The notes: generated from the letters alone by a model not told the origin. A DNA stretch of 64,000 nt from Bacteroidota bacterium (GCA_021796215.1 JAJYOK010000001.1:372001-436000), one strand, 5' to 3'. Positions 1-64,000 are shown, counted from the stretch's first letter. Translations and numbers: made by a program.

Positions 1-136
1 TGACCGCTCGAAAATTCCGGTGATAGCAAGCATGTTTCAAAAAACAGAATTGAAATCAGTTGAGCTGAAAGAAATCCGCGGTAAGATGGTGTATAAATTC
101 GTTATGACAGTTGCACAAATAGATTCTGATCATTAA
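1..136 (+). CDS. PilN-like pilus assembly protein, C-terminal fragment
   Basis: An open frame enters from the left edge (first full codon at base 2) and stops at TAA 134-136, giving 44 residues that end in AQIDSDH. The fragment has the beta-strand-rich look of the tail of a PilN/GspL-type ferredoxin-like domain (VELKEIRGKMVYKFVMTV). The identification leans mainly on position: a PilO-like gene starts 7 bases later and a secretin follows, which is the usual pilN-pilO-pilP-pilQ order. The N-terminus lies outside the window, so family assignment is tentative. Confidence 0.5.
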   Translation, partial: DRSKIPVIASMFQKTELKSVELKEIRGKMVYKFVMTVAQIDSDH

Positions 137-143
137 GGTCGTT

Positions 144-1040
144 GTGTCGTACAAAATTCGAAATAGCATTGCATTAGGCGTTTTGCTTTTTCTCGTTTTT
201 GTGGTTGGCGGATATGTCTCTTTTATCTCTCAGCCGGGAAAACTTAAGGGCATCGCCAAAGAATCGAAGCATGTTGAGAGTCAACTGCAGGATAAGGTAG
301 TGCAGGAGAGAGCGATCAGCGACATGCAGAATACGCTGCGGGAAACTATTCACCGGTGGAATAACCGTTTGAAAGAAATTCCCCAGTTTGATATTTCCTC
401 GCAAACGTACGGCTACTTGAGCAGAATTATTGACGAGAGCGGTTTCATGAAATTGAATATGTCGTTCAACGGAACGAAGTCACTCTCCAAATATGGATAT
501 AATACATATCACATCATCGGCTCTGCGGAGTTCCCTAATATTTTCCGCTTCATGTGGTTATTGGAAAATGGCAGACGTTTGTACAAAATAACCACGATTG
601 CGATGAAGAGTGAAGAGAAATTAGATACGGCAGGAAACCTTCCGACCATTCAGCTTAATTATGAAATGGATATTCAATCGTATTTTACATCAGAAAAATC
701 CTTAAATACTCCGGTGATGAACCCCGATTCTACACCTGAGCCGATTACATCGAATCCGTTCGAACCATTTATTTTTGGAGAAGTGCCGAAGAACACAAGG
801 AATCTCGTTGATGTTAGCAATCTTTCTGTGAAAGCTGTGGCTGATAGCAAAGCGCTCGTTATGGACGGCAGCGGCAGACTTATTACTCTGAAATTAGGAG
901 ACCCTGTTTATCTTGGCAAAGTGGAAACCATCAATCCGGAAGACGGCTCGATCGTGTTCAGAATGAATCGCGGCGGCATTATAGACACCGTGAGGAAACA
1001 AATTATTTTTGACAAAATGCAGCGAGGCATGATGCAATGA
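144..1040 (+). CDS. PilO-like inner-membrane pilus/secretion protein with PilP-like C-terminal domain
   Basis: 298 residues with a GTG start preceded by a weak AAGG. One transmembrane segment lies at about residues 10-30, followed by a charged helical stretch (about 35-75) and a ferredoxin-like region (about 80-180), the PilO/GspM layout of the inner-membrane alignment complex. After a Pro-rich linker (about 190-215) the last 80 residues (ALVMDGSGRLITLKLGDPVY, then a TINPEDGSIVF strand pair) resemble the small beta domain of PilP/GspC that contacts the secretin. This would be a PilO-PilP fusion; the PilP part is inferred from pattern only. It overlaps the secretin start by 4 bases (ATGA), so the two are probably translationally coupled. 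Confidence 0.6.
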   Translation: MSYKIRNSIALGVLLFLVFVVGGYVSFISQPGKLKGIAKESKHVESQLQDKVVQERAISDMQNTLRETIHRWNNRLKEIPQFDISSQTYGYLSRIIDESGFMKLNMSFNGTKSLSKYGYNTYHIIGSAEFPNIFRFMWLLENGRRLYKITTIAMKSEEKLDTAGNLPTIQLNYEMDIQSYFTSEKSLNTPVMNPDSTPEPITSNPFEPFIFGEVPKNTRNLVDVSNLSVKAVADSKALVMDGSGRLITLKLGDPVYLGKVETINPEDGSIVFRMNRGGIIDTVRKQIIFDKMQRGMMQ

Positions 1041-2296
1041 AAACTTACCATTTACTCATTGTCTGTGCGGTACTGTTCGTTCTCCCGGCAGTGCAGGCAC
1101 AAACGCTCGGAGAGCGACATCTGCTGCTCAATCAATATATTTCGCCGGAAGAACTTGTTTCAATGTCGAAAACTCTTCCGTTTGATAAGGCAATTTCTAT
1201 CTTCAGTGATTTTAGTCAAAAATACATGAACAAGATTATTGTGGATCCGAAAGAGCGTAAGAATGAGATCGGCATTGACATTCAAAACATGTATTGGATT
1301 CAGGCGTTTGAAACAGTTCTGCGCGAAAACAACTTGTGGTATGTCGAGCGCGAAGAATATTTCCAAATCTATAATCCGGCAGATTCTTCTCAACAAACCA
1401 CCAAGCAACAGGCGCTTAGTGATACGGCAGGTATAAAATTGTTGAATTCGCGTGATGTAAAAATCTCGTCTGTTTTCTTTTCTGTTGATGTGGTGAAGTC
1501 GCTTAATGCCGGCATTAACTGGGATGTAATGTTCTCCCGCGATTCTTCGCAGCTGGGTCAACAATCGACCATTGTGAGTGGTAATTTAAATTCAGGAGTC
1601 ACAGATTTTACCAAGCAAAACCAGACAATTTCAGCAACAAACAATCAGCCGAATTTTGCAGTGAAGGTTGTTCCTTCGATCAATTTCACAAATCTTTCTG
1701 CGCTTATTTCATTTTTTCAGGACAATCAGCTCGGCGATGTTATTTCAAGTCCGCAGGTAACTGTAACATCGGGAAAAAAAGGCTCGATTCAGGTCGGGCA
1801 GATTTTTTACATCACGACAAAGGATTTTGCCGGTAATACCATCCAACAGCCGCAAAATACCGGTATCATTGTAGATGTGACTCCAACGGTGTATGAGATG
1901 AAGGGAATAAAGTTCATCAATCTTGACATTCATGCAGAACGCAGTTCTTTTAGCCCAGGTCCGATCATCAACACATCGACAGTGAATACAAGCACCGTGC
2001 TGATAGACGGCGAAGAGACGGTGATCGGCGGATTATACACGACTGTTGAATCACATGAGCGGGGCGGTATTCCGCTGCTTAAAGATTTGCCATGGTGGTT
2101 TTTCGGCTTGCGGTACGTTTTTGGTTTTGATAAGATCACGGATACTAAACAAGAATTGATTATCCTGCTTAAGCCGGAAGTTGTTCCGACGCTTGAGGAA
2201 AGGTTTGCACAAAAAGAAAAGCTGTCTGAAGATGTATTGAAGAAAACGCTGAAGGAATTCGATTCTGAAATAGAGAAACGAAAAGTAAAGCGGTGA
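1037..2296 (+). CDS. Short outer-membrane secretin (PilQ/GspD family)
   Basis: 419 residues. Residues 1-22 are a Sec signal peptide ending AVQAQ. A short N-terminal STN-like module (about 45-120) is followed by a secretin domain (about 180-385) with family landmarks: VISSPQVTVTSGKKGSIQVG, then NTGIIVDVTPTV, the GEETVIGGLY strand and the terminal GIPLLKDLPWWFFGLRYVFG segment. The protein forms the outer-membrane gate of a type IV pilus or type II-like secretion machine. It is much shorter than typical GspD/PilQ (about 600-700 residues) and has room for little more than one N-domain. It overlaps its neighbours on both sides, consistent with one operon. Confidence 0.85.
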   Translation: MKTYHLLIVCAVLFVLPAVQAQTLGERHLLLNQYISPEELVSMSKTLPFDKAISIFSDFSQKYMNKIIVDPKERKNEIGIDIQNMYWIQAFETVLRENNLWYVEREEYFQIYNPADSSQQTTKQQALSDTAGIKLLNSRDVKISSVFFSVDVVKSLNAGINWDVMFSRDSSQLGQQSTIVSGNLNSGVTDFTKQNQTISATNNQPNFAVKVVPSINFTNLSALISFFQDNQLGDVISSPQVTVTSGKKGSIQVGQIFYITTKDFAGNTIQQPQNTGIIVDVTPTVYEMKGIKFINLDIHAERSSFSPGPIINTSTVNTSTVLIDGEETVIGGLYTTVESHERGGIPLLKDLPWWFFGLRYVFGFDKITDTKQELIILLKPEVVPTLEERFAQKEKLSEDVLKKTLKEFDSEIEKRKVKR

Positions 2297-4995
2297 ACGC
2301 TATGAAACGAAGACAAATTGCTACAAACTTGATCATCCTTCTCGTGGCGGGATTATTTTCCTGCTCGAACCCGAGCGGTCCGGAAACATCGTACACGGTG
2401 ACGGTGAGCGGGACAGTCCTGCGTAAAAGCACTTTCCCGCTCGACAGTGTGCAGATCGTTGTGGACAAGCCGTTTCAGCGTGATAGTGTTGGAGCGGACG
2501 GGAAGTTTCAGATTTCATTTAAGACGCCGGACAATAATGCCGGTTCGTCAAAGCTGACTTTTTCGCGATTGCGTTTTATTGATACAACCATTACGGTATC
2601 GTACAGTTCATCGGCAAAGACAACCGATCTTGGTGTGGTGACCATGGTGTCGCAGGATTCAACTGAAAATACAGCGACGCCGGGAGTGCCGTCGGCGCAC
2701 GCGAACAAAATCGCGTTCATCGGGACAACATCTGACAATCTCTCAATTCACGGAGCCGGCGGAGACGATGTTGCAACGTTAATATTTGAAGTTCGTGATT
2801 CGGCAGGTAATCCGGTGGATGCAAGCAACAGCGTTATGGTGCATTTTAATTTTGTGAACCGGCCAGATCTTCTTACAGATTTTAACCACGATTCATTGAA
2901 AACCGATGCATCCGGCAAAGCAGCAGTTCTGTTGATTGCCGGGCAAAAATCCGGCATAGCTCAAGTTCAAGCGTCGGCTCGGATTGATTCGCTGAAGCTC
3001 ACACTGACTTCACAGATTATTTCAATCCCGATTTATGGCGGCCCGGCTGACAGTGCGCACTTTACGCTTGCCGTGACGAAGAAAAATATTCCCGGCGGTA
3101 TTCTGGCGAATGTTCATGACCAAATTACTGCGCTGCTTGGCGATTCTGCCGGTAATCCGGCTCAGCCCGGTACGGTAGTACAATTCTTTACTAACGGCGG
3201 CGTTATTCAGCCATCCGGTACAAGTTCGACTGACGGCACTGTGTCCGTTGATCTGATCACTGGCAATCCTTTTCCGCCTGCAGGAATCGCAACGGTGACA
3301 GCTACGGTTGGTTCTAGCAATAAGACCGGCTCTGTTGCACCGGGCGGGAGCGGAGTGAAAACGTCATCAGAATTGAAAGGTACATCGCGGATCTTTTTGA
3401 GAAAGGGAAGCAAGAATGTCTCGGCTCAAACGCAAAGTATCTCTGCTGAAAGCGGAATTGGAAAAGGCTTAAACACAGAAGCTGTTTTCTCAAAAACAAT
3501 TCATGTGCTGTTTTCAGGATCAAGCACAATATCTCTAAACAGCCCCGGAGATACAAACTTTGTTGTTCCCGTGAATGGCGCAAAAGAGATTGATTACACT
3601 GTTGCCGATCCATTGGGTAACCCTTTGACTGAAGGAACAACAATTACTGTTGCGACAGATATTGGATCCGATGTAACTTTGAGTGGAGATGTAAATACAA
3701 CCCTTCCTGATACACAGGATAAGAATTATACTCATTTCAAAGTTTTTGTTCGCGATAACCGACAGATAAAGACTTCATCAGAAGCGATTAAACTTTCATT
3801 TAGCGTTAAGAGCGATAATGGTGATGCTGAATTGGATTTTCAAGGCAATCTGTCGGCTGCAAGCAGTATTGATACTGGGAGCGTTCCAATTTCAGCACGT
3901 CAGCCCGCACAGATTGCCTTTTTGGGCATTACGGCATCAGATATTTATGTCGCCGGTGTTGGCGGGACAGAGAATTCTGTTATCAACTATGAAGTGCGCG
4001 ACTCACTTGGTCAGCCGATAGATCAAAACCGAAGAGCGTATGCAATATTTACGCCGCAGTTCTTTCCCAATTCAACTATCGGCGGCGGTACTGCTCCTAC
4101 ATTAATTCCAAGTGCGGATAGTACAGATGATCAAGGACAATTGCGTGTCAGTGTCGTGAGCGGAAGTGAAGCCGGAGTGCTGAAGGTGCTGGTGACGATT
4201 CAACTTCCCGGGAAAACAGTGACATCGCAGCCTGTGAAGATTAGTGTTCACTCTGGTTTTCCCGATCAACATCATTTTACAATTTTGCCGAGTCATTTTG
4301 TTTTTCCAGGTATTGATAGCTACAACGAAATCCCGTTTACGGTCGTAGTTGGCGATACGTTCAGCAACCCGGTTCCTTCGGGAACTGCTGTGTACTTCCA
4401 TACACAAGCTGGCATTATCGAAACGGGTAGCCAGGATTTTAATGCCTATACTAATGCGAAAGGTGAAGCGACGGTTAATCTGAAGACAGTCAATCCGACG
4501 CCAACTACGTTGCCGTATTATGATCCAACGTTCGGCCCCGGTTACGAATGGGTGTATGCTCAGACGCAAGGCAGCAATAATCAGTACGTGATTGACAGCG
4601 TTCTTGTTGTGTGGACGAGACTGCCGATTGTTGTTCAGGGAGTTCCTGATACAGTCGTGAGCATTCCAATAAATAACGCATCTGTGCCGATTTCAGTTAC
4701 GGTGAAAGATGGAAACGGCAACCCGCTCCCTGACGGCACAACGTTCGCGGTTACTGTTGTTCCACCTCCGAATCCTCCACAAGGTTTCGAGGTTGGAACA
4801 AGCGGTGATGATGCTGTCACAATTCCAAACGCTGCCTATGCGCGCTTTCCTGGACAGCAGATTACGGACTTCACATTCCAAGTGGTTGACAAATCTACGG
4901 GCTCATTTGCAAATACATCTCTGACTGTGAAAATAACTGTGAACAGTCCGGGGCTTGGTACGTGGTCGAAGAGCTTTACTGCGAAGCTTCAATAG
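2293..4995 (+). CDS. Lipoprotein with six Big-type Ig-like repeats
   Basis: About 900 residues. The frame opens at GTG 2293 inside the secretin stop region; an ATG three codons later (2302) gives a cleaner signal peptide. A lipobox ending LFSC puts the lipidated Cys near residue 24. The body contains at least six copies of a Big_1/invasin-like motif of the form D-x-x-G-N-P-x4-G-T-x-V-x-F, near residues 168, 283, 438, 570, 687 and 806. Such domains build rod-like surface proteins. Its coupling to the secretin gene suggests it is exported with, or decorates, the pilus/secretion system; that role is inference. There is no T9SS tail. A strong terminator follows 30 bases downstream. Confidence 0.75.
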   Translation: MNAMKRRQIATNLIILLVAGLFSCSNPSGPETSYTVTVSGTVLRKSTFPLDSVQIVVDKPFQRDSVGADGKFQISFKTPDNNAGSSKLTFSRLRFIDTTITVSYSSSAKTTDLGVVTMVSQDSTENTATPGVPSAHANKIAFIGTTSDNLSIHGAGGDDVATLIFEVRDSAGNPVDASNSVMVHFNFVNRPDLLTDFNHDSLKTDASGKAAVLLIAGQKSGIAQVQASARIDSLKLTLTSQIISIPIYGGPADSAHFTLAVTKKNIPGGILANVHDQITALLGDSAGNPAQPGTVVQFFTNGGVIQPSGTSSTDGTVSVDLITGNPFPPAGIATVTATVGSSNKTGSVAPGGSGVKTSSELKGTSRIFLRKGSKNVSAQTQSISAESGIGKGLNTEAVFSKTIHVLFSGSSTISLNSPGDTNFVVPVNGAKEIDYTVADPLGNPLTEGTTITVATDIGSDVTLSGDVNTTLPDTQDKNYTHFKVFVRDNRQIKTSSEAIKLSFSVKSDNGDAELDFQGNLSAASSIDTGSVPISARQPAQIAFLGITASDIYVAGVGGTENSVINYEVRDSLGQPIDQNRRAYAIFTPQFFPNSTIGGGTAPTLIPSADSTDDQGQLRVSVVSGSEAGVLKVLVTIQLPGKTVTSQPVKISVHSGFPDQHHFTILPSHFVFPGIDSYNEIPFTVVVGDTFSNPVPSGTAVYFHTQAGIIETGSQDFNAYTNAKGEATVNLKTVNPTPTTLPYYDPTFGPGYEWVYAQTQGSNNQYVIDSVLVVWTRLPIVVQGVPDTVVSIPINNASVPISVTVKDGNGNPLPDGTTFAVTVVPPPNPPQGFEVGTSGDDAVTIPNAAYARFPGQQITDFTFQVVDKSTGSFANTSLTVKITVNSPGLGTWSKSFTAKLQ

Positions 4996-5026
4996 TGAAT
5001 TGATTGAAAGTTAAAAGAGGTTTTCT

Positions 5027-5063
5027 AACCCTGCCAGTATTCTGAACACTGGCAGGGTTTTTT
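5027..5063 (+). terminator. Rho-independent terminator of the pilus operon
   Basis: A perfect 12-bp inverted repeat, AACCCTGCCAGT (5027-5038) and ACTGGCAGGGTT (5048-5059), with a 9-base loop, runs into six T residues (5058-5063). The T run is only on the + side, so it ends the pilus operon rather than hemL, which converges from the right. Confidence 0.9.
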
Positions 5064-5073
5064 GTGGAAAGCG

Positions 5074-6369
5074 CTATTGGAAAGTCTTCAGGAGTGATTT
5101 CTCTGCCGCATCAATTGTTCGTTCGATGTCTTCGTCCGTATGTGCATCGGACATGAATGCGGCTTCGAATTGCGAAGGGGCGAGATAGATTCCACGATCC
5201 AACATTTCATTGAAATACATAGAAAACCTTTTTGCGTCCGATGCTTTGGCAGTTTCATAATCTGCCACGTGATCTTTTGTAAAGAACACTGTGAACATCG
5301 AACCGACGCGATTCTGCGTCAATGGCAAATGATGTTTCTCAATAACGGATTGAATGCCATTTTCGAGTCGTGAAGATTTTTCTTCAAGCCGTGAATATGT
5401 TGATGTATCCTTTTTCAGCAATTTGAGCATTTCAATTCCTGCCGCCATCGCCAGTGGATTTCCGGAAAGCGTTCCTGCCTGATACATTGGTCCTGCGGGT
5501 GAGACCATTGACATAATCTCTTTTTTCCCGCCGTATGCACCGACAGGCAGCCCGCCGCCGATAATTTTTCCTAATGTGGTGATGTCGGGCATGATATTAT
5601 ACAACTGCTGAGCGCCGCCGAGCGCAACGCGGAAACCGGTCATCACTTCGTCAACAATAAACACAATGCCGTTTTGGGTGCAAAGCTCGCGTAATGTCTG
5701 CAAGAAACCCGGCTTTGGCGGAACGCATCCCATGTTGCCAACGATTGGTTCGACAATAAGCGCGGCAATTTCTTTTGGATAATTATCAATTAAAGTTTTT
5801 ACAGCCTTTGCGTCATTATACCGCGCTGTGAGCGTGTCAGTACTTGTTGCTTGTGTTACTCCCGGGCTGTCGGGAATTCCAAATGTCATTGCGCCGGAAC
5901 CGGCTTTAATGAGAAATGAATCAGCGTGTCCGTGGTAGCATCCTTCAAACTTAATAATTTTATTTCTGCCGGTGAACGCTCGCGCCAAACGAATCGCACT
6001 CATCGTCGCTTCGGTGCCGGAGTTTACCATTCGTACCATTTCAATTGTGGGCATGATTGAGGTGATCAACTCTGCCATTTCTAATTCCCGTTCGGTTGCA
6101 GCGCCGAAACTTGTTCCATCAACCGCCGCCTTTTGAACTGCTTCTACAATTCTGGGATGAGCGTGTCCGAGTATCATTGGTCCCCACGAGCCGACATAAT
6201 CAATGTATTCGTTGCCATCTACATCCCACAACTTGCTGCCGAGGGCTCGCTGGATGAACACAGGAGATCGCCCGACGGATTTGAATGCCCGCACCGGAGA
6301 ATTAACTCCGCCGGGGATACGTTTCAAAGATTTTTCAAAAAGAGACTGAGAACGAGAAGTGTTTGCCAT
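5074..6369 (-). CDS. hemL: Glutamate-1-semialdehyde 2,1-aminomutase
   Basis: 431 residues, the normal length for HemL. This PLP enzyme turns glutamate-1-semialdehyde into 5-aminolevulinate, the second committed step of the C5 haem pathway. Visible landmarks are the N-terminal [11 protein letters not shown] motif, the cofactor region GCYHGHAD, the VDEVMTGFR strand carrying the PLP-ring Asp, and the PLP-binding Lys in [13 protein letters not shown] near residue 267. It is the most downstream haem gene in the minus-strand block; an intergenic hairpin at 6413-6445 separates it from the epimerase upstream. Confidence 0.97.
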
Positions 6370-6412
6370 AGTGTGTAGAATTTTTTTGTTTTCAATATAC
6401 GAAAATCTTTTT

Positions 6413-6445
6413 AGATGGTCTCTACCTTAAAGGTGGCGGCCATCT
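6413..6445. repeat. Palindromic intergenic element (AGATGGTCTC type)
   Basis: AGATGGTC at 6413-6420 pairs with GGCCATCT at 6438-6445, and ACCTTAAAGGT forms an inner palindrome. The left arm AGATGGTCTC is identical to the left arm of the larger element at 7443-7497, so both look like members of one small dispersed family. The + strand has a short pyrimidine tail, making it a weak terminator at best. Confidence 0.5.
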
Positions 6446-6449
6446 TCTC

Positions 6450-7433
6450 TTACAGTAATTTGTGCTCACGGTACCACTGGTACGTTTTTAAGACAGCTTC
6501 ACGAAATGGTGTGAATTGATATCCAAGTTCACGCTGTGCTTTTGCCGAACTATACCAATTGTAAATGCCGGCGCCGGCAACCAATTCAGAAGAAATGAGC
6601 GGCTCTTTGCGAAAGATCGCTCCAGCCGCATCGAAACCTTTTGCCGCAAGCTTTAACAAAGATACCGGCAATTCAAATTGCGGAGCGCGCTTGCCGATAA
6701 TTTCTGCGGTGATTTGAAACACATGTTTATGCGTGAGATTCTCGCCACCGGCAATGTAATGCTCTCCGGTGCGCCCTTTTGTCGCCGCTGCGATATGCGC
6801 ATTGACAACATCGCTGACATAAACGACATTCATTCCGCCTTTAATGTAAAATGGAACAAGCCCGCGATGCACTGATCGAATAATACTCCCGCCGCTGAAG
6901 TGAATGTCTCCCGGGCCGATAACCACAGCGGGATTTATTATCACAGCGTCAAGTCCGAAAGCAATAGCCTTTTCGATTTCAATTTCAGCGAGATGTTTCG
7001 ATGCTTTGTATCCGTCGCTGAGATGTTCCCAGTTGTAAGCTGTGTTTTCATCTGCAGGTTTATCGGCGACAGGATGACCAAGCGCAGCAATCGAACTCGT
7101 GTGAACGAGCCGCTTTACTCCGGTTTCCAAACAAGCGTCAGCAACATTTTTTGTTCCATGAACATTCACCTCATGTTGCAGTTGCCTCAGTGATTTCCAG
7201 AATGAAACAATTGCTGCTGTGTGGAAAACGGTATCACATTTTTGCATTGCCGTACGCAATGATGCTATGTCGCGAACGTCGCCGATACAATGTTCGACAT
7301 TAAGATGATCAATCAATGCCGTCTGGGAAGTTGCTCGCCTGAGAATTTTGACGTGATATCCCTGCGACACAAGCGCAGCGGCAAGATTAGAACCGATGAA
7401 ACCTGTTCCGCCTGTAATGAGAATTGTTTTCAT
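6450..7433 (-). CDS. NAD(P)-dependent epimerase/dehydratase (extended SDR)
   Basis: I place the start at ATG 7433 (327 residues), because the longer reading from 7457 runs into a palindromic repeat element (7443-7497) and lacks a ribosome site. The protein opens directly with the Rossmann motif TGGTGFIGSNL and has the SDR catalytic pair in YKASK near residues 141-145, preceded by HTSSIAALG. It resembles the dihydroflavonol-4-reductase/HpnA-like branch of extended SDRs acting on nucleotide sugars, steroids or lipid-linked ketones. The substrate cannot be read from sequence. It sits between hemB and hemL but has no known role in haem synthesis. Confidence 0.8.
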   Translation of the reverse strand: MKTILITGGTGFIGSNLAAALVSQGYHVKILRRATSQTALIDHLNVEHCIGDVRDIASLRTAMQKCDTVFHTAAIVSFWKSLRQLQHEVNVHGTKNVADACLETGVKRLVHTSSIAALGHPVADKPADENTAYNWEHLSDGYKASKHLAEIEIEKAIAFGLDAVIINPAVVIGPGDIHFSGGSIIRSVHRGLVPFYIKGGMNVVYVSDVVNAHIAAATKGRTGEHYIAGGENLTHKHVFQITAEIIGKRAPQFELPVSLLKLAAKGFDAAGAIFRKEPLISSELVAGAGIYNWYSSAKAQRELGYQFTPFREAVLKTYQWYREHKLL

Positions 7434-7442
7434 TTCGGAGAC

Positions 7443-7497
7443 AGATGGTCTCAGCATTAAAGTTCCAAAGGAATCCCTTTGGGAGTGGAGACCGTCT
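7443..7497. repeat. Nested palindromic repeat element
   Basis: Outer arms AGATGGTCTC (7443-7452) and GAGACCGTCT (7488-7497) match at 9 of 10 positions. They enclose a second palindrome of the form TTCC-AAAGG-AATCCCTTTGGGA (about 7463-7483). Related inner cores occur at 11501-11523 and about 23498-23520, and a related outer arm at 6413-6422. No coding function is visible. Confidence 0.65.
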
Positions 7498-7502
7498 TGT
7501 TT

Positions 7503-8510
7503 TTAGCGAAGCAATCTTGCGGCTTCTTTCGCAAAGTAGGTAAGAATGAGATCAGCTCCTGCACGTTTCATGCTTGTTAGAGTTTCCATCATTACACGCT
7601 GTTCGTCAATCCAGCCATTGCGACCTGCCGCTTTGATCATCGAATATTCGCCGCTGACGTTATATGCAGCAGTCGGCATTCCAAAGCGATCTTTTACTCT
7701 GCGGATAATATCGAGGTACGAAAGCGCGGGCTTCACCATCACGATATCAGCGCCTTCGAGAATGTCTACTTCAACTTCTCTCAGTGCTTCGTTGGAATTT
7801 GCCGGATCCATTTGGTGAGATCGCCGGTCTCCAAATTTTGGTGTGCTTTCCGCTGCATCGCGAAATGGCCCGTAAAACCCAGACGCGTATTTTGCAGCGT
7901 ATGACATGATTGGTGTGTTGCGGAAATCGTTTTCATCAAGAGTGTGCCGAATTGCCTGAATGCGTCCATCGAACATATCGGAAGGTGCGACGATATCTGC
8001 GCCTGCCTGCGCGTGAGTAAGGGCTTCCTTTGCGAGCAATTCAATTGATACATCATTTAAGATTTCGTTGCCCCGAACAATGCCGCAATGTCCGTGAGAA
8101 GTATACTCGCACAGACACACGTCGGTAATGACGACAAGTTCGGGAATTTCCTTTTTGATTGTTCGGATCGCAGTTTGCACAATGCCATGCTCATCGTATG
8201 CACCACTGCCGACTTCATCCTTTTCTTCAGGAATGCCAAAAAGAATCACAGCAGGAATGCCGAGAGTTTTCACCTCAGTGCACTCGCGGACAAGCTGATC
8301 AACAGAAAGCTGGAACACTCCCGGCATTGATTTCACCTCATGCCGAATTTTTTCTCCAGGCACGACAAAAAGAGGATAAATGAAATCTTTACGTGAGAGT
8401 TCGGTTTCACGGACCATTGACCGAAATGCTTCGGTCATCCGCAATCTCCGAAGACGTTTGAACGGTTCGGCCTCTGTACGCTCATAAAAACCAACAGGTG
8501 GAGTTTCCAT
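7503..8510 (-). CDS. hemB: Delta-aminolevulinic acid dehydratase (porphobilinogen synthase)
   Basis: 335 residues. HemB condenses two 5-aminolevulinate molecules into porphobilinogen. The two active-site lysines are in [13 protein letters not shown] (near residue 205) and [11 protein letters not shown] (near 259). The metal loop reads [14 protein letters not shown] near residues 128-141; three cysteines in C-x-C-x7-C mark the zinc-dependent form rather than the magnesium form. It lies in the same orientation as the other haem genes but is separated from the main hem run by metabolic and DNA-repair genes. Confidence 0.97.
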
Positions 8511-8586
8511 TATCTTACCTCATTAAAATTTCGTAATCCTAAAATAGTCAATAATCCAACAATCCGCTAATCCATCAATCTACTTC

Positions 8587-9312
8587 TCAGCGGTTATCGA
8601 GAATCTTCCTTGCTTTTACAAAAATTTCATTTAGCATTCTTTCCGTCAGCTTGCCGGTAAACGTATTCTGCTGGCTTGGATGATATGTGCCGATCAGAGT
8701 TACCTTGTCATTCAGCTTATATGTGGCGCCGTGTCCGAACTTAGGACGGGATTTCAATTCAGTCCAGTCTAATTCCCGCAAGCTGTCGAAAGCGGCATCG
8801 AACCCGATTTTTCCGACGCCAATGACGACACGAATATTTTTCAGAATAAGGAGTTCTTTCAGAAGAAACGGGCGGCAGTTGTGAATTTCTTCCCGCAATA
8901 ATTTATTCTGTGGTGGCGCGCAGCGGCATGTTGCAGTGATGTAACAATCAGAGAGTTTTAAACCGTCGCCGCGATCGGTTGAAGTCGGCTGTTGTGCAAA
9001 TCCGGCATTGAATAACGCACGAAAAAGCCAGTTGCCGCTTTCATCGCCGGTGAACATTCTGCCCGTTCTGTTCCCGCCGTGGGCCGCCGGCGCTAATCCG
9101 ACTAGCAGCAGCCGAGCATTAACATCGCCGAAGCTTGGGACCGGCTTCCCCCAATAGCTCCATTCTGCGAAGCGCCGTGTTTTCTTTGCCGCGATAGATG
9201 TCCGCCATTTTACAAGCCGCGGGCATTTTTTACATACAATAACTTTTTTCTGCAATGCTTCTATGGCAATTTCCGAGGAAAGCACTGCCGGTGTCGTATT
9301 CGTTCTATGCAA
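8587..9312 (-). CDS. Uracil-DNA glycosylase, family 5 (UdgB-like)
   Basis: 241 residues, starting at TTG because no ATG exists before the conserved core. It removes uracil (and in this family other deaminated bases) from DNA. Motif A reads GLAPAAHGGNRTGR near residue 72; an Ala-rich motif lacking the usual Asp/Asn is diagnostic of UdgB. Motif B reads HPSQQNTFTGKL near 213. Four cysteines (C27 and C30 in CKKC, then CRC and HNC in the middle region) fit the Fe-S cluster of thermophilic-type UDGs. The start overlaps the 3' end of the upstream hydrolase gene by 8 bases. Confidence 0.88.
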   Translation of the reverse strand: MHRTNTTPAVLSSEIAIEALQKKVIVCKKCPRLVKWRTSIAAKKTRRFAEWSYWGKPVPSFGDVNARLLLVGLAPAAHGGNRTGRMFTGDESGNWLFRALFNAGFAQQPTSTDRGDGLKLSDCYITATCRCAPPQNKLLREEIHNCRPFLLKELLILKNIRVVIGVGKIGFDAAFDSLRELDWTELKSRPKFGHGATYKLNDKVTLIGTYHPSQQNTFTGKLTERMLNEIFVKARKILDNR

Positions 9313-10111
9313 TCTTCTGAAAGAACTCCACTAAGTGTTTGTTAAATTCATCGGCATTTTCCATGTTGCTCAGGTGTGCCGCTTTTGGAATAACAAAAAA
9401 CTCGGAGTTCGGAATAGCGTCCTTCATTGCTTTGCTGGCGTCAGGCGGCACAGTGATATCCAGCTCTCCGGTCATTACAAGCGTCGGGACTTTAATGGAT
9501 GAAAGCGAGGGCGTGGAATCAGTGCGTGATGCAAGCGCGAGCTCCGTGCCGCAAAGCGACAGTGGTGCTGTGCGTTCAATCGTGCTTTCGATCAGCTTTA
9601 CTGCGCTTTGCTTCGTTTCTAGACTTGCCGGAGCAAAAAGATTCTTCACCATTTCCTGCGCGAAGATTTTTGGGCCGTTTGTTTTGATTGCCCGAATTGC
9701 GCCGGCGCGTTTGATTTTGCTTTCATTTGAATCCGCCTCTGCGCGCGTGTTGCACAATACAAGTGCTTTGAAGCGTTCCGGATTTTTTTGAATTGCGCGA
9801 AGTGCAATATAGCCTCCCATTGAAAGGCCAAGTACAACTGCTTGCTGAATATTCAAATGATCCATCAGTCCAATCAGATCGTCGGCAAAGAACTCGATGG
9901 AATACATGCCGTCGCCAACTTCGCTTTCTCCGTGTCCACGTACATCGTAGGCAATGACGTGGTACGTTCCCGCCAATGCTTCAGTTTGCCCGCCGGGCAT
10001 CATCCACATTTTGTGACTGAAAGGGAAGCCGTGAATCAAAATTACCGGCATTGCCGTGGAGATTCCGATGTCAATATAATGCGTAAGAGAGTTATTGATG
10101 GTTGCTTTCAT
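9305..10111 (-). CDS. Alpha/beta-fold hydrolase
   Basis: 268 residues with the complete alpha/beta hydrolase signature: oxyanion HGFPF near residue 29, DVRGHGES, nucleophile elbow GLSMGG with Ser near 96, acid Asp in GELDITVPP near 215, and catalytic His in AAHLSNMEN near 246. It looks closest to 3-oxoadipate enol-lactonase/haloperoxidase-like esterases (class of PcaD), but no substrate can be assigned. Coupled by overlap to the downstream uracil-DNA glycosylase gene. Confidence 0.85.
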   Translation of the reverse strand: MKATINNSLTHYIDIGISTAMPVILIHGFPFSHKMWMMPGGQTEALAGTYHVIAYDVRGHGESEVGDGMYSIEFFADDLIGLMDHLNIQQAVVLGLSMGGYIALRAIQKNPERFKALVLCNTRAEADSNESKIKRAGAIRAIKTNGPKIFAQEMVKNLFAPASLETKQSAVKLIESTIERTAPLSLCGTELALASRTDSTPSLSSIKVPTLVMTGELDITVPPDASKAMKDAIPNSEFFVIPKAAHLSNMENADEFNKHLVEFFQKIA

Positions 10112-10128
10112 TCAGTTCCTTTCGATTA

Positions 10129-10194
10129 GGTAGCCGCAGACATGAAGTCTGCGGCTGCGCCTATTCTGTCCGCAATCTAATGATTGCGGCTACC
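10129..10194. repeat. Large palindromic repeat spanning the gltA stop codon
   Basis: Outer arms GGTAGCCGCA (10129-10138) and TGCGGCTACC (10185-10194) are perfect inverted copies. They enclose two hairpins, AGCCGCAGAC/GTCTGCGGCT (10132-10156) and CCGCAATC/GATTGCGG (about 10170-10189). The right arm contains the citrate synthase stop codon (10190-10192). It could cap or terminate the gltA transcript, although no T tail is evident. Confidence 0.75.
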
Positions 10195-11479
10195 TTCGTT
10201 TTTCAATGGGCACAAAATCCCGCTTCGGTGAGCCGATGTACACTTGGCGCGGTCGTGCGATTTTTTGTTCCGCATCGTTCAGCATTTCCTGCCAATGCGC
10301 AATCCAACCCGATGTGCGGGGAATGGCAAAAAGCACCGGGAACATTTGAACGGGGAAGCCTATTGCCTGATAAATTAATCCCGAGTAGAAATCAACGTTA
10401 GGATAAAGTTTACGTTTAATAAAATAGTCGTCCTGCAATGCAATGCGTTCAAGCTCTAACGCGATGTCAAGTTTAGGGTTACGGCCGGTTACTTCAAACA
10501 CGTCTTCTGCAAGTTTTTTGATGACGTTTGCGCGTGGGTCGAAATTTTTATACACGCGATGTCCAAAGCCCATGAGCTTTCCTTCACCGGCTTTGACGCC
10601 TTTGATGAATGCCGGTATTTGGCTTATGTCGCCAATATGGTCGAGCATGCGCAGCACTGCTTCGTTTGCACCGCCATGCAACGGACCGTACAGTGCCGCC
10701 GCCGCCGCCGCAGTCGCAGAAAAAGGATCGACATGCGAGCTTCCGACATTCCTCATTGCCGTTGTGCTGCAATTCAGTTCATGGTCGGCATGGAGAATGA
10801 AAAGCTTATCGAGCGCTTGCTCCAGCACGGGATGTGGTTTGTAACGATTTGAGCCGGCGCGGAACATCATGCTCAGGAAGTTTCCTGTGAACGTTAAATC
10901 GTTGTCGGGATAAACGTACGGCATTCCTGTACTGTTCCGATATGCGAATGCTGCAACCGTCGGGACTTTCCCGATGAGACGAAGCACTTGTTTTCTTCTT
11001 TTTTCTTCCGAAAAAATATCTCCGGCTTCGGGGTAGAATGTTGACAACGCTGCAACGGTACTGACGAACATGCCCATCGGGTGCGCGTCGTAGCGAAAGC
11101 CTTGCATGAGCCGTTTAATGTTTTCGTGAACGAACGTGTGCATTTTTACTTCGCTTGTCCATTGCTCAAGTTGTGCGGAGGTCGGCAATTCTCCATGTAA
11201 AATAAGATAGGACACTTCAAGATATGAGCAATGTTCTGCCAGTTGCTCTATTGGATAACCGCGGTAGCGAAGAATGCCTTTGTCGCCGTCAATGAATGTG
11301 ATGGAGCTTTTACATAGCGCGGTGTTCATGAATGACGGATCATACGTCATCATTCCAAAATCGTCATCCTTCACTTTGATCTGTCGCAGATCGGTTGCGT
11401 GAACGGTGTCGTTTGCAACGGGAATCTCGTAGGTTTTTCCCGTGCGGTTATCGGTGATCGTCAAACTATCTTTGTTCAT
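10190..11479 (-). CDS. gltA: Citrate synthase
   Basis: 429 residues, the length of hexameric type II citrate synthases. It condenses acetyl-CoA and oxaloacetate at the entry of the TCA cycle. Landmarks include LRYRGYPIEQLAEH, the active-site region ALYGPLHGGANEAV, and MGFGHRVYKNFDPRA with the catalytic His. A GCC trinucleotide run encodes a six-alanine tract just before LYGPLHGG. A clear AAAGGAG ribosome site precedes ATG 11477-11479. Its neighbour upstream is fumarase, another TCA enzyme. Confidence 0.97.
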   Translation of the reverse strand: MNKDSLTITDNRTGKTYEIPVANDTVHATDLRQIKVKDDDFGMMTYDPSFMNTALCKSSITFIDGDKGILRYRGYPIEQLAEHCSYLEVSYLILHGELPTSAQLEQWTSEVKMHTFVHENIKRLMQGFRYDAHPMGMFVSTVAALSTFYPEAGDIFSEEKRRKQVLRLIGKVPTVAAFAYRNSTGMPYVYPDNDLTFTGNFLSMMFRAGSNRYKPHPVLEQALDKLFILHADHELNCSTTAMRNVGSSHVDPFSATAAAAAALYGPLHGGANEAVLRMLDHIGDISQIPAFIKGVKAGEGKLMGFGHRVYKNFDPRANVIKKLAEDVFEVTGRNPKLDIALELERIALQDDYFIKRKLYPNVDFYSGLIYQAIGFPVQMFPVLFAIPRTSGWIAHWQEMLNDAEQKIARPRQVYIGSPKRDFVPIEKRR

Positions 11480-11500
11480 AAGAATGCTCCTTTTTTCAAG

Positions 11501-11523
11501 TTCCGAAGGAATCCCTTCGGGAA
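11501..11523. repeat. Short palindromic repeat, TTCCGAAGGAATCCCTTCGG type
   Basis: The sequence at 11501-11523 folds as an imperfect hairpin (CCGAAGG ... CCTTCGG) in the gltA leader. It shares the core of the element at 7443-7497 with compensatory A/G and T/C changes that preserve pairing. GAGACGG follows at 11531, resembling the outer arm of that element. Confidence 0.55.
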
Positions 11524-11578
11524 ATGTAGTGAGACGGATAAGAGATTATGAGAAGCAACATCATTGGTACAGCTAATT

Positions 11579-13102
11579 TCAAAAAACAACTTCTACAAAT
11601 TTAGAAAGCTCTTCTGCCGACGCTTGTTCAACTTGGGCGTGAAGACTGTTTCCGTGAGAGTCCATTGTAACGATAGCAGGAAAATTTTCGACTGTCAGAT
11701 GCCACATTGCTTCGGGAATGCCGAATTCCATCAGGTCAACGCCGTCAACACTTTTAACGCATTCGGCATAAAATTGTGCCGCGCCCCCAATGGCATTGAG
11801 ATATACAGCGCCGTGATCTTTCAATGCGGCGAGTGTTCGCGCTCCCATGCCGCCTTTTCCAATGACAGCGCGTATGCCGAATTTTTTAATAATATCTGCT
11901 TGATATGGTTCTTCGCGGCTGCTCGTTGTCGGACCAGCAGCTTTGACCTTCCACGTGCCGTTTTCTTTTAACATAACCGGTCCGCAATGATAAAGCATCT
12001 GTCCGTGCAAGTCAGCAGGAGAATCATGCTGCGACAAGTACGCATGGAGAGCATCTCTTCCGGTGAAAAGTTTTCCGCTGATGAGAACAATGTCACCGAC
12101 ATGCAGTGCGCGGATTTGTTCTTCAGAAACAGGGGTTTGTAATTGGATTTCCTTTCCGGTGAGTGGAATATTTTTTTCCCGCGCCATGCGAATGACAGGT
12201 GCATCGTCTTTGTAAAGCCACTGTTTGATTGCTCCCGTCTGTGCATCTAGGAGAATACCTTGCCGTCGGAATGCCCAGCAGTTGTATGCAACCGACACGA
12301 AGAAACTTGCAGGAAGGCGGTTCTGAGCGCCGATTTTACATCCGATGAGAGTTGTCTTCCCGCCGAAACCCATCGCTCCAATATTCAATTCGTTTGCCTT
12401 TTCCATAATATACGATTCTAATTCCGCCAATTCCGGAACGGGATTTTCATCGTCAAGTTTTCGGAAGAGTTGCTGTTTTGCAAAATCGTAACTGCTCGTC
12501 CTGTCGCCGCCGACACACACACCGATTGCGCCCACGGCGCATCCGTGCCCTTGCGCCTGCCATACAGCGTGAAGAATGCACTTACGGATGCCATCCATAT
12601 TGCGCCCGGCTTTCCCTAAATGGTCAAGCTGGGTAGGAAGCGAGTACTGAATATTTTTATTTTCACAGCCGCCCCCTTTAAGGATCAATTTAATTTCAAT
12701 TTCGCCTGCACGTTCCCACTGTTCCCAATGGAAGACAGGGGTGCCCGCGCCTAGATTGTTGCCGCTGTTTTTCCCTGTGAGCGAATCAACTGAGTTCGGG
12801 CGCAGCAATCCACGCGCAGTTGCTTCGCTTACTGCTTCCATGATAATTTTCTTTAGTTCTATTTGATTGAATCCTATGGGCGTGTGAATGTAAAACGTCG
12901 GCATACCGGTATCCTGACAGATCGCGCCGACACCGTCACATGCCATATCAATATTTGTTGCGATCGTATTAAGCGCGAATGAAGCGCGCGTTCCGTTCGG
13001 TTCGCTTTCCATTGTGCGCGCAACAGCACGGCGAACATCGGGGGGTAAGTTTGTTGACGTATCCGTGATAAGAGAGAGAAGACTTTCTTTCAGCGTTGTC
13101 AT
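11579..13102 (-). CDS. Fumarate hydratase class I (iron-sulfur), fused alpha-beta
   Basis: 507 residues. Interconverts fumarate and malate with a 4Fe-4S cluster. Candidate cluster cysteines are in AICQDTGMP (near 62), GVCVGGDRTS (near 193) and LIGCKIGAQ. The N-terminal about 290 residues form the catalytic alpha part and the C-terminal about 190 (LISGKLFTGRDALHAYL, then GPTTSSRE) the swivelling beta domain. It is oxygen-sensitive by family. Adjacent to citrate synthase in the same direction. Confidence 0.93.
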   Translation of the reverse strand: MTTLKESLLSLITDTSTNLPPDVRRAVARTMESEPNGTRASFALNTIATNIDMACDGVGAICQDTGMPTFYIHTPIGFNQIELKKIIMEAVSEATARGLLRPNSVDSLTGKNSGNNLGAGTPVFHWEQWERAGEIEIKLILKGGGCENKNIQYSLPTQLDHLGKAGRNMDGIRKCILHAVWQAQGHGCAVGAIGVCVGGDRTSSYDFAKQQLFRKLDDENPVPELAELESYIMEKANELNIGAMGFGGKTTLIGCKIGAQNRLPASFFVSVAYNCWAFRRQGILLDAQTGAIKQWLYKDDAPVIRMAREKNIPLTGKEIQLQTPVSEEQIRALHVGDIVLISGKLFTGRDALHAYLSQHDSPADLHGQMLYHCGPVMLKENGTWKVKAAGPTTSSREEPYQADIIKKFGIRAVIGKGGMGARTLAALKDHGAVYLNAIGGAAQFYAECVKSVDGVDLMEFGIPEAMWHLTVENFPAIVTMDSHGNSLHAQVEQASAEELSKFVEVVF

Positions 13103-13152
13103 AGTACTAATCCGTTTCTGATTAACATATTTTTAATGTATGAAGAGAGAAA

Positions 13153-13851
13153 TTACCGAAAAACTATATTGCTCCACAGTATAAGGTTGTCTGCTTTGTT
13201 TACCAATTCAAACTTTGTGGGAATGATCGTGATTTGTGCTTTATCATTTGCAAAGACCTGTGAAAAATCGAATCGAAGCGACACACGGAAATAAATATTT
13301 TTCTCATTGCTTTTCACGGTGCGTGCAGTGGATTCATCAATGTGCCAGAGGAATCCTTCTTTATTTTTGAAAGCAAGATACGAGAATTTGTATCCGCGCT
13401 TTGTTGAGTCAGTAATGGCAAAATACTGATTCGGCGCACACGCCGTAGAAATATTTTGTTGGTCAGGAGGAATAGCGATCGGCGTGCTGACTGTGAGTGT
13501 ATAAAGTTGTGCGTCGGCGTTATAAGTAAGAAGGGCAGCTTTTGCTAAAATAGAATATGTGCGATCTGCGTAATGTCCGGCAGAAAGAAAGCTTTCCATT
13601 TTTCTTTGAATGTCATTTCGGTTTTTTTGCAGACGCGTTTGAAACTCCGCGCTGGTTTCGAATTCACCTTTGCTCTGTTTGATTGCCGCATACGAATCGG
13701 CATCTTTTTTCACCTCATCCCAAAACACCTTCATCGAATCCAAAAAAGTTTCCGGAGTGAGCATTTCTTCGTTAGAAGGAGCGCTCGTTTGCGAAAACAG
13801 AAAAATCGGTGAGCAAAGAAGAAGCACGACGGCAATGAGTATGTGTTTCAT
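13153..13851 (-). CDS. Secreted protein of unknown function coupled to hemG
   Basis: 232 residues with a clear Sec signal peptide (residues 1-20, ending LFSQ). The rest is predicted soluble, with a helical section (about 35-100, rich in Lys/Glu, containing KGEFETSAEFQTRLQKNRND) and a C-terminal beta-rich half. I recognise no family. The helical stretch resembles segments seen in DUF-type periplasmic proteins of Bacteroidota. Its start overlaps the hemG stop by 4 bases, so it is likely translated from the haem operon transcript, but no haem-related motif is visible. Confidence 0.7.
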   Translation of the reverse strand: MKHILIAVVLLLCSPIFLFSQTSAPSNEEMLTPETFLDSMKVFWDEVKKDADSYAAIKQSKGEFETSAEFQTRLQKNRNDIQRKMESFLSAGHYADRTYSILAKAALLTYNADAQLYTLTVSTPIAIPPDQQNISTACAPNQYFAITDSTKRGYKFSYLAFKNKEGFLWHIDESTARTVKSNEKNIYFRVSLRFDFSQVFANDKAQITIIPTKFELVNKADNLILWSNIVFR

Positions 13852-15251
13852 TGGCGATTCCTCTCAAGATGTTCTGAAACTTTTTTTGAAATTTTTTCGG
13901 AATTAATGACGCAATCTCCAACGGCAATCCCGCCACGAAAATTTCCGGAAAGAAAAAATCCGGGGTGTTCAGCTTCAAATTGCTCGATCTGTTCAACAAT
14001 TGAAAGATGCCCTAGATGATACTGCGGAATAGCGCGATGCCATCGCGTGACCCGTGTATACGCTGGCTCGCCTGTGATTTTCATAATGGAACGGAGCTCA
14101 TCACCCACCAACGCGGCAAGCTTCTCATCGCTGGCATCGAGAATTTCCGGCTGACGAGACCCGCCAGCAAATGTTGTAAGAGCAACATAACCGTTTGGAG
14201 CACGCTCTGGAAAAAGCGCTGATGACCAAATTGTTCCGAGAATTTTTCGGCGCTCCTTAGCAGGCACAAGAAATCCAAAACCGTCGAGCGGAATGCCTAT
14301 TTGGCTTTCCCTGAATCCGAGAAAAATTTCTGCAACCGGCGGGTAGAAAATTTTAGACAACGATTCCGCCAGCATCGCATTGACTGGTTGTAGAAGCTCT
14401 GCCGCATTGTAAGACGGAACTGCAAAAATTACGGCAGAGGCGGTAAACTGAACGGCGTGTCCGTTTTCGCTGCCGGTAATTTCATAACATAAGGAACGAC
14501 CCGTATTGTTCATCGCTTTCATCGATAAGCTCTTAATGCTTACACCGGTTTTGATTTTTTCTCCGAGTGCCTTTGAAAGGGCATTGGGAAGGGTTTCAAT
14601 GCCATGACGAAAAGCAAAGAGGCGCGAACGATCTTTTGCTTTTTCTGCGCGCTTCTTTCGTTCCCGCGCTCCTTTGATTTGCCCTTTGAAAAGTCCGCCG
14701 TATTTTTCTTCCAATGCGTACAATTTAGGGAATGCCGCTCGAACACTCAATTGTTCGGGACTGCCGGCGTAGACTCCGGCAACAAATGGATTGATTGCAT
14801 AGTCAAGAAATTCTTTTCCCAAACGCCGGGTAACAAATTCAGCAATAGTTTCTTCGCGATTCGCTTTGCCAATAAACGGTTCCTTCAACAAACGAAATTT
14901 TCCCGGCATACTCCATAAATGCGATTTCAGGAATTTCACAGGCGTCATCGGCAAGGGATAGAGCGCGCCGTTTTTTAGAATGTAGCGGTTATCCGATTTT
15001 TCATTCGCATAGATAAATTCGTTTTCAAGATGAAAATCGTTGCAGAGTGTTTTGAAAAGCGGAGTTGTCTCAAGCGCGCTGTTGGGTCCGGTTTCGATAA
15101 GCCAGCCGTTATCGCGGATTGTTCTCATTGTTCCGCCGACATTTTTCTCGCGCTCAAGGACAACAACGTCGTGCCCGGCTTTATGCAGCCACCATGCCGT
15201 GGTCAAGCCGGAGATTCCGCCGCCGATAATTATGACAGAATGGTTTTCCAT
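13848..15251 (-). CDS. hemG: Protoporphyrinogen oxidase (FAD-dependent, HemY type)
   Basis: 467 residues. Oxidises protoporphyrinogen IX to protoporphyrin IX, the penultimate step of haem b synthesis. The FAD dinucleotide motif GGGISGLTTAWWLHKAGHDV occupies residues 10-29, GPNSALE follows, and the C-terminal FAD signature reads LSGNFRGGIAVGDCV. This oxygen-dependent oxidase coexists with an oxygen-independent HemN in the same operon. ATG overlaps the hemH stop (TAATG), so the two are coupled. Confidence 0.93.
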   Translation of the reverse strand: MENHSVIIIGGGISGLTTAWWLHKAGHDVVVLEREKNVGGTMRTIRDNGWLIETGPNSALETTPLFKTLCNDFHLENEFIYANEKSDNRYILKNGALYPLPMTPVKFLKSHLWSMPGKFRLLKEPFIGKANREETIAEFVTRRLGKEFLDYAINPFVAGVYAGSPEQLSVRAAFPKLYALEEKYGGLFKGQIKGARERKKRAEKAKDRSRLFAFRHGIETLPNALSKALGEKIKTGVSIKSLSMKAMNNTGRSLCYEITGSENGHAVQFTASAVIFAVPSYNAAELLQPVNAMLAESLSKIFYPPVAEIFLGFRESQIGIPLDGFGFLVPAKERRKILGTIWSSALFPERAPNGYVALTTFAGGSRQPEILDASDEKLAALVGDELRSIMKITGEPAYTRVTRWHRAIPQYHLGHLSIVEQIEQFEAEHPGFFLSGNFRGGIAVGDCVINSEKISKKVSEHLERNRQ

Positions 15252-16252
15252 TATCCGTTATTTCGATGATTCAATTTCTGCAAAACAAGATCTGTCAGGC
15301 AAGCGATGAATTTTTCATTCATCAACAATGCCGGCATCATATCAAAATATTGAATGCCCAATTTTTTCGCTTCGGCTTTCGCCTCCATATTAATTTCCGA
15401 AAGCGTTTCGATATGGTCGGAGACAAATGCAATAGGAATGACAAGAACATGCGATGCTTTCTCGCGAGCGAGCCGCTCTACCGTTTGCACGAGTGACGGT
15501 TGAAGCCACTGCTGCGGCCCGACTTTGCTTTGGAAACAGAGAGTATGGTCTAAACCGAAATTTCCTTTCTCAATCACAAGCTCGTATGTTTTTCTGATGT
15601 GATGAGAATATGGATCACCATCTTTGACCAGTTTAACCGGAGTTCCGTGTGCACTAAAAACAAGGCGCACTTTTTTTCTTTCGGATTCGGGAAGCCTGTG
15701 CAGCGCACGGTTGATATGTTCCACCAACGATTCGATGTACAACGGGTGATCAAAATACTGTTCGACTAAAACAGTGTTCAGGCTTTTGTAATTCAGTTTT
15801 TTTGCCGTAAGCTTCCATTCGTTCGCGCTTGAGCCTGTTGTCGTTTTAGAAAAATGCGGGTAGAGCGGGAGGAGAATTACCGAATCAGGTTTTGTGTCTG
15901 CTACTTCTTTCAGCGTTGTTTCCGTCATAGGGTGCCAATATCGCATTGCAATATGCACGCTAGCACGAACGCCGTGTTGTGCCAGCGAATCTTGCAGGCG
16001 TCGAGCCTGCAAACGCGTTTGCTTCAGGATTGGTGAGCGGCCGCCGATGCGTTTATATAGTTCCTGCACCTTTGGTGCCCGTCGGGAAGAAATAATGCGC
16101 GCGAGCATCCGACGGAAAAGAAAAGCACCGGGAAGATCAATAATGTCGGGATCGCAAAAAAGGTTGTAGAGAAATGGCTCCACCGCATCCAAGGAATCAG
16201 GTCCGCCTAATTGAAAGAGAACGACTGCTGTATTGGAAGGGCTCTGTATCAT
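15251..16252 (-). CDS. hemH: Ferrochelatase
   Basis: 333 residues. Inserts ferrous iron into protoporphyrin IX, the last step of protohaem synthesis. The N-terminal QLGGPDSLDAVEPFLYNLF motif, catalytic His in LVFSAHGTPVK near residue 203, and the late VIPIAFVSDHIETLSEI motif with the acidic metal ligand are all present. No Cys-rich C-terminal tail is seen, so no Fe-S cluster is expected. Sits 7 bases after hemN and overlaps hemG by one base. Confidence 0.96.
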   Translation of the reverse strand: MIQSPSNTAVVLFQLGGPDSLDAVEPFLYNLFCDPDIIDLPGAFLFRRMLARIISSRRAPKVQELYKRIGGRSPILKQTRLQARRLQDSLAQHGVRASVHIAMRYWHPMTETTLKEVADTKPDSVILLPLYPHFSKTTTGSSANEWKLTAKKLNYKSLNTVLVEQYFDHPLYIESLVEHINRALHRLPESERKKVRLVFSAHGTPVKLVKDGDPYSHHIRKTYELVIEKGNFGLDHTLCFQSKVGPQQWLQPSLVQTVERLAREKASHVLVIPIAFVSDHIETLSEINMEAKAEAKKLGIQYFDMMPALLMNEKFIACLTDLVLQKLNHRNNG

Positions 16253-16259
16253 TGTCGGT

Positions 16260-17651
16260 CTACACTGTGCGGGAAAAAATCGGTTTTTCCTTCATCATTT
16301 TTTCGAGATAGGCGTCGAAACACATTGCAATGTTGCGAATGATAAGCCGTCCGACTCCGTTGACAATAATCTTATCGCGAGAATGCGTAACCAATCCTTC
16401 ATCAATGAAGGGTTGAAGTTTCGGCAACGCATCGCGGAAGTACTCATCAAATCGAATGTTGAATTGCTTCTCGATCACAGACTTTTCCAATTCCATATCA
16501 CACATGATCGTGATGATAACCGCTTTACGAATTTGATCATCGTTCGTCATTCGATACCCAACGTTTGTTGCCAGCGCGTTGCTGCTGATTGTTTTGTAAA
16601 AGTCCGGCAGCGTTTTTTTATTCTGTTGGTATGTATTTTTGAAATGTCCGATTGCCGACATTCCGAATCCGTAGAGATCACATCCCGCTTTCGTTGAGTA
16701 GCCTTGAAAATTGCGGTAAAGCGTTTTATTGCGCTGGGCAACGGCCAATTCATCTGTCTGTTTTGCGAAGTGATCCATTCCGATGTTCCAGTAGCCGGCG
16801 TCGAACAATTTTTCAATTGTCATTTTGAAAATTTCTAATTTTATCTCTGGTGTCGGCAGGTTTTCCTGATGGATCAATTTTTGATGCGGCTTCAGCCATG
16901 GAACGTGTGCATAGTTGAATACTGCGATGCGGTCGGGAGAAATATTGATAATTGTCTCGACGGTTTTTTCGAACGATTCAAAAGTCTGAAACGGAAGTCC
17001 GTAAATCAAATCGAGATTAATACTTTTGAAACCAAGCTGCCTGCTCCACGTTACTGCGTCGCGCGTAATTTCTTCTGGCTGAACACGATTGACCGCTTCC
17101 TGAACTTTCAATTCAAAATCCTGCACGCCCATACTGATGCGGTTGAAACCGCTTTCGCGCAACGCCTGCATGTGCTCGAAAGTAAGCCCGCGCGGATCAA
17201 TTTCAACGCCGGCTTCAATATCGTTTGCATAATTAAAACGCTCACGGATGTAGTTTCCCATCTCGCGGATTTCGTCCGGATCAAGATACGATGGCGTTCC
17301 TCCGCCCCAATGCAGCTGGATCACTTTTCGTTTTTTTGAAATCAGCGGCGCGATTAAATCGATTTCTTTTTTCAGATATGAATTGTATTCCCGAATGCGA
17401 TCACGGCTGTGTGTTACGAGCATGGTGCAGCCGCAAAAGTAGCAGAGGGTATCGCAGAACGGGAAATGAAAATAGAGCGATAGATCGGAAGAATCTTCAG
17501 CCGCATTCGTACGAACAATCTCGTCGCGGTATTCCTTCGGGCCGAATGCCGGGGTGAAAACCGGCGCGGTAGGGTAGCTCGTGTACCGCGGTCCCGGACG
17601 GTCGTACTTGCGAAGAATTTCTACATCAACTGATTCAAATTGTTTCATCAC
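16260..17651 (-). CDS. hemN: Oxygen-independent coproporphyrinogen III dehydrogenase (radical SAM)
   Basis: 463 residues, full HemN length rather than the shorter HemW. Converts coproporphyrinogen III to protoporphyrinogen IX without oxygen. The radical-SAM cluster motif is in HFPFCDTLCYFCGCTM near residues 62-77 (CxxxCxxC plus the extra Cys typical of HemN). HWGGGTPSYL binds SAM and the YTSYPTAP motif sits at the N-terminus. The C-terminal winged-helix-like HemN domain is complete. Confidence 0.96.
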   Translation of the reverse strand: MMKQFESVDVEILRKYDRPGPRYTSYPTAPVFTPAFGPKEYRDEIVRTNAAEDSSDLSLYFHFPFCDTLCYFCGCTMLVTHSRDRIREYNSYLKKEIDLIAPLISKKRKVIQLHWGGGTPSYLDPDEIREMGNYIRERFNYANDIEAGVEIDPRGLTFEHMQALRESGFNRISMGVQDFELKVQEAVNRVQPEEITRDAVTWSRQLGFKSINLDLIYGLPFQTFESFEKTVETIINISPDRIAVFNYAHVPWLKPHQKLIHQENLPTPEIKLEIFKMTIEKLFDAGYWNIGMDHFAKQTDELAVAQRNKTLYRNFQGYSTKAGCDLYGFGMSAIGHFKNTYQQNKKTLPDFYKTISSNALATNVGYRMTNDDQIRKAVIITIMCDMELEKSVIEKQFNIRFDEYFRDALPKLQPFIDEGLVTHSRDKIIVNGVGRLIIRNIAMCFDAYLEKMMKEKPIFSRTV

Positions 17652-17664
17652 AACTTCATCTCTA

Positions 17665-18720
17665 TCAATGATATTGAACGCTGAATTTTTTAACCGCGTT
17701 CACAAACGCTTTCACATTTTCGACCGGTGTATCAGGAAGTACGCCGTGGCCGAGATTAAAAATATGTCCGTTTCCTTTTCCAAATTTTTTTAGAATCGTT
17801 TGCACCCCTTGTTCAATTCGCTCCGGCGTTGAATACAGCATTGCCGGATCGAGATTTCCTTGCAGTCCGACGTAACTTCCTACCATTTCACGGGCTTTGC
17901 CGATGTCAATAGTCCAATCGAGTCCGACAACGTCAGCGCCGCTGTCTGCGATTTTTTCCAGCGAATGTCCGCACTCTTTGCAGAAAATAATTGCCGGCGC
18001 GCCGTTTCTTTTTACCAGTGAAAGAATTTGCTGAATGTAACGGAGCGAAAATTCTTCAAATTCTTCCTGTGCTAAAACTCCTCCCCATGTATCGAAAATC
18101 TGAATTGCCTGCGCACCGGCTTCAATTTGTGCGGACAAGTATGCGGCAACTGCGCGGGCGAGTTTATCCAAAAGAAGATGTGCATCTTTCGGGTGAGAAA
18201 AAACCAGCTCTTTGATGTACCGAAAGTTTTTTGTTCCCTTTCCTTCCACCATGTATGTCGCAAGCGTCCACGGCGATCCGGAAAATCCTATGAGCGGTAC
18301 TTTGTTGTTCAAATTTTTTCGCGCTGTTCGAATTGCATCGAGAACGAATTTTAATTTTGAATGAGGATCGGGAACTGGGAGCGCATCAATTTGGGTGCGT
18401 GAACGAATAGGAGAAGAGAAACGCGGCCCGCCTTTTCCATCTTCGATGAAAAGCTGCATTCCCATTGCTTCCGGCACTACGAGTATGTCGGAAAAAATAA
18501 TTGCTGCATCAACGCCGATAATATCAACGGGTTGAATGGTAACTTCGGAAGCGAGGTCGGGGGTTTTGCAGAGCGTTAGGAAATCCACTTTTTCACGAAC
18601 AGCACGGTATTCGGGAAGATAGCGGCCCGCTTGCCGCATAAACCAGACCGGCGTTCGTTCGACATCTTCACATTTGCATGCGCGAAGAAAAAGATCGTTT
18701 GATGATTGTTGAAATACCAC
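17665..18720 (-). CDS. hemE: Uroporphyrinogen III decarboxylase
   Basis: 351 residues. Decarboxylates the four acetate side chains of uroporphyrinogen III. The signature RTPVWFMRQAGRYLPEYR (about residues 22-39) carries the substrate-binding Arg residues; IIFSDILVVPEAMG and FSGSPWTLATYMVEG are also family motifs. It follows the foreign-looking cassette (18761-21601) that separates it from hemD. About 40 bases lie between them, so it could be read through the cassette or from a separate promoter. Confidence 0.97.
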   Translation of the reverse strand: MVFQQSSNDLFLRACKCEDVERTPVWFMRQAGRYLPEYRAVREKVDFLTLCKTPDLASEVTIQPVDIIGVDAAIIFSDILVVPEAMGMQLFIEDGKGGPRFSSPIRSRTQIDALPVPDPHSKLKFVLDAIRTARKNLNNKVPLIGFSGSPWTLATYMVEGKGTKNFRYIKELVFSHPKDAHLLLDKLARAVAAYLSAQIEAGAQAIQIFDTWGGVLAQEEFEEFSLRYIQQILSLVKRNGAPAIIFCKECGHSLEKIADSGADVVGLDWTIDIGKAREMVGSYVGLQGNLDPAMLYSTPERIEQGVQTILKKFGKGNGHIFNLGHGVLPDTPVENVKAFVNAVKKFSVQYH

Positions 18721-18760
18721 TGAAGTTTCGTTGCGTTGAGTTTTTCAATGTAGTCACTGT

Positions 18761-19396
18761 TTAAATATACAAATTTTTTGGAACAAATTCTGAGTTTTGA
18801 ATTCGATGGCGTTCAAGCACTCTCGCAAAATCAGTCATTGGATGCAGCTTCATAATGGGAATGTAAAAACATTCGTAGCTGTCTGATGAGCATAACTTTG
18901 ATCCGAAATCTTTTTTCGGCGCGTGTTCCACTTCGTCGCTCGTTGCAAATCCGCAAAGGATGGCTTGCGTCCCGACGGGAATATCTGCTGAATCGGTGTG
19001 GGGAATGTTGAGAATAATTTGAATGTAAAACGGGGGCTTTCTTTTTTCTTTGTAATCCGCGCGCACAAGAAGATGGAGATGCGTGCTGAACGGGAATGCC
19101 GATGTTTTGATTTCAACATCACGAAAGTCGCTTTTCCCTTTGTTGTTTCCGACATTGTTCTTTCGGAAATCGCCGTAAAAATATTCCGCAAAGGCAAGCT
19201 CGCCTAAAATACCTGTGAGTGTATCGAACGGAGAAGCTTTGGTTCGTTTTACTTCTACTGCACTGACAAACTTAGTTGCTTCGTCGAGCATTTGCCGGGA
19301 AATGGTAACAACGTCAAGTGAGTACTTACGATGTTTTAAGGAGTTTTTTATTTTAAAGATGAGGGAAATATTGGACAGAAATGATTTTTTCTTCAA
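18761..19396 (-). CDS. Putative PD-(D/E)XK-type nuclease in MTase/DUF3800 cassette
   Basis: 211 residues if it starts at TTG 19396; the first ATG (19288) would leave 175. No strong ribosome site supports either start, so the N-terminus is uncertain. The central region has GELAFAE (E66) and then KSDFRDVEIKTS, with Asp90/Asp93 and E95-x-K97, a pattern typical of the PD-(D/E)XK restriction-endonuclease fold. The assignment is by motif only. It overlaps the 3' end of the DUF3800 gene by 44 bases in another frame. With the methyltransferase two genes upstream, the simplest guess is the cleavage subunit of a restriction-like system. Confidence 0.5.
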   Translation of the reverse strand: MKKKSFLSNISLIFKIKNSLKHRKYSLDVVTISRQMLDEATKFVSAVEVKRTKASPFDTLTGILGELAFAEYFYGDFRKNNVGNNKGKSDFRDVEIKTSAFPFSTHLHLLVRADYKEKRKPPFYIQIILNIPHTDSADIPVGTQAILCGFATSDEVEHAPKKDFGSKLCSSDSYECFYIPIMKLHPMTDFARVLERHRIQNSEFVPKNLYI

Positions 19397-20384
19397 ACCA
19401 AGGCGTTACGTCAAACTTTCTTTTTAATTTGTACTTTACAGCCCCGATTAATAAATCAACAAACTGAACAGCTTTGTTTTGCCCGCTAACTTCTGATGAT
19501 ATTTTTTTGATTTTGTTTAAGACAAATCCAAAGTTTTCTTTCTTTAGATAATTGAAAAACTCTTTTTCAAATCTTGCACCTTTAGTGCCATACTCATCAA
19601 AATGAAGACTTGCTTCACCGATATAATCCAAAATATCACCAACTAGAAACTGATATGCTTGCTTATAGAACGATTTCGGATATTGATAACCATTAGAGGT
19701 CAAATATTTTTTAACAAAACAAATCGCGGCAAACTCATAATCAATTTTTGCAAGTTTGTTAAGAATAAATTTATAGTTTCGGGAATCAATCCTTCTAGAA
19801 CTTAACTCTCCTTCTGGAGGATAACCTAATTTGTTATTTATTGCTACGAATAACTCGTTTAACTTTTTAATATCTTCATTATTTACTATCAGAGCACCTA
19901 CAATAAAGTAGGGCTCTCGATCGTTTATGACAGGAGTTCCCGACTCATCTAAGAATATTCTCTTCTTACCCTTGTTGTCATTCTTAGTTGTTAAATTCTT
20001 TAGAAGTTTATACTTCTTTGCAATAGCTTTTAAATTTCGTAAATGTTTGTGTTCTGCACGAATCCGACTTCTGTAAAAGTTTAATGTGCAGACAACGTCT
20101 TCCTCGTTTACTACAAAAAATATTCCTTTATTGGCATCAGTCCCAATGTAAAATTCTTTTTCCTCTTTAAACGGTACAACGATACTTTGTTGAAAGCCAC
20201 CCCTTTTATAATCCCTTTTGCGTAACTTAGGACGAATTTCATCCAAGACAAAATCAATTTTTCTTGCATTATTTTTGCCACAACAGTGCTTAATCATGTA
20301 GTCCAGAAACACTTTTTTGTCGTGTTCCAAATCGCTACCGTTTTTTGGCCTCCACAGAAGAGCTTTTTTATGAGTTATTTTCAT
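19353..20384 (-). CDS. DUF3800-domain protein with N-terminal extension
   Basis: 343 residues. Residues 140-330 match DUF3800, an RNase H-like fold of unknown function often found in defence and mobile contexts: KRIFLDESGT (D146), HFDEYGTK (D263) and QFVDLLIGA (D310) give the expected acidic triad. Residues 1-135 are a basic extension I do not recognise (a Cys pair at 34-35, many Lys/Arg); it may bind nucleic acid. ATG 20384 overlaps the methyltransferase stop by 4 bases, so the two are translationally coupled. The coding is visibly more AT-rich than the surrounding hem genes. Confidence 0.75.
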   Translation of the reverse strand: MKITHKKALLWRPKNGSDLEHDKKVFLDYMIKHCCGKNNARKIDFVLDEIRPKLRKRDYKRGGFQQSIVVPFKEEKEFYIGTDANKGIFFVVNEEDVVCTLNFYRSRIRAEHKHLRNLKAIAKKYKLLKNLTTKNDNKGKKRIFLDESGTPVINDREPYFIVGALIVNNEDIKKLNELFVAINNKLGYPPEGELSSRRIDSRNYKFILNKLAKIDYEFAAICFVKKYLTSNGYQYPKSFYKQAYQFLVGDILDYIGEASLHFDEYGTKGARFEKEFFNYLKKENFGFVLNKIKKISSEVSGQNKAVQFVDLLIGAVKYKLKRKFDVTPWFEEKIISVQYFPHL

Positions 20385-21601
20385 TGCTTGTAAAACAAAA
20401 CGATACGATTTGAATTCGTCCCATCCTTATTATTCTCCACGCCCCAAATGTTTGCAGTCTTTGTAAATTTCTGTTTGTTAATTAAAAGAGCTTCGCTCTT
20501 AAATCCCGCATTGTTACCAATTGGAATTATCAAATCTTCCATTTTTATTGTTTTATTCCTAATCTCTCCAACCTCAAAGGCAACCCATCCGCCATTTTTT
20601 GTCACCCGATATAATTCCTTAAATACATTCAACATCATATTATTCCAGTCTTCAACATTCTTAGAAGTCTTAATGCTGTTAGCTACTGCTTTCGCATCAA
20701 TGCCGTTGAACCAACAACGCAACCAATTATCACCGTAGTAATCGATCGTATTGAGGAAATGCGGAGAAGTGATCGTCAGTTCGACAGAATTGGACTTAAT
20801 TGCACCTGTAAGTTGTGCATCGCAATTCAAGAATCTTGCTGTTCGCGAGACTGTCCAAAGAGAGCTAAGCTGTTCTTTTGTCAAAGTTCGAATTAAACTC
20901 TTTGACTTTTTAAGAATGATTTCACGAACATTGCGATATTCAGGTTTTTGATTCAGCTTTTTGTTAATTCTTATTTGACTTTGAGGACTTACAGCTTGAT
21001 TGGGGGGAAGGGTATAAACGGAGAAGAAGCCTTTTGAATGACCTGTTAATCTATTGGTAGCGACCATTTGTATCCATCGATCCAGTTCGTCGAGGCCATT
21101 TTCTCTTTTTCGATTCAAAAGATATTTTCGTAACGATAAGATTTCAACTAATGTATCTTTATGATAAAACATTGACAAATCAATATCTGGCTTTAATGAT
21201 TTGTCGTTCCTAATTTTATATAAACGTTCTTTCAGTTTATCTAAATTGGGAGTTCGTAGCCTCGCTTCGCCTAAAATTCTGCTTAATGGGTTAATATCGT
21301 TGGCAATAATTTTACGTCCCAGCAACGCCGCTTCTAAAACTGTTGTGCACCTTCCGCTAAATGGGTCATAAACAACGTCATTAGGTTTTGTCATCCATTC
21401 AATGAAGAAACGTGGCAACTCTGCCTTAAAGCAGGCTCGGTAGGAAACTTCGTGGATTGAAGAGGATTGACGTTGTTTTGATGTCCAAAATTCGCCAATA
21501 TATCTGTTTACCGAGTAATTTCCTACCCGATAAACATCTTTTTTAGATTGTCTTCGAATGAGCGAATTTCTGGAAATTTGATCAAATATTACTTGAGACA
21601 T
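20381..21601 (-). CDS. DNA methyltransferase (N4-C/N6-A type) with altered motifs
   Basis: 406 residues. An S-adenosylmethionine-dependent DNA amino-methyltransferase by its motifs: SAM-binding motif I DPFSGRCTT (79-87), followed by GRKIIANDIN, and catalytic motif IV TSPHF (278-282) followed by a DNWLRCWFNG segment. Motif I precedes motif IV with about 190 residues between, leaving room for a target-recognition region. Two usually invariant positions differ: Gly to Cys at 85 (DPFxGxGTT expected) and Pro to His at 281 (SPPY/F expected). It may be inactive or divergent. First gene of the inserted cassette. Confidence 0.8.
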   Translation of the reverse strand: MSQVIFDQISRNSLIRRQSKKDVYRVGNYSVNRYIGEFWTSKQRQSSSIHEVSYRACFKAELPRFFIEWMTKPNDVVYDPFSGRCTTVLEAALLGRKIIANDINPLSRILGEARLRTPNLDKLKERLYKIRNDKSLKPDIDLSMFYHKDTLVEILSLRKYLLNRKRENGLDELDRWIQMVATNRLTGHSKGFFSVYTLPPNQAVSPQSQIRINKKLNQKPEYRNVREIILKKSKSLIRTLTKEQLSSLWTVSRTARFLNCDAQLTGAIKSNSVELTITSPHFLNTIDYYGDNWLRCWFNGIDAKAVANSIKTSKNVEDWNNMMLNVFKELYRVTKNGGWVAFEVGEIRNKTIKMEDLIIPIGNNAGFKSEALLINKQKFTKTANIWGVENNKDGTNSNRIVLFYKQ

Positions 21602-21625
21602 AATAGTGTTATATAAATTTACACA

Positions 21626-21654
21626 AATCTATATATTGGACGGTTTATAGTCAA
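21626..21654 (-). promoter_or_regulatory. Possible promoter of the MTase cassette
   Basis: On the minus strand TTGACT (21649-21654) lies 17 bases upstream of TAGATT (21626-21631), about 25 bases before the methyltransferase ATG. The -35 matches the sigma-70 consensus at 5 of 6 and the -10 at 4 of 6 positions. It lies in the 96-base AT-rich gap after hemD and could drive the cassette independently. Confidence 0.35.
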
Positions 21655-21697
21655 GCTGTCTGTCTAGCTTCGGCTAAAGATGTAATCATTTTCGATT

Positions 21698-22516
21698 TTA
21701 AAAACTCTCTGAATAAAACTTCACAATCGCGGCAACAAGTCCCGATGTTGTTGGCTGTTCGGCAACAATTTTTGCTTGGAGCCCAGCTGCTTGAATTGTA
21801 TTCGCGGTTGTGTTTCCGATTGCTGCAATGACACTCCGGTGAAGCTCATTTGCCGGGATTACCGCTAAAAAGTTTGTAAAACTTGAGGGACTGAAAAATG
21901 TTAACACATCAATTTCTCTTTCGCGGATCAAGCGGGAAATTCTTTCTGTGTCTGATGTCGGCGGCGCAGTTGTTTCATACACAACTACTTCGTCAACAAG
22001 TGCGCCGTGTTCGCGTAATGTAGAAGGCAGAGTAGCGCCGGCAAGATTACCTTTCGGGAATAGAAATCGCCGTCCCGATATTGCTTCTTTGCTCAATACG
22101 ACGGCAAAATGTGTTGAATCGGCGATGTTTCCAAAGTCATCTTCGTCCGGCAACGGTTCAGTGTGGATTGCAAATTTCCTGACGCTTTGCTCTGTTTTCT
22201 TTCCTATCACATAAATTTTTTTGCGCGACAATGTTTTGTGGAATTCAGATTTTTTTTCTTTCATCCTTCCGAAAAAGAATTCCACAGCGTTCTGGCTTGT
22301 GAGAATGATAGCATCGTATGTTTCGATCCGGCTGATTGCATTGTCGCAGCCGCTCCACGACGAAGGCGGAACGATCTGAATTGTCGGGAACAGCTCGACA
22401 GTGGCGCCAAGCTGTTCAAGCAGTTTTACAATTTCTGCGGCCTGCTCGCGGGGACGCGTGACAAGAATTGTTCTTCCGGTGAGCGGTTGAGATGGTATCG
22501 GAGAAAATTTCTCCAT
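21698..22516 (-). CDS. hemD: Uroporphyrinogen III synthase
   Basis: 272 residues. Cyclises hydroxymethylbilane with inversion of ring D. Sequence conservation in this family is low, but the opening GRTILVTRPREQAAEIVKLL, ELFPTIQI, YDAIILTSQNAVEFFF, and the late VLTFFSPSSFTNFL and AIGNTTANTIQAAGL motifs are typical. It is 4 bases downstream of hemC, which settles the assignment. The foreign-looking cassette starts 96 bases after its stop. Confidence 0.93.
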   Translation of the reverse strand: MEKFSPIPSQPLTGRTILVTRPREQAAEIVKLLEQLGATVELFPTIQIVPPSSWSGCDNAISRIETYDAIILTSQNAVEFFFGRMKEKKSEFHKTLSRKKIYVIGKKTEQSVRKFAIHTEPLPDEDDFGNIADSTHFAVVLSKEAISGRRFLFPKGNLAGATLPSTLREHGALVDEVVVYETTAPPTSDTERISRLIREREIDVLTFFSPSSFTNFLAVIPANELHRSVIAAIGNTTANTIQAAGLQAKIVAEQPTTSGLVAAIVKFYSESF

Positions 22517-22520
22517 AGAT

Positions 22521-23489
22521 TTATGTTGACATTGACCCTGCCTGGCCGGCAGTCAGTCGAATTTCAGCAAGAATTTTGTCTGCACCTTTTTCAAGCAGTT
22601 CCTGTGCGAGCGATGTTCCGAGTCGGGCTGCATCTTCCGGTTTGCCGTGAATTTTCCCCCGAACAATGCGCTTGCCGTCCAAGCTTCCTACAACAGCATC
22701 AAGCAGAAAAATTTCTTTTTCGATCCTGCCAAATGTTCCGATTGGAACCTGACAGCCGCCTTCGAGATATCGCAGCAATGCTCGTTCTCCGGCAGTCGCT
22801 TGTTCAGTAGAATGATCGTTGAGCGGCGCGATAAGCGATGCGGCAAATCCGTCATCCTCTCTGATTTCAATTCCCAGTGCGCCTTGTCCGACTGCGGGAA
22901 GGATTGTTGTCGCCCCGAGAATTTCTGTGATGATGTTTGCCCAGCCAAGGCGCGTGACTCCGGCTTTTGCAAGAAGCATTCCATCCCAGTCGGAGTTTTC
23001 AAGTTTTGTTTTGCGCGTATTGAGATTGCCGCGGATGTCAATAATTTTTAGATCAGGACGAAGATTGAGCAGTTGGCATTTGCGCCGCAAACTTCCTGTC
23101 GCAACCGTGCCGCCGTGAGGAACTGCTGCAAGTGAAGAATATTTTTTCTTCGGATGGGAAATGAATACATCGCGCACGTCTTCGCGCGCTGAGACTGCGC
23201 CGATCGTTAATCCCGGAGTAACAATTGTGGGAATGTCTTTCAAGCTGTGAACGGCAAGGTCAATCGTGGAATCAACGAGCGCCTTTTCAATTTCTTTTGT
23301 GAAAAGTCCCTTGTCGCCGATTTTTGATAGAGGCGAATCAAGGATTTTATCGCCGGTCGTTTTGATAATGATCGTTTCGATGAGCAGAGAAGGATAGAGG
23401 CGCGCAAGTTCGCCGGCAACCCATCGTGACTGCCACAATGCCAGTTCGCTGCCGCGTGTTCCAACAATGATTTTATTTCTTTTCTTCAT
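22521..23489 (-). CDS. hemC: Porphobilinogen deaminase (hydroxymethylbilane synthase)
   Basis: 322 residues from ATG 23489, chosen over an in-frame TTG at 23504 because a perfect GGAGG (23498-23502) stands 8 bases upstream. Polymerises four porphobilinogens into hydroxymethylbilane. Landmarks: VGTRGSELALWQ at the N-terminus, HSLKDIPT with the cofactor-region Lys, and the dipyrromethane-cofactor Cys246 in EGGCQVPIG. The first 17 bases overlap the end of hemA, so the two are coupled. Confidence 0.97.
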   Translation of the reverse strand: MKKRNKIIVGTRGSELALWQSRWVAGELARLYPSLLIETIIIKTTGDKILDSPLSKIGDKGLFTKEIEKALVDSTIDLAVHSLKDIPTIVTPGLTIGAVSAREDVRDVFISHPKKKYSSLAAVPHGGTVATGSLRRKCQLLNLRPDLKIIDIRGNLNTRKTKLENSDWDGMLLAKAGVTRLGWANIITEILGATTILPAVGQGALGIEIREDDGFAASLIAPLNDHSTEQATAGERALLRYLEGGCQVPIGTFGRIEKEIFLLDAVVGSLDGKRIVRGKIHGKPEDAARLGTSLAQELLEKGADKILAEIRLTAGQAGSMST

Positions 23490-24795
23490 AGCGGTTTCCT
23501 CCAAAGGAGTCCCCTTGGGACTTGCTCAATCCGAAAAGGCTGCGCACAATATGGAGCTTTGTGTGCTTATCTTCGAGACTTTCATCGTTTCCGTTTTTCA
23601 AGCTCGTGGTTGGAGTGTGGAGAAGTTTGTTCACGATTCGTTTTGTCACCAATTCCAGCAGTTCGCGGTTTTCAGGTGAGAAGCGGTTGATATTTTTTGC
23701 AACTTCTTCCTGCCGTATTGTTTCAAAGTAATTGCGAAGGTCGGCAATTGTCGGGTTTACCTGCAGCGATTCGTGCCAATTATGAAACTCCGTCAGCTCT
23801 TCAAGAATGATCGCGTTGACTTTCGGGATTTCCGCTTTGCGCATCTGGAGATTCTGGTCAACAATTCCTGAGAGAGCATCCATATCGTGAAGGAAAACAT
23901 TCTCGACATTGTTCACGCTTGGCTCAATATTGCGCGGCACTCCGATATCAATGATAAACAATGGGCGGTGTGCGCGCTCTTTCATTGCGCGGCTAATGTC
24001 GCTCTTTGTCAAAATATGCTGCGGAGCAGCGACAGACGAAATAACGATGTCAGCGTGAAGCAGATGGCTGGTCAGTTGGTCGAAATCAACAGTTTCACCT
24101 CCGAGCGAGGCAACGAGTTCATCAGCTTTGGAGCGCGTTCGGTTTGTAATAAGAAGTTTTCCGATGCCGCGCCCGACGAGATGTTTTGCCGTGAGTTCAC
24201 CGGTTTCACCGGCACCGATAAGCAGGGCGGCTCTTTTGCTTAAATCGGAGAAAATTTTATTTGCAAGCTCGACCGCTGCATAGCTAACGGAAACTGCGCC
24301 CTCTACTATTCGCGTTTCTGTCCGAGTTCTTTTTCCGACATGATACGTTGCCTGAATCAGCCGATGCGTGAATGAGTTTGTAGTTTGCGCTTCGAGCGCG
24401 ATAGTGTAGCCATCTTTGATTTGGCTGAGAATCTGGATGTCGCCGATGACCATTGAATCAATTCCTGAGGCGACCTTGAACAAATGTTGTACTGCGCCGA
24501 CGGAAAAAAAATGATAGAAATGTTTTCGTTCAACGGAGGAAGAAGCCGACTTGAATGTGATGAGAAAATCTTTAAGCCTTTCGGCCAACGCAAGGTCTTC
24601 CGCTGCCGGACTTCCGTCTTTCGGAATGCCGTACAACTCCGTGCGATTGCACGTTGAGACGAGAAAACACTCGGAGAACGTAGTATTCTTCAGCTCGGCA
24701 ATAGCCGTACGGATTTCATCGTCGGAGTACCAGACTTTTTCCCGTACTTCAAGCGGTGCGGTGCGGTGATTAATTCCTACAGCAACAATATTCAT
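23473..24795 (-). CDS. hemA: Glutamyl-tRNA reductase
   Basis: 440 residues. Reduces glutamyl-tRNA(Glu) to glutamate-1-semialdehyde with NADPH, the first committed step of the C5 haem pathway. The catalytic Cys49 is in LVSTCNRTELYG; the NADPH-binding motif reads IGAGETGELTAKHLVGRG; the C-terminal dimerisation helix region is complete. The last codons contain a palindrome of the intergenic-repeat type and also the ribosome site of hemC. It follows a HemX/CcsA-like membrane protein gene, as in several Gram-positive and FCB hem operons. Confidence 0.97.
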   Translation of the reverse strand: MNIVAVGINHRTAPLEVREKVWYSDDEIRTAIAELKNTTFSECFLVSTCNRTELYGIPKDGSPAAEDLALAERLKDFLITFKSASSSVERKHFYHFFSVGAVQHLFKVASGIDSMVIGDIQILSQIKDGYTIALEAQTTNSFTHRLIQATYHVGKRTRTETRIVEGAVSVSYAAVELANKIFSDLSKRAALLIGAGETGELTAKHLVGRGIGKLLITNRTRSKADELVASLGGETVDFDQLTSHLLHADIVISSVAAPQHILTKSDISRAMKERAHRPLFIIDIGVPRNIEPSVNNVENVFLHDMDALSGIVDQNLQMRKAEIPKVNAIILEELTEFHNWHESLQVNPTIADLRNYFETIRQEEVAKNINRFSPENRELLELVTKRIVNKLLHTPTTSLKNGNDESLEDKHTKLHIVRSLFGLSKSQGDSFGGNRYEEKK

Positions 24796-24846
24796 ACACG
24801 CTCTGACGCCTTCAGCGCCATTTTCGATTTGTTCAATTCTTTTCGC

Positions 24847-25671
24847 CTAATGGAAATTGTGAAATCCGCTGAAATAAATATTCACGATAGTCAGCGAAAA
24901 GAATGAAATGACAAATCCGACGATGGAGAGAATCATAATCTTTCGCCCCTGCCATCCGATAGTTTTTTTCGCTCCTAAGCCTACACCGTATAACAGCCAG
25001 ATACCGATTGTTCCGATTAATTTCGGATCAGCGTAGGAGAAGGTAGTAAACGCACGCGGCAGCCACACAAAGCCGACTGCAATCGCGATGGTGAGCAATG
25101 CAAAGCCGAAGGTAATTGCAACCATGCTCATGCGCTCCAGAGCTTCAAGGTTCGGGAGTTTTGTGTAGATGACGCCAAACCTGCTCGACTTGATATGATG
25201 ATACAGCATGAGGTAGAGAAAACCGTACACAGCGGAAATTGCAATTGCGGCGTATCCTAACAAGGCGCTCGAGACGTGAAGTCCTAGAAGGTAGTTCCGG
25301 AGAACCGGTTTCACTTCAATTAAATCCTGAATGAACAGCGTTGAAAGAAGTTGAAAGATGAAAGCAAGAATGAGAATGAAATAGCCGGTTCCTTTTACCT
25401 TTGTCCAAAATTCAATCACAAGATATGTGGCGGCGATGGAAAACGACATTACTGTCATAATCTCGTAAATGGTCGTGATTGGAGGATGATCGAAATAGAG
25501 CGTACGTGCAAGAAGATAACAGAAATGAATGGCGACGGTGGAGAGAAACAGCGGCGTCTTCACTTTTTTGGCAGAAGGCGAATCGCTGAAAAATGCCTTT
25601 GCATACGCCCACACAGTTACAAAATAGAGTGCGGGTAAAAGGAAATTAACGAAATCAATAAGTAGTTTCAT
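24847..25671 (-). CDS. HemX/CcsA-like cytochrome c assembly membrane protein
   Basis: 274 residues with about eight transmembrane helices. It belongs to the CcsA/HemX branch of the cytochrome-c assembly superfamily: a first His-containing helix AIHFCYLLART, the central LHVSSALLGYAAIAISAVYG helix with a candidate haem-ligand His, and a C-terminal NIYFSGFHNFH. It lacks an obvious tryptophan-rich WWD loop, which favours HemX (a modulator of HemA level) over a haem-exporting CcsA. It is the first gene of the hem run (hemX-hemA-hemC-hemD), 51 bases before hemA. Confidence 0.8.
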   Translation of the reverse strand: MKLLIDFVNFLLPALYFVTVWAYAKAFFSDSPSAKKVKTPLFLSTVAIHFCYLLARTLYFDHPPITTIYEIMTVMSFSIAATYLVIEFWTKVKGTGYFILILAFIFQLLSTLFIQDLIEVKPVLRNYLLGLHVSSALLGYAAIAISAVYGFLYLMLYHHIKSSRFGVIYTKLPNLEALERMSMVAITFGFALLTIAIAVGFVWLPRAFTTFSYADPKLIGTIGIWLLYGVGLGAKKTIGWQGRKIMILSIVGFVISFFSLTIVNIYFSGFHNFH

Positions 25672-25789
25672 TCTGCATTACTCACGTTGTTGTATTAAAT
25701 TTACTCAAATCACGAGGGATAATCAAGAAACGGCGAAGTTGCTTTTCCGTGCGGGCTTTGCTACTTTTATTCACATTCTTTGTGGAGAT

Positions 25790-26281
25790 ATGAGATACAT
25801 TTATATTTTTGCCGTTCTCGGATTGTTTATTGCAGGATGCGATAAAGGAATTTCGCCCGTTGTTGCTAAAACAGGATTTAGCGGCACAGTTTATTTTATG
25901 AATGCACCCGCGTCGGACCCAATCCTTGATTTACGCGTCGTTGCCGTGCCGTACTATCCGATTGATACGTCGGTGAATACGTTGATTACAAAAATTTTAG
26001 GCGGCACGATTCCGTTTTCTCCGTCACTTCCGCTTAATGTTGATTCCGGTTTCGTTGCCAATTATGAGTTTAATGTCCCGGCGAAAGAATATGATTATGT
26101 TGCCATTGTTCAGCGATATGGTATAGACTACTTCCATGATTGGCGCGTGCTGTCGTTCTACGGTTTTGATTCGACATCGTCTGTTCCGAAAACGGTAACT
26201 GTGCAGAACGGAGAATTTCTTTCCAACATTAATATGACAGTTGACTTCCATCATTTGCCACCGCAGCCATTCGTGCAGTAA
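25790..26281 (+). CDS. Small lipoprotein of unknown function
   Basis: 163 residues from ATG 25790. An in-frame upstream start at 25739 exists, but 25790 puts the signal peptide at the N-terminus and follows a GGAG. The lipobox reads FIAGC, with Cys at residue 17. The mature part is beta-rich with a possible Ig-like or carboxypeptidase-regulatory-like fold (FSGTVYFMNAPASDPILDLR). No catalytic motif is seen. It is divergent from the hem block and followed 55 bases later by a secreted PLD-family gene. Confidence 0.7.
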   Translation: MRYIYIFAVLGLFIAGCDKGISPVVAKTGFSGTVYFMNAPASDPILDLRVVAVPYYPIDTSVNTLITKILGGTIPFSPSLPLNVDSGFVANYEFNVPAKEYDYVAIVQRYGIDYFHDWRVLSFYGFDSTSSVPKTVTVQNGEFLSNINMTVDFHHLPPQPFVQ

Positions 26282-26336
26282 AAAGAAGTCTGCGGGCATT
26301 CTAACTTGCACAAACTAAAACACAGGTAGAAAACCT

Positions 26337-27578
26337 ATGAAAAAAATTTTTCTCGCAGCCTTTCTTCTTTTTTCTCCTTCGCTTCACTCACAAGTGGAAC
26401 ATCCCTTTGGGAGTGTTCCTTCCTCTGACATTGAGATTGTTGAAAGCACGCCGGTCGGTACAATTCTCGACAATTCCGATATCCGCAACACACAAAAGGT
26501 GTGGATTGAAATGATCGGCAGCGCGAAGAAGTCACTTGATCTTGAGGAGTTTTATGTCTCGAATGAACCGGGAAAATTGCTGGACGGCGTTCTTGGTGCA
26601 ATCTATAAAGCGGCAGACCGCGGTGTGAAGGTCAGACTTATTGTTGATGCGCGTATGTACAAAACATATCCGCAAAGTGTTGACAGCCTCGGTCAATTTC
26701 GAAACATTGAAACACGCCGCATTGATTTCGGTAAGATTGCCGGAGGTATCCAGCATTCGAAATATTTTATTGTTGACAGAAAAGAAGTTTTTGTTGGCAG
26801 CCAGAATTTCGATTGGAGATCGCTGGAACATATCCATGAACTCGGCCTTCGCATTAATAACAAAGAAATCGCAGAAGTGTATGGCGATGTTTTCGATCTT
26901 GATTGGCGGCTTGCAGCGGACACAATGAAGACAGAACAAGATATTTCGATTCCTCAGAAAGAATATCACTTTCCGATTCATATTTTTGTCACGAAGGGAG
27001 AAAGCGCCGTCATTACGCCAACATACAGCCCAATTGGTTTTATACCGGATTCGGCGCTGTGGGACGAACCGGCAATTGTTCATCTGATTAACGGTGCGAA
27101 GCACACACTGACACTCCAATTTCTTTCTTATTCTACGCGCGTATGGAAGGGAGGAACGTACTCAGTGATTGATAATGCCATTCGAAATGCCGCGAAGAGG
27201 GGAGTGAGAGTGCGCATGATTGTTTCAGATTGGGAAAAAGGATCAGAAGCAAAGAACGGTTTGAAAGATTTGTGCGCTCTTCAGAATGTTCAAGTTGCTT
27301 TCACGGCGATTCCGGAGTGGTCCGGGGGATATATTTCGTACGCTCGCGTCGAGCATCTTAAATATATCGTTGCTGATGACACGACATTTTGGCTCGGCAC
27401 TGCGAACTGTGAGAAGAGTTATTTTTATTCTACCCGCAATCTTGGAATTGTCGGCACGAGTGCTGCGCTTGCCGGCAGGCTTGCAAAAATATTTGACAAA
27501 AGCTGGAACAGTCCGTATAAAGAATTGATTACTCCAGAGGGGAAATATGAACCGCGCGAACACGGGGAAAGAAAATAA
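26337..27578 (+). CDS. Secreted phospholipase D-family protein
   Basis: 413 residues with a Sec signal peptide (residues 1-18). Two HKD-type motifs define the PLD superfamily: HSKYFIVDRKEVFVGSQNFD near residue 140 (H-x-K-x4-D, complete) and HLKYIVADDTTFWLGTANCE near residue 339 (complete). Such enzymes hydrolyse or transfer phosphodiesters in lipids or nucleic acids by a phospho-histidine intermediate. The substrate is unknown. The export signal suggests a periplasmic or extracellular enzyme. A hairpin terminator at 27581-27607 follows. Confidence 0.88.
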   Translation: MKKIFLAAFLLFSPSLHSQVEHPFGSVPSSDIEIVESTPVGTILDNSDIRNTQKVWIEMIGSAKKSLDLEEFYVSNEPGKLLDGVLGAIYKAADRGVKVRLIVDARMYKTYPQSVDSLGQFRNIETRRIDFGKIAGGIQHSKYFIVDRKEVFVGSQNFDWRSLEHIHELGLRINNKEIAEVYGDVFDLDWRLAADTMKTEQDISIPQKEYHFPIHIFVTKGESAVITPTYSPIGFIPDSALWDEPAIVHLINGAKHTLTLQFLSYSTRVWKGGTYSVIDNAIRNAAKRGVRVRMIVSDWEKGSEAKNGLKDLCALQNVQVAFTAIPEWSGGYISYARVEHLKYIVADDTTFWLGTANCEKSYFYSTRNLGIVGTSAALAGRLAKIFDKSWNSPYKELITPEGKYEPREHGERK

Positions 27579-27580
27579 AA

Positions 27581-27607
27581 GAAGGCAGCGCTGGTAACGT
27601 TGCCTTC
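27581..27607 (-). terminator. Bidirectional hairpin between convergent PLD and permease genes
   Basis: GAAGGCA (27581-27587) pairs with TGCCTTC (27601-27607); three further inner pairs (one G-T) leave a 7-base loop. On the minus strand the stem is followed by TTTTATTTTC, a good terminator tail for the permease. On the + strand only a short pyrimidine tail follows. Confidence 0.75.
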
Positions 27608-27644
27608 TTCAATGAAGATACATGATTGACAAGGGAGACGTTTG

Positions 27645-29144
27645 TTATTTTCCTTCTGCCCTCATACGCGCCATTACGCTGTGGTGGCGTCCATAACCGA
27701 AATAGATAGCAAAGCCGATCAGAAGCCAGATAAAAAGCCGCAGCCAGTTTTCCGGCGGAAGTGAAAACATCAAGAGAAGGCAAAATCCGATACCAAAGAT
27801 AGGCACGAAAGGAACGAACGGTGCGCGGAAGGGACGTTCTGCGTCGGGGTTTGTCTTCCTCATGATAAGAACTGCTGCGCAGACGATAACGAAGGCAAGC
27901 AATGTTCCGATGTTCACCAAATCGGCAAGAATACGCAGTGGAAGAAATGCCGCCAACGTTGCTACAAACACACCGGTAAGGATTGTGGATTTCCACGGCG
28001 TGCGGAATTTCTCATGGATAGCTCCGAAGAAGCTTTTGGGAAGCAACCCATCACGCGCCATTGCAAGAAAAATGCGGGGCTGACTCAACATCATCACTAG
28101 CAACACCGAAGTGATGCCGGCAACGGCACCGAGAGAGATGATAAATTGCGCCCATGGCAGTCCCACTTGTTTGAACGCATCTGAAACTGGCGCATCAATA
28201 TTCAATTTATTGTATGGAACCATCCCTGTTAGTATTCCAGAGACCAGGATGTACAAAATTGTGCAGAGGATCAAAGAAGTAATGATGCCGATAGGAACGT
28301 CTCGCTTCGGATTACGCGCTTCTTCTGCATGTGTTGAAACAGAATCGAAGCCGATGTATGCGAAAAAGATTATTGCAGCGCCAGCCAGCATGCCCAGCGG
28401 CTCGCCACCCAAACCGGTTTGACCAAAAAGTGTTTTGCCGAAGAAACTTACTCCCGTAAGGCCGAAGGGTGCAAATGGATGCCAGTTTGCCGGGTTGACA
28501 TAAAACGCTCCGACAACAATTACAAAGAGAACGATCACAAGTTTTAGAATAACCATAACTGCGTTAAAACCCGCACTCTCGCGTATTCCGATAACAAGAA
28601 TTGTTGTAATGATCGCGGCAATAACAATTGCCGGGAAGTCGAGGATCGTCCCCGTTGCTGATAGGAGTCCGGTTGCCGGATTAAAATCAAACGGGGCGTT
28701 ACCGAAAGCGTGGGGAAACTTGAATCCAATGATGCTTACAAAATCTTGAAAATAATGGGACCATCCGTGGGCAACCGTTGCCGATGCGACCGCATATTCC
28801 AATATCAAATCCCAGCCGATGATCCACGCAAAAAGTTCGCCGAGTGTTGCATAGGCGTAGGTGTAGGCTGATCCCGCAACGGGAACCATCGAAGCGAATT
28901 CAGAATAACACAACGCGGCAAAAATAGATGCCATCCCAGCGACGACAAACGATAGAATCAACGCCGGGCCGGTTTTGTCATGTGCCGCAACGCCGGTCAG
29001 GACGAAAATACCGGTTCCAATTATTGCGCCAACACCCAGGCTTGTGAGCGTTACTGGTCCGAGGACGCGTCGTAAACGATTCTCTCCTTTCATTTCTTCA
29101 ATAAGCAGAGCGAGAGGCTTACGTGCAAAAAGGTTGCTGTTCAT
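27645..29144 (-). CDS. APC-family amino acid permease (CAT-like)
   Basis: 499 residues with about 12-13 transmembrane helices. The helix-1 substrate motif GVGAIIGTGIFVLTG, the following ALILSFVVAGMAS, and the helix-6 region IIFFAYIGFDSVSTHAEEA identify the cationic-amino-acid/YfnA-like branch of the APC superfamily. It imports amino acids by proton or cation symport; specificity is not readable. Monocistronic, between a terminator at its 3' end and a 248-base upstream region (29145-29392) in which I see no gene. Confidence 0.92.
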   Translation of the reverse strand: MNSNLFARKPLALLIEEMKGENRLRRVLGPVTLTSLGVGAIIGTGIFVLTGVAAHDKTGPALILSFVVAGMASIFAALCYSEFASMVPVAGSAYTYAYATLGELFAWIIGWDLILEYAVASATVAHGWSHYFQDFVSIIGFKFPHAFGNAPFDFNPATGLLSATGTILDFPAIVIAAIITTILVIGIRESAGFNAVMVILKLVIVLFVIVVGAFYVNPANWHPFAPFGLTGVSFFGKTLFGQTGLGGEPLGMLAGAAIIFFAYIGFDSVSTHAEEARNPKRDVPIGIITSLILCTILYILVSGILTGMVPYNKLNIDAPVSDAFKQVGLPWAQFIISLGAVAGITSVLLVMMLSQPRIFLAMARDGLLPKSFFGAIHEKFRTPWKSTILTGVFVATLAAFLPLRILADLVNIGTLLAFVIVCAAVLIMRKTNPDAERPFRAPFVPFVPIFGIGFCLLLMFSLPPENWLRLFIWLLIGFAIYFGYGRHHSVMARMRAEGK

Positions 29145-29392
29145 TCTTCTTTACTCCTTGGTTGTGAGTTACTGATTACTCAATTCGATTTTACGCGAAG
29201 TGTATTGTTGTTGAGATTGAAGGATATGATCAGGATGTGGCAGGAAAAAGAGAACCTCTTCCATCTGGAATTCGCACATAAATAGGCTGGAGTAACGGTC
29301 TGTTGGGGATCGTTGTTGTGCGCCGCCAGAACAAAGTCAAGGTAAGGCTCGTAGAGATACGAAATTGTTGTTGAGGGGATAGTATCATTCAG

Positions 29393-29728
29393 CTAAAAAC
29401 TTTCTGCCGCTTCTTTTGCTGTCGCATAAAGCTCGAATACGTTGAGCAATTTTGTAACGGAGAGGATATTCTTGATTTTAGCCGAAGCGCCTGCAAGTTT
29501 TAAATCTCCGCCGGCATTCCGCATTGTTGTTACACTGCCGATCAACATTCCGAGACCGGAGCTGTTCATAAACGGGACGTCCGAAAGGTCAATCACAATT
29601 TTTTTCTTCTTCGCTTCGACAAGTTTGTGAAGCGAATTGTTCAATTCTGCGGCGTCCGGTCCACCGAGCACATTACCTTCGAGCTTGATCACTGTGCAGC
29701 CTGCGATTTCTTTTGTAGAGAATTTCAT
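29393..29728 (-). CDS. STAS-domain anti-sigma factor antagonist
   Basis: 111 residues, a single STAS domain of the SpoIIAA/RsbV type. The conserved phospho-acceptor loop reads PFMNSSGLGMLIG, with the Ser used by partner-switching kinases. In this family the unphosphorylated form sequesters an anti-sigma kinase. No kinase or phosphatase gene is next to it; SecF lies upstream. A clear GAAGGAG ribosome site precedes the ATG. Confidence 0.9.
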   Translation of the reverse strand: MKFSTKEIAGCTVIKLEGNVLGGPDAAELNNSLHKLVEAKKKKIVIDLSDVPFMNSSGLGMLIGSVTTMRNAGGDLKLAGASAKIKNILSVTKLLNVFELYATAKEAAESF

Positions 29729-29779
29729 GCGTCTCCTTCGTTGCAGCCAATGCGCCTCCGGCGCAAAAAAGTTCGTGAG

Positions 29780-30712
29780 TTATCGTGCGGCTTTCAGAGC
29801 ATTTTTTTTATTTTTTCTGTTCGTCCAATCGAGGACGATAGCGCTTGCGACGTAAATCGAAGAATATGTTCCGGAAATCGTTCCGATAAAGAACGTGAAC
29901 GCGAACCCGCGGTTCACTTCGCCGCCCAAAAAAATCAATACAATAAGGACAAGCAGAACCGTGCCGCTGGTGATGACGGTTCGGCTGAGTGTTTCATTGA
30001 CTGATTTGTTTATCACAACGAATAAGCTTTCGGTTTTATGAATCTTCAAATTTTCTCTGATGCGGTCAAACACGATCACCGTGTCGTTTATCGAGAATCC
30101 AATCAACGTTAAAAATGCTGCCATCAAGTTCTGCGACATTTCAAGATTGAGATGCGGAGAAAGTCCGTTAAAGATGACAACGAAACCAAAAGTCACGAGC
30201 ACATCGTGGAACAATGCGATAACGCCGGCGACGCCGTAAATGAATTTAAAGCGAAAACCGACATACACCATAATAATGATCAGCGTTGCAATGACGGCAT
30301 ACACAGCATTGCGCCGCAGCTCAGCGCCGACTTTCGGGCCGATCTTGTCTTCTTTAAGAACTTCAAATTTGTCGTTGGGAAACTGCGCGGTCAATCCGGC
30401 ACGAATGTCGTCCGCAATCTTTGATCCTTCTGCCTGGCGCGAAGTGAGGATCGAGATGTCGTTCGGATTACCGAAGGTTTTGATCTCGCTTCCCGTGTAG
30501 CCGATTTTATCAACTGCCGCCCGCACATCGGTAACTTGTACGGCGTTTTCAAACCTAACCAGCAGCTCGGTTCCGCCGAGAAAATCTATGCCGAGAGTTA
30601 CTCCTTTGAACACTACGCCTAAAAGTCCGATGACGAGTGTGAGAGCGGAAATAAGATACCAGATGTTCCGCTTTCCCATGAAATCAATATTTGTTTTCTT
30701 GAATAATCTCAT
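29780..30712 (-). CDS. secF: Protein translocase subunit SecF
   Basis: 310 residues with six transmembrane helices and a periplasmic domain after the first. LGIDFLGGTELLVRFE is the SecF equivalent of the SecD D-LGG motif; GFSINDTVIVFDRIRENL is the conserved helix-4/5 signature. SecDF uses proton flow to finish preprotein export. It lies 48 bases after secD in one operon. Confidence 0.96.
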   Translation of the reverse strand: MRLFKKTNIDFMGKRNIWYLISALTLVIGLLGVVFKGVTLGIDFLGGTELLVRFENAVQVTDVRAAVDKIGYTGSEIKTFGNPNDISILTSRQAEGSKIADDIRAGLTAQFPNDKFEVLKEDKIGPKVGAELRRNAVYAVIATLIIIMVYVGFRFKFIYGVAGVIALFHDVLVTFGFVVIFNGLSPHLNLEMSQNLMAAFLTLIGFSINDTVIVFDRIRENLKIHKTESLFVVINKSVNETLSRTVITSGTVLLVLIVLIFLGGEVNRGFAFTFFIGTISGTYSSIYVASAIVLDWTNRKNKKNALKAAR

Positions 30713-30760
30713 TGTGTCGTATTCTCCTGTCCCGAAGGATTACTTTGTAATTAGAATAGC

Positions 30761-32677
30761 TCAGCCGAAATTAATAGAAGTAGCGCCGCGTTCCGTCATC
30801 ACATCAAAAATTACGCGCGTGACGACAATTGCTGTAAAGAGGTTCGCGGAAACGCCCATCATCAAGGTGAGCGCAAATCCCTGCACGGGACCGGTTCCGA
30901 ATTGGAAAAGCACTACGCCGCTGAAAAATGTTGTGATGTTAGAATCAAAGATAGCGCTGAACGCTTTGCCGTAGCCGGCATCAATGACAGCACGTAATGT
31001 TTTTCCAGTTGTCATTTCTTCTCTGATGCGCTCGTAGATCAGCACGTTCGCATCCACAGCCATACCGATGGTGAGCACAATACCTGCGATGCCCGGAAGT
31101 GTCAGCGTTCCCTGGAACGCGGCGAGAATCGCAAAGATGAACAACACGTTAAACAGCAGTGCAATGTTTGCAATCGCGCCGCCGGTACGGTAATAGACAA
31201 GCATAAAACCTATGACCAGAATCAAGGCAATGGTAAACGAGTTCATGCCGGCTTGAATTGAATCTTCGCCGAGTGAAGGTCCGACGCTGCGCTGTTCGAT
31301 GATATCAACCGGAGCGGGAAGCGCGCCGGCTTTCAGAATAATTTCGAGAAGGCGAGCCTCGTCAATGTTTTCCATTCCCTCAATTTGCGAACGGCCGCCG
31401 GTGATTTTATCCCGAACAACCGGTGAAGAAAAGACTGCGTTGTCAAGAACGATAGCGATGCGTTTGTTGACGTTCGCCCCGGTAATACGCGCCCACTCGC
31501 GTGCGCCTTCGCTGCTCATTTCCATTGTCACAATGGGCTGGTTGAAGTTCGGATCAATGGTTGCTTGAGCATTAACAATAACGCCGCCGGTAAGCTCCGC
31601 GGTTTTCTTCAGCCCGAGCAGATCGTAGTACTTAATTCCGTCGCTGGTGAAAGACGGCTTTGAACTCCAGTAAAAGCCCATGTCGCTGGGAATCAATTTT
31701 TGTACATCGGGGCGCTCAAGAATATTATCAACGATTGAACGGTCGTTCTCAGAAACGTATGCATCACCGCTGCCTTGTTGATTCGGGCGGACAAGATACA
31801 GGAACGGATGTTCTTTCTTCACTTCCTCTGCCGATTTCTGTTCTTCCGGTAAAACAGATTGCTGCGATGTTGTGTCAGCTTGGTTGAGCGCAGTGAGAGA
31901 ATTTTCCGGTGCTTTGTTTGCAGCTTTGCCGGTGGTATCGGCTCCTGTCGTGTCAGCTTTTGTTGATGCTGTGTCAACGTAGCCTTGCGATGCAAGATAT
32001 TTGTCAATCGCTGAAAGAGTTTTGTAAATGATGTCCGGGTCTTTCATCAATTTGAATTCAAGAAGCGCAGTTCCCTGGAGTAATTGCCGGACTTCATTTT
32101 CATTTGAAACGCCCGGAAGCTCTACAATAATGCGCCGCCCGCCTTGTTTCTGAATTGTCGGCTCGGAAACACCGTACTGGTCAACGCGGTTGCGGACAAT
32201 TTCCATTGCGCGGTCAACAGCTTTTTCTGATTCGTCGCTGAGCTGTTTCATGATTTCGTCATCAGTTTCCCGCAAGCTTCCGTAATAGCGGCTCAGGCGA
32301 ATTCCTTTTTCCTGAAATTTTTTCTGAAAAATACTTGTCAGCGATTCGTCGCTCGTTGCCGCTTCCTTGGCAATTTCCGCCGTGATGGCGTTGAATTGAT
32401 CGTCCTTGTTTTTTGCCATCTCTTCGAACATCTTCAACACGTTCACCTCAAGCACAACGCGCATGCCGCCTTGCAAATCCAATCCTAATTTGATGCGTTT
32501 AGCGCGGATGCTGCGTATGTCCTTTTCATTATTTTGAACGTAGTTTAGACTGTCGGCACTGCTCATCGCATGCAGTTTTTTATTGAGCATATATGACTGG
32601 TAAGTGGGGTACAAAAAATACAAGGCGAGAAGAATTGAAGCCACAATAATGATAATCTTGCCGCGATTTTTTTTCAC
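30761..32677 (-). CDS. secD: Protein translocase subunit SecD
   Basis: 638 residues. N-terminal helix, KLGLDLQGGMRVVLEV signature, large periplasmic domain, then five helices with GMAVDANVLIYERIREE. Residues about 230-300 form a Thr/Ala/Asp-rich low-complexity insert (TADTTGADTTGK type) inside the first periplasmic domain, not present in compact SecD homologues. Paired with SecF downstream. Confidence 0.96.
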   Translation of the reverse strand: MKKNRGKIIIIVASILLALYFLYPTYQSYMLNKKLHAMSSADSLNYVQNNEKDIRSIRAKRIKLGLDLQGGMRVVLEVNVLKMFEEMAKNKDDQFNAITAEIAKEAATSDESLTSIFQKKFQEKGIRLSRYYGSLRETDDEIMKQLSDESEKAVDRAMEIVRNRVDQYGVSEPTIQKQGGRRIIVELPGVSNENEVRQLLQGTALLEFKLMKDPDIIYKTLSAIDKYLASQGYVDTASTKADTTGADTTGKAANKAPENSLTALNQADTTSQQSVLPEEQKSAEEVKKEHPFLYLVRPNQQGSGDAYVSENDRSIVDNILERPDVQKLIPSDMGFYWSSKPSFTSDGIKYYDLLGLKKTAELTGGVIVNAQATIDPNFNQPIVTMEMSSEGAREWARITGANVNKRIAIVLDNAVFSSPVVRDKITGGRSQIEGMENIDEARLLEIILKAGALPAPVDIIEQRSVGPSLGEDSIQAGMNSFTIALILVIGFMLVYYRTGGAIANIALLFNVLFIFAILAAFQGTLTLPGIAGIVLTIGMAVDANVLIYERIREEMTTGKTLRAVIDAGYGKAFSAIFDSNITTFFSGVVLFQFGTGPVQGFALTLMMGVSANLFTAIVVTRVIFDVMTERGATSINFG

Positions 32678-32914
32678 AAGCGAACCTCCGTGAGGGTAAA
32701 TACATGAACAATGATATATTTCAAGGTTAAAAATATAACGGAAACTGCCTCAAAAGTCAACGAAAATTCGGAGTAAAATTGCCGATATGAGCAGGTTCAC
32801 AAAATACTGCCGTTATGAAAAGATAACATGCAAAAGGTTTCATCTCAGGCAATCTTTTTCTATATTCATCGGGTAAATTTATTGTTCTTTTTTGTATCGA
32901 AAGGAAGTTGTATA

Positions 32915-35900
32915 ATGAAACATTTTTACCGTTTTCTTCTTGTATTAATTTCCCTGCCAGTACTTCTGCAAGCCCAAACCGCGAACCATGTTGTGATCAG
33001 TCAGTTAGCGACGAGAGGCAACTCTACCGCGAACGATGAGTTCGTTGAAATCTATAATCCGACGAGCGGCGCAGCTGATATTTCAGGCTGGAAACTTGAA
33101 TATAAATCTGCAACGGGCTCAACGTGGTCAACGAAATTGACTGTGCCGGCAGGGACATCGCTTCCGGCTCATTGTTTTTATCTTTTTGCAGCGGGCGCCG
33201 GTTATTATTCCGGACCGACAGCGGCAGATTTAGCAATGCCGGCAAGCACCAATATCGGTATAGCTGACAACGGTCATATTCATATTATCAATGCTTCTGC
33301 ATCTGAAGTGGATAAGGTTGGCTTTGGTTCCACTGCCATAGATCCGGAAGGAAGTGCTGCGCCGAATCATGGAACTACTGCCAACAATAATTCCATTGAG
33401 CGGAAAGCTTCTGCAACATCAACAGCGCAGTCGTTGGCAGCAGGAGGAAGCGAGGAAACCGCAGGCAACGGATACGATACGGATAATAATTCTGCTGATT
33501 TTATATTGCAGACCAACGGACGTCATCCGCATAATCTTGCTTCGCCTCCTGAACCATCGTTATCGGTTGGAGGAAACGGCACAGGCACGGCGTTCATTCA
33601 GCCGGCATCCATGGAAGCGAATCAAACATCCTCTGTAACAATTTCCGTTGCGGGTGACGGAACAAATACGCTTGACAGCGTTGTAATTATCATGCCTGCC
33701 GGATGGAACTGGCCGCAAGCTTCCGGAAGTGTTTCGTTGTCGGGCAGCGGCTTTACCGCAGGCAGTGTTTCCGTTACCAGCGATACGATTTATCTCGGCC
33801 ACGGTGCTATCACAAACACCGACACGGGGAAAATCACAATTGCAAATGTTACTGCACCTGATGCTTCCGGCAAAGCAACTTTTGTTGTGAAGACAGCGCT
33901 AAATGGCGGTGAACCAATCCAGATCGCATCCGCAGTGTCAATCAATTTAATAAAAGTTATTCCGATTATTCTTTTGCATCAGAATGATGCGCAGGGTGTT
34001 CCTGTTGCACCATACGGGCTCGGCTCTGTTGTGACAATAAGCGGGATCATCACCGCGGATTTAAGCACGACACAGACTCAGGTATATCTTCAGGATGCAA
34101 CAGCCGGTATCAATATTTTTAATTACACACGCTCGTACAATTATCAGGTTGGCGACAGTGTTACATTCACCGGTGCGCTTCAACAATATCGCGGCGGAAA
34201 TGAGGTCGTGCCGGATTCAGCAAAAACAATTTTTCATTCACATGGAAATTCACTTCCCGAGCCGTTTCTTGTAACGGCGGATGATGTGAACCATACGTTC
34301 AACACCGATGATTTTTCTGAGCCGAATGAAGGCCGGCTCGTGCGTATCAATAATGTCACGTACGATGCGGCGAACAGTACCATTACCGATGCAACCGGGA
34401 CGACAGGCGTTTTTATTCCGAATACATGGACTGCGCCGACCGGTGCATTCGATCTGATTGGAATCTTAAAGCAATTCAAACCGGGAACTCCGGCTCCGCC
34501 GGCGCCGTACACATCCGATTACGAAATCACTCCACGCACGCAGGATGATGTTATCGCACATGCGGGAGCGGTGCTTGCAGCACCACCGTACGAATCGGAT
34601 ATTCATTCGAATTCAGTTGTCATTAATATTAAAACGAAGTCGTTGTCAACCGCCGTTGTGAAATACGGAGTGACAACATCGTACACAGATTCAGTTTCTG
34701 TTTCTTCTTCAGATTCGGTTCATGCAGTGACGATTCCGAACCTGCATTCGTCAACGGTCTATCATTATCAGGTTGTGGTGAAAGATACTGCGGGCGCGAA
34801 TGCGGCAGGCGACGAGATCTTCAGCACAGCGTCGCCGTCAACTTCAACAGGCACGATGAATGTCTATTTCAATCACAGCGTGAATCCATCGGTGGCAATG
34901 GCAGAGACGGCGCAGACGGTAAACATCGTTGACAAATTCATTCACCGCATTCAAGCGGCGCAGTATTCGATTGATGTTGCATTGTACAGTTTGAGCGGGA
35001 CAGTCGGCACAAACATTGCAAACGCGCTGCTCGATGCCCGCAATCGCGGCGTGAAAGTGCGCATGATCGTGGAGTACGACAATTCCACAACTGCGCCAAT
35101 GACACAATTGAAAAACAGCGGCATGCCGTTCATTACCGATAAGTTCGATCCGGTCAACAACGGCAACGGATTGATGCACAACAAATTTGGTGTCTTTGAT
35201 TACCGCGATACAACTTCAGCAAGCGATGATTGGGTATGGGCTGGTTCGTGGAATGCGACCGATCCGGGTAATAACAACGACGCGCAGAATGTTGTTGAAA
35301 TTCAGGACCAGGCGCTTGCCCATGCGTACACGATGGAATTCAACGAGATGTGGGGAAGCGATACCGACACGCCGAATGCAAGTACGTCCCGGTTCGGGCT
35401 TCACAAAACAGACAACACGCCGCACCGTTTTAACATTAACGGCACGCCGCTGGAATCGTATTTCAGCCCGTCCGATCACACAACGATGCACATCGCGGAT
35501 GCGTTGAGCACGGCGACGCAGGCAATTGATATTTGTATGCTGACGTTCACACGTGACGATCTTGCTCAAACGCTGATCTCCAAGAAAAACAGCGGAGTGA
35601 AAGTGCACGTTATTCTGGACAACAACACAGATACCGGCAATCAATTTTCTGTTATGCAAACGGCGGGAGTTGATATCCGCCTGAAAGCTTCTTCGCTGGG
35701 CGGATTGCTACATCATAAATACGCGGTGATTGATGCGGAGAATCCTCAAGCGGATGATGTTGTGATCACCGGTTCGCACAACTGGTCAAGCTCGGCAGAA
35801 ACGGCGAACAATGAAAACACGCTGATGATTCACAGCAAGCGGATCGCAAATCTGTATTTGCAGGAATTCAAACAGCGATACATTGATGCTGGCGGGACAG

Positions 35901-36208
35901 ATAATATTGTACTCGATGTAAAACAGATTTCCCCCAATATTCCACTGACAACTGCGCTCGGACAGAATTATCCGAACCCGTTCAATCCGGCAACGCATAT
36001 TCAATTTTCGGTTACCGATCTTCAATTGGTGACACTAAAAGTATATGATGTGTTGGGAAGAGAAGTGGCGACGTTGTTGAACGAACAAAAGTCGCCGGGG
36101 ACGTACGATGTTCAGTGGAACGCATCAAACATGGCAAGTGGTGTTTATTTTTATCGTCTGACGGCCGGTAATTTTATAGCGACGAAGAAGTTGCTCTTAA
36201 TGAAGTAG
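32915..36208 (+). CDS. T9SS-targeted multidomain lamin-tail / dual-PLD exoprotein
   Basis: 1097 residues from ATG 32915, chosen because AAAGGAAG precedes it and the signal peptide begins there. Domains in order: Sec signal (1-20); lamin-tail domain (about 22-140, VVISQLATRGNSTANDEFVE); a beta region; an OB-fold of YhcR type (VTISGIITADLSTTQTQVYL); a fibronectin-III-like module; two PLD modules with MHNKFGVFD (near 753) and HHKYAVIDAENPQADD (near 932); and a C-terminal type IX sorting domain (LGQNYPNPFNPATHI). Probably a secreted nuclease or phosphodiesterase; the lamin-tail/OB combination is common in extracellular nucleases. Followed by a strong terminator. Confidence 0.85.
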   Translation: MKHFYRFLLVLISLPVLLQAQTANHVVISQLATRGNSTANDEFVEIYNPTSGAADISGWKLEYKSATGSTWSTKLTVPAGTSLPAHCFYLFAAGAGYYSGPTAADLAMPASTNIGIADNGHIHIINASASEVDKVGFGSTAIDPEGSAAPNHGTTANNNSIERKASATSTAQSLAAGGSEETAGNGYDTDNNSADFILQTNGRHPHNLASPPEPSLSVGGNGTGTAFIQPASMEANQTSSVTISVAGDGTNTLDSVVIIMPAGWNWPQASGSVSLSGSGFTAGSVSVTSDTIYLGHGAITNTDTGKITIANVTAPDASGKATFVVKTALNGGEPIQIASAVSINLIKVIPIILLHQNDAQGVPVAPYGLGSVVTISGIITADLSTTQTQVYLQDATAGINIFNYTRSYNYQVGDSVTFTGALQQYRGGNEVVPDSAKTIFHSHGNSLPEPFLVTADDVNHTFNTDDFSEPNEGRLVRINNVTYDAANSTITDATGTTGVFIPNTWTAPTGAFDLIGILKQFKPGTPAPPAPYTSDYEITPRTQDDVIAHAGAVLAAPPYESDIHSNSVVINIKTKSLSTAVVKYGVTTSYTDSVSVSSSDSVHAVTIPNLHSSTVYHYQVVVKDTAGANAAGDEIFSTASPSTSTGTMNVYFNHSVNPSVAMAETAQTVNIVDKFIHRIQAAQYSIDVALYSLSGTVGTNIANALLDARNRGVKVRMIVEYDNSTTAPMTQLKNSGMPFITDKFDPVNNGNGLMHNKFGVFDYRDTTSASDDWVWAGSWNATDPGNNNDAQNVVEIQDQALAHAYTMEFNEMWGSDTDTPNASTSRFGLHKTDNTPHRFNINGTPLESYFSPSDHTTMHIADALSTATQAIDICMLTFTRDDLAQTLISKKNSGVKVHVILDNNTDTGNQFSVMQTAGVDIRLKASSLGGLLHHKYAVIDAENPQADDVVITGSHNWSSSAETANNENTLMIHSKRIANLYLQEFKQRYIDAGGTDNIVLDVKQISPNIPLTTALGQNYPNPFNPATHIQFSVTDLQLVTLKVYDVLGREVATLLNEQKSPGTYDVQWNASNMASGVYFYRLTAGNFIATKKLLLMK

Positions 36209-36214
36209 AAATGA

Positions 36215-36262
36215 GACTTCAGCCGAGGTCGCGAGCTTCGGCTGAAGTCGTTTATTGTTTTT
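36215..36262 (+). terminator. Rho-independent terminator after the PLD exoprotein
   Basis: Perfect 12-bp stem GACTTCAGCCGA (36215-36226) / TCGGCTGAAGTC (36238-36249), 11-base loop, tail GTTTATTGTTTTT. Confidence 0.9.
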
Positions 36263-36314
36263 CGCGGGGCGTTTTAATATATTTTCCTCAGCATTCAATT
36301 CTTATCAATATGCC

Positions 36315-36719
36315 ATGGCATATTTCCTATTAAAAACAGAGCCGTCAACTTTTTCGCTTGCCGATCTTGAAAAGCAGAAACGAACGGTGTGGGACGGTGT
36401 GCGTAATGCGCTTGCGTTGAAGCATCTTCGCACGATGAAAAAAGGAGACAGTGCGTTCATTTATCATACCGGTGATGAAAAGCAGGTCGTTGGAATTGCC
36501 AAAGTGGTGGGCAATCCATATCCGGAACCGAAGATGAAAGATGAGCGTTACGTTGTTGTGGAAATCGAGTTCGACAAAAAATTAAAGAATCCAGTTCCGC
36601 TTGCCGCAATTAAAACGCGAAAAGATTTGAAGAATTTTCCACTTGTCCGATTGAGCCGATTGTCAGTTATGCCTGTTTCGAACGATGAGTGGGAAACTAT
36701 TCTCGGAATGAGCAAATAA
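36315..36719 (+). CDS. EVE-domain protein
   Basis: 134 residues from ATG 36315 (a TTG at 36255 would add an unsupported leader inside the terminator tail). It opens MAYFLLKTEPSTFSLADL and continues with WDGVRNALALKHLRTMKKGD and FIYHTGDEKQVVGIAKV, the hallmark of the EVE/thymocyte nuclear protein 1 family in the PUA superfamily. EVE domains bind modified bases in DNA or RNA. Eleven bases upstream of tsaC, so the two may form a small operon with an RNA-modification theme. Confidence 0.9.
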   Translation: MAYFLLKTEPSTFSLADLEKQKRTVWDGVRNALALKHLRTMKKGDSAFIYHTGDEKQVVGIAKVVGNPYPEPKMKDERYVVVEIEFDKKLKNPVPLAAIKTRKDLKNFPLVRLSRLSVMPVSNDEWETILGMSK

Positions 36720-36729
36720 TTCCAGCGTA

Positions 36730-37353
36730 ATGCAGTCAACACGTTTGTTTAAACTTTCTCCGTCAATCCATGCATCCGTTCTTGGAGAAGCGTCAAGCGT
36801 TGTTCGAAACGGGGGCGTGCTGATTTATCCGACGGATACAATTTACGGTATAGGCGGTGACGCGACAAATGCGGCGGTCGTCGAGAAAATCTATTCGATC
36901 AAAGAACGCGAACGGGGAAAGCCGCTGCTTGTGCTGATGAATTCTCTTCAGATGGTCGAACGCTTTGTTGATGAAATTTCTCCGGCGGCGAGAGAACTTG
37001 TCAAAAAATATTGGCCCGGCGCTGTGACGTTTGTTTTTATTGCGAACGAAAAACTTCCGCGCGAGTTGACGGCGGGAAGGGGAACAATCGGCATTCGTGT
37101 TCCACAACACAAATTCTGTGTTGATTTAATCACTGCTGCCGGTGTACCGATTATCTCAACAAGTGCAAATTTTTCGGGCACGGCAGGCGGAGAGAAAATT
37201 AAGAATGTCATTGAAGAGTTCAACGGAAAAGTTGAGTTGATTGTTGACGATGGAGATGCTCCGTCTCAAGTGCCTTCGACAGTTGTGGATATAACCGGCA
37301 GAAAGCCGCGCGTTGTGCGTGCGGGTGCGACAAAGGTAGATCTTGGTGATTAA
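36730..37353 (+). CDS. tsaC: Threonylcarbamoyl-AMP synthase (Sua5/YrdC family)
   Basis: 207 residues, the single-domain TsaC form without the Sua5 C-terminal domain. Makes threonylcarbamoyl-AMP from threonine, bicarbonate and ATP for t6A37 in ANN-decoding tRNAs. Landmarks: IYPTDTIYGIGGDA, the KERERGKPLLVL loop, WPGAVTFVF, and IISTSANFSG. Its partner TsaD is encoded 20 kb downstream (57109). Confidence 0.93.
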   Translation: MQSTRLFKLSPSIHASVLGEASSVVRNGGVLIYPTDTIYGIGGDATNAAVVEKIYSIKERERGKPLLVLMNSLQMVERFVDEISPAARELVKKYWPGAVTFVFIANEKLPRELTAGRGTIGIRVPQHKFCVDLITAAGVPIISTSANFSGTAGGEKIKNVIEEFNGKVELIVDDGDAPSQVPSTVVDITGRKPRVVRAGATKVDLGD

Positions 37354-37378
37354 CCGAAATGTACAACCTTGGAGTAAT

Positions 37379-37427
37379 GGATTGATGGATTTATGAAAAT
37401 TCCATTTATCCAGTAATCCATCAATCC
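37379..37427. repeat. 13-bp perfect inverted repeat, GGATTGATGGATT type
   Basis: GGATTGATGGATT (37379-37391) and AATCCATCAATCC (37415-37427) with a 23-base loop in the gap between tsaC and the deacetylase gene. A related single arm (AATCCATCAATC) occurs at about 8565-8580, between hemB and the glycosylase gene. Confidence 0.6.
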
Positions 37428-37445
37428 AATTCTGCAGAGTATTAT

Positions 37446-39578
37446 ATGACGATAAAAAAATTAAAACTTTTTTCTTTTGTTGCCTTAGTCTTACTCTTTT
37501 CCTCACTTCCATCACTCGCGCAGCACATTCCCACGCTCATGGATTTATCCGCGCATCCCGATGATGAGGACGGAGCGACGCTCTCATTCTACCGTTACAA
37601 GTACGGCGTGAGAACATATTCAGTTTTCTTCACACGCGGCGAAGGCGGTCAAAATGAAATCGGTCCTGAATTGTATGCCGATCTTGGTGTGCTTCGTACG
37701 GAAGAAACCGAACGTGCGGCGAACATTCTCGGTTCGAAAGCGTATTTTCTAAATTTCGTTGATTTCGGATTTTCAAAAACTTCAAAAGAAACTTTTGAAC
37801 AGTGGAACAAGGATACAGTTGTTGCGCGGCTCGTGTACATTATTAGAAAGTTGAAACCGGATGTGATCTTCACGAATCATAACACGACGGACGGGCACGG
37901 AAATCATCAGGCGGTTGCCATCGCCGCCGAAGAAGCATTCAAGCTCGCCGCGGATTCAACATATCATCCGGAACAATTGCGCGAAGCCGGCGTTGGATTA
38001 TATCAGCCGAAAAAATATTTCGAACGAATATTCTCCGGGCACAGCAATGCACCGGAATTACAGAATGCTTCAATTGATGTTGTCAATCCCGTAGCGAACG
38101 ATACGCTGCCATTCGGAAAAACCGCATCGGAGCTTGCGGCTGAGGCGCTTTCGCAGCACCGGACGCAGGGCATGGATAAGATCGTTGCAAGCGGGAGATT
38201 CCGCTGGTTTATGGATTCGACGCGCTATCATCTTGTCCTATCGAGCAGGGAATTTCAAAATGACCGGAACAATTTTTTCGGCGGAATTGATTTTGAAAAT
38301 GAAACACATCTTCCGCTTTTTCCCGATACATCATATCTCACAGCTTCGCTTTCAGATTCTGTTGTGGTGCGGAAAGAAAAATTTACCGTAAAAATCACGC
38401 CGAATCGCACGATCGAAAACCTTACCGTAACGCTGCGTATGCCTGAAAATTGGCAAAGCAAGGACGTCAGCGAGCAAAGTTCTTCATCAAAAACATTCGA
38501 GATTACCGTTCCTGCTGATGCACAATACACATATCCTAAAGTGCGGCATCTGTATGAATCGTTTCACACAACGCCGCTTATTACGGCTGAGGCGTTGTAC
38601 GCAATTGGCGGTGAAGAGCGCAAAGAATCTGTTCCGATATTCGTTCAGGTGGCGCCGCTGCAAACAATTTCCGTTCCGACGGAAAATCTTTGGCTCAAAA
38701 ATGAATCCAGAAAAATTCATTATGTTGTGAAGAACTATTTCACTGATAAATCTGCCGGAAGAGTGCACGTTATTATTCCATCAGGATGGGCGGCGCTTGA
38801 CGGTGAATTTCTAATTACAAATCAGGATAGTTCATTTAACGGCGATGTGACGGTGATTCCGCCGGTGAATTTACCCGAAAAGGAATTTCCTGTTCGTCTG
38901 TGTATTGACGCTGACACGGCGGTATGCACACTTCATGAGTTTTCTGCAAAAGCGGCGCGCGGTGTAAATGTTGGTGTTATCCAGAGCTATGATAATGTTT
39001 TCGACGAAGCGTTAAACGAATTGCGAGTCCCTCATCGGATGCTGGATGCGAGTACGCTTTCGTCCGGAGACTTGCAAAAATTTTCTTCCATTGTTGTTGA
39101 TATTCGCGCGTATCTTGTCCGCCCGGATTTGGTTGACAACAACAAGCGCCTGCTCGAGTACGTGAAGAACGGTGGCACGCTTATCGTGATGTATCAGAAA
39201 GATAAAGAATGGAAACCGGAGTATGCACCATATCCGTTTTCTGTCTCGCACGACCGCGTCACATTCGAAACCGCTCCGGTGACTGTCCTCGAGCCGAAAA
39301 ATCCAATTTTTAATTTTCCTAATGAGATTGATTCAACTGCATGGCAGGGATGGGTGCAGGAGCGGACATTGTACATGCCGCGGGATGTTTCGCAACACTA
39401 CGAAAAATTATTATCATGTTCTGATCCTGGTGAAAAGCCGCTCGACACAGGGCTTCTTTATGCGGAATACGGAAAGGGAATTTATGTGTACACTTCGTAT
39501 GTCTGGTACCGCGAGTTGAAAGAAGCAAACAAAGGTGCATTTCAAATTTTTGCCAACATGATTTCGTTAGGAAAATGA
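37446..39578 (+). CDS. Secreted PIG-L/LmbE-family deacetylase
   Basis: 710 residues with a Sec signal peptide (1-25, ending LAQ). The PIG-L domain follows at once: LSAHPDDEDGATLSFY (near residue 38) has the zinc-binding H-x-D-D motif, and TNHNTTDGHGNHQAV holds the distal His. These enzymes remove N-acetyl groups from glucosamine-type substrates. The C-terminal about 400 residues are beta-rich domains and a glutamine-amidotransferase-like/ThuA-like segment (residues about 500-640, NGGTLIVMYQKDKEW). Similar large secreted PIG-L proteins are common in FCB bacteria. Substrate unknown. Confidence 0.85.
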   Translation: MTIKKLKLFSFVALVLLFSSLPSLAQHIPTLMDLSAHPDDEDGATLSFYRYKYGVRTYSVFFTRGEGGQNEIGPELYADLGVLRTEETERAANILGSKAYFLNFVDFGFSKTSKETFEQWNKDTVVARLVYIIRKLKPDVIFTNHNTTDGHGNHQAVAIAAEEAFKLAADSTYHPEQLREAGVGLYQPKKYFERIFSGHSNAPELQNASIDVVNPVANDTLPFGKTASELAAEALSQHRTQGMDKIVASGRFRWFMDSTRYHLVLSSREFQNDRNNFFGGIDFENETHLPLFPDTSYLTASLSDSVVVRKEKFTVKITPNRTIENLTVTLRMPENWQSKDVSEQSSSSKTFEITVPADAQYTYPKVRHLYESFHTTPLITAEALYAIGGEERKESVPIFVQVAPLQTISVPTENLWLKNESRKIHYVVKNYFTDKSAGRVHVIIPSGWAALDGEFLITNQDSSFNGDVTVIPPVNLPEKEFPVRLCIDADTAVCTLHEFSAKAARGVNVGVIQSYDNVFDEALNELRVPHRMLDASTLSSGDLQKFSSIVVDIRAYLVRPDLVDNNKRLLEYVKNGGTLIVMYQKDKEWKPEYAPYPFSVSHDRVTFETAPVTVLEPKNPIFNFPNEIDSTAWQGWVQERTLYMPRDVSQHYEKLLSCSDPGEKPLDTGLLYAEYGKGIYVYTSYVWYRELKEANKGAFQIFANMISLGK

Positions 39579-39695
39579 ACAAGTGAAGCACGGCTCAGCC
39601 ACAGAGTTCGCAGGGAATTTTTCATAATAATTTGACTTAAGTCCCTGCGGCATCGAAAAAAGCGATCGTTACCTCTTTCTTTAATTACATTTGAC

Positions 39696-40715
39696 ATGAA
39701 ATTTACCCTCAGCATTTTTCTTTCATTCATTTTCCTTGCCTGCAATTCATCGCATAAAACGCCGCTCGTTGTCTATTCTCCGCACGGTAAAGATATGCTC
39801 GAAGAATTTGAGAAGCGTTTTGAAAAAGTGCATCCCGATGTTGATGTGCAGTGGCTCGATATGGGTTCACAAGATGCGTACGACAGAATCCGGACGGAGA
39901 AAGAGAATCCGCAGGCGGATGTGTGGTGGGGCGCACCTTCGACGATGTTCATTCGCGCCGAAAAAGAAAGTCTGCTCGCCGCATACACGCCGACATGGGC
40001 AGAGCACATTGCACAGGAAAACAAAAGCGCGCATAATTTTTGGTACGGAACATTCGCAACACCCGAGGTGATCGCATTCAATTCTCATCTGCTTACCGCC
40101 GAAGAAGCACCGAAAGACTGGAACGATTTGCTCGAGCCGAAATGGAAAGGAAAAATTATTCTGCGGTATCCGCTCGCGTCGGGAACCTTGCGGATCATTT
40201 TCAGTTCCATCATCGCACAGTCGGTCAAAAATTATGGCACAGACGAAAATGGTTTTCAATGGCTGCGCCGGCTTGATGCGAACACGAAAGCCTACACGCC
40301 GGATCCGACGCAAATGTATTTACGCCTTGCGCGCGAAGAAGCTGAGGTAACGTTGTGGGATATGCCGGATATTGTATTTCAATCAGAGGTGAATCATTAT
40401 CCGTTCGGTTATAATTTTCCTAAGAGCGGAACGGTGTCGCTCACGGACGGTATCGCCATTGTTCGCGGATGCAAGCATGAAAAGCTGGCAGAGGAGTTTT
40501 ACGAGTTTGTCACATCGAAGGAAAGTATGATTCTTCAGGCGAAGAAATTTTACCGCATTCCTGCCCGCAACGACATTCCTCGGGACTCTTTACCGAAATG
40601 GATTACGTCAACGCATTTTACTACGATGCCGATAGATTGGAATTTGATTTCACAGCACGAATCCGAGTGGATGGAAGAATGGGATTCGGAAATTAAAGGG
40701 AAAGGAAGTCAATAG
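39696..40715 (+). CDS. ABC-transporter substrate-binding lipoprotein (Fbp/Afu type)
   Basis: 339 residues. Lipobox FIFLAC with Cys at residue 16. The body matches type 2 periplasmic binding proteins of the ferric iron/thiamine/phosphonate group: VVYSPHGKDMLEEFEKRF, DVWWGAPSTMF and WNDLLEPKWKGKI are typical. It would hand its ligand to the ATPase and permease encoded immediately downstream. Ligand (iron versus another oxyanion or organic compound) cannot be fixed by sequence; a series of Tyr residues for Fe binding is not obvious. Confidence 0.88.
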   Translation: MKFTLSIFLSFIFLACNSSHKTPLVVYSPHGKDMLEEFEKRFEKVHPDVDVQWLDMGSQDAYDRIRTEKENPQADVWWGAPSTMFIRAEKESLLAAYTPTWAEHIAQENKSAHNFWYGTFATPEVIAFNSHLLTAEEAPKDWNDLLEPKWKGKIILRYPLASGTLRIIFSSIIAQSVKNYGTDENGFQWLRRLDANTKAYTPDPTQMYLRLAREEAEVTLWDMPDIVFQSEVNHYPFGYNFPKSGTVSLTDGIAIVRGCKHEKLAEEFYEFVTSKESMILQAKKFYRIPARNDIPRDSLPKWITSTHFTTMPIDWNLISQHESEWMEEWDSEIKGKGSQ

Positions 40716-40719
40716 TTGC

Positions 40720-41775
40720 ATGGCTGATCTTTCTCTTCGCGACATTTCAAAATCATTCGGACGGGTAAAGGCGGTCGCACCGCTCAATCTTGAAATTCAC
40801 AGTGGGGAATTTTTTTCTCTGCTCGGGCCGAGCGGCTGCGGGAAAACAACACTTCTTCGCATGGTTGCGGGACTTGAACAACCCACAACAGGAAATTTTT
40901 TTCTGAATCAAAAAGATATCACTGCGCTTCCGCCGCAGAAGCGGAACATCGGGCTGGTGTTTCAGAACTATGCCTTGTTTCCACACATGACTGTTTTTCA
41001 AAATATTGCTTACGGTCTCGAAGTTTTGAATTGTGCCAAAAGAGAAATTTATACCAAAGTTGAATCTGTGCTTGAAAAAGTTCGATTAAGCGGTAAGCGC
41101 GATGTCGCTATCCCGAATCTCAGCGGCGGCGAGCAGCAGCGCGTTGCTCTTGCGCGGGCGCTTGTTGTTGAACCGCAGGTTTTGTTGTTTGATGAGCCGT
41201 TGTCTAATTTGGACCATGCATTGCGGCTTGAAACGCGCGGTGTGATCAAACAATTGCAAAAAGAAACCGGTATCACGAGCATCTATGTGACGCACGATCA
41301 AGGCGAAGCTCTGGCTCTTTCCGATAGGATCGCGGTGATGAGCAACGGTGTTATTCAACAAGTTGACACGCCGCAAGAGCTTTATTTCTCTCCGAAGAAT
41401 AGTTTTGTAGCATCGTTTATTGGGCGAGCGAATTTCTTTTCTGCGGAACTTTGCAGTAGCTGTTTTGGAATAAATTCTATTGACGAGAATGAGATGCTCG
41501 CCGTCTTACCCGAAGAAATTTTGATTGGCAAGTGGATGGGATCCGTTTCAAAAGTGGACCCCATCTCTAAACTGTCAAACGATGGAAAAGCGAAGGGAAA
41601 GATTATGGATGTTCAATTTTCCGGTGCTGTTGTTGAGTATGTGATTGACTTACTTCAGCAGCGCGTTCGTGCGACACGTTCCTCTACCGCGCATGAAGCA
41701 GCATTGTCTGCCGGCGCCGAAGTGATGATTTCAATTCCCCAAAATATTCATCGTAAAGTTCTCCGTGAACAGTAG
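40720..41775 (+). CDS. ABC transporter ATP-binding protein (FbpC/PotA-like)
   Basis: 351 residues. Walker A GPSGCGKTT (36-44), Q-loop VFQNYALFPHMTV, signature LSGGEQQRVALARAL, Walker B LLFDEPLSNLD, switch VTHDQGEAL. A C-terminal TOBE-like domain (about 240-350) is typical of the iron/spermidine/sulfate importers. Starts 4 bases after the binding protein and overlaps the permease by 11 bases. Confidence 0.94.
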   Translation: MADLSLRDISKSFGRVKAVAPLNLEIHSGEFFSLLGPSGCGKTTLLRMVAGLEQPTTGNFFLNQKDITALPPQKRNIGLVFQNYALFPHMTVFQNIAYGLEVLNCAKREIYTKVESVLEKVRLSGKRDVAIPNLSGGEQQRVALARALVVEPQVLLFDEPLSNLDHALRLETRGVIKQLQKETGITSIYVTHDQGEALALSDRIAVMSNGVIQQVDTPQELYFSPKNSFVASFIGRANFFSAELCSSCFGINSIDENEMLAVLPEEILIGKWMGSVSKVDPISKLSNDGKAKGKIMDVQFSGAVVEYVIDLLQQRVRATRSSTAHEAALSAGAEVMISIPQNIHRKVLREQ

Positions 41776-43465
41776 CGTAAAACGTTTGACGTCTGCTACC
41801 GGCGTGCTTTTGTTTGTCGTTGTTTTTTTTGCCGCCGGCTACATTCTTTTACCGTTGCTTTCATTGCTGAAAGAAAGTTTTCAGCCGGGCGGAACATCCG
41901 GTCTATTGTTTTCTCTGCGTGCCTACATTGATATTTTCCATTCAACATTTATTGAAGCATCGGTGAATTCGGTAGCGATTTCTCTGTTGAGTGTTCTCGG
42001 CAGCGCAATTGTGGGGACATTCCTCGCGTATGTATTTCACAATTTTGAGTTTCCGTTGAAGCCGATTTTCTCAAAACTTGTTCTTGTACCTCTCGCGCTT
42101 CCGCCGCTTGTCGGCGTTATTGCATTTATGTTTCTCATCGGCGAAAGTGGAATGTTGACGCGGGGAATTGCCGCTTTGTTCGGAATTGCGCCGTCAAATT
42201 TGGCTGTGCAAGGATGGTGGGGAATTGTTGCAGTTCATGTCTACTCGTTTTATGTTTATTTCTATTTATTCATAACTTCTGCGCTGAATCAATTGTCCGA
42301 ATCGCATGGCTCTATCATTGATGCGTCGCTTTCGCTTGGCGCGTCGCGTGCGGTAACCATTCGCCGGATTATTCTTCCGATGCTCACGCCGTCGTTTGTT
42401 GGCGCTTCTTTGATGACATTCATGGCGAGTATGGCGTCTTTTTCTGCGCCATTTTTATTTGGAGGAACAACACGCTTTCTCACCCTGGAAATTTACACAG
42501 CAAAATTGAATGGCAACGATGCGAATGCGGCTGCTTTTGCTGTGATGTTAAGTATTGTGTCGGTAGGTTTTCTTCTTCTCTTGCGATGGTATCAGAATAG
42601 AAAAAACTATATGTTTGCTTCGAAAGGAAGCGGCAAGCGTTCGACCGTTCCGCATTCCTCCGCCGTCCGGCTTTTTTCTGTTGTTGTAACGGTGAGTGTT
42701 GTAATTTTCTTTTTGCTTCCCGTGATTACCATTGTGATTCTTTCGTTTGTGAAGGAAGGATCATGGACATATCAGATTTTTCCGGAAAAATTCACAGTTC
42801 AGAATTTCACAAAATTGTTTAGCGATCCTCATGTGTTCGAGCCGATCGCCAATAGTGTGCAGATGGCGTTTGTTGCAACGGCGATTGTCGTTTTTATCGG
42901 AGTCTGCGCATCAATTCTTGTTGTGCGAAAGAAATTTATTGGGAAAAGGCTTCTTGAATTGTTGATGAATGTGCCGTTCGGTATTCCGGGTACGGTCATT
43001 GCTGTCGGATTAATTCTCAGTTTTAATCATCCGTCATTCTTTTCGGCGCGTTCAATTCTTATTGGTACATTTTGGATTTTGCCGCTGGCGTACGCCGTTC
43101 GCAATCTGCCGATTCTTTTTCGTTCAACAGCATCCGGGCTTGAATCTGCCGATCCAAGTTTAGAAGAAGCGGCAATGACGCTCGGCTCGCACGGGTGGCG
43201 AACGTTCAGACGAATCACGCTGCCATTGCTGCTTTCATCCATTGTGTCTGGAGCGCTGCTGGTGTTCATTAATTCGCTTGGGGAATTTGTGTCTTCAATT
43301 TTACTCTATTCGTACAACACCCGCCCCATTTCAATCGAAATTCTTTCGCAGCTTCGTTTGTATAATGTTGGCGGAGCGGCAGCGTATTGTACTTTGCTAA
43401 TGATTTTGGTTATGACGGCAGTCGGCATCTCATCGAGAATTTCGCGGGCGACATTGTTAGACTAA
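41765..43465 (+). CDS. ABC transporter permease, fused two-domain (FbpB-like)
   Basis: 566 residues, GTG start inside the ATPase gene. About 12 transmembrane helices in two tandem permease halves, each with an EAA-type cytoplasmic loop: DASLSLGASRAVTIRRIILP in the N-half and EAAMTLGSHGWRTFRRITLP in the C-half. Fused permeases of this size are the FbpB/AfuB type of ferric-iron and phosphonate importers. Completes the three-gene operon. Confidence 0.93.
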   Translation: MNSSVKRLTSATGVLLFVVVFFAAGYILLPLLSLLKESFQPGGTSGLLFSLRAYIDIFHSTFIEASVNSVAISLLSVLGSAIVGTFLAYVFHNFEFPLKPIFSKLVLVPLALPPLVGVIAFMFLIGESGMLTRGIAALFGIAPSNLAVQGWWGIVAVHVYSFYVYFYLFITSALNQLSESHGSIIDASLSLGASRAVTIRRIILPMLTPSFVGASLMTFMASMASFSAPFLFGGTTRFLTLEIYTAKLNGNDANAAAFAVMLSIVSVGFLLLLRWYQNRKNYMFASKGSGKRSTVPHSSAVRLFSVVVTVSVVIFFLLPVITIVILSFVKEGSWTYQIFPEKFTVQNFTKLFSDPHVFEPIANSVQMAFVATAIVVFIGVCASILVVRKKFIGKRLLELLMNVPFGIPGTVIAVGLILSFNHPSFFSARSILIGTFWILPLAYAVRNLPILFRSTASGLESADPSLEEAAMTLGSHGWRTFRRITLPLLLSSIVSGALLVFINSLGEFVSSILLYSYNTRPISIEILSQLRLYNVGGAAAYCTLLMILVMTAVGISSRISRATLLD

Positions 43466-43471
43466 ATTGTC

Positions 43472-43500
43472 TTGTTTGAAAAACGAATTCTGACTATATT
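43472..43500 (+). promoter_or_regulatory. Possible tRNA operon promoter
   Basis: TTGTTT (43472-43477), 17-base spacer, TATATT (43495-43500). It would start transcription about 10 bases before the degenerate tRNA-Gly remnant and read through both functional tRNAs. Confidence 0.4.
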
Positions 43501-43519
43501 ATCACGTGTTTGTGGAGAT

Positions 43520-43649
43520 GCAGGAGTAATTCAGTTCCCGCATAAAGCGCGGGATAAAGTCCGAATACCAGCTTCTTCGAAAATTGCCCGCGAGCGTTTA
43601 TTGCGAGTGCTGCAATTTTCAGAATCCCGCCGCAGGCGGGACCAAGCTG
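43520..43649 (+). pseudogene. Degenerate tRNA-Gly remnant interrupted by palindromes
   Basis: Three blocks match the intact tRNA-Gly at 43661 in order: 43520-43534 (14 of 15 bases of its 5' end), 43564-43575 (11 of 12 bases through the anticodon stem) and 43642-43649 (CCAAGCTG, 8 of 8). Between them lie foreign-looking palindromes: TCCCGC/GCGGGA (43536-43554), GAAAATTGC/GCAATTTTC (43579-43620) and TCCCGCC-GCA-GGCGGGA (43625-43641). The T-arm and 3' acceptor strand are missing, so no tRNA can form. It may be a collapsed tandem duplication. Confidence 0.6.
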
Positions 43650-43659
43650 ATGAGGTAAA

Positions 43660-43732
<73 letters not shown>

Positions 43733-43743
43733 CAATATTAAAA

Positions 43744-43818
43744 GGACGCTTAGCTCAGCTGGTTCAGAGCGTCGCCCTTACAAGGCGAAGGTCGTAGGTT
43801 CGAACCCTACAGCGTCCA
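43744..43818 (+). tRNA. tRNA-Val (anticodon TAC)
   Basis: Acceptor GGACGCT (43744-43750) pairs with AGCGTCC (43811-43817), discriminator A. Anticodon stem TCGCC/GGCGA with loop CTTACAA gives anticodon TAC (valine, GTA/GTG). T-arm GGTTCGAACCC. Eleven bases after tRNA-Gly, likely cotranscribed. Confidence 0.95.
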
Positions 43819-43955
43819 CAATGCATTATGGTTACATTCACTCCTGAATTCCTTCGCGCAATTTTTTCACAGAATATTTCTTGCTTCGGACGGCTCAAAA
43901 AAAACGTTTTGTTTGTTTTTGTAGATACTGATTGTTATAGAGTAAAGGTGTCGTT

Positions 43956-45065
43956 ATGAAAAAATTCGTTCTCCTTTTAGTTCTGTTTTTGGCGGGATTT
44001 GCGTGGGACTGTCGCGATAATTCTAACAACATTACAAGTTCTGTCGTTGATACATCTATAGACGATCCGTATTCTACGCCGCATATTATTTGGACTGACC
44101 CTTTGGCAGGTGCGGTTGGGCCCAACATTATGTCTCCGGGGAATGTCGTGAAGATTCGTTTTGATAAGTTGATGGATTCAAAATCTGTCGTACGTGCTGT
44201 GACATTGTCGCCGTCGAGCGAGTGGGTGTATATTGATACGACACGCTCCGGTCCAGTGGAAGGAACAACGTTTGATTTTCCGCTGACGCCTGAACCGAAC
44301 TATCTGCCGATTGTTATGGATGCGAAACTTGATGCACGTTTTCCGCCATGGTATGTCATTCAATATCCATATTTCAAAGTCGGACGAACGTACATGATTT
44401 CTGTTGCGGCAAGCGCGAGCGATATTTTCGGAAATACACTCGAAGTGCCCGATTCATTTTCATTCACGCCTGAGCCATATTTTCGTGTGACTGATATGAC
44501 ACCGTTAGATAACGATACAGCGATTTCTCCTTTAGCCAGTATTGCCGTAAGATTTAATGCACTGATTGATACCGCATCAGTACGAAATGCACTTTCACTT
44601 TTGCCAACGGTGAATGGAACGAGCTCTTCCTATTACAGTTCATGGGGATTCTATTGGATGCCAAGCCCGATGTTTGCACCGGAAACACAATACACGGTCA
44701 CGATAGGTACACAAGCGAAAGATGTTGATGGACATCAGCTTCATGCACCGTTTTCTTTTTCATTTACCACTTCGCCGTATGCTGTGACAGGTTCAAATCC
44801 AAACGGGAGCGGCGTCTCAAGGAATGCTACGATAGGAATTTATTGTAATTTTATCGTTGATTCTGCGAGTGCGGTTACAGCTTTTCATTCTGTTCCGCCA
44901 ATTGCAGGAACATTACAGGTTTCTGGAACGGCATTTTATGTTAGTCCTTCTTCCTCGCTGTCGTCCCAAACAACTTATACAATTACCATTTCCAATTCGT
45001 TGAAAGGAACGAATGGTTTCGCAGTGAAGTCGCCGTACAGTTTTTCCTTTACAACTGGAAATTAA
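43956..45065 (+). CDS. Exported protein with three SbsA-type Ig-like (Big_5) repeats
   Basis: 369 residues with a Sec signal (1-18). A Cys at 19 follows AWD, which is a poor lipobox, so lipidation is uncertain. Three tandem Big_5 domains are recognisable by the sequence pattern P-x3-G/D-x5-S-P-x4-I-x-V/I-x-F followed by D-x2-S/T-V: TDPLAGAVGPNIMSPG, DMTPLDNDTAISPLAS and GSNPNGSGVSRNATIG. Such Ca-binding-like domains build S-layer and surface proteins. No enzymatic motif. Followed by a bidirectional terminator. Confidence 0.75.
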   Translation: MKKFVLLLVLFLAGFAWDCRDNSNNITSSVVDTSIDDPYSTPHIIWTDPLAGAVGPNIMSPGNVVKIRFDKLMDSKSVVRAVTLSPSSEWVYIDTTRSGPVEGTTFDFPLTPEPNYLPIVMDAKLDARFPPWYVIQYPYFKVGRTYMISVAASASDIFGNTLEVPDSFSFTPEPYFRVTDMTPLDNDTAISPLASIAVRFNALIDTASVRNALSLLPTVNGTSSSYYSSWGFYWMPSPMFAPETQYTVTIGTQAKDVDGHQLHAPFSFSFTTSPYAVTGSNPNGSGVSRNATIGIYCNFIVDSASAVTAFHSVPPIAGTLQVSGTAFYVSPSSSLSSQTTYTITISNSLKGTNGFAVKSPYSFSFTTGN

Positions 45066-45107
45066 ACTATCACAAGCATCGTAAAAATCTCAAGGTTTTT
45101 CAGAAAT

Positions 45108-45137
45108 AAAAAAGGACGCTGTGAAGCGTCCTTTTTT
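45108..45137. terminator. Bidirectional terminator
   Basis: Stem GGACGCT (45114-45120) / AGCGTCC (45125-45131) with GTGA tetraloop, flanked by A6 on the left (45108-45113) and T6 on the right (45132-45137), so it serves both the Ig-like gene (+) and the tRNA-Leu gene (-). The stem sequence GGACGCT/AGCGTCC happens to equal the acceptor stem of tRNA-Val at 43744. Confidence 0.9.
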
Positions 45138-45138
45138 G

Positions 45139-45221
45139 TGCCCGAGGCGAGACTTGAACTCGCATGCGCTTGCGCGCGCCGCCTCCTGAAGACGGTGTGT
45201 CTGCCATTTCACCACTCGGGC
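45139..45221 (-). tRNA. tRNA-Leu (anticodon CAG)
   Basis: Minus strand: acceptor GCCCGAG at the 5' end (45215-45221) pairs with CTCGGGC (45140-45146), discriminator A. A long variable arm (GCGCGCGCAAGCGCATGC region) marks class II. Anticodon loop TTCAGGA gives CAG (leucine, CTG). 83 bases, no encoded CCA. Confidence 0.95.
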
Positions 45222-45364
45222 TTTGCTTTTGCTCGACATTAAAATACGCAAATATGATTCACGAATCAAGATAAGTTGTTATGACTTCCGATAGAAATGA
45301 ATTGGGAATAAGAGAGAGTTTTTGTATCTTAAAAAAACTTATAGAGAAAAAGTAAGAATTTCTT

Positions 45365-46195
45365 ATGTCGACGCGAAAGGCAATTTTTTGGAGTGTTTTT
45401 TGGATTGCTCTTTCGTTATTATTGAACGCTGCTGTTTTTCTTCTCTATGGACAGCAAAAGGCGGTCGCCTTCTTTACCGGTTACATTATTGAAAAATCTC
45501 TGAGCGTCGACAATCTTTTTGTTTTCCTCATCATCTTTACATTCTTCGATGTTTCTCCGGTTCACCAGCGGCGCATTCTGAATTTCGGAATCGTTGGCGT
45601 TATCATTCTTCGCGGTTTGCTTATTTTTCTCGGTTCAAGTTTAGTCGAACGTTTCGAGTGGATTTTGTACATCTTCGGAGTAATTTTAATTTATTCGGGT
45701 TACAAAATGGCTTTCGGGAAAGAAAAGAAGGTTGAACCCGATCGTAATCTTTTACTTAATTGGTTTAAAAAACTGATTCCTGTTAAGAATGGGTACACAG
45801 GCGAGCATTTCTTTATTAAAGAAAACGGCGTATGGTACGCGACGCCGATGATTATTGTATTGATTGTGATTGAGACGACTGACATAGTTTTTGCCGTTGA
45901 TTCAATTCCTGCTATCTTTGGGATCACGACCGATCCATTCATTGTATTCAGCTCGAATTTGATGGCGGTGCTGGGGTTGCGTTCGTTGTATTTTGTGCTC
46001 GAACGAGTGCAGCGTGCATTTATTTATGTTAAATACGGCGTAGGTGTTGTTCTTGTCTTTATCGGGGCGAAGATGCTGATAGCAGATTATTTCGAGATAT
46101 CAACAGTGATTTCACTAACGGTTGTAGCATTTATTTTAACGGCATCCGTGCTCGTTTCATATATTAAACAAGCGGTTACAACGCGAACAAAGTAA
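45365..46195 (+). CDS. TerC-family integral membrane protein (Alx-like)
   Basis: 276 residues with about eight transmembrane helices. The hallmark acidic membrane motifs are SLSVDNLFVF (about residue 46-55) and ETTDIVFAVDSIPAIFG (about 176-192), followed by LGLRSLYFVLERV. TerC/Alx proteins have been linked to Mn2+ export and metalloprotein maturation during secretion. I saw no yybP-ykoY-type Mn riboswitch in the 143-base upstream gap. Confidence 0.9.
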   Translation: MSTRKAIFWSVFWIALSLLLNAAVFLLYGQQKAVAFFTGYIIEKSLSVDNLFVFLIIFTFFDVSPVHQRRILNFGIVGVIILRGLLIFLGSSLVERFEWILYIFGVILIYSGYKMAFGKEKKVEPDRNLLLNWFKKLIPVKNGYTGEHFFIKENGVWYATPMIIVLIVIETTDIVFAVDSIPAIFGITTDPFIVFSSNLMAVLGLRSLYFVLERVQRAFIYVKYGVGVVLVFIGAKMLIADYFEISTVISLTVVAFILTASVLVSYIKQAVTTRTK

Positions 46196-46211
46196 TTTTT
46201 TTGGAGATTAG

Positions 46212-47906
46212 ATGAAAAGAAATTTTTTATATCTTTTTGCAGTCGTGAGTTTTTTTTCGCAGCAATTGTTATCGCAATCAGTATATCTTCCCACTTCAAA
46301 TGAAGCGTATGACTTCCTGAAACGGATGGAAGGGAAGCAGATACTACGGGGATATCGAGATGCCGTTCTTCCACTTACGCGTGAAGATATTGCGCGTGAT
46401 ATCATTAAGATTGAAGAGCATCGCGATCAGCTTACACAGGTAGAACGAAATGAGCTCGATTTTTTGAAAGAGGAGTTTTACCTCGAGCTAAAGAATTTGA
46501 AATACAGTAAACAACTTCCCGACGAACGGTGGCATCTCTATCGTTATCGCGGTGATTCTACGGCGGCGTTTAACATTGATGTGGCTGGCGGATATTCCTA
46601 TGAGAAGCTGCCATTTGGAGAAACATATCATATACGTTCAAACGGAGTGATGGTGCAGGGGTATGCCGGCTCATGGATGGGCGCTTATATATATTTTCTC
46701 GACCATCAAGATGGCGGTTCGTTTGTTTCTTACTTCGAACGAAAATTTGGCACAAGCGATTATTTTAAGAACACCTTGTCGCCGCAGCAGGGCCAGCTTT
46801 TAACACGAATTATTGCACAAAATGTTGAGTATGATCTTGTTGATGTTCAGGCAAACTTCGATGTTTCATTCTTGACGCTGTCTCTCGAAAAAATGCCGAA
46901 TGTGTGGGGACAAGGATATGATGGCAACCTTATTTTTTCTACAAAGCCGCCTTCGTATCCACAAATAAAGTTGCGTGCAAAACTAGGAAAGGATGTTGAT
47001 TTCACTTATCTCCACGCCTGGTTAAGTTCGGATATTGTTGATTCTGTGAATTCGTATTACTATCCCTACGGATTAGGCGAACCGATTTACCGGACTGTAT
47101 ATAAACAAAAATATTTAGCGGCACAAATGTTGGAAATGTCTCCATGGGATGGTGTTGATGTAGCAATTGGAGAATCAGAAGTGTATGGGGGAAGAAGTCC
47201 CGAATTAATTTATCTCATTCCATTTATGTTTTTCAAAGCGGCGGAGCATTACAACACCGACGAAGACAACAGCCAAATGTTCGCTACAATCGATCTCAAC
47301 GTCATAAAAAATTATGAGTTCTATTCAACTCTTTATATTGATGAATTCTCAACGGAAGAGTTTTATCGAACAGACAGGCAGAGGAATCAAATAGGTTTTA
47401 CAGTCGGGACCCGGGCATATGATCTTGTACATCCAAACACTGATATTATTGTCGAATATACACGAACCAATCCGTGGGTGTATAATCACAAGTATCCCGA
47501 TGCAACATACCAGAATCATGGCTATGACCTTGGCGATTGGATTGGACAAAATGCCGATTTATTTTTTGTTCAGGGAAATTATCGCCCGCAGAGAAATCTT
47601 AAGCTTAGCATTCAATTTGAGTCTCTTCGAAAAGGAGGGAAAGAAGCGACGCATTATCAGTACGAGATTCCAACGCCGGAATTTCTTTATGGACCTGAAA
47701 TCAAGAAACAATCGTACGGCATTGCCGCGCAATATGAACCGTTGCGGGATTTGTTTGTTGATTTTCATCTGCTCTTTTCGCGCTACACACAAGGCTCGCC
47801 GCAGACAGCTTCCGATGGGACGGATATTTTCCAATACCCGCGCCTGAGCAATGATTATGCGGGCAAAATAGATTTCTTGCTTGCTTTGAAATATAACTTT
47901 CAATAA
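46212..47906 (+). CDS. Wzi-like outer-membrane capsule assembly protein
   Basis: 564 residues with a Sec signal (1-20, ending LLSQ). Residues about 25-95 are a helical region with YLPTSNEAYDFLKRMEGKQ; the remainder is alternating beta-strand sequence ending in LLALKYNFQ, typical of an outer-membrane barrel whose last residue is aromatic or near so. The layout and segments such as PNVWGQGYDGNLIFS resemble the Wzi capsule-surface family of FCB bacteria. Assignment by general pattern, not by a diagnostic motif. Confidence 0.6.
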   Translation: MKRNFLYLFAVVSFFSQQLLSQSVYLPTSNEAYDFLKRMEGKQILRGYRDAVLPLTREDIARDIIKIEEHRDQLTQVERNELDFLKEEFYLELKNLKYSKQLPDERWHLYRYRGDSTAAFNIDVAGGYSYEKLPFGETYHIRSNGVMVQGYAGSWMGAYIYFLDHQDGGSFVSYFERKFGTSDYFKNTLSPQQGQLLTRIIAQNVEYDLVDVQANFDVSFLTLSLEKMPNVWGQGYDGNLIFSTKPPSYPQIKLRAKLGKDVDFTYLHAWLSSDIVDSVNSYYYPYGLGEPIYRTVYKQKYLAAQMLEMSPWDGVDVAIGESEVYGGRSPELIYLIPFMFFKAAEHYNTDEDNSQMFATIDLNVIKNYEFYSTLYIDEFSTEEFYRTDRQRNQIGFTVGTRAYDLVHPNTDIIVEYTRTNPWVYNHKYPDATYQNHGYDLGDWIGQNADLFFVQGNYRPQRNLKLSIQFESLRKGGKEATHYQYEIPTPEFLYGPEIKKQSYGIAAQYEPLRDLFVDFHLLFSRYTQGSPQTASDGTDIFQYPRLSNDYAGKIDFLLALKYNFQ

Positions 47907-47964
47907 CACCTGTTAAACTTCGGTGTTTCTCTTGTGTCAAAAAACTACATGAACATAAAGGCTG

Positions 47965-48513
47965 ATGGATCAACGCAGCGACCTTGAACTTATCAAAGAG
48001 TTTAAGGACGGAAAAGAACAGGCATTCAATCAGCTTGTCCTTCGATATCAGGAACGAATCTACTGGGTTGTGCGTCGGCTGATTCCCGATCACGATCAGG
48101 CAGATGACATTGTTCAGGATGTGTTTGTTAAAGCGTATCATGCGCTGAAATCATTCAAAGGAGATTCATCGTTTTACACGTGGGCGTATCGGATTGCGGT
48201 CAATCTCTCGTTGAATGAAATCCGGCGGCGAAAAGTTCACAGAACATTTTCTATTGATGAGTCGGATTTTCAGTACGAATCCGATGAAATTCATCCGCTG
48301 GAAAAATTAGAGAATGAAGAACGCACACGATTGATCAAAAAAGCAATTGAACGTCTGCCAGAAAAACAAAAAAAAGTTTTTGTGCTTCGGTATTATGAAG
48401 AGCTTCCTTATGAGAAAATTGCAAAAATTCTGAAAACAAGCGTGGGAGGATTAAAAGCCAATTATTTCCACGCAGTTCGGAAGATTGGAGAGTATTTAAA
48501 ACATGAAATGTAA
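47965..48513 (+). CDS. ECF-family RNA polymerase sigma factor (RpoE-like)
   Basis: 182 residues with region 2 (RYQERIYWVVRRLIPDHDQA and DDIVQDVFVKAYHAL) and region 4 (ERLPEKQKKVFVLRYYEELP then YEKIAKILKTSVGGLKANYF), no sigma-1.1. It would direct RNA polymerase to a small regulon, often envelope stress. The stop overlaps the downstream anti-sigma gene by 11 bases. Confidence 0.95.
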   Translation: MDQRSDLELIKEFKDGKEQAFNQLVLRYQERIYWVVRRLIPDHDQADDIVQDVFVKAYHALKSFKGDSSFYTWAYRIAVNLSLNEIRRRKVHRTFSIDESDFQYESDEIHPLEKLENEERTRLIKKAIERLPEKQKKVFVLRYYEELPYEKIAKILKTSVGGLKANYFHAVRKIGEYLKHEM

Positions 48514-49162
48514 AATTGTTACACCTATGCTGACGGAATACTTTGAAGGCACAATTTCTGCTGAAGACCGGAAGCTTGTTGAAGAACACCTTGCATCCTG
48601 CAAACAATGCGCCCGGGATGCCCAATTGATTACTGAAGCCTTTGATGCACTTCGAGACGTCGCTGAAGATTCTGTTCCCGAAAATTATTTTGTAAATTTG
48701 GTGCCGCGGATTCATGAACGATTGGAACGCCGCCGCCGTTTTGTGCTCGCTTCATTTATCCCCGCATGGATGGAAGAAGTTCTCGCACCGGTCTCTGCGT
48801 TGTCAGTTGTGGCATCGTTGGTTGCTCTCTTTTTCGTTTTTGCACCTGCTACTGTTGATGTTTCATCGCCACTGAAATCAATTGTTAGTGAAATGCAAAA
48901 CGATGATGCGATAGCATTGACAGAACTTATTACATCGCCGGACGTCGCGCAAACAAATCTTGGAGCTGAGCGACACGCTCTTGAAACCGTGTCCGATCCG
49001 TCGCTTGTTACACAGCATTTTGAAAAGCAGTTGCTGCCAAGCAATGTTGGAGACGTTTCGATACCGTCGTCTTTTATTTCTTCTGATCCGTCATATGAGT
49101 CGCTCTCATCCGATGAAGTTGACCAGGTGATTGAACGATTATCTCATCAAACAATATTATAA
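48503..49162 (+). CDS. Membrane anti-sigma factor with zinc-finger domain
   Basis: 219 residues. N-terminal anti-sigma zinc-finger-like region with HLASCKQC near residues 29-36 (H-x3-C-x2-C), one predicted transmembrane helix near residues 97-117, then an exported Ser/Asp-rich tail. It would hold the sigma factor encoded just upstream at the membrane until a signal arrives. Overlaps the sigma gene by 11 bases, so the stoichiometry is coupled. Confidence 0.88.
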   Translation: MKCKIVTPMLTEYFEGTISAEDRKLVEEHLASCKQCARDAQLITEAFDALRDVAEDSVPENYFVNLVPRIHERLERRRRFVLASFIPAWMEEVLAPVSALSVVASLVALFFVFAPATVDVSSPLKSIVSEMQNDDAIALTELITSPDVAQTNLGAERHALETVSDPSLVTQHFEKQLLPSNVGDVSIPSSFISSDPSYESLSSDEVDQVIERLSHQTIL

Positions 49163-49178
49163 GTTGGGAAGGAATACT

Positions 49179-49676
49179 ATGAAGAAAATCGCTACAATAT
49201 TTTTGCTGTTATCTTTCTTTGCATTCGTTCAATCCTCGCTTGCCCAGCGAAGAGAAGGCAGAATGGGAGGACGTCAGGGAGAACACCAGCCGTTTGAGCG
49301 GCTAGAAAGCTTCAAGAAAATCCGGATGATGGAGGCATTGCATCTCGATGAGAATACTTCGATTAAATTTTTTGCACGTTACGACAAGCATGAAGATCGA
49401 ATGCGTGAAATCGAAGCGGAACGAAACGGCATGGTAGAGCAGCTTGATTCACTTTCGCGTAATGATGCGGGTGATGAAGCATACAATATTGTGTTCGATC
49501 AGTTTACTGCAATTGACAAAAAAATTGCACGTGAGCGCATTGATTTTTTGGCGAGTCTTAAAGAAGTGCTTACAGACAAACAGATTGCACAGTTCATTGT
49601 ATTTGAACGCAATTTTATGCGGGACTTGCGGAGAATTGTTCGTGAAGTGCAGCTGGACCGAATGAAGGGGCACTGA
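49179..49676 (+). CDS. Periplasmic Spy/CpxP-like protein
   Basis: 165 residues from ATG 49179 (preceded by GGAAGGAA); an earlier in-frame start at 49131 lies inside the anti-sigma gene. Sec signal (1-22, ending SLAQ), then a Gly/Arg-rich linker and long amphipathic helices with repeated charged heptads (FFARYDKHEDRMREIEAERN). This is the build of LTxxQ/Spy/CpxP-like or zinc-resistance-associated periplasmic proteins. As the third gene after the sigma/anti-sigma pair it may be the stress-response output or signal input. Confidence 0.65.
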   Translation: MKKIATIFLLLSFFAFVQSSLAQRREGRMGGRQGEHQPFERLESFKKIRMMEALHLDENTSIKFFARYDKHEDRMREIEAERNGMVEQLDSLSRNDAGDEAYNIVFDQFTAIDKKIARERIDFLASLKEVLTDKQIAQFIVFERNFMRDLRRIVREVQLDRMKGH

Positions 49677-49710
49677 AACTTTCTTTAATATAATATATCG
49701 GATATTTTCT

Positions 49711-49744
49711 ATGGCGGTACGCTACGGCTTACCGCCATTTTTAT
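49711..49744 (+). terminator. Rho-independent terminator of the sigma operon
   Basis: ATGGCGGTA (49711-49719) pairs with TACCGCCAT (49730-49738); 10-base loop; T run TTTTTATT from 49738. Confidence 0.85.
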
Positions 49745-49762
49745 TATATTACGTAAGCCTGT

Positions 49763-50935
49763 ATGATGAATCAGAAGGAAAAAATATATCTTGATTACTG
49801 CGCCACGACGCCTGTTGATCCGCGTGTCGTGAATGCCATGATGCCGTATTTTACTGACATGTTCGGTAATGCGTCATCAATTCACTCTTTCGGACGTGAA
49901 ACAAAAATTCCGTTGGAAGAGAGTCGTGAAGTTGTTGCCCTCGCGATTGGCGCTGAGACGGGTGAGGTGTACTTTACAAGCGGTGGAACGGAAGCCAATA
50001 ATCATGCGCTAATCGGTACTGCGTTTGAAGCGCGGCGAAAAACCGGAAAGGATCATCTTATTATTTCCGCAATCGAACATCATGCGGTGCTGCACTGCGC
50101 TGAATATTTAAGGGGATTTGGATTCCGTGTGACGGAACTTCCGGTTGATGAATTCGGGAAAGTCGTTCCCAACGGGTTACGTTCTGCAATAACACCAAAG
50201 ACTTTTTTGATTTCCATTATGCACGCGAATAACGAAATCGGAACCATACAGGACATTGACACGATAGCAGGTATTGCGCACGAACATGGAATTATTTTTC
50301 ATTCGGATTGTGTTCAATCAGCGGGAAAACTGCCACTCGACATGAAGCGGCAGACTATTGATCTTCTTTCCATTTCCGCACATAAGTTTTACGGACCGAA
50401 AGGAATTGGTGCGCTCTACATTCGCCGCGGTACGGAAATAGATTCATTCATCCATGGAGGCGCGCAGGAAAAGGGGCGGCGAGCTGGAACGGAAAATGTA
50501 GCTCTTACTGTCGGGTTTGCGAAAGCATTACAGCTTGCAGTTGTAGAAATGGAATATGAATCCCAGCGTTTGGCAGAATTGCGATCAACGATGCGTAAAC
50601 TGCTTTCCGAGCGATTTGATGGGATTCTTTTTAACGGACATCCGACCGATTCATTGCCGAATATTGTGAACATCTCTTTTGACAGCAAAAAAAATGAAAT
50701 TGACGGCGAAGCATTATTGATGAATATGGATTTGCGCGGCGTAGCAGTGACGAGCGGTTCTGCGTGTACGTCGGGAAGTTTGGAGCCGTCGCATGTCCTT
50801 CGTGCGCTCGGCCGCGATGAAAAAACTACACGGGCTTCTATTCGTTTTTCAATGGGAAAATATACAACACGTGAAGAGATTGAACGTGCCGTAGGAATTC
50901 TTGAAGAAGTCGTTGCTGCTGTGTCTCGATCATGA
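49763..50935 (+). CDS. Cysteine desulfurase (NifS/IscS family)
   Basis: 390 residues. PLP enzyme that takes sulfur from cysteine to a persulfide for Fe-S clusters and tRNA thiolation. N-terminal YLDYCATTPVDPRV, PLP Lys in SISAHKFYGPKGIG near residue 205, and the mobile catalytic Cys in SGSACTSGSLEPSHVL near residue 326. Group I features (extended SSGSACTSG-type loop) favour NifS/IscS over SufS. No iscU or regulator is adjacent. Two tandem ATGs (49763, 49766) could start it. Confidence 0.94.
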   Translation: MMNQKEKIYLDYCATTPVDPRVVNAMMPYFTDMFGNASSIHSFGRETKIPLEESREVVALAIGAETGEVYFTSGGTEANNHALIGTAFEARRKTGKDHLIISAIEHHAVLHCAEYLRGFGFRVTELPVDEFGKVVPNGLRSAITPKTFLISIMHANNEIGTIQDIDTIAGIAHEHGIIFHSDCVQSAGKLPLDMKRQTIDLLSISAHKFYGPKGIGALYIRRGTEIDSFIHGGAQEKGRRAGTENVALTVGFAKALQLAVVEMEYESQRLAELRSTMRKLLSERFDGILFNGHPTDSLPNIVNISFDSKKNEIDGEALLMNMDLRGVAVTSGSACTSGSLEPSHVLRALGRDEKTTRASIRFSMGKYTTREEIERAVGILEEVVAAVSRS

Positions 50936-50941
50936 AATCGT

Positions 50942-51865
50942 TTATTCTTTCAATCGCTTGCTTTCCCGTAAGGCAATTCCGTAGCGTAATCCTTTATCGC
51001 TGACCGCAATTTGTGCGGCATCGGCAGCTTCCATAAATTCCAAAAGAATTAATATCCCCGCAAGAATAATGTCCGCTCTTCCAGGGGAAATTTGCGGCAC
51101 CGTCCGAATTTCTTCGAGCGTTTTAATGCGCAGTTGGTTGAAAATGTTTCGTATATCGTCGTATGAAAGCAAATATCCTTCAACTCTCTGCGGATCGTAC
51201 CTTGGCAGCTTTTGATGCAAGGCGGCGAGTGTTGTGGCGGTGCCTGCCACACCAACAAGCTTTGATTCCTGAACTGTTGAGAGATCAACTTTTACAAGCT
51301 CTTGTTGGATAAAGGAACGTGCCTCGGCGACTTCAAGGGAAGTCGGCGGCGACGTTTGAAGAAAACGTTCTGTGAGGCGTACACATCCGATATCGAGGCT
51401 TGCTTTCGATATAAGACGCGATGAAGACCCGGAAACTATTTCTGCGCTTCCTCCGCCAATATCGAGCACAGAAAATATTTTTGATTTTCCGCGAAAGCCG
51501 GAAATCGCTCCGTGAAATGTGTATTCAGCCTCATCATCACCAGACAATATGTTGATTTTGATTCCAGTTTTGTTTTGAATGAAGCTGCAAAATTCATCGC
51601 GGTTTGCTGCATCACGCAACGCACTTGTTCCAACTGCAATTATTTTTTCGGCATGCAACGTCTCAGACGTTGTGCGATATGTTTGAAGAAATTTCAGAGC
51701 GCGTTCGAAGGTTTCGCCGTTGATCATTCTGTGCTCATCAACGCCTTTACCCAGCCGCGCGATCACTTGTTCATCGTGAATCACTGAAATAATTCCGCTT
51801 TGATCAATATCGGCGACCAAAAGCAAAATTGTGTTTGTTCCGATGTCGATAACACTCAGTCTCAT
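50942..51865 (-). CDS. Ppx/GppA-family exopolyphosphatase
   Basis: 307 residues from ATG 51865, which overlaps the prmA stop (ATGA); an earlier in-frame start is inside prmA. The ASKHA phosphate-binding motifs are visible: SVIDIGTNTILLLVAD at the N-terminus and VLDIGGGSAEIVSG near residue 130. Only the phosphatase module is present; the C-terminal HD-like domain of long Ppx proteins is absent, as in the short actinobacterial/FCB forms. Hydrolyses polyphosphate or pppGpp by family. Confidence 0.9.
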   Translation of the reverse strand: MRLSVIDIGTNTILLLVADIDQSGIISVIHDEQVIARLGKGVDEHRMINGETFERALKFLQTYRTTSETLHAEKIIAVGTSALRDAANRDEFCSFIQNKTGIKINILSGDDEAEYTFHGAISGFRGKSKIFSVLDIGGGSAEIVSGSSSRLISKASLDIGCVRLTERFLQTSPPTSLEVAEARSFIQQELVKVDLSTVQESKLVGVAGTATTLAALHQKLPRYDPQRVEGYLLSYDDIRNIFNQLRIKTLEEIRTVPQISPGRADIILAGILILLEFMEAADAAQIAVSDKGLRYGIALRESKRLKE

Positions 51866-52725
51866 AATTTCATCGCCGCAATTCCAAGCCACTCGTTTTC
51901 TGGTAAGACTTCAAGTAATCTGTACCGGCAATCAAGCAGTGTTTTTGTGATAAGAGCCTCATCTTCAGTAACGAAACCGGAAATCAGAAGAATTCCTTTC
52001 TTCTTGAGCTTTGCTGTAATTTTGCTAAGCAACGAGAAAATAATTGTGCGCGTGATGTTGGCAAGAATGAGATCGAATGAATTTTCCACGATTGTTTCAA
52101 CTGAGCCAAGTTTGACTGCTACCATGTTTTCTACATGGTTAAGCCTGACATTCTCTTGAGCATTTTGAAATGACCAGTCATCAGTATCAATCCCAACTGC
52201 AGAATGTGCTCCTAACTTGACGGCCGCGATACTGAGAACACCGGTGCCTGTTCCAACATCGAGAACACGTGCACGAGAGACACAATGATGTTCTAACAGT
52301 TGAAGCATAATGCGTGTCGTCTCGTGGTATCCCGTTCCGAACGACATTTTCGGATCTATAACAAGATGAATTTTTCCATCATTTGCCGGCGCTTTATTCC
52401 ACGACGGCTCAATGATAATTCGTTTTGTTGCGTGAATCGGTTGAATTGTCTTTTCCCACTGAGCATTCCAATTTTGGTTTTGAATTTCGCTAATGCTGGC
52501 AATCGGATATTCTTCATTCGTGAACCGAGCGATTGCAGATTCAATTCCGTTTCGCAGCGAATCGTTCCAGAGAGACTTCTCGATGTACGCATGAACGCCA
52601 TCGGAGTCTTCAAAAAAGCCGGCGATTTGGAAGTGTTGCATTGCGGCAATGATTATTTCACGAAGCGAATCATCGGGAGGGATGGAGAGAAAAATATCAA
52701 GGTACATCTCATTCATTTTTGCCAT
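51862..52725 (-). CDS. prmA: Ribosomal protein L11 methyltransferase
   Basis: 287 residues. Trimethylates L11 with SAM. N-terminal substrate-binding domain, then DPKMSFGTGYHETTRIML (the PrmA GTG-H-T signature), SAM motif VLDVGTGTGVLSIAAVKLGA, and post-motif LILANITRTII. Eight bases after the 220-residue membrane protein gene and coupled to ppx by a 4-base overlap. Confidence 0.94.
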   Translation of the reverse strand: MAKMNEMYLDIFLSIPPDDSLREIIIAAMQHFQIAGFFEDSDGVHAYIEKSLWNDSLRNGIESAIARFTNEEYPIASISEIQNQNWNAQWEKTIQPIHATKRIIIEPSWNKAPANDGKIHLVIDPKMSFGTGYHETTRIMLQLLEHHCVSRARVLDVGTGTGVLSIAAVKLGAHSAVGIDTDDWSFQNAQENVRLNHVENMVAVKLGSVETIVENSFDLILANITRTIIFSLLSKITAKLKKKGILLISGFVTEDEALITKTLLDCRYRLLEVLPENEWLGIAAMKL

Positions 52726-52733
52726 GGCAAATC

Positions 52734-53396
52734 TTACGGCTCGGTCTGAATGTGCATCCGCTTTGCTATAAGTTCGTCAACGATGGCGGAATTCATGCTG
52801 AGCCAGAAAATCTGATCCTGATAATTTTCCTGCATGCGTCTGTCCGCTTTGTTGTAGCGAACATTGAGCGTGTAGATAAGCCACACGAGCGCAACGGGAA
52901 GGATGTGCTCGATGAATACGTGTCCTGCGGTCGAGATTTTCACCGCTACAAGCACCAAACCGACAACGCCGAACCAAAACGATGTTCGCCGAATGCTGAT
53001 CATTACATGATAAATCATTCCGAAGAAGAAAATTTTATCGTGGACTGTGGCAGGAATGTAGTGGTTCAAAATATAGAAATATAATCGCCGGGCTTCGTCT
53101 TCGCTCATTGCCGGGGCGTCTTTCACTCTTCGTGATCGTTCAAGAATGTACTGACTTGGTTGATTCGCGAGGAATGCTTTTCTCTTTTTCGGGCTTTCTT
53201 TCGAGTACATTGTGAGCCCGGCAACCATTGCGCCGATAAAGAAAGTTGGGAGTCCTATTTCCCACTCATCAAAAGGGAAAAAAGGGAGAGCGAAGGCAGC
53301 AATGTAGACGTACGAAGCAAAAATAAAATAAAAACCCGGTGCAAGTATGCGGATAAATTCATACAACCCGAATTGCGCAAGCGAATTTTCTTTCAT
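52734..53396 (-). CDS. Uncharacterised membrane protein with two helix pairs
   Basis: 220 residues, no signal peptide. Two hydrophobic hairpins (about 12-35 with 45-62, and about 135-150 with 160-178) flank a cytoplasmic loop of about 75 residues rich in Lys/Arg/Glu. No known family is recognised. The topology, two TM hairpins with a charged middle, resembles small sensor or effector-type membrane proteins but no motif proves it. First gene of a possible operon with prmA and ppx. Confidence 0.65.
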   Translation of the reverse strand: MKENSLAQFGLYEFIRILAPGFYFIFASYVYIAAFALPFFPFDEWEIGLPTFFIGAMVAGLTMYSKESPKKRKAFLANQPSQYILERSRRVKDAPAMSEDEARRLYFYILNHYIPATVHDKIFFFGMIYHVMISIRRTSFWFGVVGLVLVAVKISTAGHVFIEHILPVALVWLIYTLNVRYNKADRRMQENYQDQIFWLSMNSAIVDELIAKRMHIQTEP

Positions 53397-53423
53397 CGCG
53401 TTTTTCCTTTCTTACTGTACTGT

Positions 53424-54410
53424 TTAGAAAGAGTGCGCTTTCTGTGTATAGACGACGTACGTCATTACTTTTCCGACTGCCTCAAGGCTTTCAGCACTGC
53501 ATTTGTCCGGCGTATCTTGCAGCGTGTGCCAGTACGGATATTGGAAATCAATAATATCAACGGTTGGAATCCCGCCTTCGTTCAATGGAATGTGATCGTC
53601 AAAGATTTGCTCCCCCGGAGAATTGACAAATTGCGAGACGCCTAATTTTTCCGCAGCAGACCAAATTGTTTCAACAACATTAGGAGCATACGAAAGAGAG
53701 TTTTGTTCGATGGGAATTTGAAGGTCGTTATCGCCGATCATATCAAGAAGAATACCGAAACGAGGTCTGTAGTTAGGATTTCTCGTGTCAACGAAGTGGC
53801 GCGTGCCGAGCGAGTAACGCTGCAAGTCTTGCTCTTTTCCATAATCTTCTCCATCAACCAGCAAAATATCAACGCCGATTGGCGGCGGCAATTGTTTGAA
53901 AAGTCGTGCCATTTCCAACAGTACCGCAACGCCGCTTGCACCGTCGTTCGCACCAAGAATAGGTTGATTGCGTTTTGCCGGATCGCTGTCCATATCGGCG
54001 CGCGGACGTGTGTCCCAATGAGCGAGTAAAAGAATTCGGTCCGTCATAGTCGGCTGGAAAGAAGCGAAGATGTTTGTCAACGTCAGCAATTCGTTGTTGT
54101 AGCCGCGGTACGTGAATTCCTGGCGGTTAACTACATCGGCATTTTTTGAAAGCTCGTCTACCAGAAATTTCAGACATTTTGTATGTCCTATTGAATTTGG
54201 GTTACGGGGACCAAAATCGGTTTGATCTTTCAACAGCGAAAAGGCCGTTGTTCCATTGAATCGCGGAATATTCATGGAAGGCGCTGATTGTGGTTGAGGC
54301 GAAGACTGTGATTGTTTAGCGTTTTCTTGCTTGTTGGAAGAACATGATGAAAATCCCAAAGGGACTGTGAGCATGAAAACAATAAAAATAAATGCTGGAA
54401 TTTTGCTCAT
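53424..54410 (-). CDS. M28-family lipoprotein peptidase / glutaminyl cyclase-like
   Basis: 328 residues. Lipobox GFSSC near residue 23. The catalytic zinc domain has LLLAHWDTRPRADMDS (His-x-Asp, near residue 131), GANDGASGVAVLLEMARLF (bridging Asp) and DGEDYG (acidic residue). The W after the first His and the GANDGASG motif are typical of the glutaminyl-peptide cyclotransferase branch of M28 rather than aminopeptidases, so pyroglutamate formation on exported proteins is plausible, which fits T9SS bacteria where N-terminal pyroglutamate is common. Membrane-anchored, periplasmic side. Confidence 0.85.
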   Translation of the reverse strand: MSKIPAFIFIVFMLTVPLGFSSCSSNKQENAKQSQSSPQPQSAPSMNIPRFNGTTAFSLLKDQTDFGPRNPNSIGHTKCLKFLVDELSKNADVVNRQEFTYRGYNNELLTLTNIFASFQPTMTDRILLLAHWDTRPRADMDSDPAKRNQPILGANDGASGVAVLLEMARLFKQLPPPIGVDILLVDGEDYGKEQDLQRYSLGTRHFVDTRNPNYRPRFGILLDMIGDNDLQIPIEQNSLSYAPNVVETIWSAAEKLGVSQFVNSPGEQIFDDHIPLNEGGIPTVDIIDFQYPYWHTLQDTPDKCSAESLEAVGKVMTYVVYTQKAHSF

Positions 54411-54479
54411 GAATTATAGTCTTAGTAAATGCTCGCAAATTATACGAAAACGATGAGCGAAAATCAATGTTTAACTGTT

Positions 54480-54518
54480 GTGTAACTTTTTTTACACGTG
54501 TCCGTTATTGTATATAAT
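54480..54518 (+). promoter_or_regulatory. Promoter of the DUF4097 gene with overlapping palindrome
   Basis: TTTACA (54491-54496), 16-base spacer, TATAAT (54513-54518), followed by an AAGGAG ribosome site and ATG 54543. A palindrome GTGTAA-N6-TTACAC (54480-54497) overlaps the -35 and could be an operator. Confidence 0.6.
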
Positions 54519-54542
54519 ATCAATAAATCATAAGGAGCTTCT

Positions 54543-55553
54543 ATGAAAACCTCTGTTACATCATGGATGAAGATTGCAATTTTTATTCTTGTCGGCGTTC
54601 TCTTTGCAGGCGTCATGGTGATGTATTCGCATTCACAGTACACTGGGGGACAAAAATTTAACAGCCGCCATTCGCCTTTCAGCGCCTTTTTCGATAGAGG
54701 TTCAGAGTCGAATCGTCATTTCGAAAAAAACTTTACAGTTGCAAACGGAGGTACGTTGCATCTTGATTCCGACGACGGCGATGTTGATATCGAGTCGTGG
54801 GACAAGAACGAAGTGAAAGTAACAGTTGATATTTCGGGCAGCGGCGAGCGCGTTGATAAATTTGATGTGCGGTTTTCTTCATCGGGCAACGATGTGGAAA
54901 TCGTCGGGCGTTCCAACGAAGATAATTTTTTCAAATGGAATGTCGGAAATTTTCAGGTGAAGTATCATATTGTTGTGCCGAAAAAATATAACCTTGATGC
55001 AACAACTGCGGGCGGCGACATGACTGCGACCGGAATTTCCGGTGATGTGGTCTATCACACCAGCGGCGGAGATATTACTGCAAACACGATTGACGGAAAG
55101 ACTGATCTTTCAACTTCCGGCGGCGATGTTAAGGTGAATGATGTAACCGGCGATCTGAAAGTCAATACTTCTGGCGGCGATATTGTCACCGAGCAGATAA
55201 AAGGGAAGGTGGACGCTGAAACCTCCGGCGGATCGGTGAGTGTAAGTTCAACGAATGGCAGCGTTCATGCCGAATCTTCCGGCGGTGACATTACCGTGAA
55301 TCTGCGAGGAGAAAACAAAGGCATTGATGTTGAAACGTCTGGCGGGACGGTTGAATTATATCTTGATGAATCTGTGAAGGCAACCGTTGACGCTTCGACG
55401 AGCGGCGGCAGAGTACGGTGCGAATTGCCGGTAACCGTACAAGGTGATGTGGAAGACGATGAATTGCATGGAACCATCAATGGCGGCGGTGAGACAATTC
55501 GCGCTCGGTCATCAGGCGGCGATATAAAAATTATGTCAGAGAAAAACAATTAG
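54543..55553 (+). CDS. DUF4097-family membrane-anchored beta-helix protein
   Basis: 336 residues. One N-terminal transmembrane segment (about 8-30), then a beta-helix-like domain made of repeats containing TSGGD or SSGGD (at least six, e.g. HTSGGDITANTIDGKTDLST). This is the DUF4097 (adhesin-like) family, commonly part of envelope stress or sigma regulons. No catalytic residues. The repeat periodicity of about 17-20 residues fits one rung of a solenoid. Converges with the dacB gene, overlapping its stop by 4 bases. Confidence 0.88.
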   Translation: MKTSVTSWMKIAIFILVGVLFAGVMVMYSHSQYTGGQKFNSRHSPFSAFFDRGSESNRHFEKNFTVANGGTLHLDSDDGDVDIESWDKNEVKVTVDISGSGERVDKFDVRFSSSGNDVEIVGRSNEDNFFKWNVGNFQVKYHIVVPKKYNLDATTAGGDMTATGISGDVVYHTSGGDITANTIDGKTDLSTSGGDVKVNDVTGDLKVNTSGGDIVTEQIKGKVDAETSGGSVSVSSTNGSVHAESSGGDITVNLRGENKGIDVETSGGTVELYLDESVKATVDASTSGGRVRCELPVTVQGDVEDDELHGTINGGGETIRARSSGGDIKIMSEKNN

Positions 55554-56998
55554 CGATGAAAGTTCGCCATTGTCGCGGCAATTGAATCTTGCGCCGCATG
55601 GTATAATGAATCTGAGCCGATGAAATTTTGCATCATGATTGAAAATGCGAGAGGTTCGTTATCCGCGGTGTGGACATAGCCTGATAAAGTGCTCACGCCG
55701 CTGATCGAGCCGGTTTTTGCATGCACATTATTTTGCGCCGCCGTCCTGTTCATTCTATCACTCAGTGTTCCATCCACGCCGGCAATGGGAAGTGAAGCGT
55801 AGTAGATGTCGAAAATGCTTTTTTGATGATACATTCCTGTGAGAAGCTTGATATAAATTTCAGGCGTCAGCAAATCATAGTGAGAAACACCCGAACCATC
55901 GACCATCAAAAATTTTGTCGAGTCAATGCCAAATCCCGTAAGAATGCGTTTAACTGTTGAAATTCCATGTTGAGTTGTTCCGGGGATTCCATATTCTTCG
56001 GCACCGATTATTTTTAATAAATTTTCTGCCGAAAGATTATCGCTGACCTTGTTGAGAAAGACGATCATTGAATCCATCGGCTGTGCGTGTGCGGCAAGCA
56101 ATGTTGCATTCGATGGGAGCGAGTCAACAGTAATAGCTCCATCCAATTCGATTCCTTGCCGGCGCAGTTCTTCTTTTGCGAGCGTAAGAAAATATATTTC
56201 CGGATTCAACACTGTAATTTCTTCAATGTCGTCTGGCGCTCCGACCGGCATCGTTCCCTTTACGGTGATAGTATTTAAGCGTTCGGCATATTTCCGCGAA
56301 ACTTCAAGTGTGTTCGCACCTGTGTCATTCATTGTAGCCGTGTTTTCAAGCGATACGTATGCCGTCGGCGGGTCGATAATAACTGTCGGCGGATCGCCTG
56401 CGTTGTATCCGGCATGAACTGTCACCTGAACGCAGTTATGATTGATCGTGAGGGGAGAATTATATGCTGCAAAACCGTACGGCTCATCATCCCACATCCA
56501 GCCCGTGCCCCATCGTTTGTTATCAAAATATGAAATGTCGCCGATCAGATCGCCTTCGATCTCTTTAATGCCAGCTTTCTTCACACTCGAAATTAATTCT
56601 GCAAGTTCCTGTGTGTTAAAATCCGGATCGCCGTAGCCCTTGAAATAAAGATTACCATGTTCAATACTGTCTTGGATTGAAGTATCAGCGAATAGTTGTG
56701 TTTTGAATTCATAACCGGTGCCGAGCGTCATAAGTCCGGTCGCTGTTGTGAGCAATTTCATATTTGAAGCTGGATGAAAAAGCAAATGCGAATCCCGCTC
56801 GTACAACACTTCGCCCGTTGCCAGCGAAACTATCTTAATTCCTGTCTGACAAGGAACGAAGAGTGAATCGGATAAGATGTGATCAATCCTTTCCCGAAAA
56901 TCTTCCAGTTGAGTGTGCGGCGCAAAAATAGAATTGAATGTTGCGCATCCTGAAAACAGCAGAAGTACGAGAGGAAAAAATATTCTAATCCGGCGCAT
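55550..56998 (-). CDS. dacB: D-alanyl-D-alanine carboxypeptidase/endopeptidase (PBP4, S13)
   Basis: 482 residues from ATG 56998 (preceded by AAAGGAAT; in-frame codons upstream add a non-signal stretch). Lipobox LFSGC, Cys18. The S13 penicillin-binding triad is complete: SNMK (S-x-x-K) near residue 76, SDN within KVSDNLSAENLLK, and KTG in AKTGSISGV near 435. The large insertion between SxxK and SxN is the PBP4 domain II/III. Trims peptidoglycan stem peptides in the periplasm. Confidence 0.92.
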   Translation of the reverse strand: MRRIRIFFPLVLLLFSGCATFNSIFAPHTQLEDFRERIDHILSDSLFVPCQTGIKIVSLATGEVLYERDSHLLFHPASNMKLLTTATGLMTLGTGYEFKTQLFADTSIQDSIEHGNLYFKGYGDPDFNTQELAELISSVKKAGIKEIEGDLIGDISYFDNKRWGTGWMWDDEPYGFAAYNSPLTINHNCVQVTVHAGYNAGDPPTVIIDPPTAYVSLENTATMNDTGANTLEVSRKYAERLNTITVKGTMPVGAPDDIEEITVLNPEIYFLTLAKEELRRQGIELDGAITVDSLPSNATLLAAHAQPMDSMIVFLNKVSDNLSAENLLKIIGAEEYGIPGTTQHGISTVKRILTGFGIDSTKFLMVDGSGVSHYDLLTPEIYIKLLTGMYHQKSIFDIYYASLPIAGVDGTLSDRMNRTAAQNNVHAKTGSISGVSTLSGYVHTADNEPLAFSIMMQNFIGSDSLYHAAQDSIAATMANFHR

Positions 56999-57108
56999 AG
57001 GATTCCTTTCAAAGCAAGATATGACTCGATTAATGTAGAGAAAAAAAACACACTTCACAAGGTTCTCTTCATTTTTGATATTCTTATTCCGTTTCTTATA
57101 TTCAAAGC

Positions 57109-58188
57109 ATGGATAAAAGCGTAACGATTCTTGGAATTGAAACATCGTGTGACGAAACATCTGCTGCTGTAATGCGTGACAACGTTGTGCTTTCTAATAT
57201 TGTTTCTTCACAGTACGTCCATGAGCAGTATGGCGGCGTGGTGCCGGAGCTTGCTTCACGTGCACATCAAAAGCTTATGATTCCGGTTGTGCGCGAAGCT
57301 TTGCAACGATCGGAAGTTCCTCAAAATGAAATTACAGCGGTTGCAGCTGCGTACGGTCCGGGTTTGATGGGATCACTTCTTGTCGGAGTGAATTTCGGAA
57401 AAACGTTTGCTTTCGGTTTAGGCGTTCCGTTTATCGGTGTCAACCATATGGAAGCACACATTTATTCGAACTTCATTGATGAGCCGAGGCCAAATTTTCC
57501 GTTTCTGTGCCTCACAGTTTCGGGAGGGCACACACAGTTGGTGCTTGTGCAAGATGATTTTGATTATGAAATAGTCGGCGAGACCCGAGATGATGCCGCC
57601 GGTGAAGCCTTCGATAAAGTCGCAAAGATGCTTGGACTTGGGTATCCCGGCGGGCCGAGAATAGACAAGTTGGCAAAACAGGGAAATCCGAAAGCGATAG
57701 ATTTCCCGCGTTCATTTCTCAATGAAGATCGTTTTGGATTTAGTTTTAGCGGAATAAAAACGTCAGTCTTATATTATTTGCGCGACCATCATTTTCAAAT
57801 TGCCGGGAAAAGCTCGCATGATGGCATCCCGCTAGTACCGATTAACGAGGCGTTGATGGCAGATATTTGTGCGAGTTTTCAGGCTTCGATAGTTGATGTG
57901 CTGGTGGGCAAAACTATTGATGCTGCAAAACATTTCGGTGTGAAAGATATTGCAGTTGCGGGAGGAGTTTCGGCAAACTCAGCGCTTCGTGCAGGAATGA
58001 CGAACGCGGCGATGAAAGAAAATTTTCGCCTGTTCATTCCTCAAATTAAATATTGCACGGATAACGGTGCAATGATTGCAGAAGTCGGCTTCCGGAAATT
58101 TTTGCGCGGAAGTTTTTCCCCGTTCAATGTGAGTGCAGTTGCAAATGCCGATTTACCTGTACGCAGCAATGAGGGAAGAACTCTTTGA
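57109..58188 (+). CDS. tsaD: tRNA N6-adenosine threonylcarbamoyltransferase
   Basis: 359 residues. Transfers the threonylcarbamoyl group to A37 of tRNA. The Kae1/YgjD metal motif HMEAH (near 111-115) and ETSCDETSAAV at the N-terminus, VSGGHTQLVLV, and AGGVSANSALR at the C-half are characteristic. Partner TsaC is at 36730; TsaB and TsaE are not in the window. Its stop TGA overlaps the trpA ATG (TGATG). Confidence 0.96.
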   Translation: MDKSVTILGIETSCDETSAAVMRDNVVLSNIVSSQYVHEQYGGVVPELASRAHQKLMIPVVREALQRSEVPQNEITAVAAAYGPGLMGSLLVGVNFGKTFAFGLGVPFIGVNHMEAHIYSNFIDEPRPNFPFLCLTVSGGHTQLVLVQDDFDYEIVGETRDDAAGEAFDKVAKMLGLGYPGGPRIDKLAKQGNPKAIDFPRSFLNEDRFGFSFSGIKTSVLYYLRDHHFQIAGKSSHDGIPLVPINEALMADICASFQASIVDVLVGKTIDAAKHFGVKDIAVAGGVSANSALRAGMTNAAMKENFRLFIPQIKYCTDNGAMIAEVGFRKFLRGSFSPFNVSAVANADLPVRSNEGRTL

Positions 58189-58979
58189 TGAATCGCATTC
58201 AGAAAACATTTCTTGAATTAAGCGCAAAGAAGAAGAAAGCGCTTATTCCGTACATCACTCCTGAGTTTCCGGTGGCGGGAATTACCTGCCCATTGATTTC
58301 TGCGCTTGAAAAATCCGGCGCGAGTATGATTGAAATTGGAATTCCTTTTTCTGATCCCATAGCCGATGGACCAACGATTCAGGCGTCCTCGCACACGGCA
58401 CTCCGGAACGGTGCGACATTAAAACACATCTTCAGTCAGATAAAAGCAGTGCGGCAGAAGACAGAAATTCCGCTTTTATTTATGGGTTATTTCAATACTT
58501 TTTTTCATTATGGTGAAGAACGCTTTCTTGATGAAGTGGTGGAATGTGGCATTGACGGCTTAATTATTCCTGATCTTTTACCGGAAGAGAGCGGAAATTT
58601 CCGGAAGTTATGTCAACAGCGCAGTGTCAGCAATGTTTTTCTAATTGCCCCCACTTCGTCCGATGAGCGTATCAGATTTGTTGATTCCATCTCGACGGAT
58701 TTTTCCTATTGCGTATCGGTCACCGGTGTAACCGGCGCGCGAAATTCTTTTGGCAGCGGCGAAGTGTTAGAAGAATTTCTTCAAAGAGTCAGGCGTAATT
58801 CACAAAAGCCATTTGTTGTAGGATTTGGCGTTTCAAAACCGGAACATGTCGCCGCATTGTCGCGCCTTGCTGATGGCGTTGTGGTTGGCTCGGCTTTGAT
58901 TCAACATATGGCACCGCATTCGAATATTTCCGATGCAGTTGAAGCAGCCGGAAGTTTTTTTCTATCGCTGAAAAATTAA
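58188..58979 (+). CDS. trpA: Tryptophan synthase alpha subunit
   Basis: 263 residues from ATG 58188. Cleaves indole-3-glycerol phosphate to indole. Landmarks: YITPEFPVAG, MIEIGIPFSDPIADGPTIQA with the catalytic Glu and Asp, and CVSVTGVTGARN and GFGVSKPEHV near the phosphate site. No trpB or other trp gene is adjacent; it lies between tsaD and a chorismate mutase gene, so an unlinked trp cluster is likely elsewhere. Confidence 0.95.
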   Translation: MNRIQKTFLELSAKKKKALIPYITPEFPVAGITCPLISALEKSGASMIEIGIPFSDPIADGPTIQASSHTALRNGATLKHIFSQIKAVRQKTEIPLLFMGYFNTFFHYGEERFLDEVVECGIDGLIIPDLLPEESGNFRKLCQQRSVSNVFLIAPTSSDERIRFVDSISTDFSYCVSVTGVTGARNSFGSGEVLEEFLQRVRRNSQKPFVVGFGVSKPEHVAALSRLADGVVVGSALIQHMAPHSNISDAVEAAGSFFLSLKN

Positions 58980-59010
58980 TAGCATTGCGAATTCACCTTT
59001 TGCATACATT

Positions 59011-59307
59011 ATGGACCCGATAGAGAAATGGCGTGATAAAATTGATGACGTAGATCGCAGGCTTGTTGAGCTGTTGAACGAGCGTGCGTGCTATGCAGAT
59101 GAGATCGGGAAGATCAAGGAAAAATTGGGAATGGAAGCGTACTCTCCAAAACGTGAGGAAGAAGTATTGCAAAATGTTTTGAATACCAATAAAGGGCCGT
59201 TGACGAACGCCGCGCTTCGCCGTTTATTTGAACGCATCATAGACGAATCGCGTAAACTCGAACGGGAGGCAATGCTTGAGCGAAAGAAGAATTCTTCTCG
59301 TAAATAA
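59011..59307 (+). CDS. aroQ: Chorismate mutase type II (AroQ)
   Basis: 98 residues, a free-standing AroQ-fold chorismate mutase. Converts chorismate to prephenate on the way to Phe and Tyr. WRDKIDDVDRRLVELLNERA gives the catalytic helix with Arg residues; EIGKIKEKLG and the C-terminal FERIIDESRKLE helix complete the fold. The mltG gene begins inside its last 32 bases. Confidence 0.9.
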   Translation: MDPIEKWRDKIDDVDRRLVELLNERACYADEIGKIKEKLGMEAYSPKREEEVLQNVLNTNKGPLTNAALRRLFERIIDESRKLEREAMLERKKNSSRK

Positions 59308-60319
59308 AATTCTCGGACATCCGTTGCGTCTGGTGTTTGCCGGCGTTGCTGCTTTTTTTATTCTTGCCTTGTATTTTTTGCTTTTCGCGCCGAACAATTT
59401 TGAAGGGGATCAGAAAATTGTTCCTATCTACAGAGGAGAACCATTCCATCATGTTGTAGATTCACTTAGTACGTATGAAGTAATTTCCCATCCGCTCTTT
59501 TTTAAGCTTGCTGGCGAACTCATCAACGCATCAAATAAAATCAAAGTTGGAAGATATGTGTTCAGGAGCGGACGTTCGAACTGGCAGATACTTCATAATA
59601 TTATTGATGGTACCTCGGTTGTCAATCCTGCTGTAACAGTGCGTGAAGGAATGCGGGCGGCGCAAATTGCGCGGCTGCTCCATAAAAATATCAGCATTGA
59701 CTCAGCAAAGTTTATGAGCTATTTGTCAGACACATCACTCATCGGCATCCCAAACTCCGGTGCAATTTCTTTGGAAGGTTTTCTTATGCCAGAGACCTAT
59801 GACTTTTATTGGCAAATGGATGAGAAAGCAATAATTGAAGAAATGCTTGGCGAGTTTCGTAAATTCTATGTTGATTCTTTGCAGGCAAGAGCAAAGAAAT
59901 TAAAAATGACGATCAACGAAGTGGTGACGCTTGCCTCAATTGTCGAAGGTGAAACATCGTTGGAAAGTGAGCGTCCTTTGATTGCCGGATTGTATTACAA
60001 TCGTCTTCGCCGGAGAATGAAGTTAGAAGCCGATCCGACAATTCAATATATCATCAATGGACCGCGGAGAATTCGTTATAATGATTTGAAGATTGAGTCA
60101 CCATACAACACATACTTAAATTATGGTTTACCTCCGGGCCCGATTAACAATCCGGGGCGCAAATCAATTCTTGCCGCTTTGTATCCCGAAAAAACTTCTT
60201 ACCTATATTTTGTTGCCGACGGCAGAGGGGGACATCGTTTTGCAAGAACTCTTGCAGAGCACATCAGAAATGTGTATGAGTACCGCCGTCAGCGTCGTTT
60301 AGCTGAAAAAGGGAGGTAA
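59276..60319 (+). CDS. mltG: Endolytic peptidoglycan transglycosylase MltG
   Basis: 347 residues starting at TTG 59276, supported by a GGGAGG site (59264-59269) 6 bases upstream inside aroQ. One N-terminal transmembrane helix (about 17-38), a LysM-like region, then the YceG domain with catalytic Glu in LASIVEGETSLESERPLIAG and YYNRLRRRMKLEADPT. It cleaves nascent glycan strands during cell elongation. Ends at a palindrome just before the lacI-type promoter. Confidence 0.93.
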   Translation: MSERRILLVNKILGHPLRLVFAGVAAFFILALYFLLFAPNNFEGDQKIVPIYRGEPFHHVVDSLSTYEVISHPLFFKLAGELINASNKIKVGRYVFRSGRSNWQILHNIIDGTSVVNPAVTVREGMRAAQIARLLHKNISIDSAKFMSYLSDTSLIGIPNSGAISLEGFLMPETYDFYWQMDEKAIIEEMLGEFRKFYVDSLQARAKKLKMTINEVVTLASIVEGETSLESERPLIAGLYYNRLRRRMKLEADPTIQYIINGPRRIRYNDLKIESPYNTYLNYGLPPGPINNPGRKSILAALYPEKTSYLYFVADGRGGHRFARTLAEHIRNVYEYRRQRRLAEKGR

Positions 60320-60346
60320 AAAATTTAAATTTTTTTTACTTACCTC
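60313..60346 (+). terminator. Possible AT-rich terminator after mltG
   Basis: GAGGTAA (60313-60319, containing the stop codon) pairs with TTACCTC (60340-60346); the A-rich and T-rich loop sides can extend the stem. There is no downstream T tail, so it is a weak terminator at best. Confidence 0.35.
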
Positions 60347-60375
60347 TTGACAAGAGAAGAAAAATTCACTATAAT
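60347..60375 (+). promoter_or_regulatory. Consensus sigma-70 promoter of the LacI-type gene
   Basis: TTGACA (60347-60352), 17-base spacer, TATAAT (60370-60375): both hexamers match the sigma-70 consensus at all 6 positions with optimal spacing. The operator 60374-60389 overlaps the end of the -10. Confidence 0.8.
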
Positions 60376-60389
60376 GTAAGCGTTTACAT
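60374..60389. promoter_or_regulatory. LacI-family operator O1
   Basis: ATGTAAGCGTTTACAT: a near-perfect palindrome with a central CG, the shape of LacI/GalR-family operators. It begins at the last two bases of the -10 hexamer, positioned to block RNA polymerase and so autoregulate the repressor. Confidence 0.75.
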
Positions 60390-60428
60390 GGCGAAATTAC
60401 AACAGTTTCGCTTTTTTTAAAGCCAACA

Positions 60429-60444
60429 ATGTAAACGCTTACAT
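60429..60444. promoter_or_regulatory. LacI-family operator O2
   Basis: ATGTAAACGCTTACAT is the exact reverse complement of O1. Centre to centre the two sites are 55 bp apart, close to five helical turns, suited to DNA looping by a tetramer or paired dimers. Confidence 0.7.
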
Positions 60445-60501
60445 TACTGCCAACTCACTAAGCACATAGCATTTAATCTTTAAACAGGAGAATCGTACTG
60501 A

Positions 60502-61521
60502 ATGAAGGTTACTATCAAGGATGTTGCTGAACGTGCAAATGTCTCCATTGCTACTGTCTCAAGAGTGTTCAACAAAAGCGGTCCTGTTACCGACCAGACA
60601 CGTCATCGTGTTTTGACTATTGCGCGCGATTTACGCTACACACCAAATGCATCTGCGCGAAGTTTGAGTACGAGCAAAACCGATACGGTCGGACTTTTAC
60701 TTCCGGATTTATATGGTGAATTTTTTTCGGAGGTAATTCGCGGGGCGGATCAAACCGTGCAGCAGTATCATCATCATTTGCTTGTGTCGAGTTCGCATAA
60801 TAATAGGAACGAGATCGAAGCAGCGTTGCGGGTCATGCGCGGACGGGTTGACGGTCTCGTGATTATGTCTCCGCATATTGACGCGGCAACACTGAACGCA
60901 AACCTTCCGAAGTCTCTTCCTGTTGTACTTCTTAATTGCTATGTCAAAGATTCGTCGTTCGACTCTCTTAATATAGATAACATCGGCGGCGCACATCAAA
61001 TGGTGAAGCATTTAATTCAGCACAATCACACTCGCATTGCGATCATTAAGGGTACTGAACAAAATTATGACGCCGAAGAACGCTTGAGCGGGTATCGCGC
61101 CGCTTTACGAGAAGCGAATCTCGAAGTTTCAGCGGATTTGGAATTCCCCGGCGACTTCACAGAAGAAGCCGGCTTTCAAGCGGCAAAAAAAATATTAGTG
61201 TTGCCACATCGCCCGACAGCAATTTTCGCATCGAATGATTCGATGGCAATCGGCGCGATAAGCGCGTTGCGTGAATCTGAAGTTCAGGTTCCTGAAGAAA
61301 TTGCGGTTGCTGGATTTGACGATATTCCAATTTCAAAATATATGAAGCCGGGACTAAGTTCGGTCCACGTCCCAATCAGCAATCTCGGCGTGCTGGCTTT
61401 GGAACGTCTTTTTGCCGCAGTGACAGAAAAGGATAATCATATCAAAAAGCAGGACATTATAACAACAGAATTAGTTGTAAGAGAATCATGTGGTATTCAC
61501 GAAACAAATAATGACGACTAA
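60502..61521 (+). CDS. LacI/GalR-family transcriptional regulator
   Basis: 339 residues. N-terminal HTH TIKDVAERANVSIATVSRVF (residues 3-22) with the VSRVFN hinge region, then a periplasmic-binding-protein-like core (VGLLLPDLYGEFFSEVI, AIFASNDSMAIGAISALRE, and VAGFDDIPISKYMKPGL). It should bind a sugar or similar effector; the downstream CBM9-like and TonB-receptor-like genes suggest a glycan. The promoter region carries two mirror-image operators for probable autoregulation. Confidence 0.95.
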   Translation: MKVTIKDVAERANVSIATVSRVFNKSGPVTDQTRHRVLTIARDLRYTPNASARSLSTSKTDTVGLLLPDLYGEFFSEVIRGADQTVQQYHHHLLVSSSHNNRNEIEAALRVMRGRVDGLVIMSPHIDAATLNANLPKSLPVVLLNCYVKDSSFDSLNIDNIGGAHQMVKHLIQHNHTRIAIIKGTEQNYDAEERLSGYRAALREANLEVSADLEFPGDFTEEAGFQAAKKILVLPHRPTAIFASNDSMAIGAISALRESEVQVPEEIAVAGFDDIPISKYMKPGLSSVHVPISNLGVLALERLFAAVTEKDNHIKKQDIITTELVVRESCGIHETNNDD

Positions 61522-61666
61522 AGGAGGTGATCGTTCGGAGCAGGCAAGAGGAGAGTTTTTTCGGCTTTGCCGATGGCACTGCAGAGAAGCAGTGATGTCA
61601 CGTTGTTGGTAGATGCTGAATAATAATCCAACGGCATCTTTCACTCAATAACAAAGGAGTAACGTC
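61520..61666 (+). promoter_or_regulatory. Structured leader with orphan Shine-Dalgarno
   Basis: AAAGGAGGTGATC (61520-61532), complementary to the typical 16S rRNA 3' tail over 13 bases, overlaps the lacI stop yet has no start codon at suitable distance. Three hairpins follow: TCGGC-TTT-GCCGA (61561-61573), CACTGC/GCAGTG (61577-61594) and AGATGC/GCATCT (61611-61639). A normal AAAGGAG precedes the next ATG at 61667. Confidence 0.45.
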
Positions 61667-63607
61667 ATGAAAAATAAACTTACGATCGCTGTCTGTATGT
61701 TGTTTATGATATCATTGACAGCGTTTGGACAGATGATTAAGCGCACCGATGCAATCTGGGCGCGCACAACTTCCAGCCCGATTACGGTCGACGGCAAATT
61801 AACTGAGCCGGCCTGGGCAAATGCAGACTCAATTGTGGTGATGTACGGACAGGATCCCGGACTTCCCGGTTCCGGTTATAACACTGATGGCTGGGCATTA
61901 CAACCAAGCGATCCGATTCATGCCACAATAAAATTTCTTGTGTATCAGGATAGCTTGTATATTGCTATCGTGTGTAATGATAGTTCAATTGGCGGCGGCT
62001 TGTGGCCGGGACCTGCAAAGTGGGATGGATTGTTAGGAGCTATTTTGGATAAATCTGTTGCCAGCAGACCACTTCCAAGGAGAGAGATTTTTTACGGTTG
62101 GGTTGCTGAACCGTGGGCGGATACCAATACTGCTCACGTTGGTGCCTTGCCAGGCTATTTTGGAGCTTATGGCGGCAGCCGAACTGACACCGTGACTGAT
62201 CCCAACATGCCACAGTATGGACTCCTGAAAGGACAGGTGTGGGATGCGGTTACTACAGTAAAGGGAAAGACAAATGATGATTCAGTTATTGATACAAGTT
62301 GGACCACTGAATTCAAATTCAATCTGAATGCATTTGGTTATAATCCGACGAATGCTGGCGGAGAAATTGTTGCATGGAATACTTGTATTTTCGATGCTGA
62401 TTGGCAATGGTTCACAGGTGCCGATACAGTAAAAAATAGATTTACCATCAACAAAGCGTGGACGCAAGGACAGTGGGGCGGCGGAGATTCTTATAATTAC
62501 TTGAGAATCTTCATTCGACCAGACGTGACGACATCCTCAGGTACTGCCCCAACAGTGAATTCCGATTTGACAATTCCGAGTGCAGGCAATTATTCTGCAC
62601 CGACATTCGATGGGACGCTTACCGATCCTGTCTGGAGCAATCCGAATATCGGCACGTTGAAATTGAAATACGGCGATAGCGCAATTCGCAGTGCATACCC
62701 GCAATCGCTGTCCTATACAAGCGGTCAGTATCAACCGTCGGTGAACGGCGCAACGAACCCAATCTTTGATGCTAACGATGCAACGGTGAAATACTTCTAT
62801 AAAGGAGACACGTTGTATCTTGGCTTTGATGTACGAGACGGAGTTATTGAATCTGTTCCAGGACAGCCTGATCTTTGGGATGGTTTCCGTGTGACGATAA
62901 ATGACCGCGGTGCACGTAACGGCGATTCGGTCCAGATAACGCGTAACCTCACATTTATTGTTGATTCAGTCGGACAAGCGATGAGGATGGAGGACTTGTC
63001 TTCAACTGGTTGGGATTCGTTGGGTGAAGCAGTGCAGGTGAAGCTTGCGTTAAAAGATGGCTCAACGGTGGATACCATGGGAACTGACGTGGATAGCGGT
63101 TACACTGCCGTAATGAAAATCGCTCTCACTAAACTTGGTTATCCAGCAGGTCGCGGTGACGGAGTAGTCTTCTTCGGTGTTACGATGTTTGACGGTGATT
63201 TGGTTGGAGATGCAAATCAAGATTGCGCCTCACGGGTTTGGTTTGCGAGAGAGAGTGGAGGTAAGCAAGCATCCGCGTGGATGTGGATGGATCCCAACAC
63301 AGTGATGGCTGTTGGTAGAAACAACTCTCCAGTTGCACCGTTCGAATTTAAACTCTACGGCAATTATCCGAATCCGTTTAACCCGGCAACCACAATAAAA
63401 TTCTCTTTGCCGGCAAAAACGCATGTTACACTTGAGGTCTTCGATATTCTTGGCAGACTTGTCGCTGAGCAGGATCTTGGTGTTCGCGAAGCAGGCACTC
63501 AGACGGTTCAGTTCGACGCGTCAAGACTTGCTTCAGGTGTGTACAATTATCGTTTGCGTACTGCAGCCAATCAAATGGTCGCTGGACGCATGTTACTGTT
63601 AAAGTAG
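61667..63607 (+). CDS. Secreted CBM9-like protein with T9SS sorting domain
   Basis: 646 residues with Sec signal (1-21, ending TAFGQ). Two domains of CBM9/DOMON-like sugar-binding type each start with a D-G-x-L-x-x-x-W signature: TVDGKLTEPAWANAD (near residue 38) and TFDGTLTDPVWSNPN (near 315), followed by conserved strands with DSLYIAIVCNDSSIG and DTLYLGFDVRDGVIE. C-terminal type IX sorting domain with YGNYPNPFNPATTIKFSLPA. Probably cell-surface or extracellular and glycan-binding; no hydrolase active site is seen. Directly follows the LacI-type gene. Confidence 0.82.
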   Translation: MKNKLTIAVCMLFMISLTAFGQMIKRTDAIWARTTSSPITVDGKLTEPAWANADSIVVMYGQDPGLPGSGYNTDGWALQPSDPIHATIKFLVYQDSLYIAIVCNDSSIGGGLWPGPAKWDGLLGAILDKSVASRPLPRREIFYGWVAEPWADTNTAHVGALPGYFGAYGGSRTDTVTDPNMPQYGLLKGQVWDAVTTVKGKTNDDSVIDTSWTTEFKFNLNAFGYNPTNAGGEIVAWNTCIFDADWQWFTGADTVKNRFTINKAWTQGQWGGGDSYNYLRIFIRPDVTTSSGTAPTVNSDLTIPSAGNYSAPTFDGTLTDPVWSNPNIGTLKLKYGDSAIRSAYPQSLSYTSGQYQPSVNGATNPIFDANDATVKYFYKGDTLYLGFDVRDGVIESVPGQPDLWDGFRVTINDRGARNGDSVQITRNLTFIVDSVGQAMRMEDLSSTGWDSLGEAVQVKLALKDGSTVDTMGTDVDSGYTAVMKIALTKLGYPAGRGDGVVFFGVTMFDGDLVGDANQDCASRVWFARESGGKQASAWMWMDPNTVMAVGRNNSPVAPFEFKLYGNYPNPFNPATTIKFSLPAKTHVTLEVFDILGRLVAEQDLGVREAGTQTVQFDASRLASGVYNYRLRTAANQMVAGRMLLLK

Positions 63608-63618
63608 GTGATGTCTTG

Positions 63619-63666
63619 CAGCAGTGTGTCCTGAGAATATCGGGACACACTGTTGTGATATTTTTT
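63619..63666 (+). terminator. Rho-independent terminator after the CBM9-like gene
   Basis: CAGTGTGTCC (63622-63631) pairs with GGACACACTG (63643-63652); the stem extends with wobble pairs; a run of seven T follows by 63666. Confidence 0.9.
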
Positions 63667-63719
63667 AGTCATTGTAATCCCTGTGGTTTACAGAGTTCAT
63701 AATGAACTGAAAAAAAACG

Positions 63720-64000
63720 ATGATATCTTTTTTACAGCATTCTATACGACAGAAAATTTTTGCCGTTTGTCTTTTGCTTGCCATAAGTGTTGTTACGGCG
63801 ATTGGCGGCACGACCGGCAAACTCTCCGGCAGGGTGACTGACAAAAATAAAGAAGCGATGCCCGGAGCGAATATTGTTCTAACGGGAACGACATTAGGTG
63901 GAGTTTCCGACCCGGACGGCTACTATTCAATTCTTAACATTCCTCCCGGCAGCTATGAAGTACAATTCCGTTTCGTCGGATACAGTACTTATGTGGTGAA
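63720..64000 (+). CDS. TonB-dependent receptor-like protein, N-terminal fragment
   Basis: Open frame from ATG 63720 to the right edge (93 complete codons). Basic N-terminus and hydrophobic signal (about 12-30), then a carboxypeptidase-regulatory-like beta sandwich: GKLSGRVTDKNKEAMPGANI, DPDGYYSILNIPPGSYEVQF, FVGYSTYVV. In FCB bacteria this domain precedes the plug of SusC/RagA TonB-dependent transporters, and the surrounding regulatory and carbohydrate-binding genes fit that. The rest is outside the window, so the receptor call is an inference. Confidence 0.7.
   Translation, partial: MISFLQHSIRQKIFAVCLLLAISVVTAIGGTTGKLSGRVTDKNKEAMPGANIVLTGTTLGGVSDPDGYYSILNIPPGSYEVQFRFVGYSTYVV

Follow-up and report, generated by a model that had tools for sequence, protein, structure and literature searches.

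A chimera of two putative restriction-modification modules between hemD and hemE of a Bacteroidota bacterium

Genes and features of the locus

The window analyzed here is a stretch of 64,000 nucleotides from a Bacteroidota bacterium (GCA_021796215.1, JAJYOK010000001.1:372001-436000), whose genome is referred to below as G000. The locus lies between the haem genes hemD and hemE and comprises a DNA methyltransferase (MTase) gene, a DUF3800 gene and a small gene, with the following features:

21698..22516, minus strand: hemD, native flank; its last codons are touched by a breakpoint at about 21713
20381..21601, minus strand: DNA MTase, an SPPF-type amino-MTase of 406 aa (PADLOC MTase_II, PDLC03325); of foreign origin and a member of the DUF3800-linked clade, with motif I FSGRC and motif IV SPHF
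21347..21349, minus strand: MTase codon TGC (Cys85), the second Gly of motif I changed to Cys
20756..20767, minus strand: MTase motif IV, SPHF
19353..20384, minus strand: DUF3800 protein, N-terminal domain (residues 1-140) and predicted RNase HII-like domain (141-340)
18761..19396, minus strand: small candidate restriction endonuclease of the PD-(D/E)XK type, with invariant D90 and E95-I-K97
19309..21712, minus strand: replaced segment, foreign DNA between both ends of the DNA homology to the congeners G002 and G001
18761..19308, minus strand: remaining native sequence of the small gene, collinear with both G002 and G001
17665..18720, minus strand: hemE, native flank

An earlier note on this DNA had described three genes here, and on re-reading the three ORFs were found between hemD and hemE at the same positions and on the same strand, with the MTase and DUF3800 genes coupled by ATGA, in which the MTase stop overlaps the DUF3800 start. 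The small ORF is open up to an in-frame TTG (19396) inside the 3' end of the DUF3800 gene, its sole upstream start, and the next in-frame ATG lies at 19291; the 44-nt overlap of the small and DUF3800 genes that the note gave thus holds if this TTG serves as the start, and not otherwise. Its remark that the first two genes are AT-rich relative to the hem flanks was borne out by per-gene GC and by a GC profile across the region: the GC content is 0.369 in the MTase gene and 0.326 in the DUF3800 gene, versus 0.462 in hemD and 0.463 in hemE. The native part of the small gene has a GC content of 0.429, and since per-gene GC is low in the MTase and DUF3800 genes alone, only these two are compositionally foreign.

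The MTase matches PADLOC MTase_II PDLC03325 (E 3.6e-141) as well as Pfam N6_N4_Mtase, and contains both AdoMet motif I, with the Gly-to-Cys change, and catalytic motif IV. The FSGRC version of motif I is unique to the window MTase, the other aligned family members having GRG; Cys85 may weaken AdoMet binding or may be an assembly error. The middle protein scores 35.6 bits with Pfam DUF3800 (PF12686), above the cut-off of 21, and corresponds to the PADLOC candidate PDC-M04A (PDLC04353), component A being the only part of PDC-M04 that was matched. For the small protein, there was no above-chance family match in Pfam, PADLOC or NCBIfam. Rfam gave no match between 17 and 23 kb, and hence no DUF3800-linked RNA motif was recognized there.

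Replacement of the resident MTase by an MTase-DUF3800 unit

In both available congeners of G000 (G001 and G002, genus g1), the slot reads hemD, MTase, small gene, hemE, with no DUF3800 gene. The window MTase shares 72% identity with the MTase of an MTase-DUF3800 pair in G011, versus 57-59% with the MTases of G001 and G002. At the DNA level, homology between the window and G002 ends at 21713, in the last hemD codons, and restarts at 19308, and between 21502 and 19345 the window aligns to G011 rather than to the congeners; the 3' breakpoint lies between 19345, the end of the match to G011, and 19308. The gap in congener homology and the G011-like sequence inside it therefore indicate that about 2.4 kb has been replaced. 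The replacement removed the resident MTase together with the native start and first codons of the small gene, residues 1-29 of which are now read from foreign DNA, and resulted in one MTase beside two unrelated nuclease candidates. The trio of G000 is thus a chimera of two restriction-modification (RM) modules with one MTase family in common: the incoming MTase and DUF3800 genes stem from another lineage and overwrote the methylase of a resident RM pair. As an account of the gene history, replacement of the resident MTase by a foreign MTase-DUF3800 unit can be held with high confidence.

The earlier note had described the three genes as one cassette, with DUF3800 as an obligate middle partner. 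DUF3800 is not obligate, and the three genes do not form one conserved system. Homologues do co-occur elsewhere as MTase plus small gene and as MTase plus DUF3800, but the full trio was seen in G000 alone, where it arose by replacement at the MTase; the congener slots hold MTase and small gene without DUF3800, and in three other genomes of the order MTase and DUF3800 form a separate two-gene unit. That the trio nevertheless works as a single system of three components, in which two nucleases cooperate, is highly improbable, even though the genes overlap on one strand and selection on what is native in the small gene is not relaxed along the window branch: the combination was seen in a single genome, and the replacement deprived the small gene of its native start and first codons. 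In the native part of the small gene, the pairwise dN/dS is 0.114 against G002, and 13.5 synonymous and 4.5 non-synonymous changes fall on the window branch versus 25 and 8 on the G002 branch, with no excess of amino-acid changes on the former; a recent event would leave no signal in this test, and the selection may predate the replacement.

It is also improbable, although less so, that the locus is a decaying remnant with a broken MTase motif I, a small gene deprived of its native start and no active product. The FSGRC motif, found in no other aligned member of the family, and the lost start would fit such decay. However, all three frames are intact and of full length, the catalytic acids of DUF3800 are present, G000 still avoids GGCC strongly (see below), and the Gly-to-Cys change is a single base that could be an assembly error.

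Of the 98 genomes of the order, 4 encode a full-length DUF3800 including the N-terminal domain (G000, G011, G445 and G443, where it is cut by the contig end), and in all four loci the gene immediately follows a family MTase. In the MTase tree, the four DUF3800-linked MTases form one clade (support 100/98) apart from the resident MTases, and their hosts span two families. The three DUF3800-linked MTases that cover the position have SPHF as motif IV, and the other aligned family members have SPPF. Both genes of the unit are AT-rich in each host (GC 0.30-0.38), and the resident MTases of G443, G445 and G002 have a GC content of 0.46-0.50. In G011 the pair stands without the small gene. A pattern scan for DUF3800 gave one match in genome contigs, at the G011 locus, and none in viral contigs; the N-terminal domain alone, searched for in 395 genomes of the phylum, was recovered from G000 only.

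Each of the four MTase-DUF3800 units occupies a slot that in relatives contains a solo MTase belonging to the same family. In the case of the hem slot these relatives are G004 and G012 (genus g3), and the slot is therefore not a new one; the slot of G011, beside a DUF2911-like gene, holds a solo MTase in G003, G016 and G013 (G005 shares one of the flanks), and the slot that lies upstream of nadC does so in G031, G059 and G444. In the nadC slot of G443 and G445, the resident MTase is kept in tandem with the incoming unit; the second MTase of G443 appears broken, but there is an assembly gap (N) at this point and no conclusion was drawn. We attribute the location of the units to recombination through the homologous MTase gene; if the resident and incoming MTases have a common target, the host would already be protected. 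Because solo copies fill the hemD-hemE slot in another genus (L048 of G004 and L117 of G012), the MTase in the haem operon is old. Other solo family MTases (L046, L082, L090, L094, L101, L105 and L106) are embedded in conserved metabolic operons, such as nadC-nadA and glycolate oxidase-like genes, and the family looks like a persistent orphan methylase across the order.

Nuclease partners of the MTase family and avoidance of GGCC

The MTase family is present in 47 of the 98 genomes of the order, in many cases as a solo gene. Three different nuclease partners alternate beside MTases of this clade, namely the small protein, a PADLOC type II restriction endonuclease (PDLC03511) and DUF3800. The small gene adjoins a family MTase in six other genomes of the order, and the pair was found outside the hem slot in G008, G010, G021 and G029; the same adjacency occurs in 4 of 7 IMG/VR loci, and a fifth contig has both genes nearby. 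The PDLC03511 partner is a GYPD...ECK protein of about 220 aa (E down to 1e-44) encoded in G433, G358, G034, G462 and, as a fragment, G027, as well as in the more distant G286, G381 and G333. Since the same MTase family pairs elsewhere with this endonuclease or with the small protein, DUF3800 stands in the position of a restriction enzyme. Linkage of the MTase to exchangeable nuclease candidates also supports the description of the cassette as RM-like in the earlier note. Within genus g2, the family MTase occurs solo, with the small gene or with DUF3800 (L012, L017, L047 and L089), which provides a natural comparison set for nuclease exchange.

The PADLOC systems composed of MTase_II PDLC03325 and REase_II PDLC03511 share the MTase family (E 1e-140 to 1e-153) and likewise carry the nuclease gene directly after it, whereas the nuclease in G000 is DUF3800 and/or an unrelated PD-(D/E)XK protein, and PDLC03511 had no match in G000. 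Among 14 control genomes, that of Methanocaldococcus jannaschii alone matches both PDLC03325 and PDLC03511, which would be consistent with a two-gene RM system there. Some loci depart from the pairwise arrangement. G024 has a small gene without an adjacent MTase (L018) where G029 has both, and the sole family MTase detected in G024 is a solo one on another contig. In G358 and G247, an extra small gene belonging to no family (70 and 202 aa, respectively) lies between the MTase and REase_II genes (L049 4805-5673 and L060 5107-5715).

GGCC is the lowest of the 256 tetramers in G000 (O/E 0.30 in 464 kb including the window) and the most avoided one in a pool of six nuclease-linked relatives (O/E 0.33), versus an O/E of 0.73-0.83 in sets of genomes with a solo MTase of the same family. 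Across 35 genomes, the median O/E is 0.30 in the 16 nuclease-linked and 0.80 in the 19 solo ones (Mann-Whitney p 1.8e-5), GGCC ranking top of 58 palindromes; the contrast persists in a GC-adjusted permutation (p 2e-4) and in the low-GC subset alone (p 0.026). These tests used partial sequence samples and are not independent, because the genomes are related. In G011, where DUF3800 is the sole detected partner, the O/E is 0.30, versus 0.67-0.80 in congeners with a solo MTase. The two tandem cases avoid GGCC weakly (0.61 in G445 and 0.70 in G443), which would be expected if their units are recent or else is a point against this target.

All flanks of GGCC are depleted in G000, and WGGCCW is avoided in genus g1, whereas GGWCC is not specifically avoided there; GGCC is therefore favored over GGNCC, which was set aside as the first-choice site. 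CTAG, CATG and GATC were rejected as targets, being avoided also with a solo MTase or discriminating more poorly. ATCGAT is strongly avoided too (O/E 0.24 in G000, 0.13 in G001 and 0.50 in G002), and CCWGG stands at about 0.40 in genus g1, which suggests further restriction specificities in this genus.

Judging from these sequence statistics, GGCC is the probable target of the family. The avoidance could instead come from another GGCC-specific system or from tetranucleotide bias, with the MTase family recognizing a different site. C5-MTase genes (PF00145) are present in G000, G001 and G002 and could target GGCC; G048, which has no family MTase and two C5-MTases, avoids GGCC as well (0.17); and the nuclease-linked genomes are lower in GC. 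We nevertheless consider this explanation rather unlikely, because the contrast survives GC adjustment, holds within genus g2 (G011 and G021 versus G003, G016 and G017) and holds where no C5-MTase is present (G011, G008, G010, G021, G445 and G443 yielded none), and because genus g1 shows no specific avoidance of GGWCC. Consistent with a shared target, the MTase region around residues 176-222 is conserved equally between the DUF3800 clade and the rest (0.79 versus 0.76).

GGCC-methylating m4C enzymes are known from M.SuaI/SuaI, M.CbeI/CbeI and the orphan M.Ssp6803II, with which the window MTase would share the predicted target and the amino-MTase chemistry. It does not belong to the M.SuaI family, since the MTase model has no match in S. 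acidocaldarius, and the motif of M.CbeI is DPPY (PMC3425538), in contrast to SPPF/SPHF in the family of the window MTase. Methylation by M.Ssp6803II controls hemJ in Synechocystis (PMC11662147); the location of the MTase described here in a haem operon may be a coincidence.

Predicted nuclease folds and the proposed RM unit

Searching the PDB by sequence, whether with DUF3800, the small protein or the alignment of the latter, returned nothing useful. Foldseek matches of the small-protein model (pLDDT 75) to the PDB were weak, and VIA-align was therefore used; its structural matches were almost all PD-(D/E)XK nucleases, led by the SPARDA nuclease subunit (Z 6.5), DpnI (6.1) and the N-domain of Eco15I (6.1), with Hjc, NaeI, EcoRV and MutH further down. 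Because these Z scores are below 8, the fold call leans on the consistency of the list and on the motif D-x4-ExK, in which D90, E95 and K97 are invariant in eight sequences. The model would share its fold with DpnI, NhoI and the Eco15I N-domain, Hjc and the SPARDA nuclease subunit (Z 5-6.5), but no sequence similarity to any of them was detected. The proposal that the small protein is a nuclease candidate is thereby strengthened: it is probably a PD-(D/E)XK nuclease, and probably represents an unannotated restriction endonuclease family.

Residues 141-340 of the DUF3800 model match RNase HII, H2 and HIII, the best alignment, to RNase HII, reaching Z 11.2 over 165 residues at 3.6 A, whereas the N-terminal 140 residues are poorly modelled. 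The RNase H folds score well above the other structural matches and are none of the five restriction-enzyme classes listed further below, although the absence of a class from the structure list is not by itself proof that DUF3800 lies outside it. D146, E193, D263 and D310, which would form the acidic active site of the predicted RNase H fold, are invariant in four homologues, whereas G011 has Ala in place of E147. The usual substrates of RNase HII-like folds are RNA/DNA hybrids.

Instead of being the restriction endonuclease, DUF3800 might be an RNase-type effector, acting on RNA or RNA/DNA hybrids and released or activated only when an MTase-linked signal changes, the pair being a defence or addiction module of another logic. 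The closest folds are in keeping with this, as are the listing of the protein as defence candidate PDC-M04A, the MTase-free homologue on Leptospira plasmids and the DUF3800 of Cas12a2 loci, proposed to participate in interference or crRNA processing (PMC10910872). We regard this as unlikely, since DUF3800 takes the exact place that two unrelated restriction endonuclease families have next to MTases of this family, and GGCC is avoided in G011 to the same degree as where other nucleases are the partner.

The Leptospira protein is full-length and 37% identical to that of G000, so that the link between MTase and DUF3800 is not universal and DUF3800 can exist outside RM. Its gene comes after a DUF4917 gene and is followed by Phd/PIN toxin-antitoxin genes (L064 5980-6984, and L065). 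In other genomes, DUF3800 genes were read from the sequence within RM islands of the type I-like (hsdM/hsdS) and type III-like kinds (L020 7149-7853 and L063 5700-6794), and hence the domain recurs next to RM genes. The Cas12a2-associated TPR-DUF3800 proteins (PMC10910872) likewise place an RNase H-fold DUF3800 beside a defence effector, but G000 has no CRISPR components at the locus and the partner is a DNA MTase. The G000 protein contains the same domain as PDC-M04A and Pfam DUF3800 (PDLC04353, PF12686) and differs in its extra N-terminal domain and in an MTase partner that is fixed within the order. We know of no characterized function for PDC-M04A or DUF3800, and a literature search on DUF3800 together with restriction returned no relevant paper.

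We favor, with a probability of roughly 0.6, a GGCC-type type II RM system with exchangeable nucleases, in which DUF3800 occupies the restriction-enzyme slot; a role of DUF3800 itself as the restriction nuclease is about as likely. The resident unit between hemD and hemE was an MTase with a small, probable PD-(D/E)XK endonuclease, and the AT-rich MTase and DUF3800 genes, elsewhere a free-standing two-gene RM-like pair, recombined into its MTase locus. If the G000 proteins are active, as we infer, we predict that the MTase modifies a single target, in all likelihood yielding N4-methylcytosine in GGCC, and that DUF3800 uses its RNase HII-like domain to cleave incoming DNA lacking this methylation, which the small endonuclease may still do as well. 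More tentatively, and at somewhat less than even odds, DUF3800 with its N-terminal domain would be a GGCC-specific type II restriction endonuclease, the first with an RNase H fold, and would spread together with its own SPHF-type MTase through recombination into resident MTase genes that have this specificity, so that a host protected by an orphan methylase gains or swaps a nuclease. A 2014 review of type II restriction endonucleases lists the PD-D/EXK, HNH, GIY-YIG, phospholipase D (PLD) and half-pipe classes and its text does not contain the term RNase H; relative to that review, such a fold would be new.

DUF3800 is a domain of unknown function met in defence and CRISPR loci, and its position here gives it a direct, testable role, as next to a single MTase family it stands in for restriction nucleases of two unrelated kinds. 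The analysis also yields a concrete site prediction, GGCC, for the whole MTase family and, in the small protein, a candidate for a new, unannotated family of PD-(D/E)XK restriction endonucleases. If confirmed, the proposed role of DUF3800 would add a new catalytic fold to the type II restriction enzymes, and orphan methylases would be safe docking sites for incoming restriction modules, easing the exchange of nucleases.
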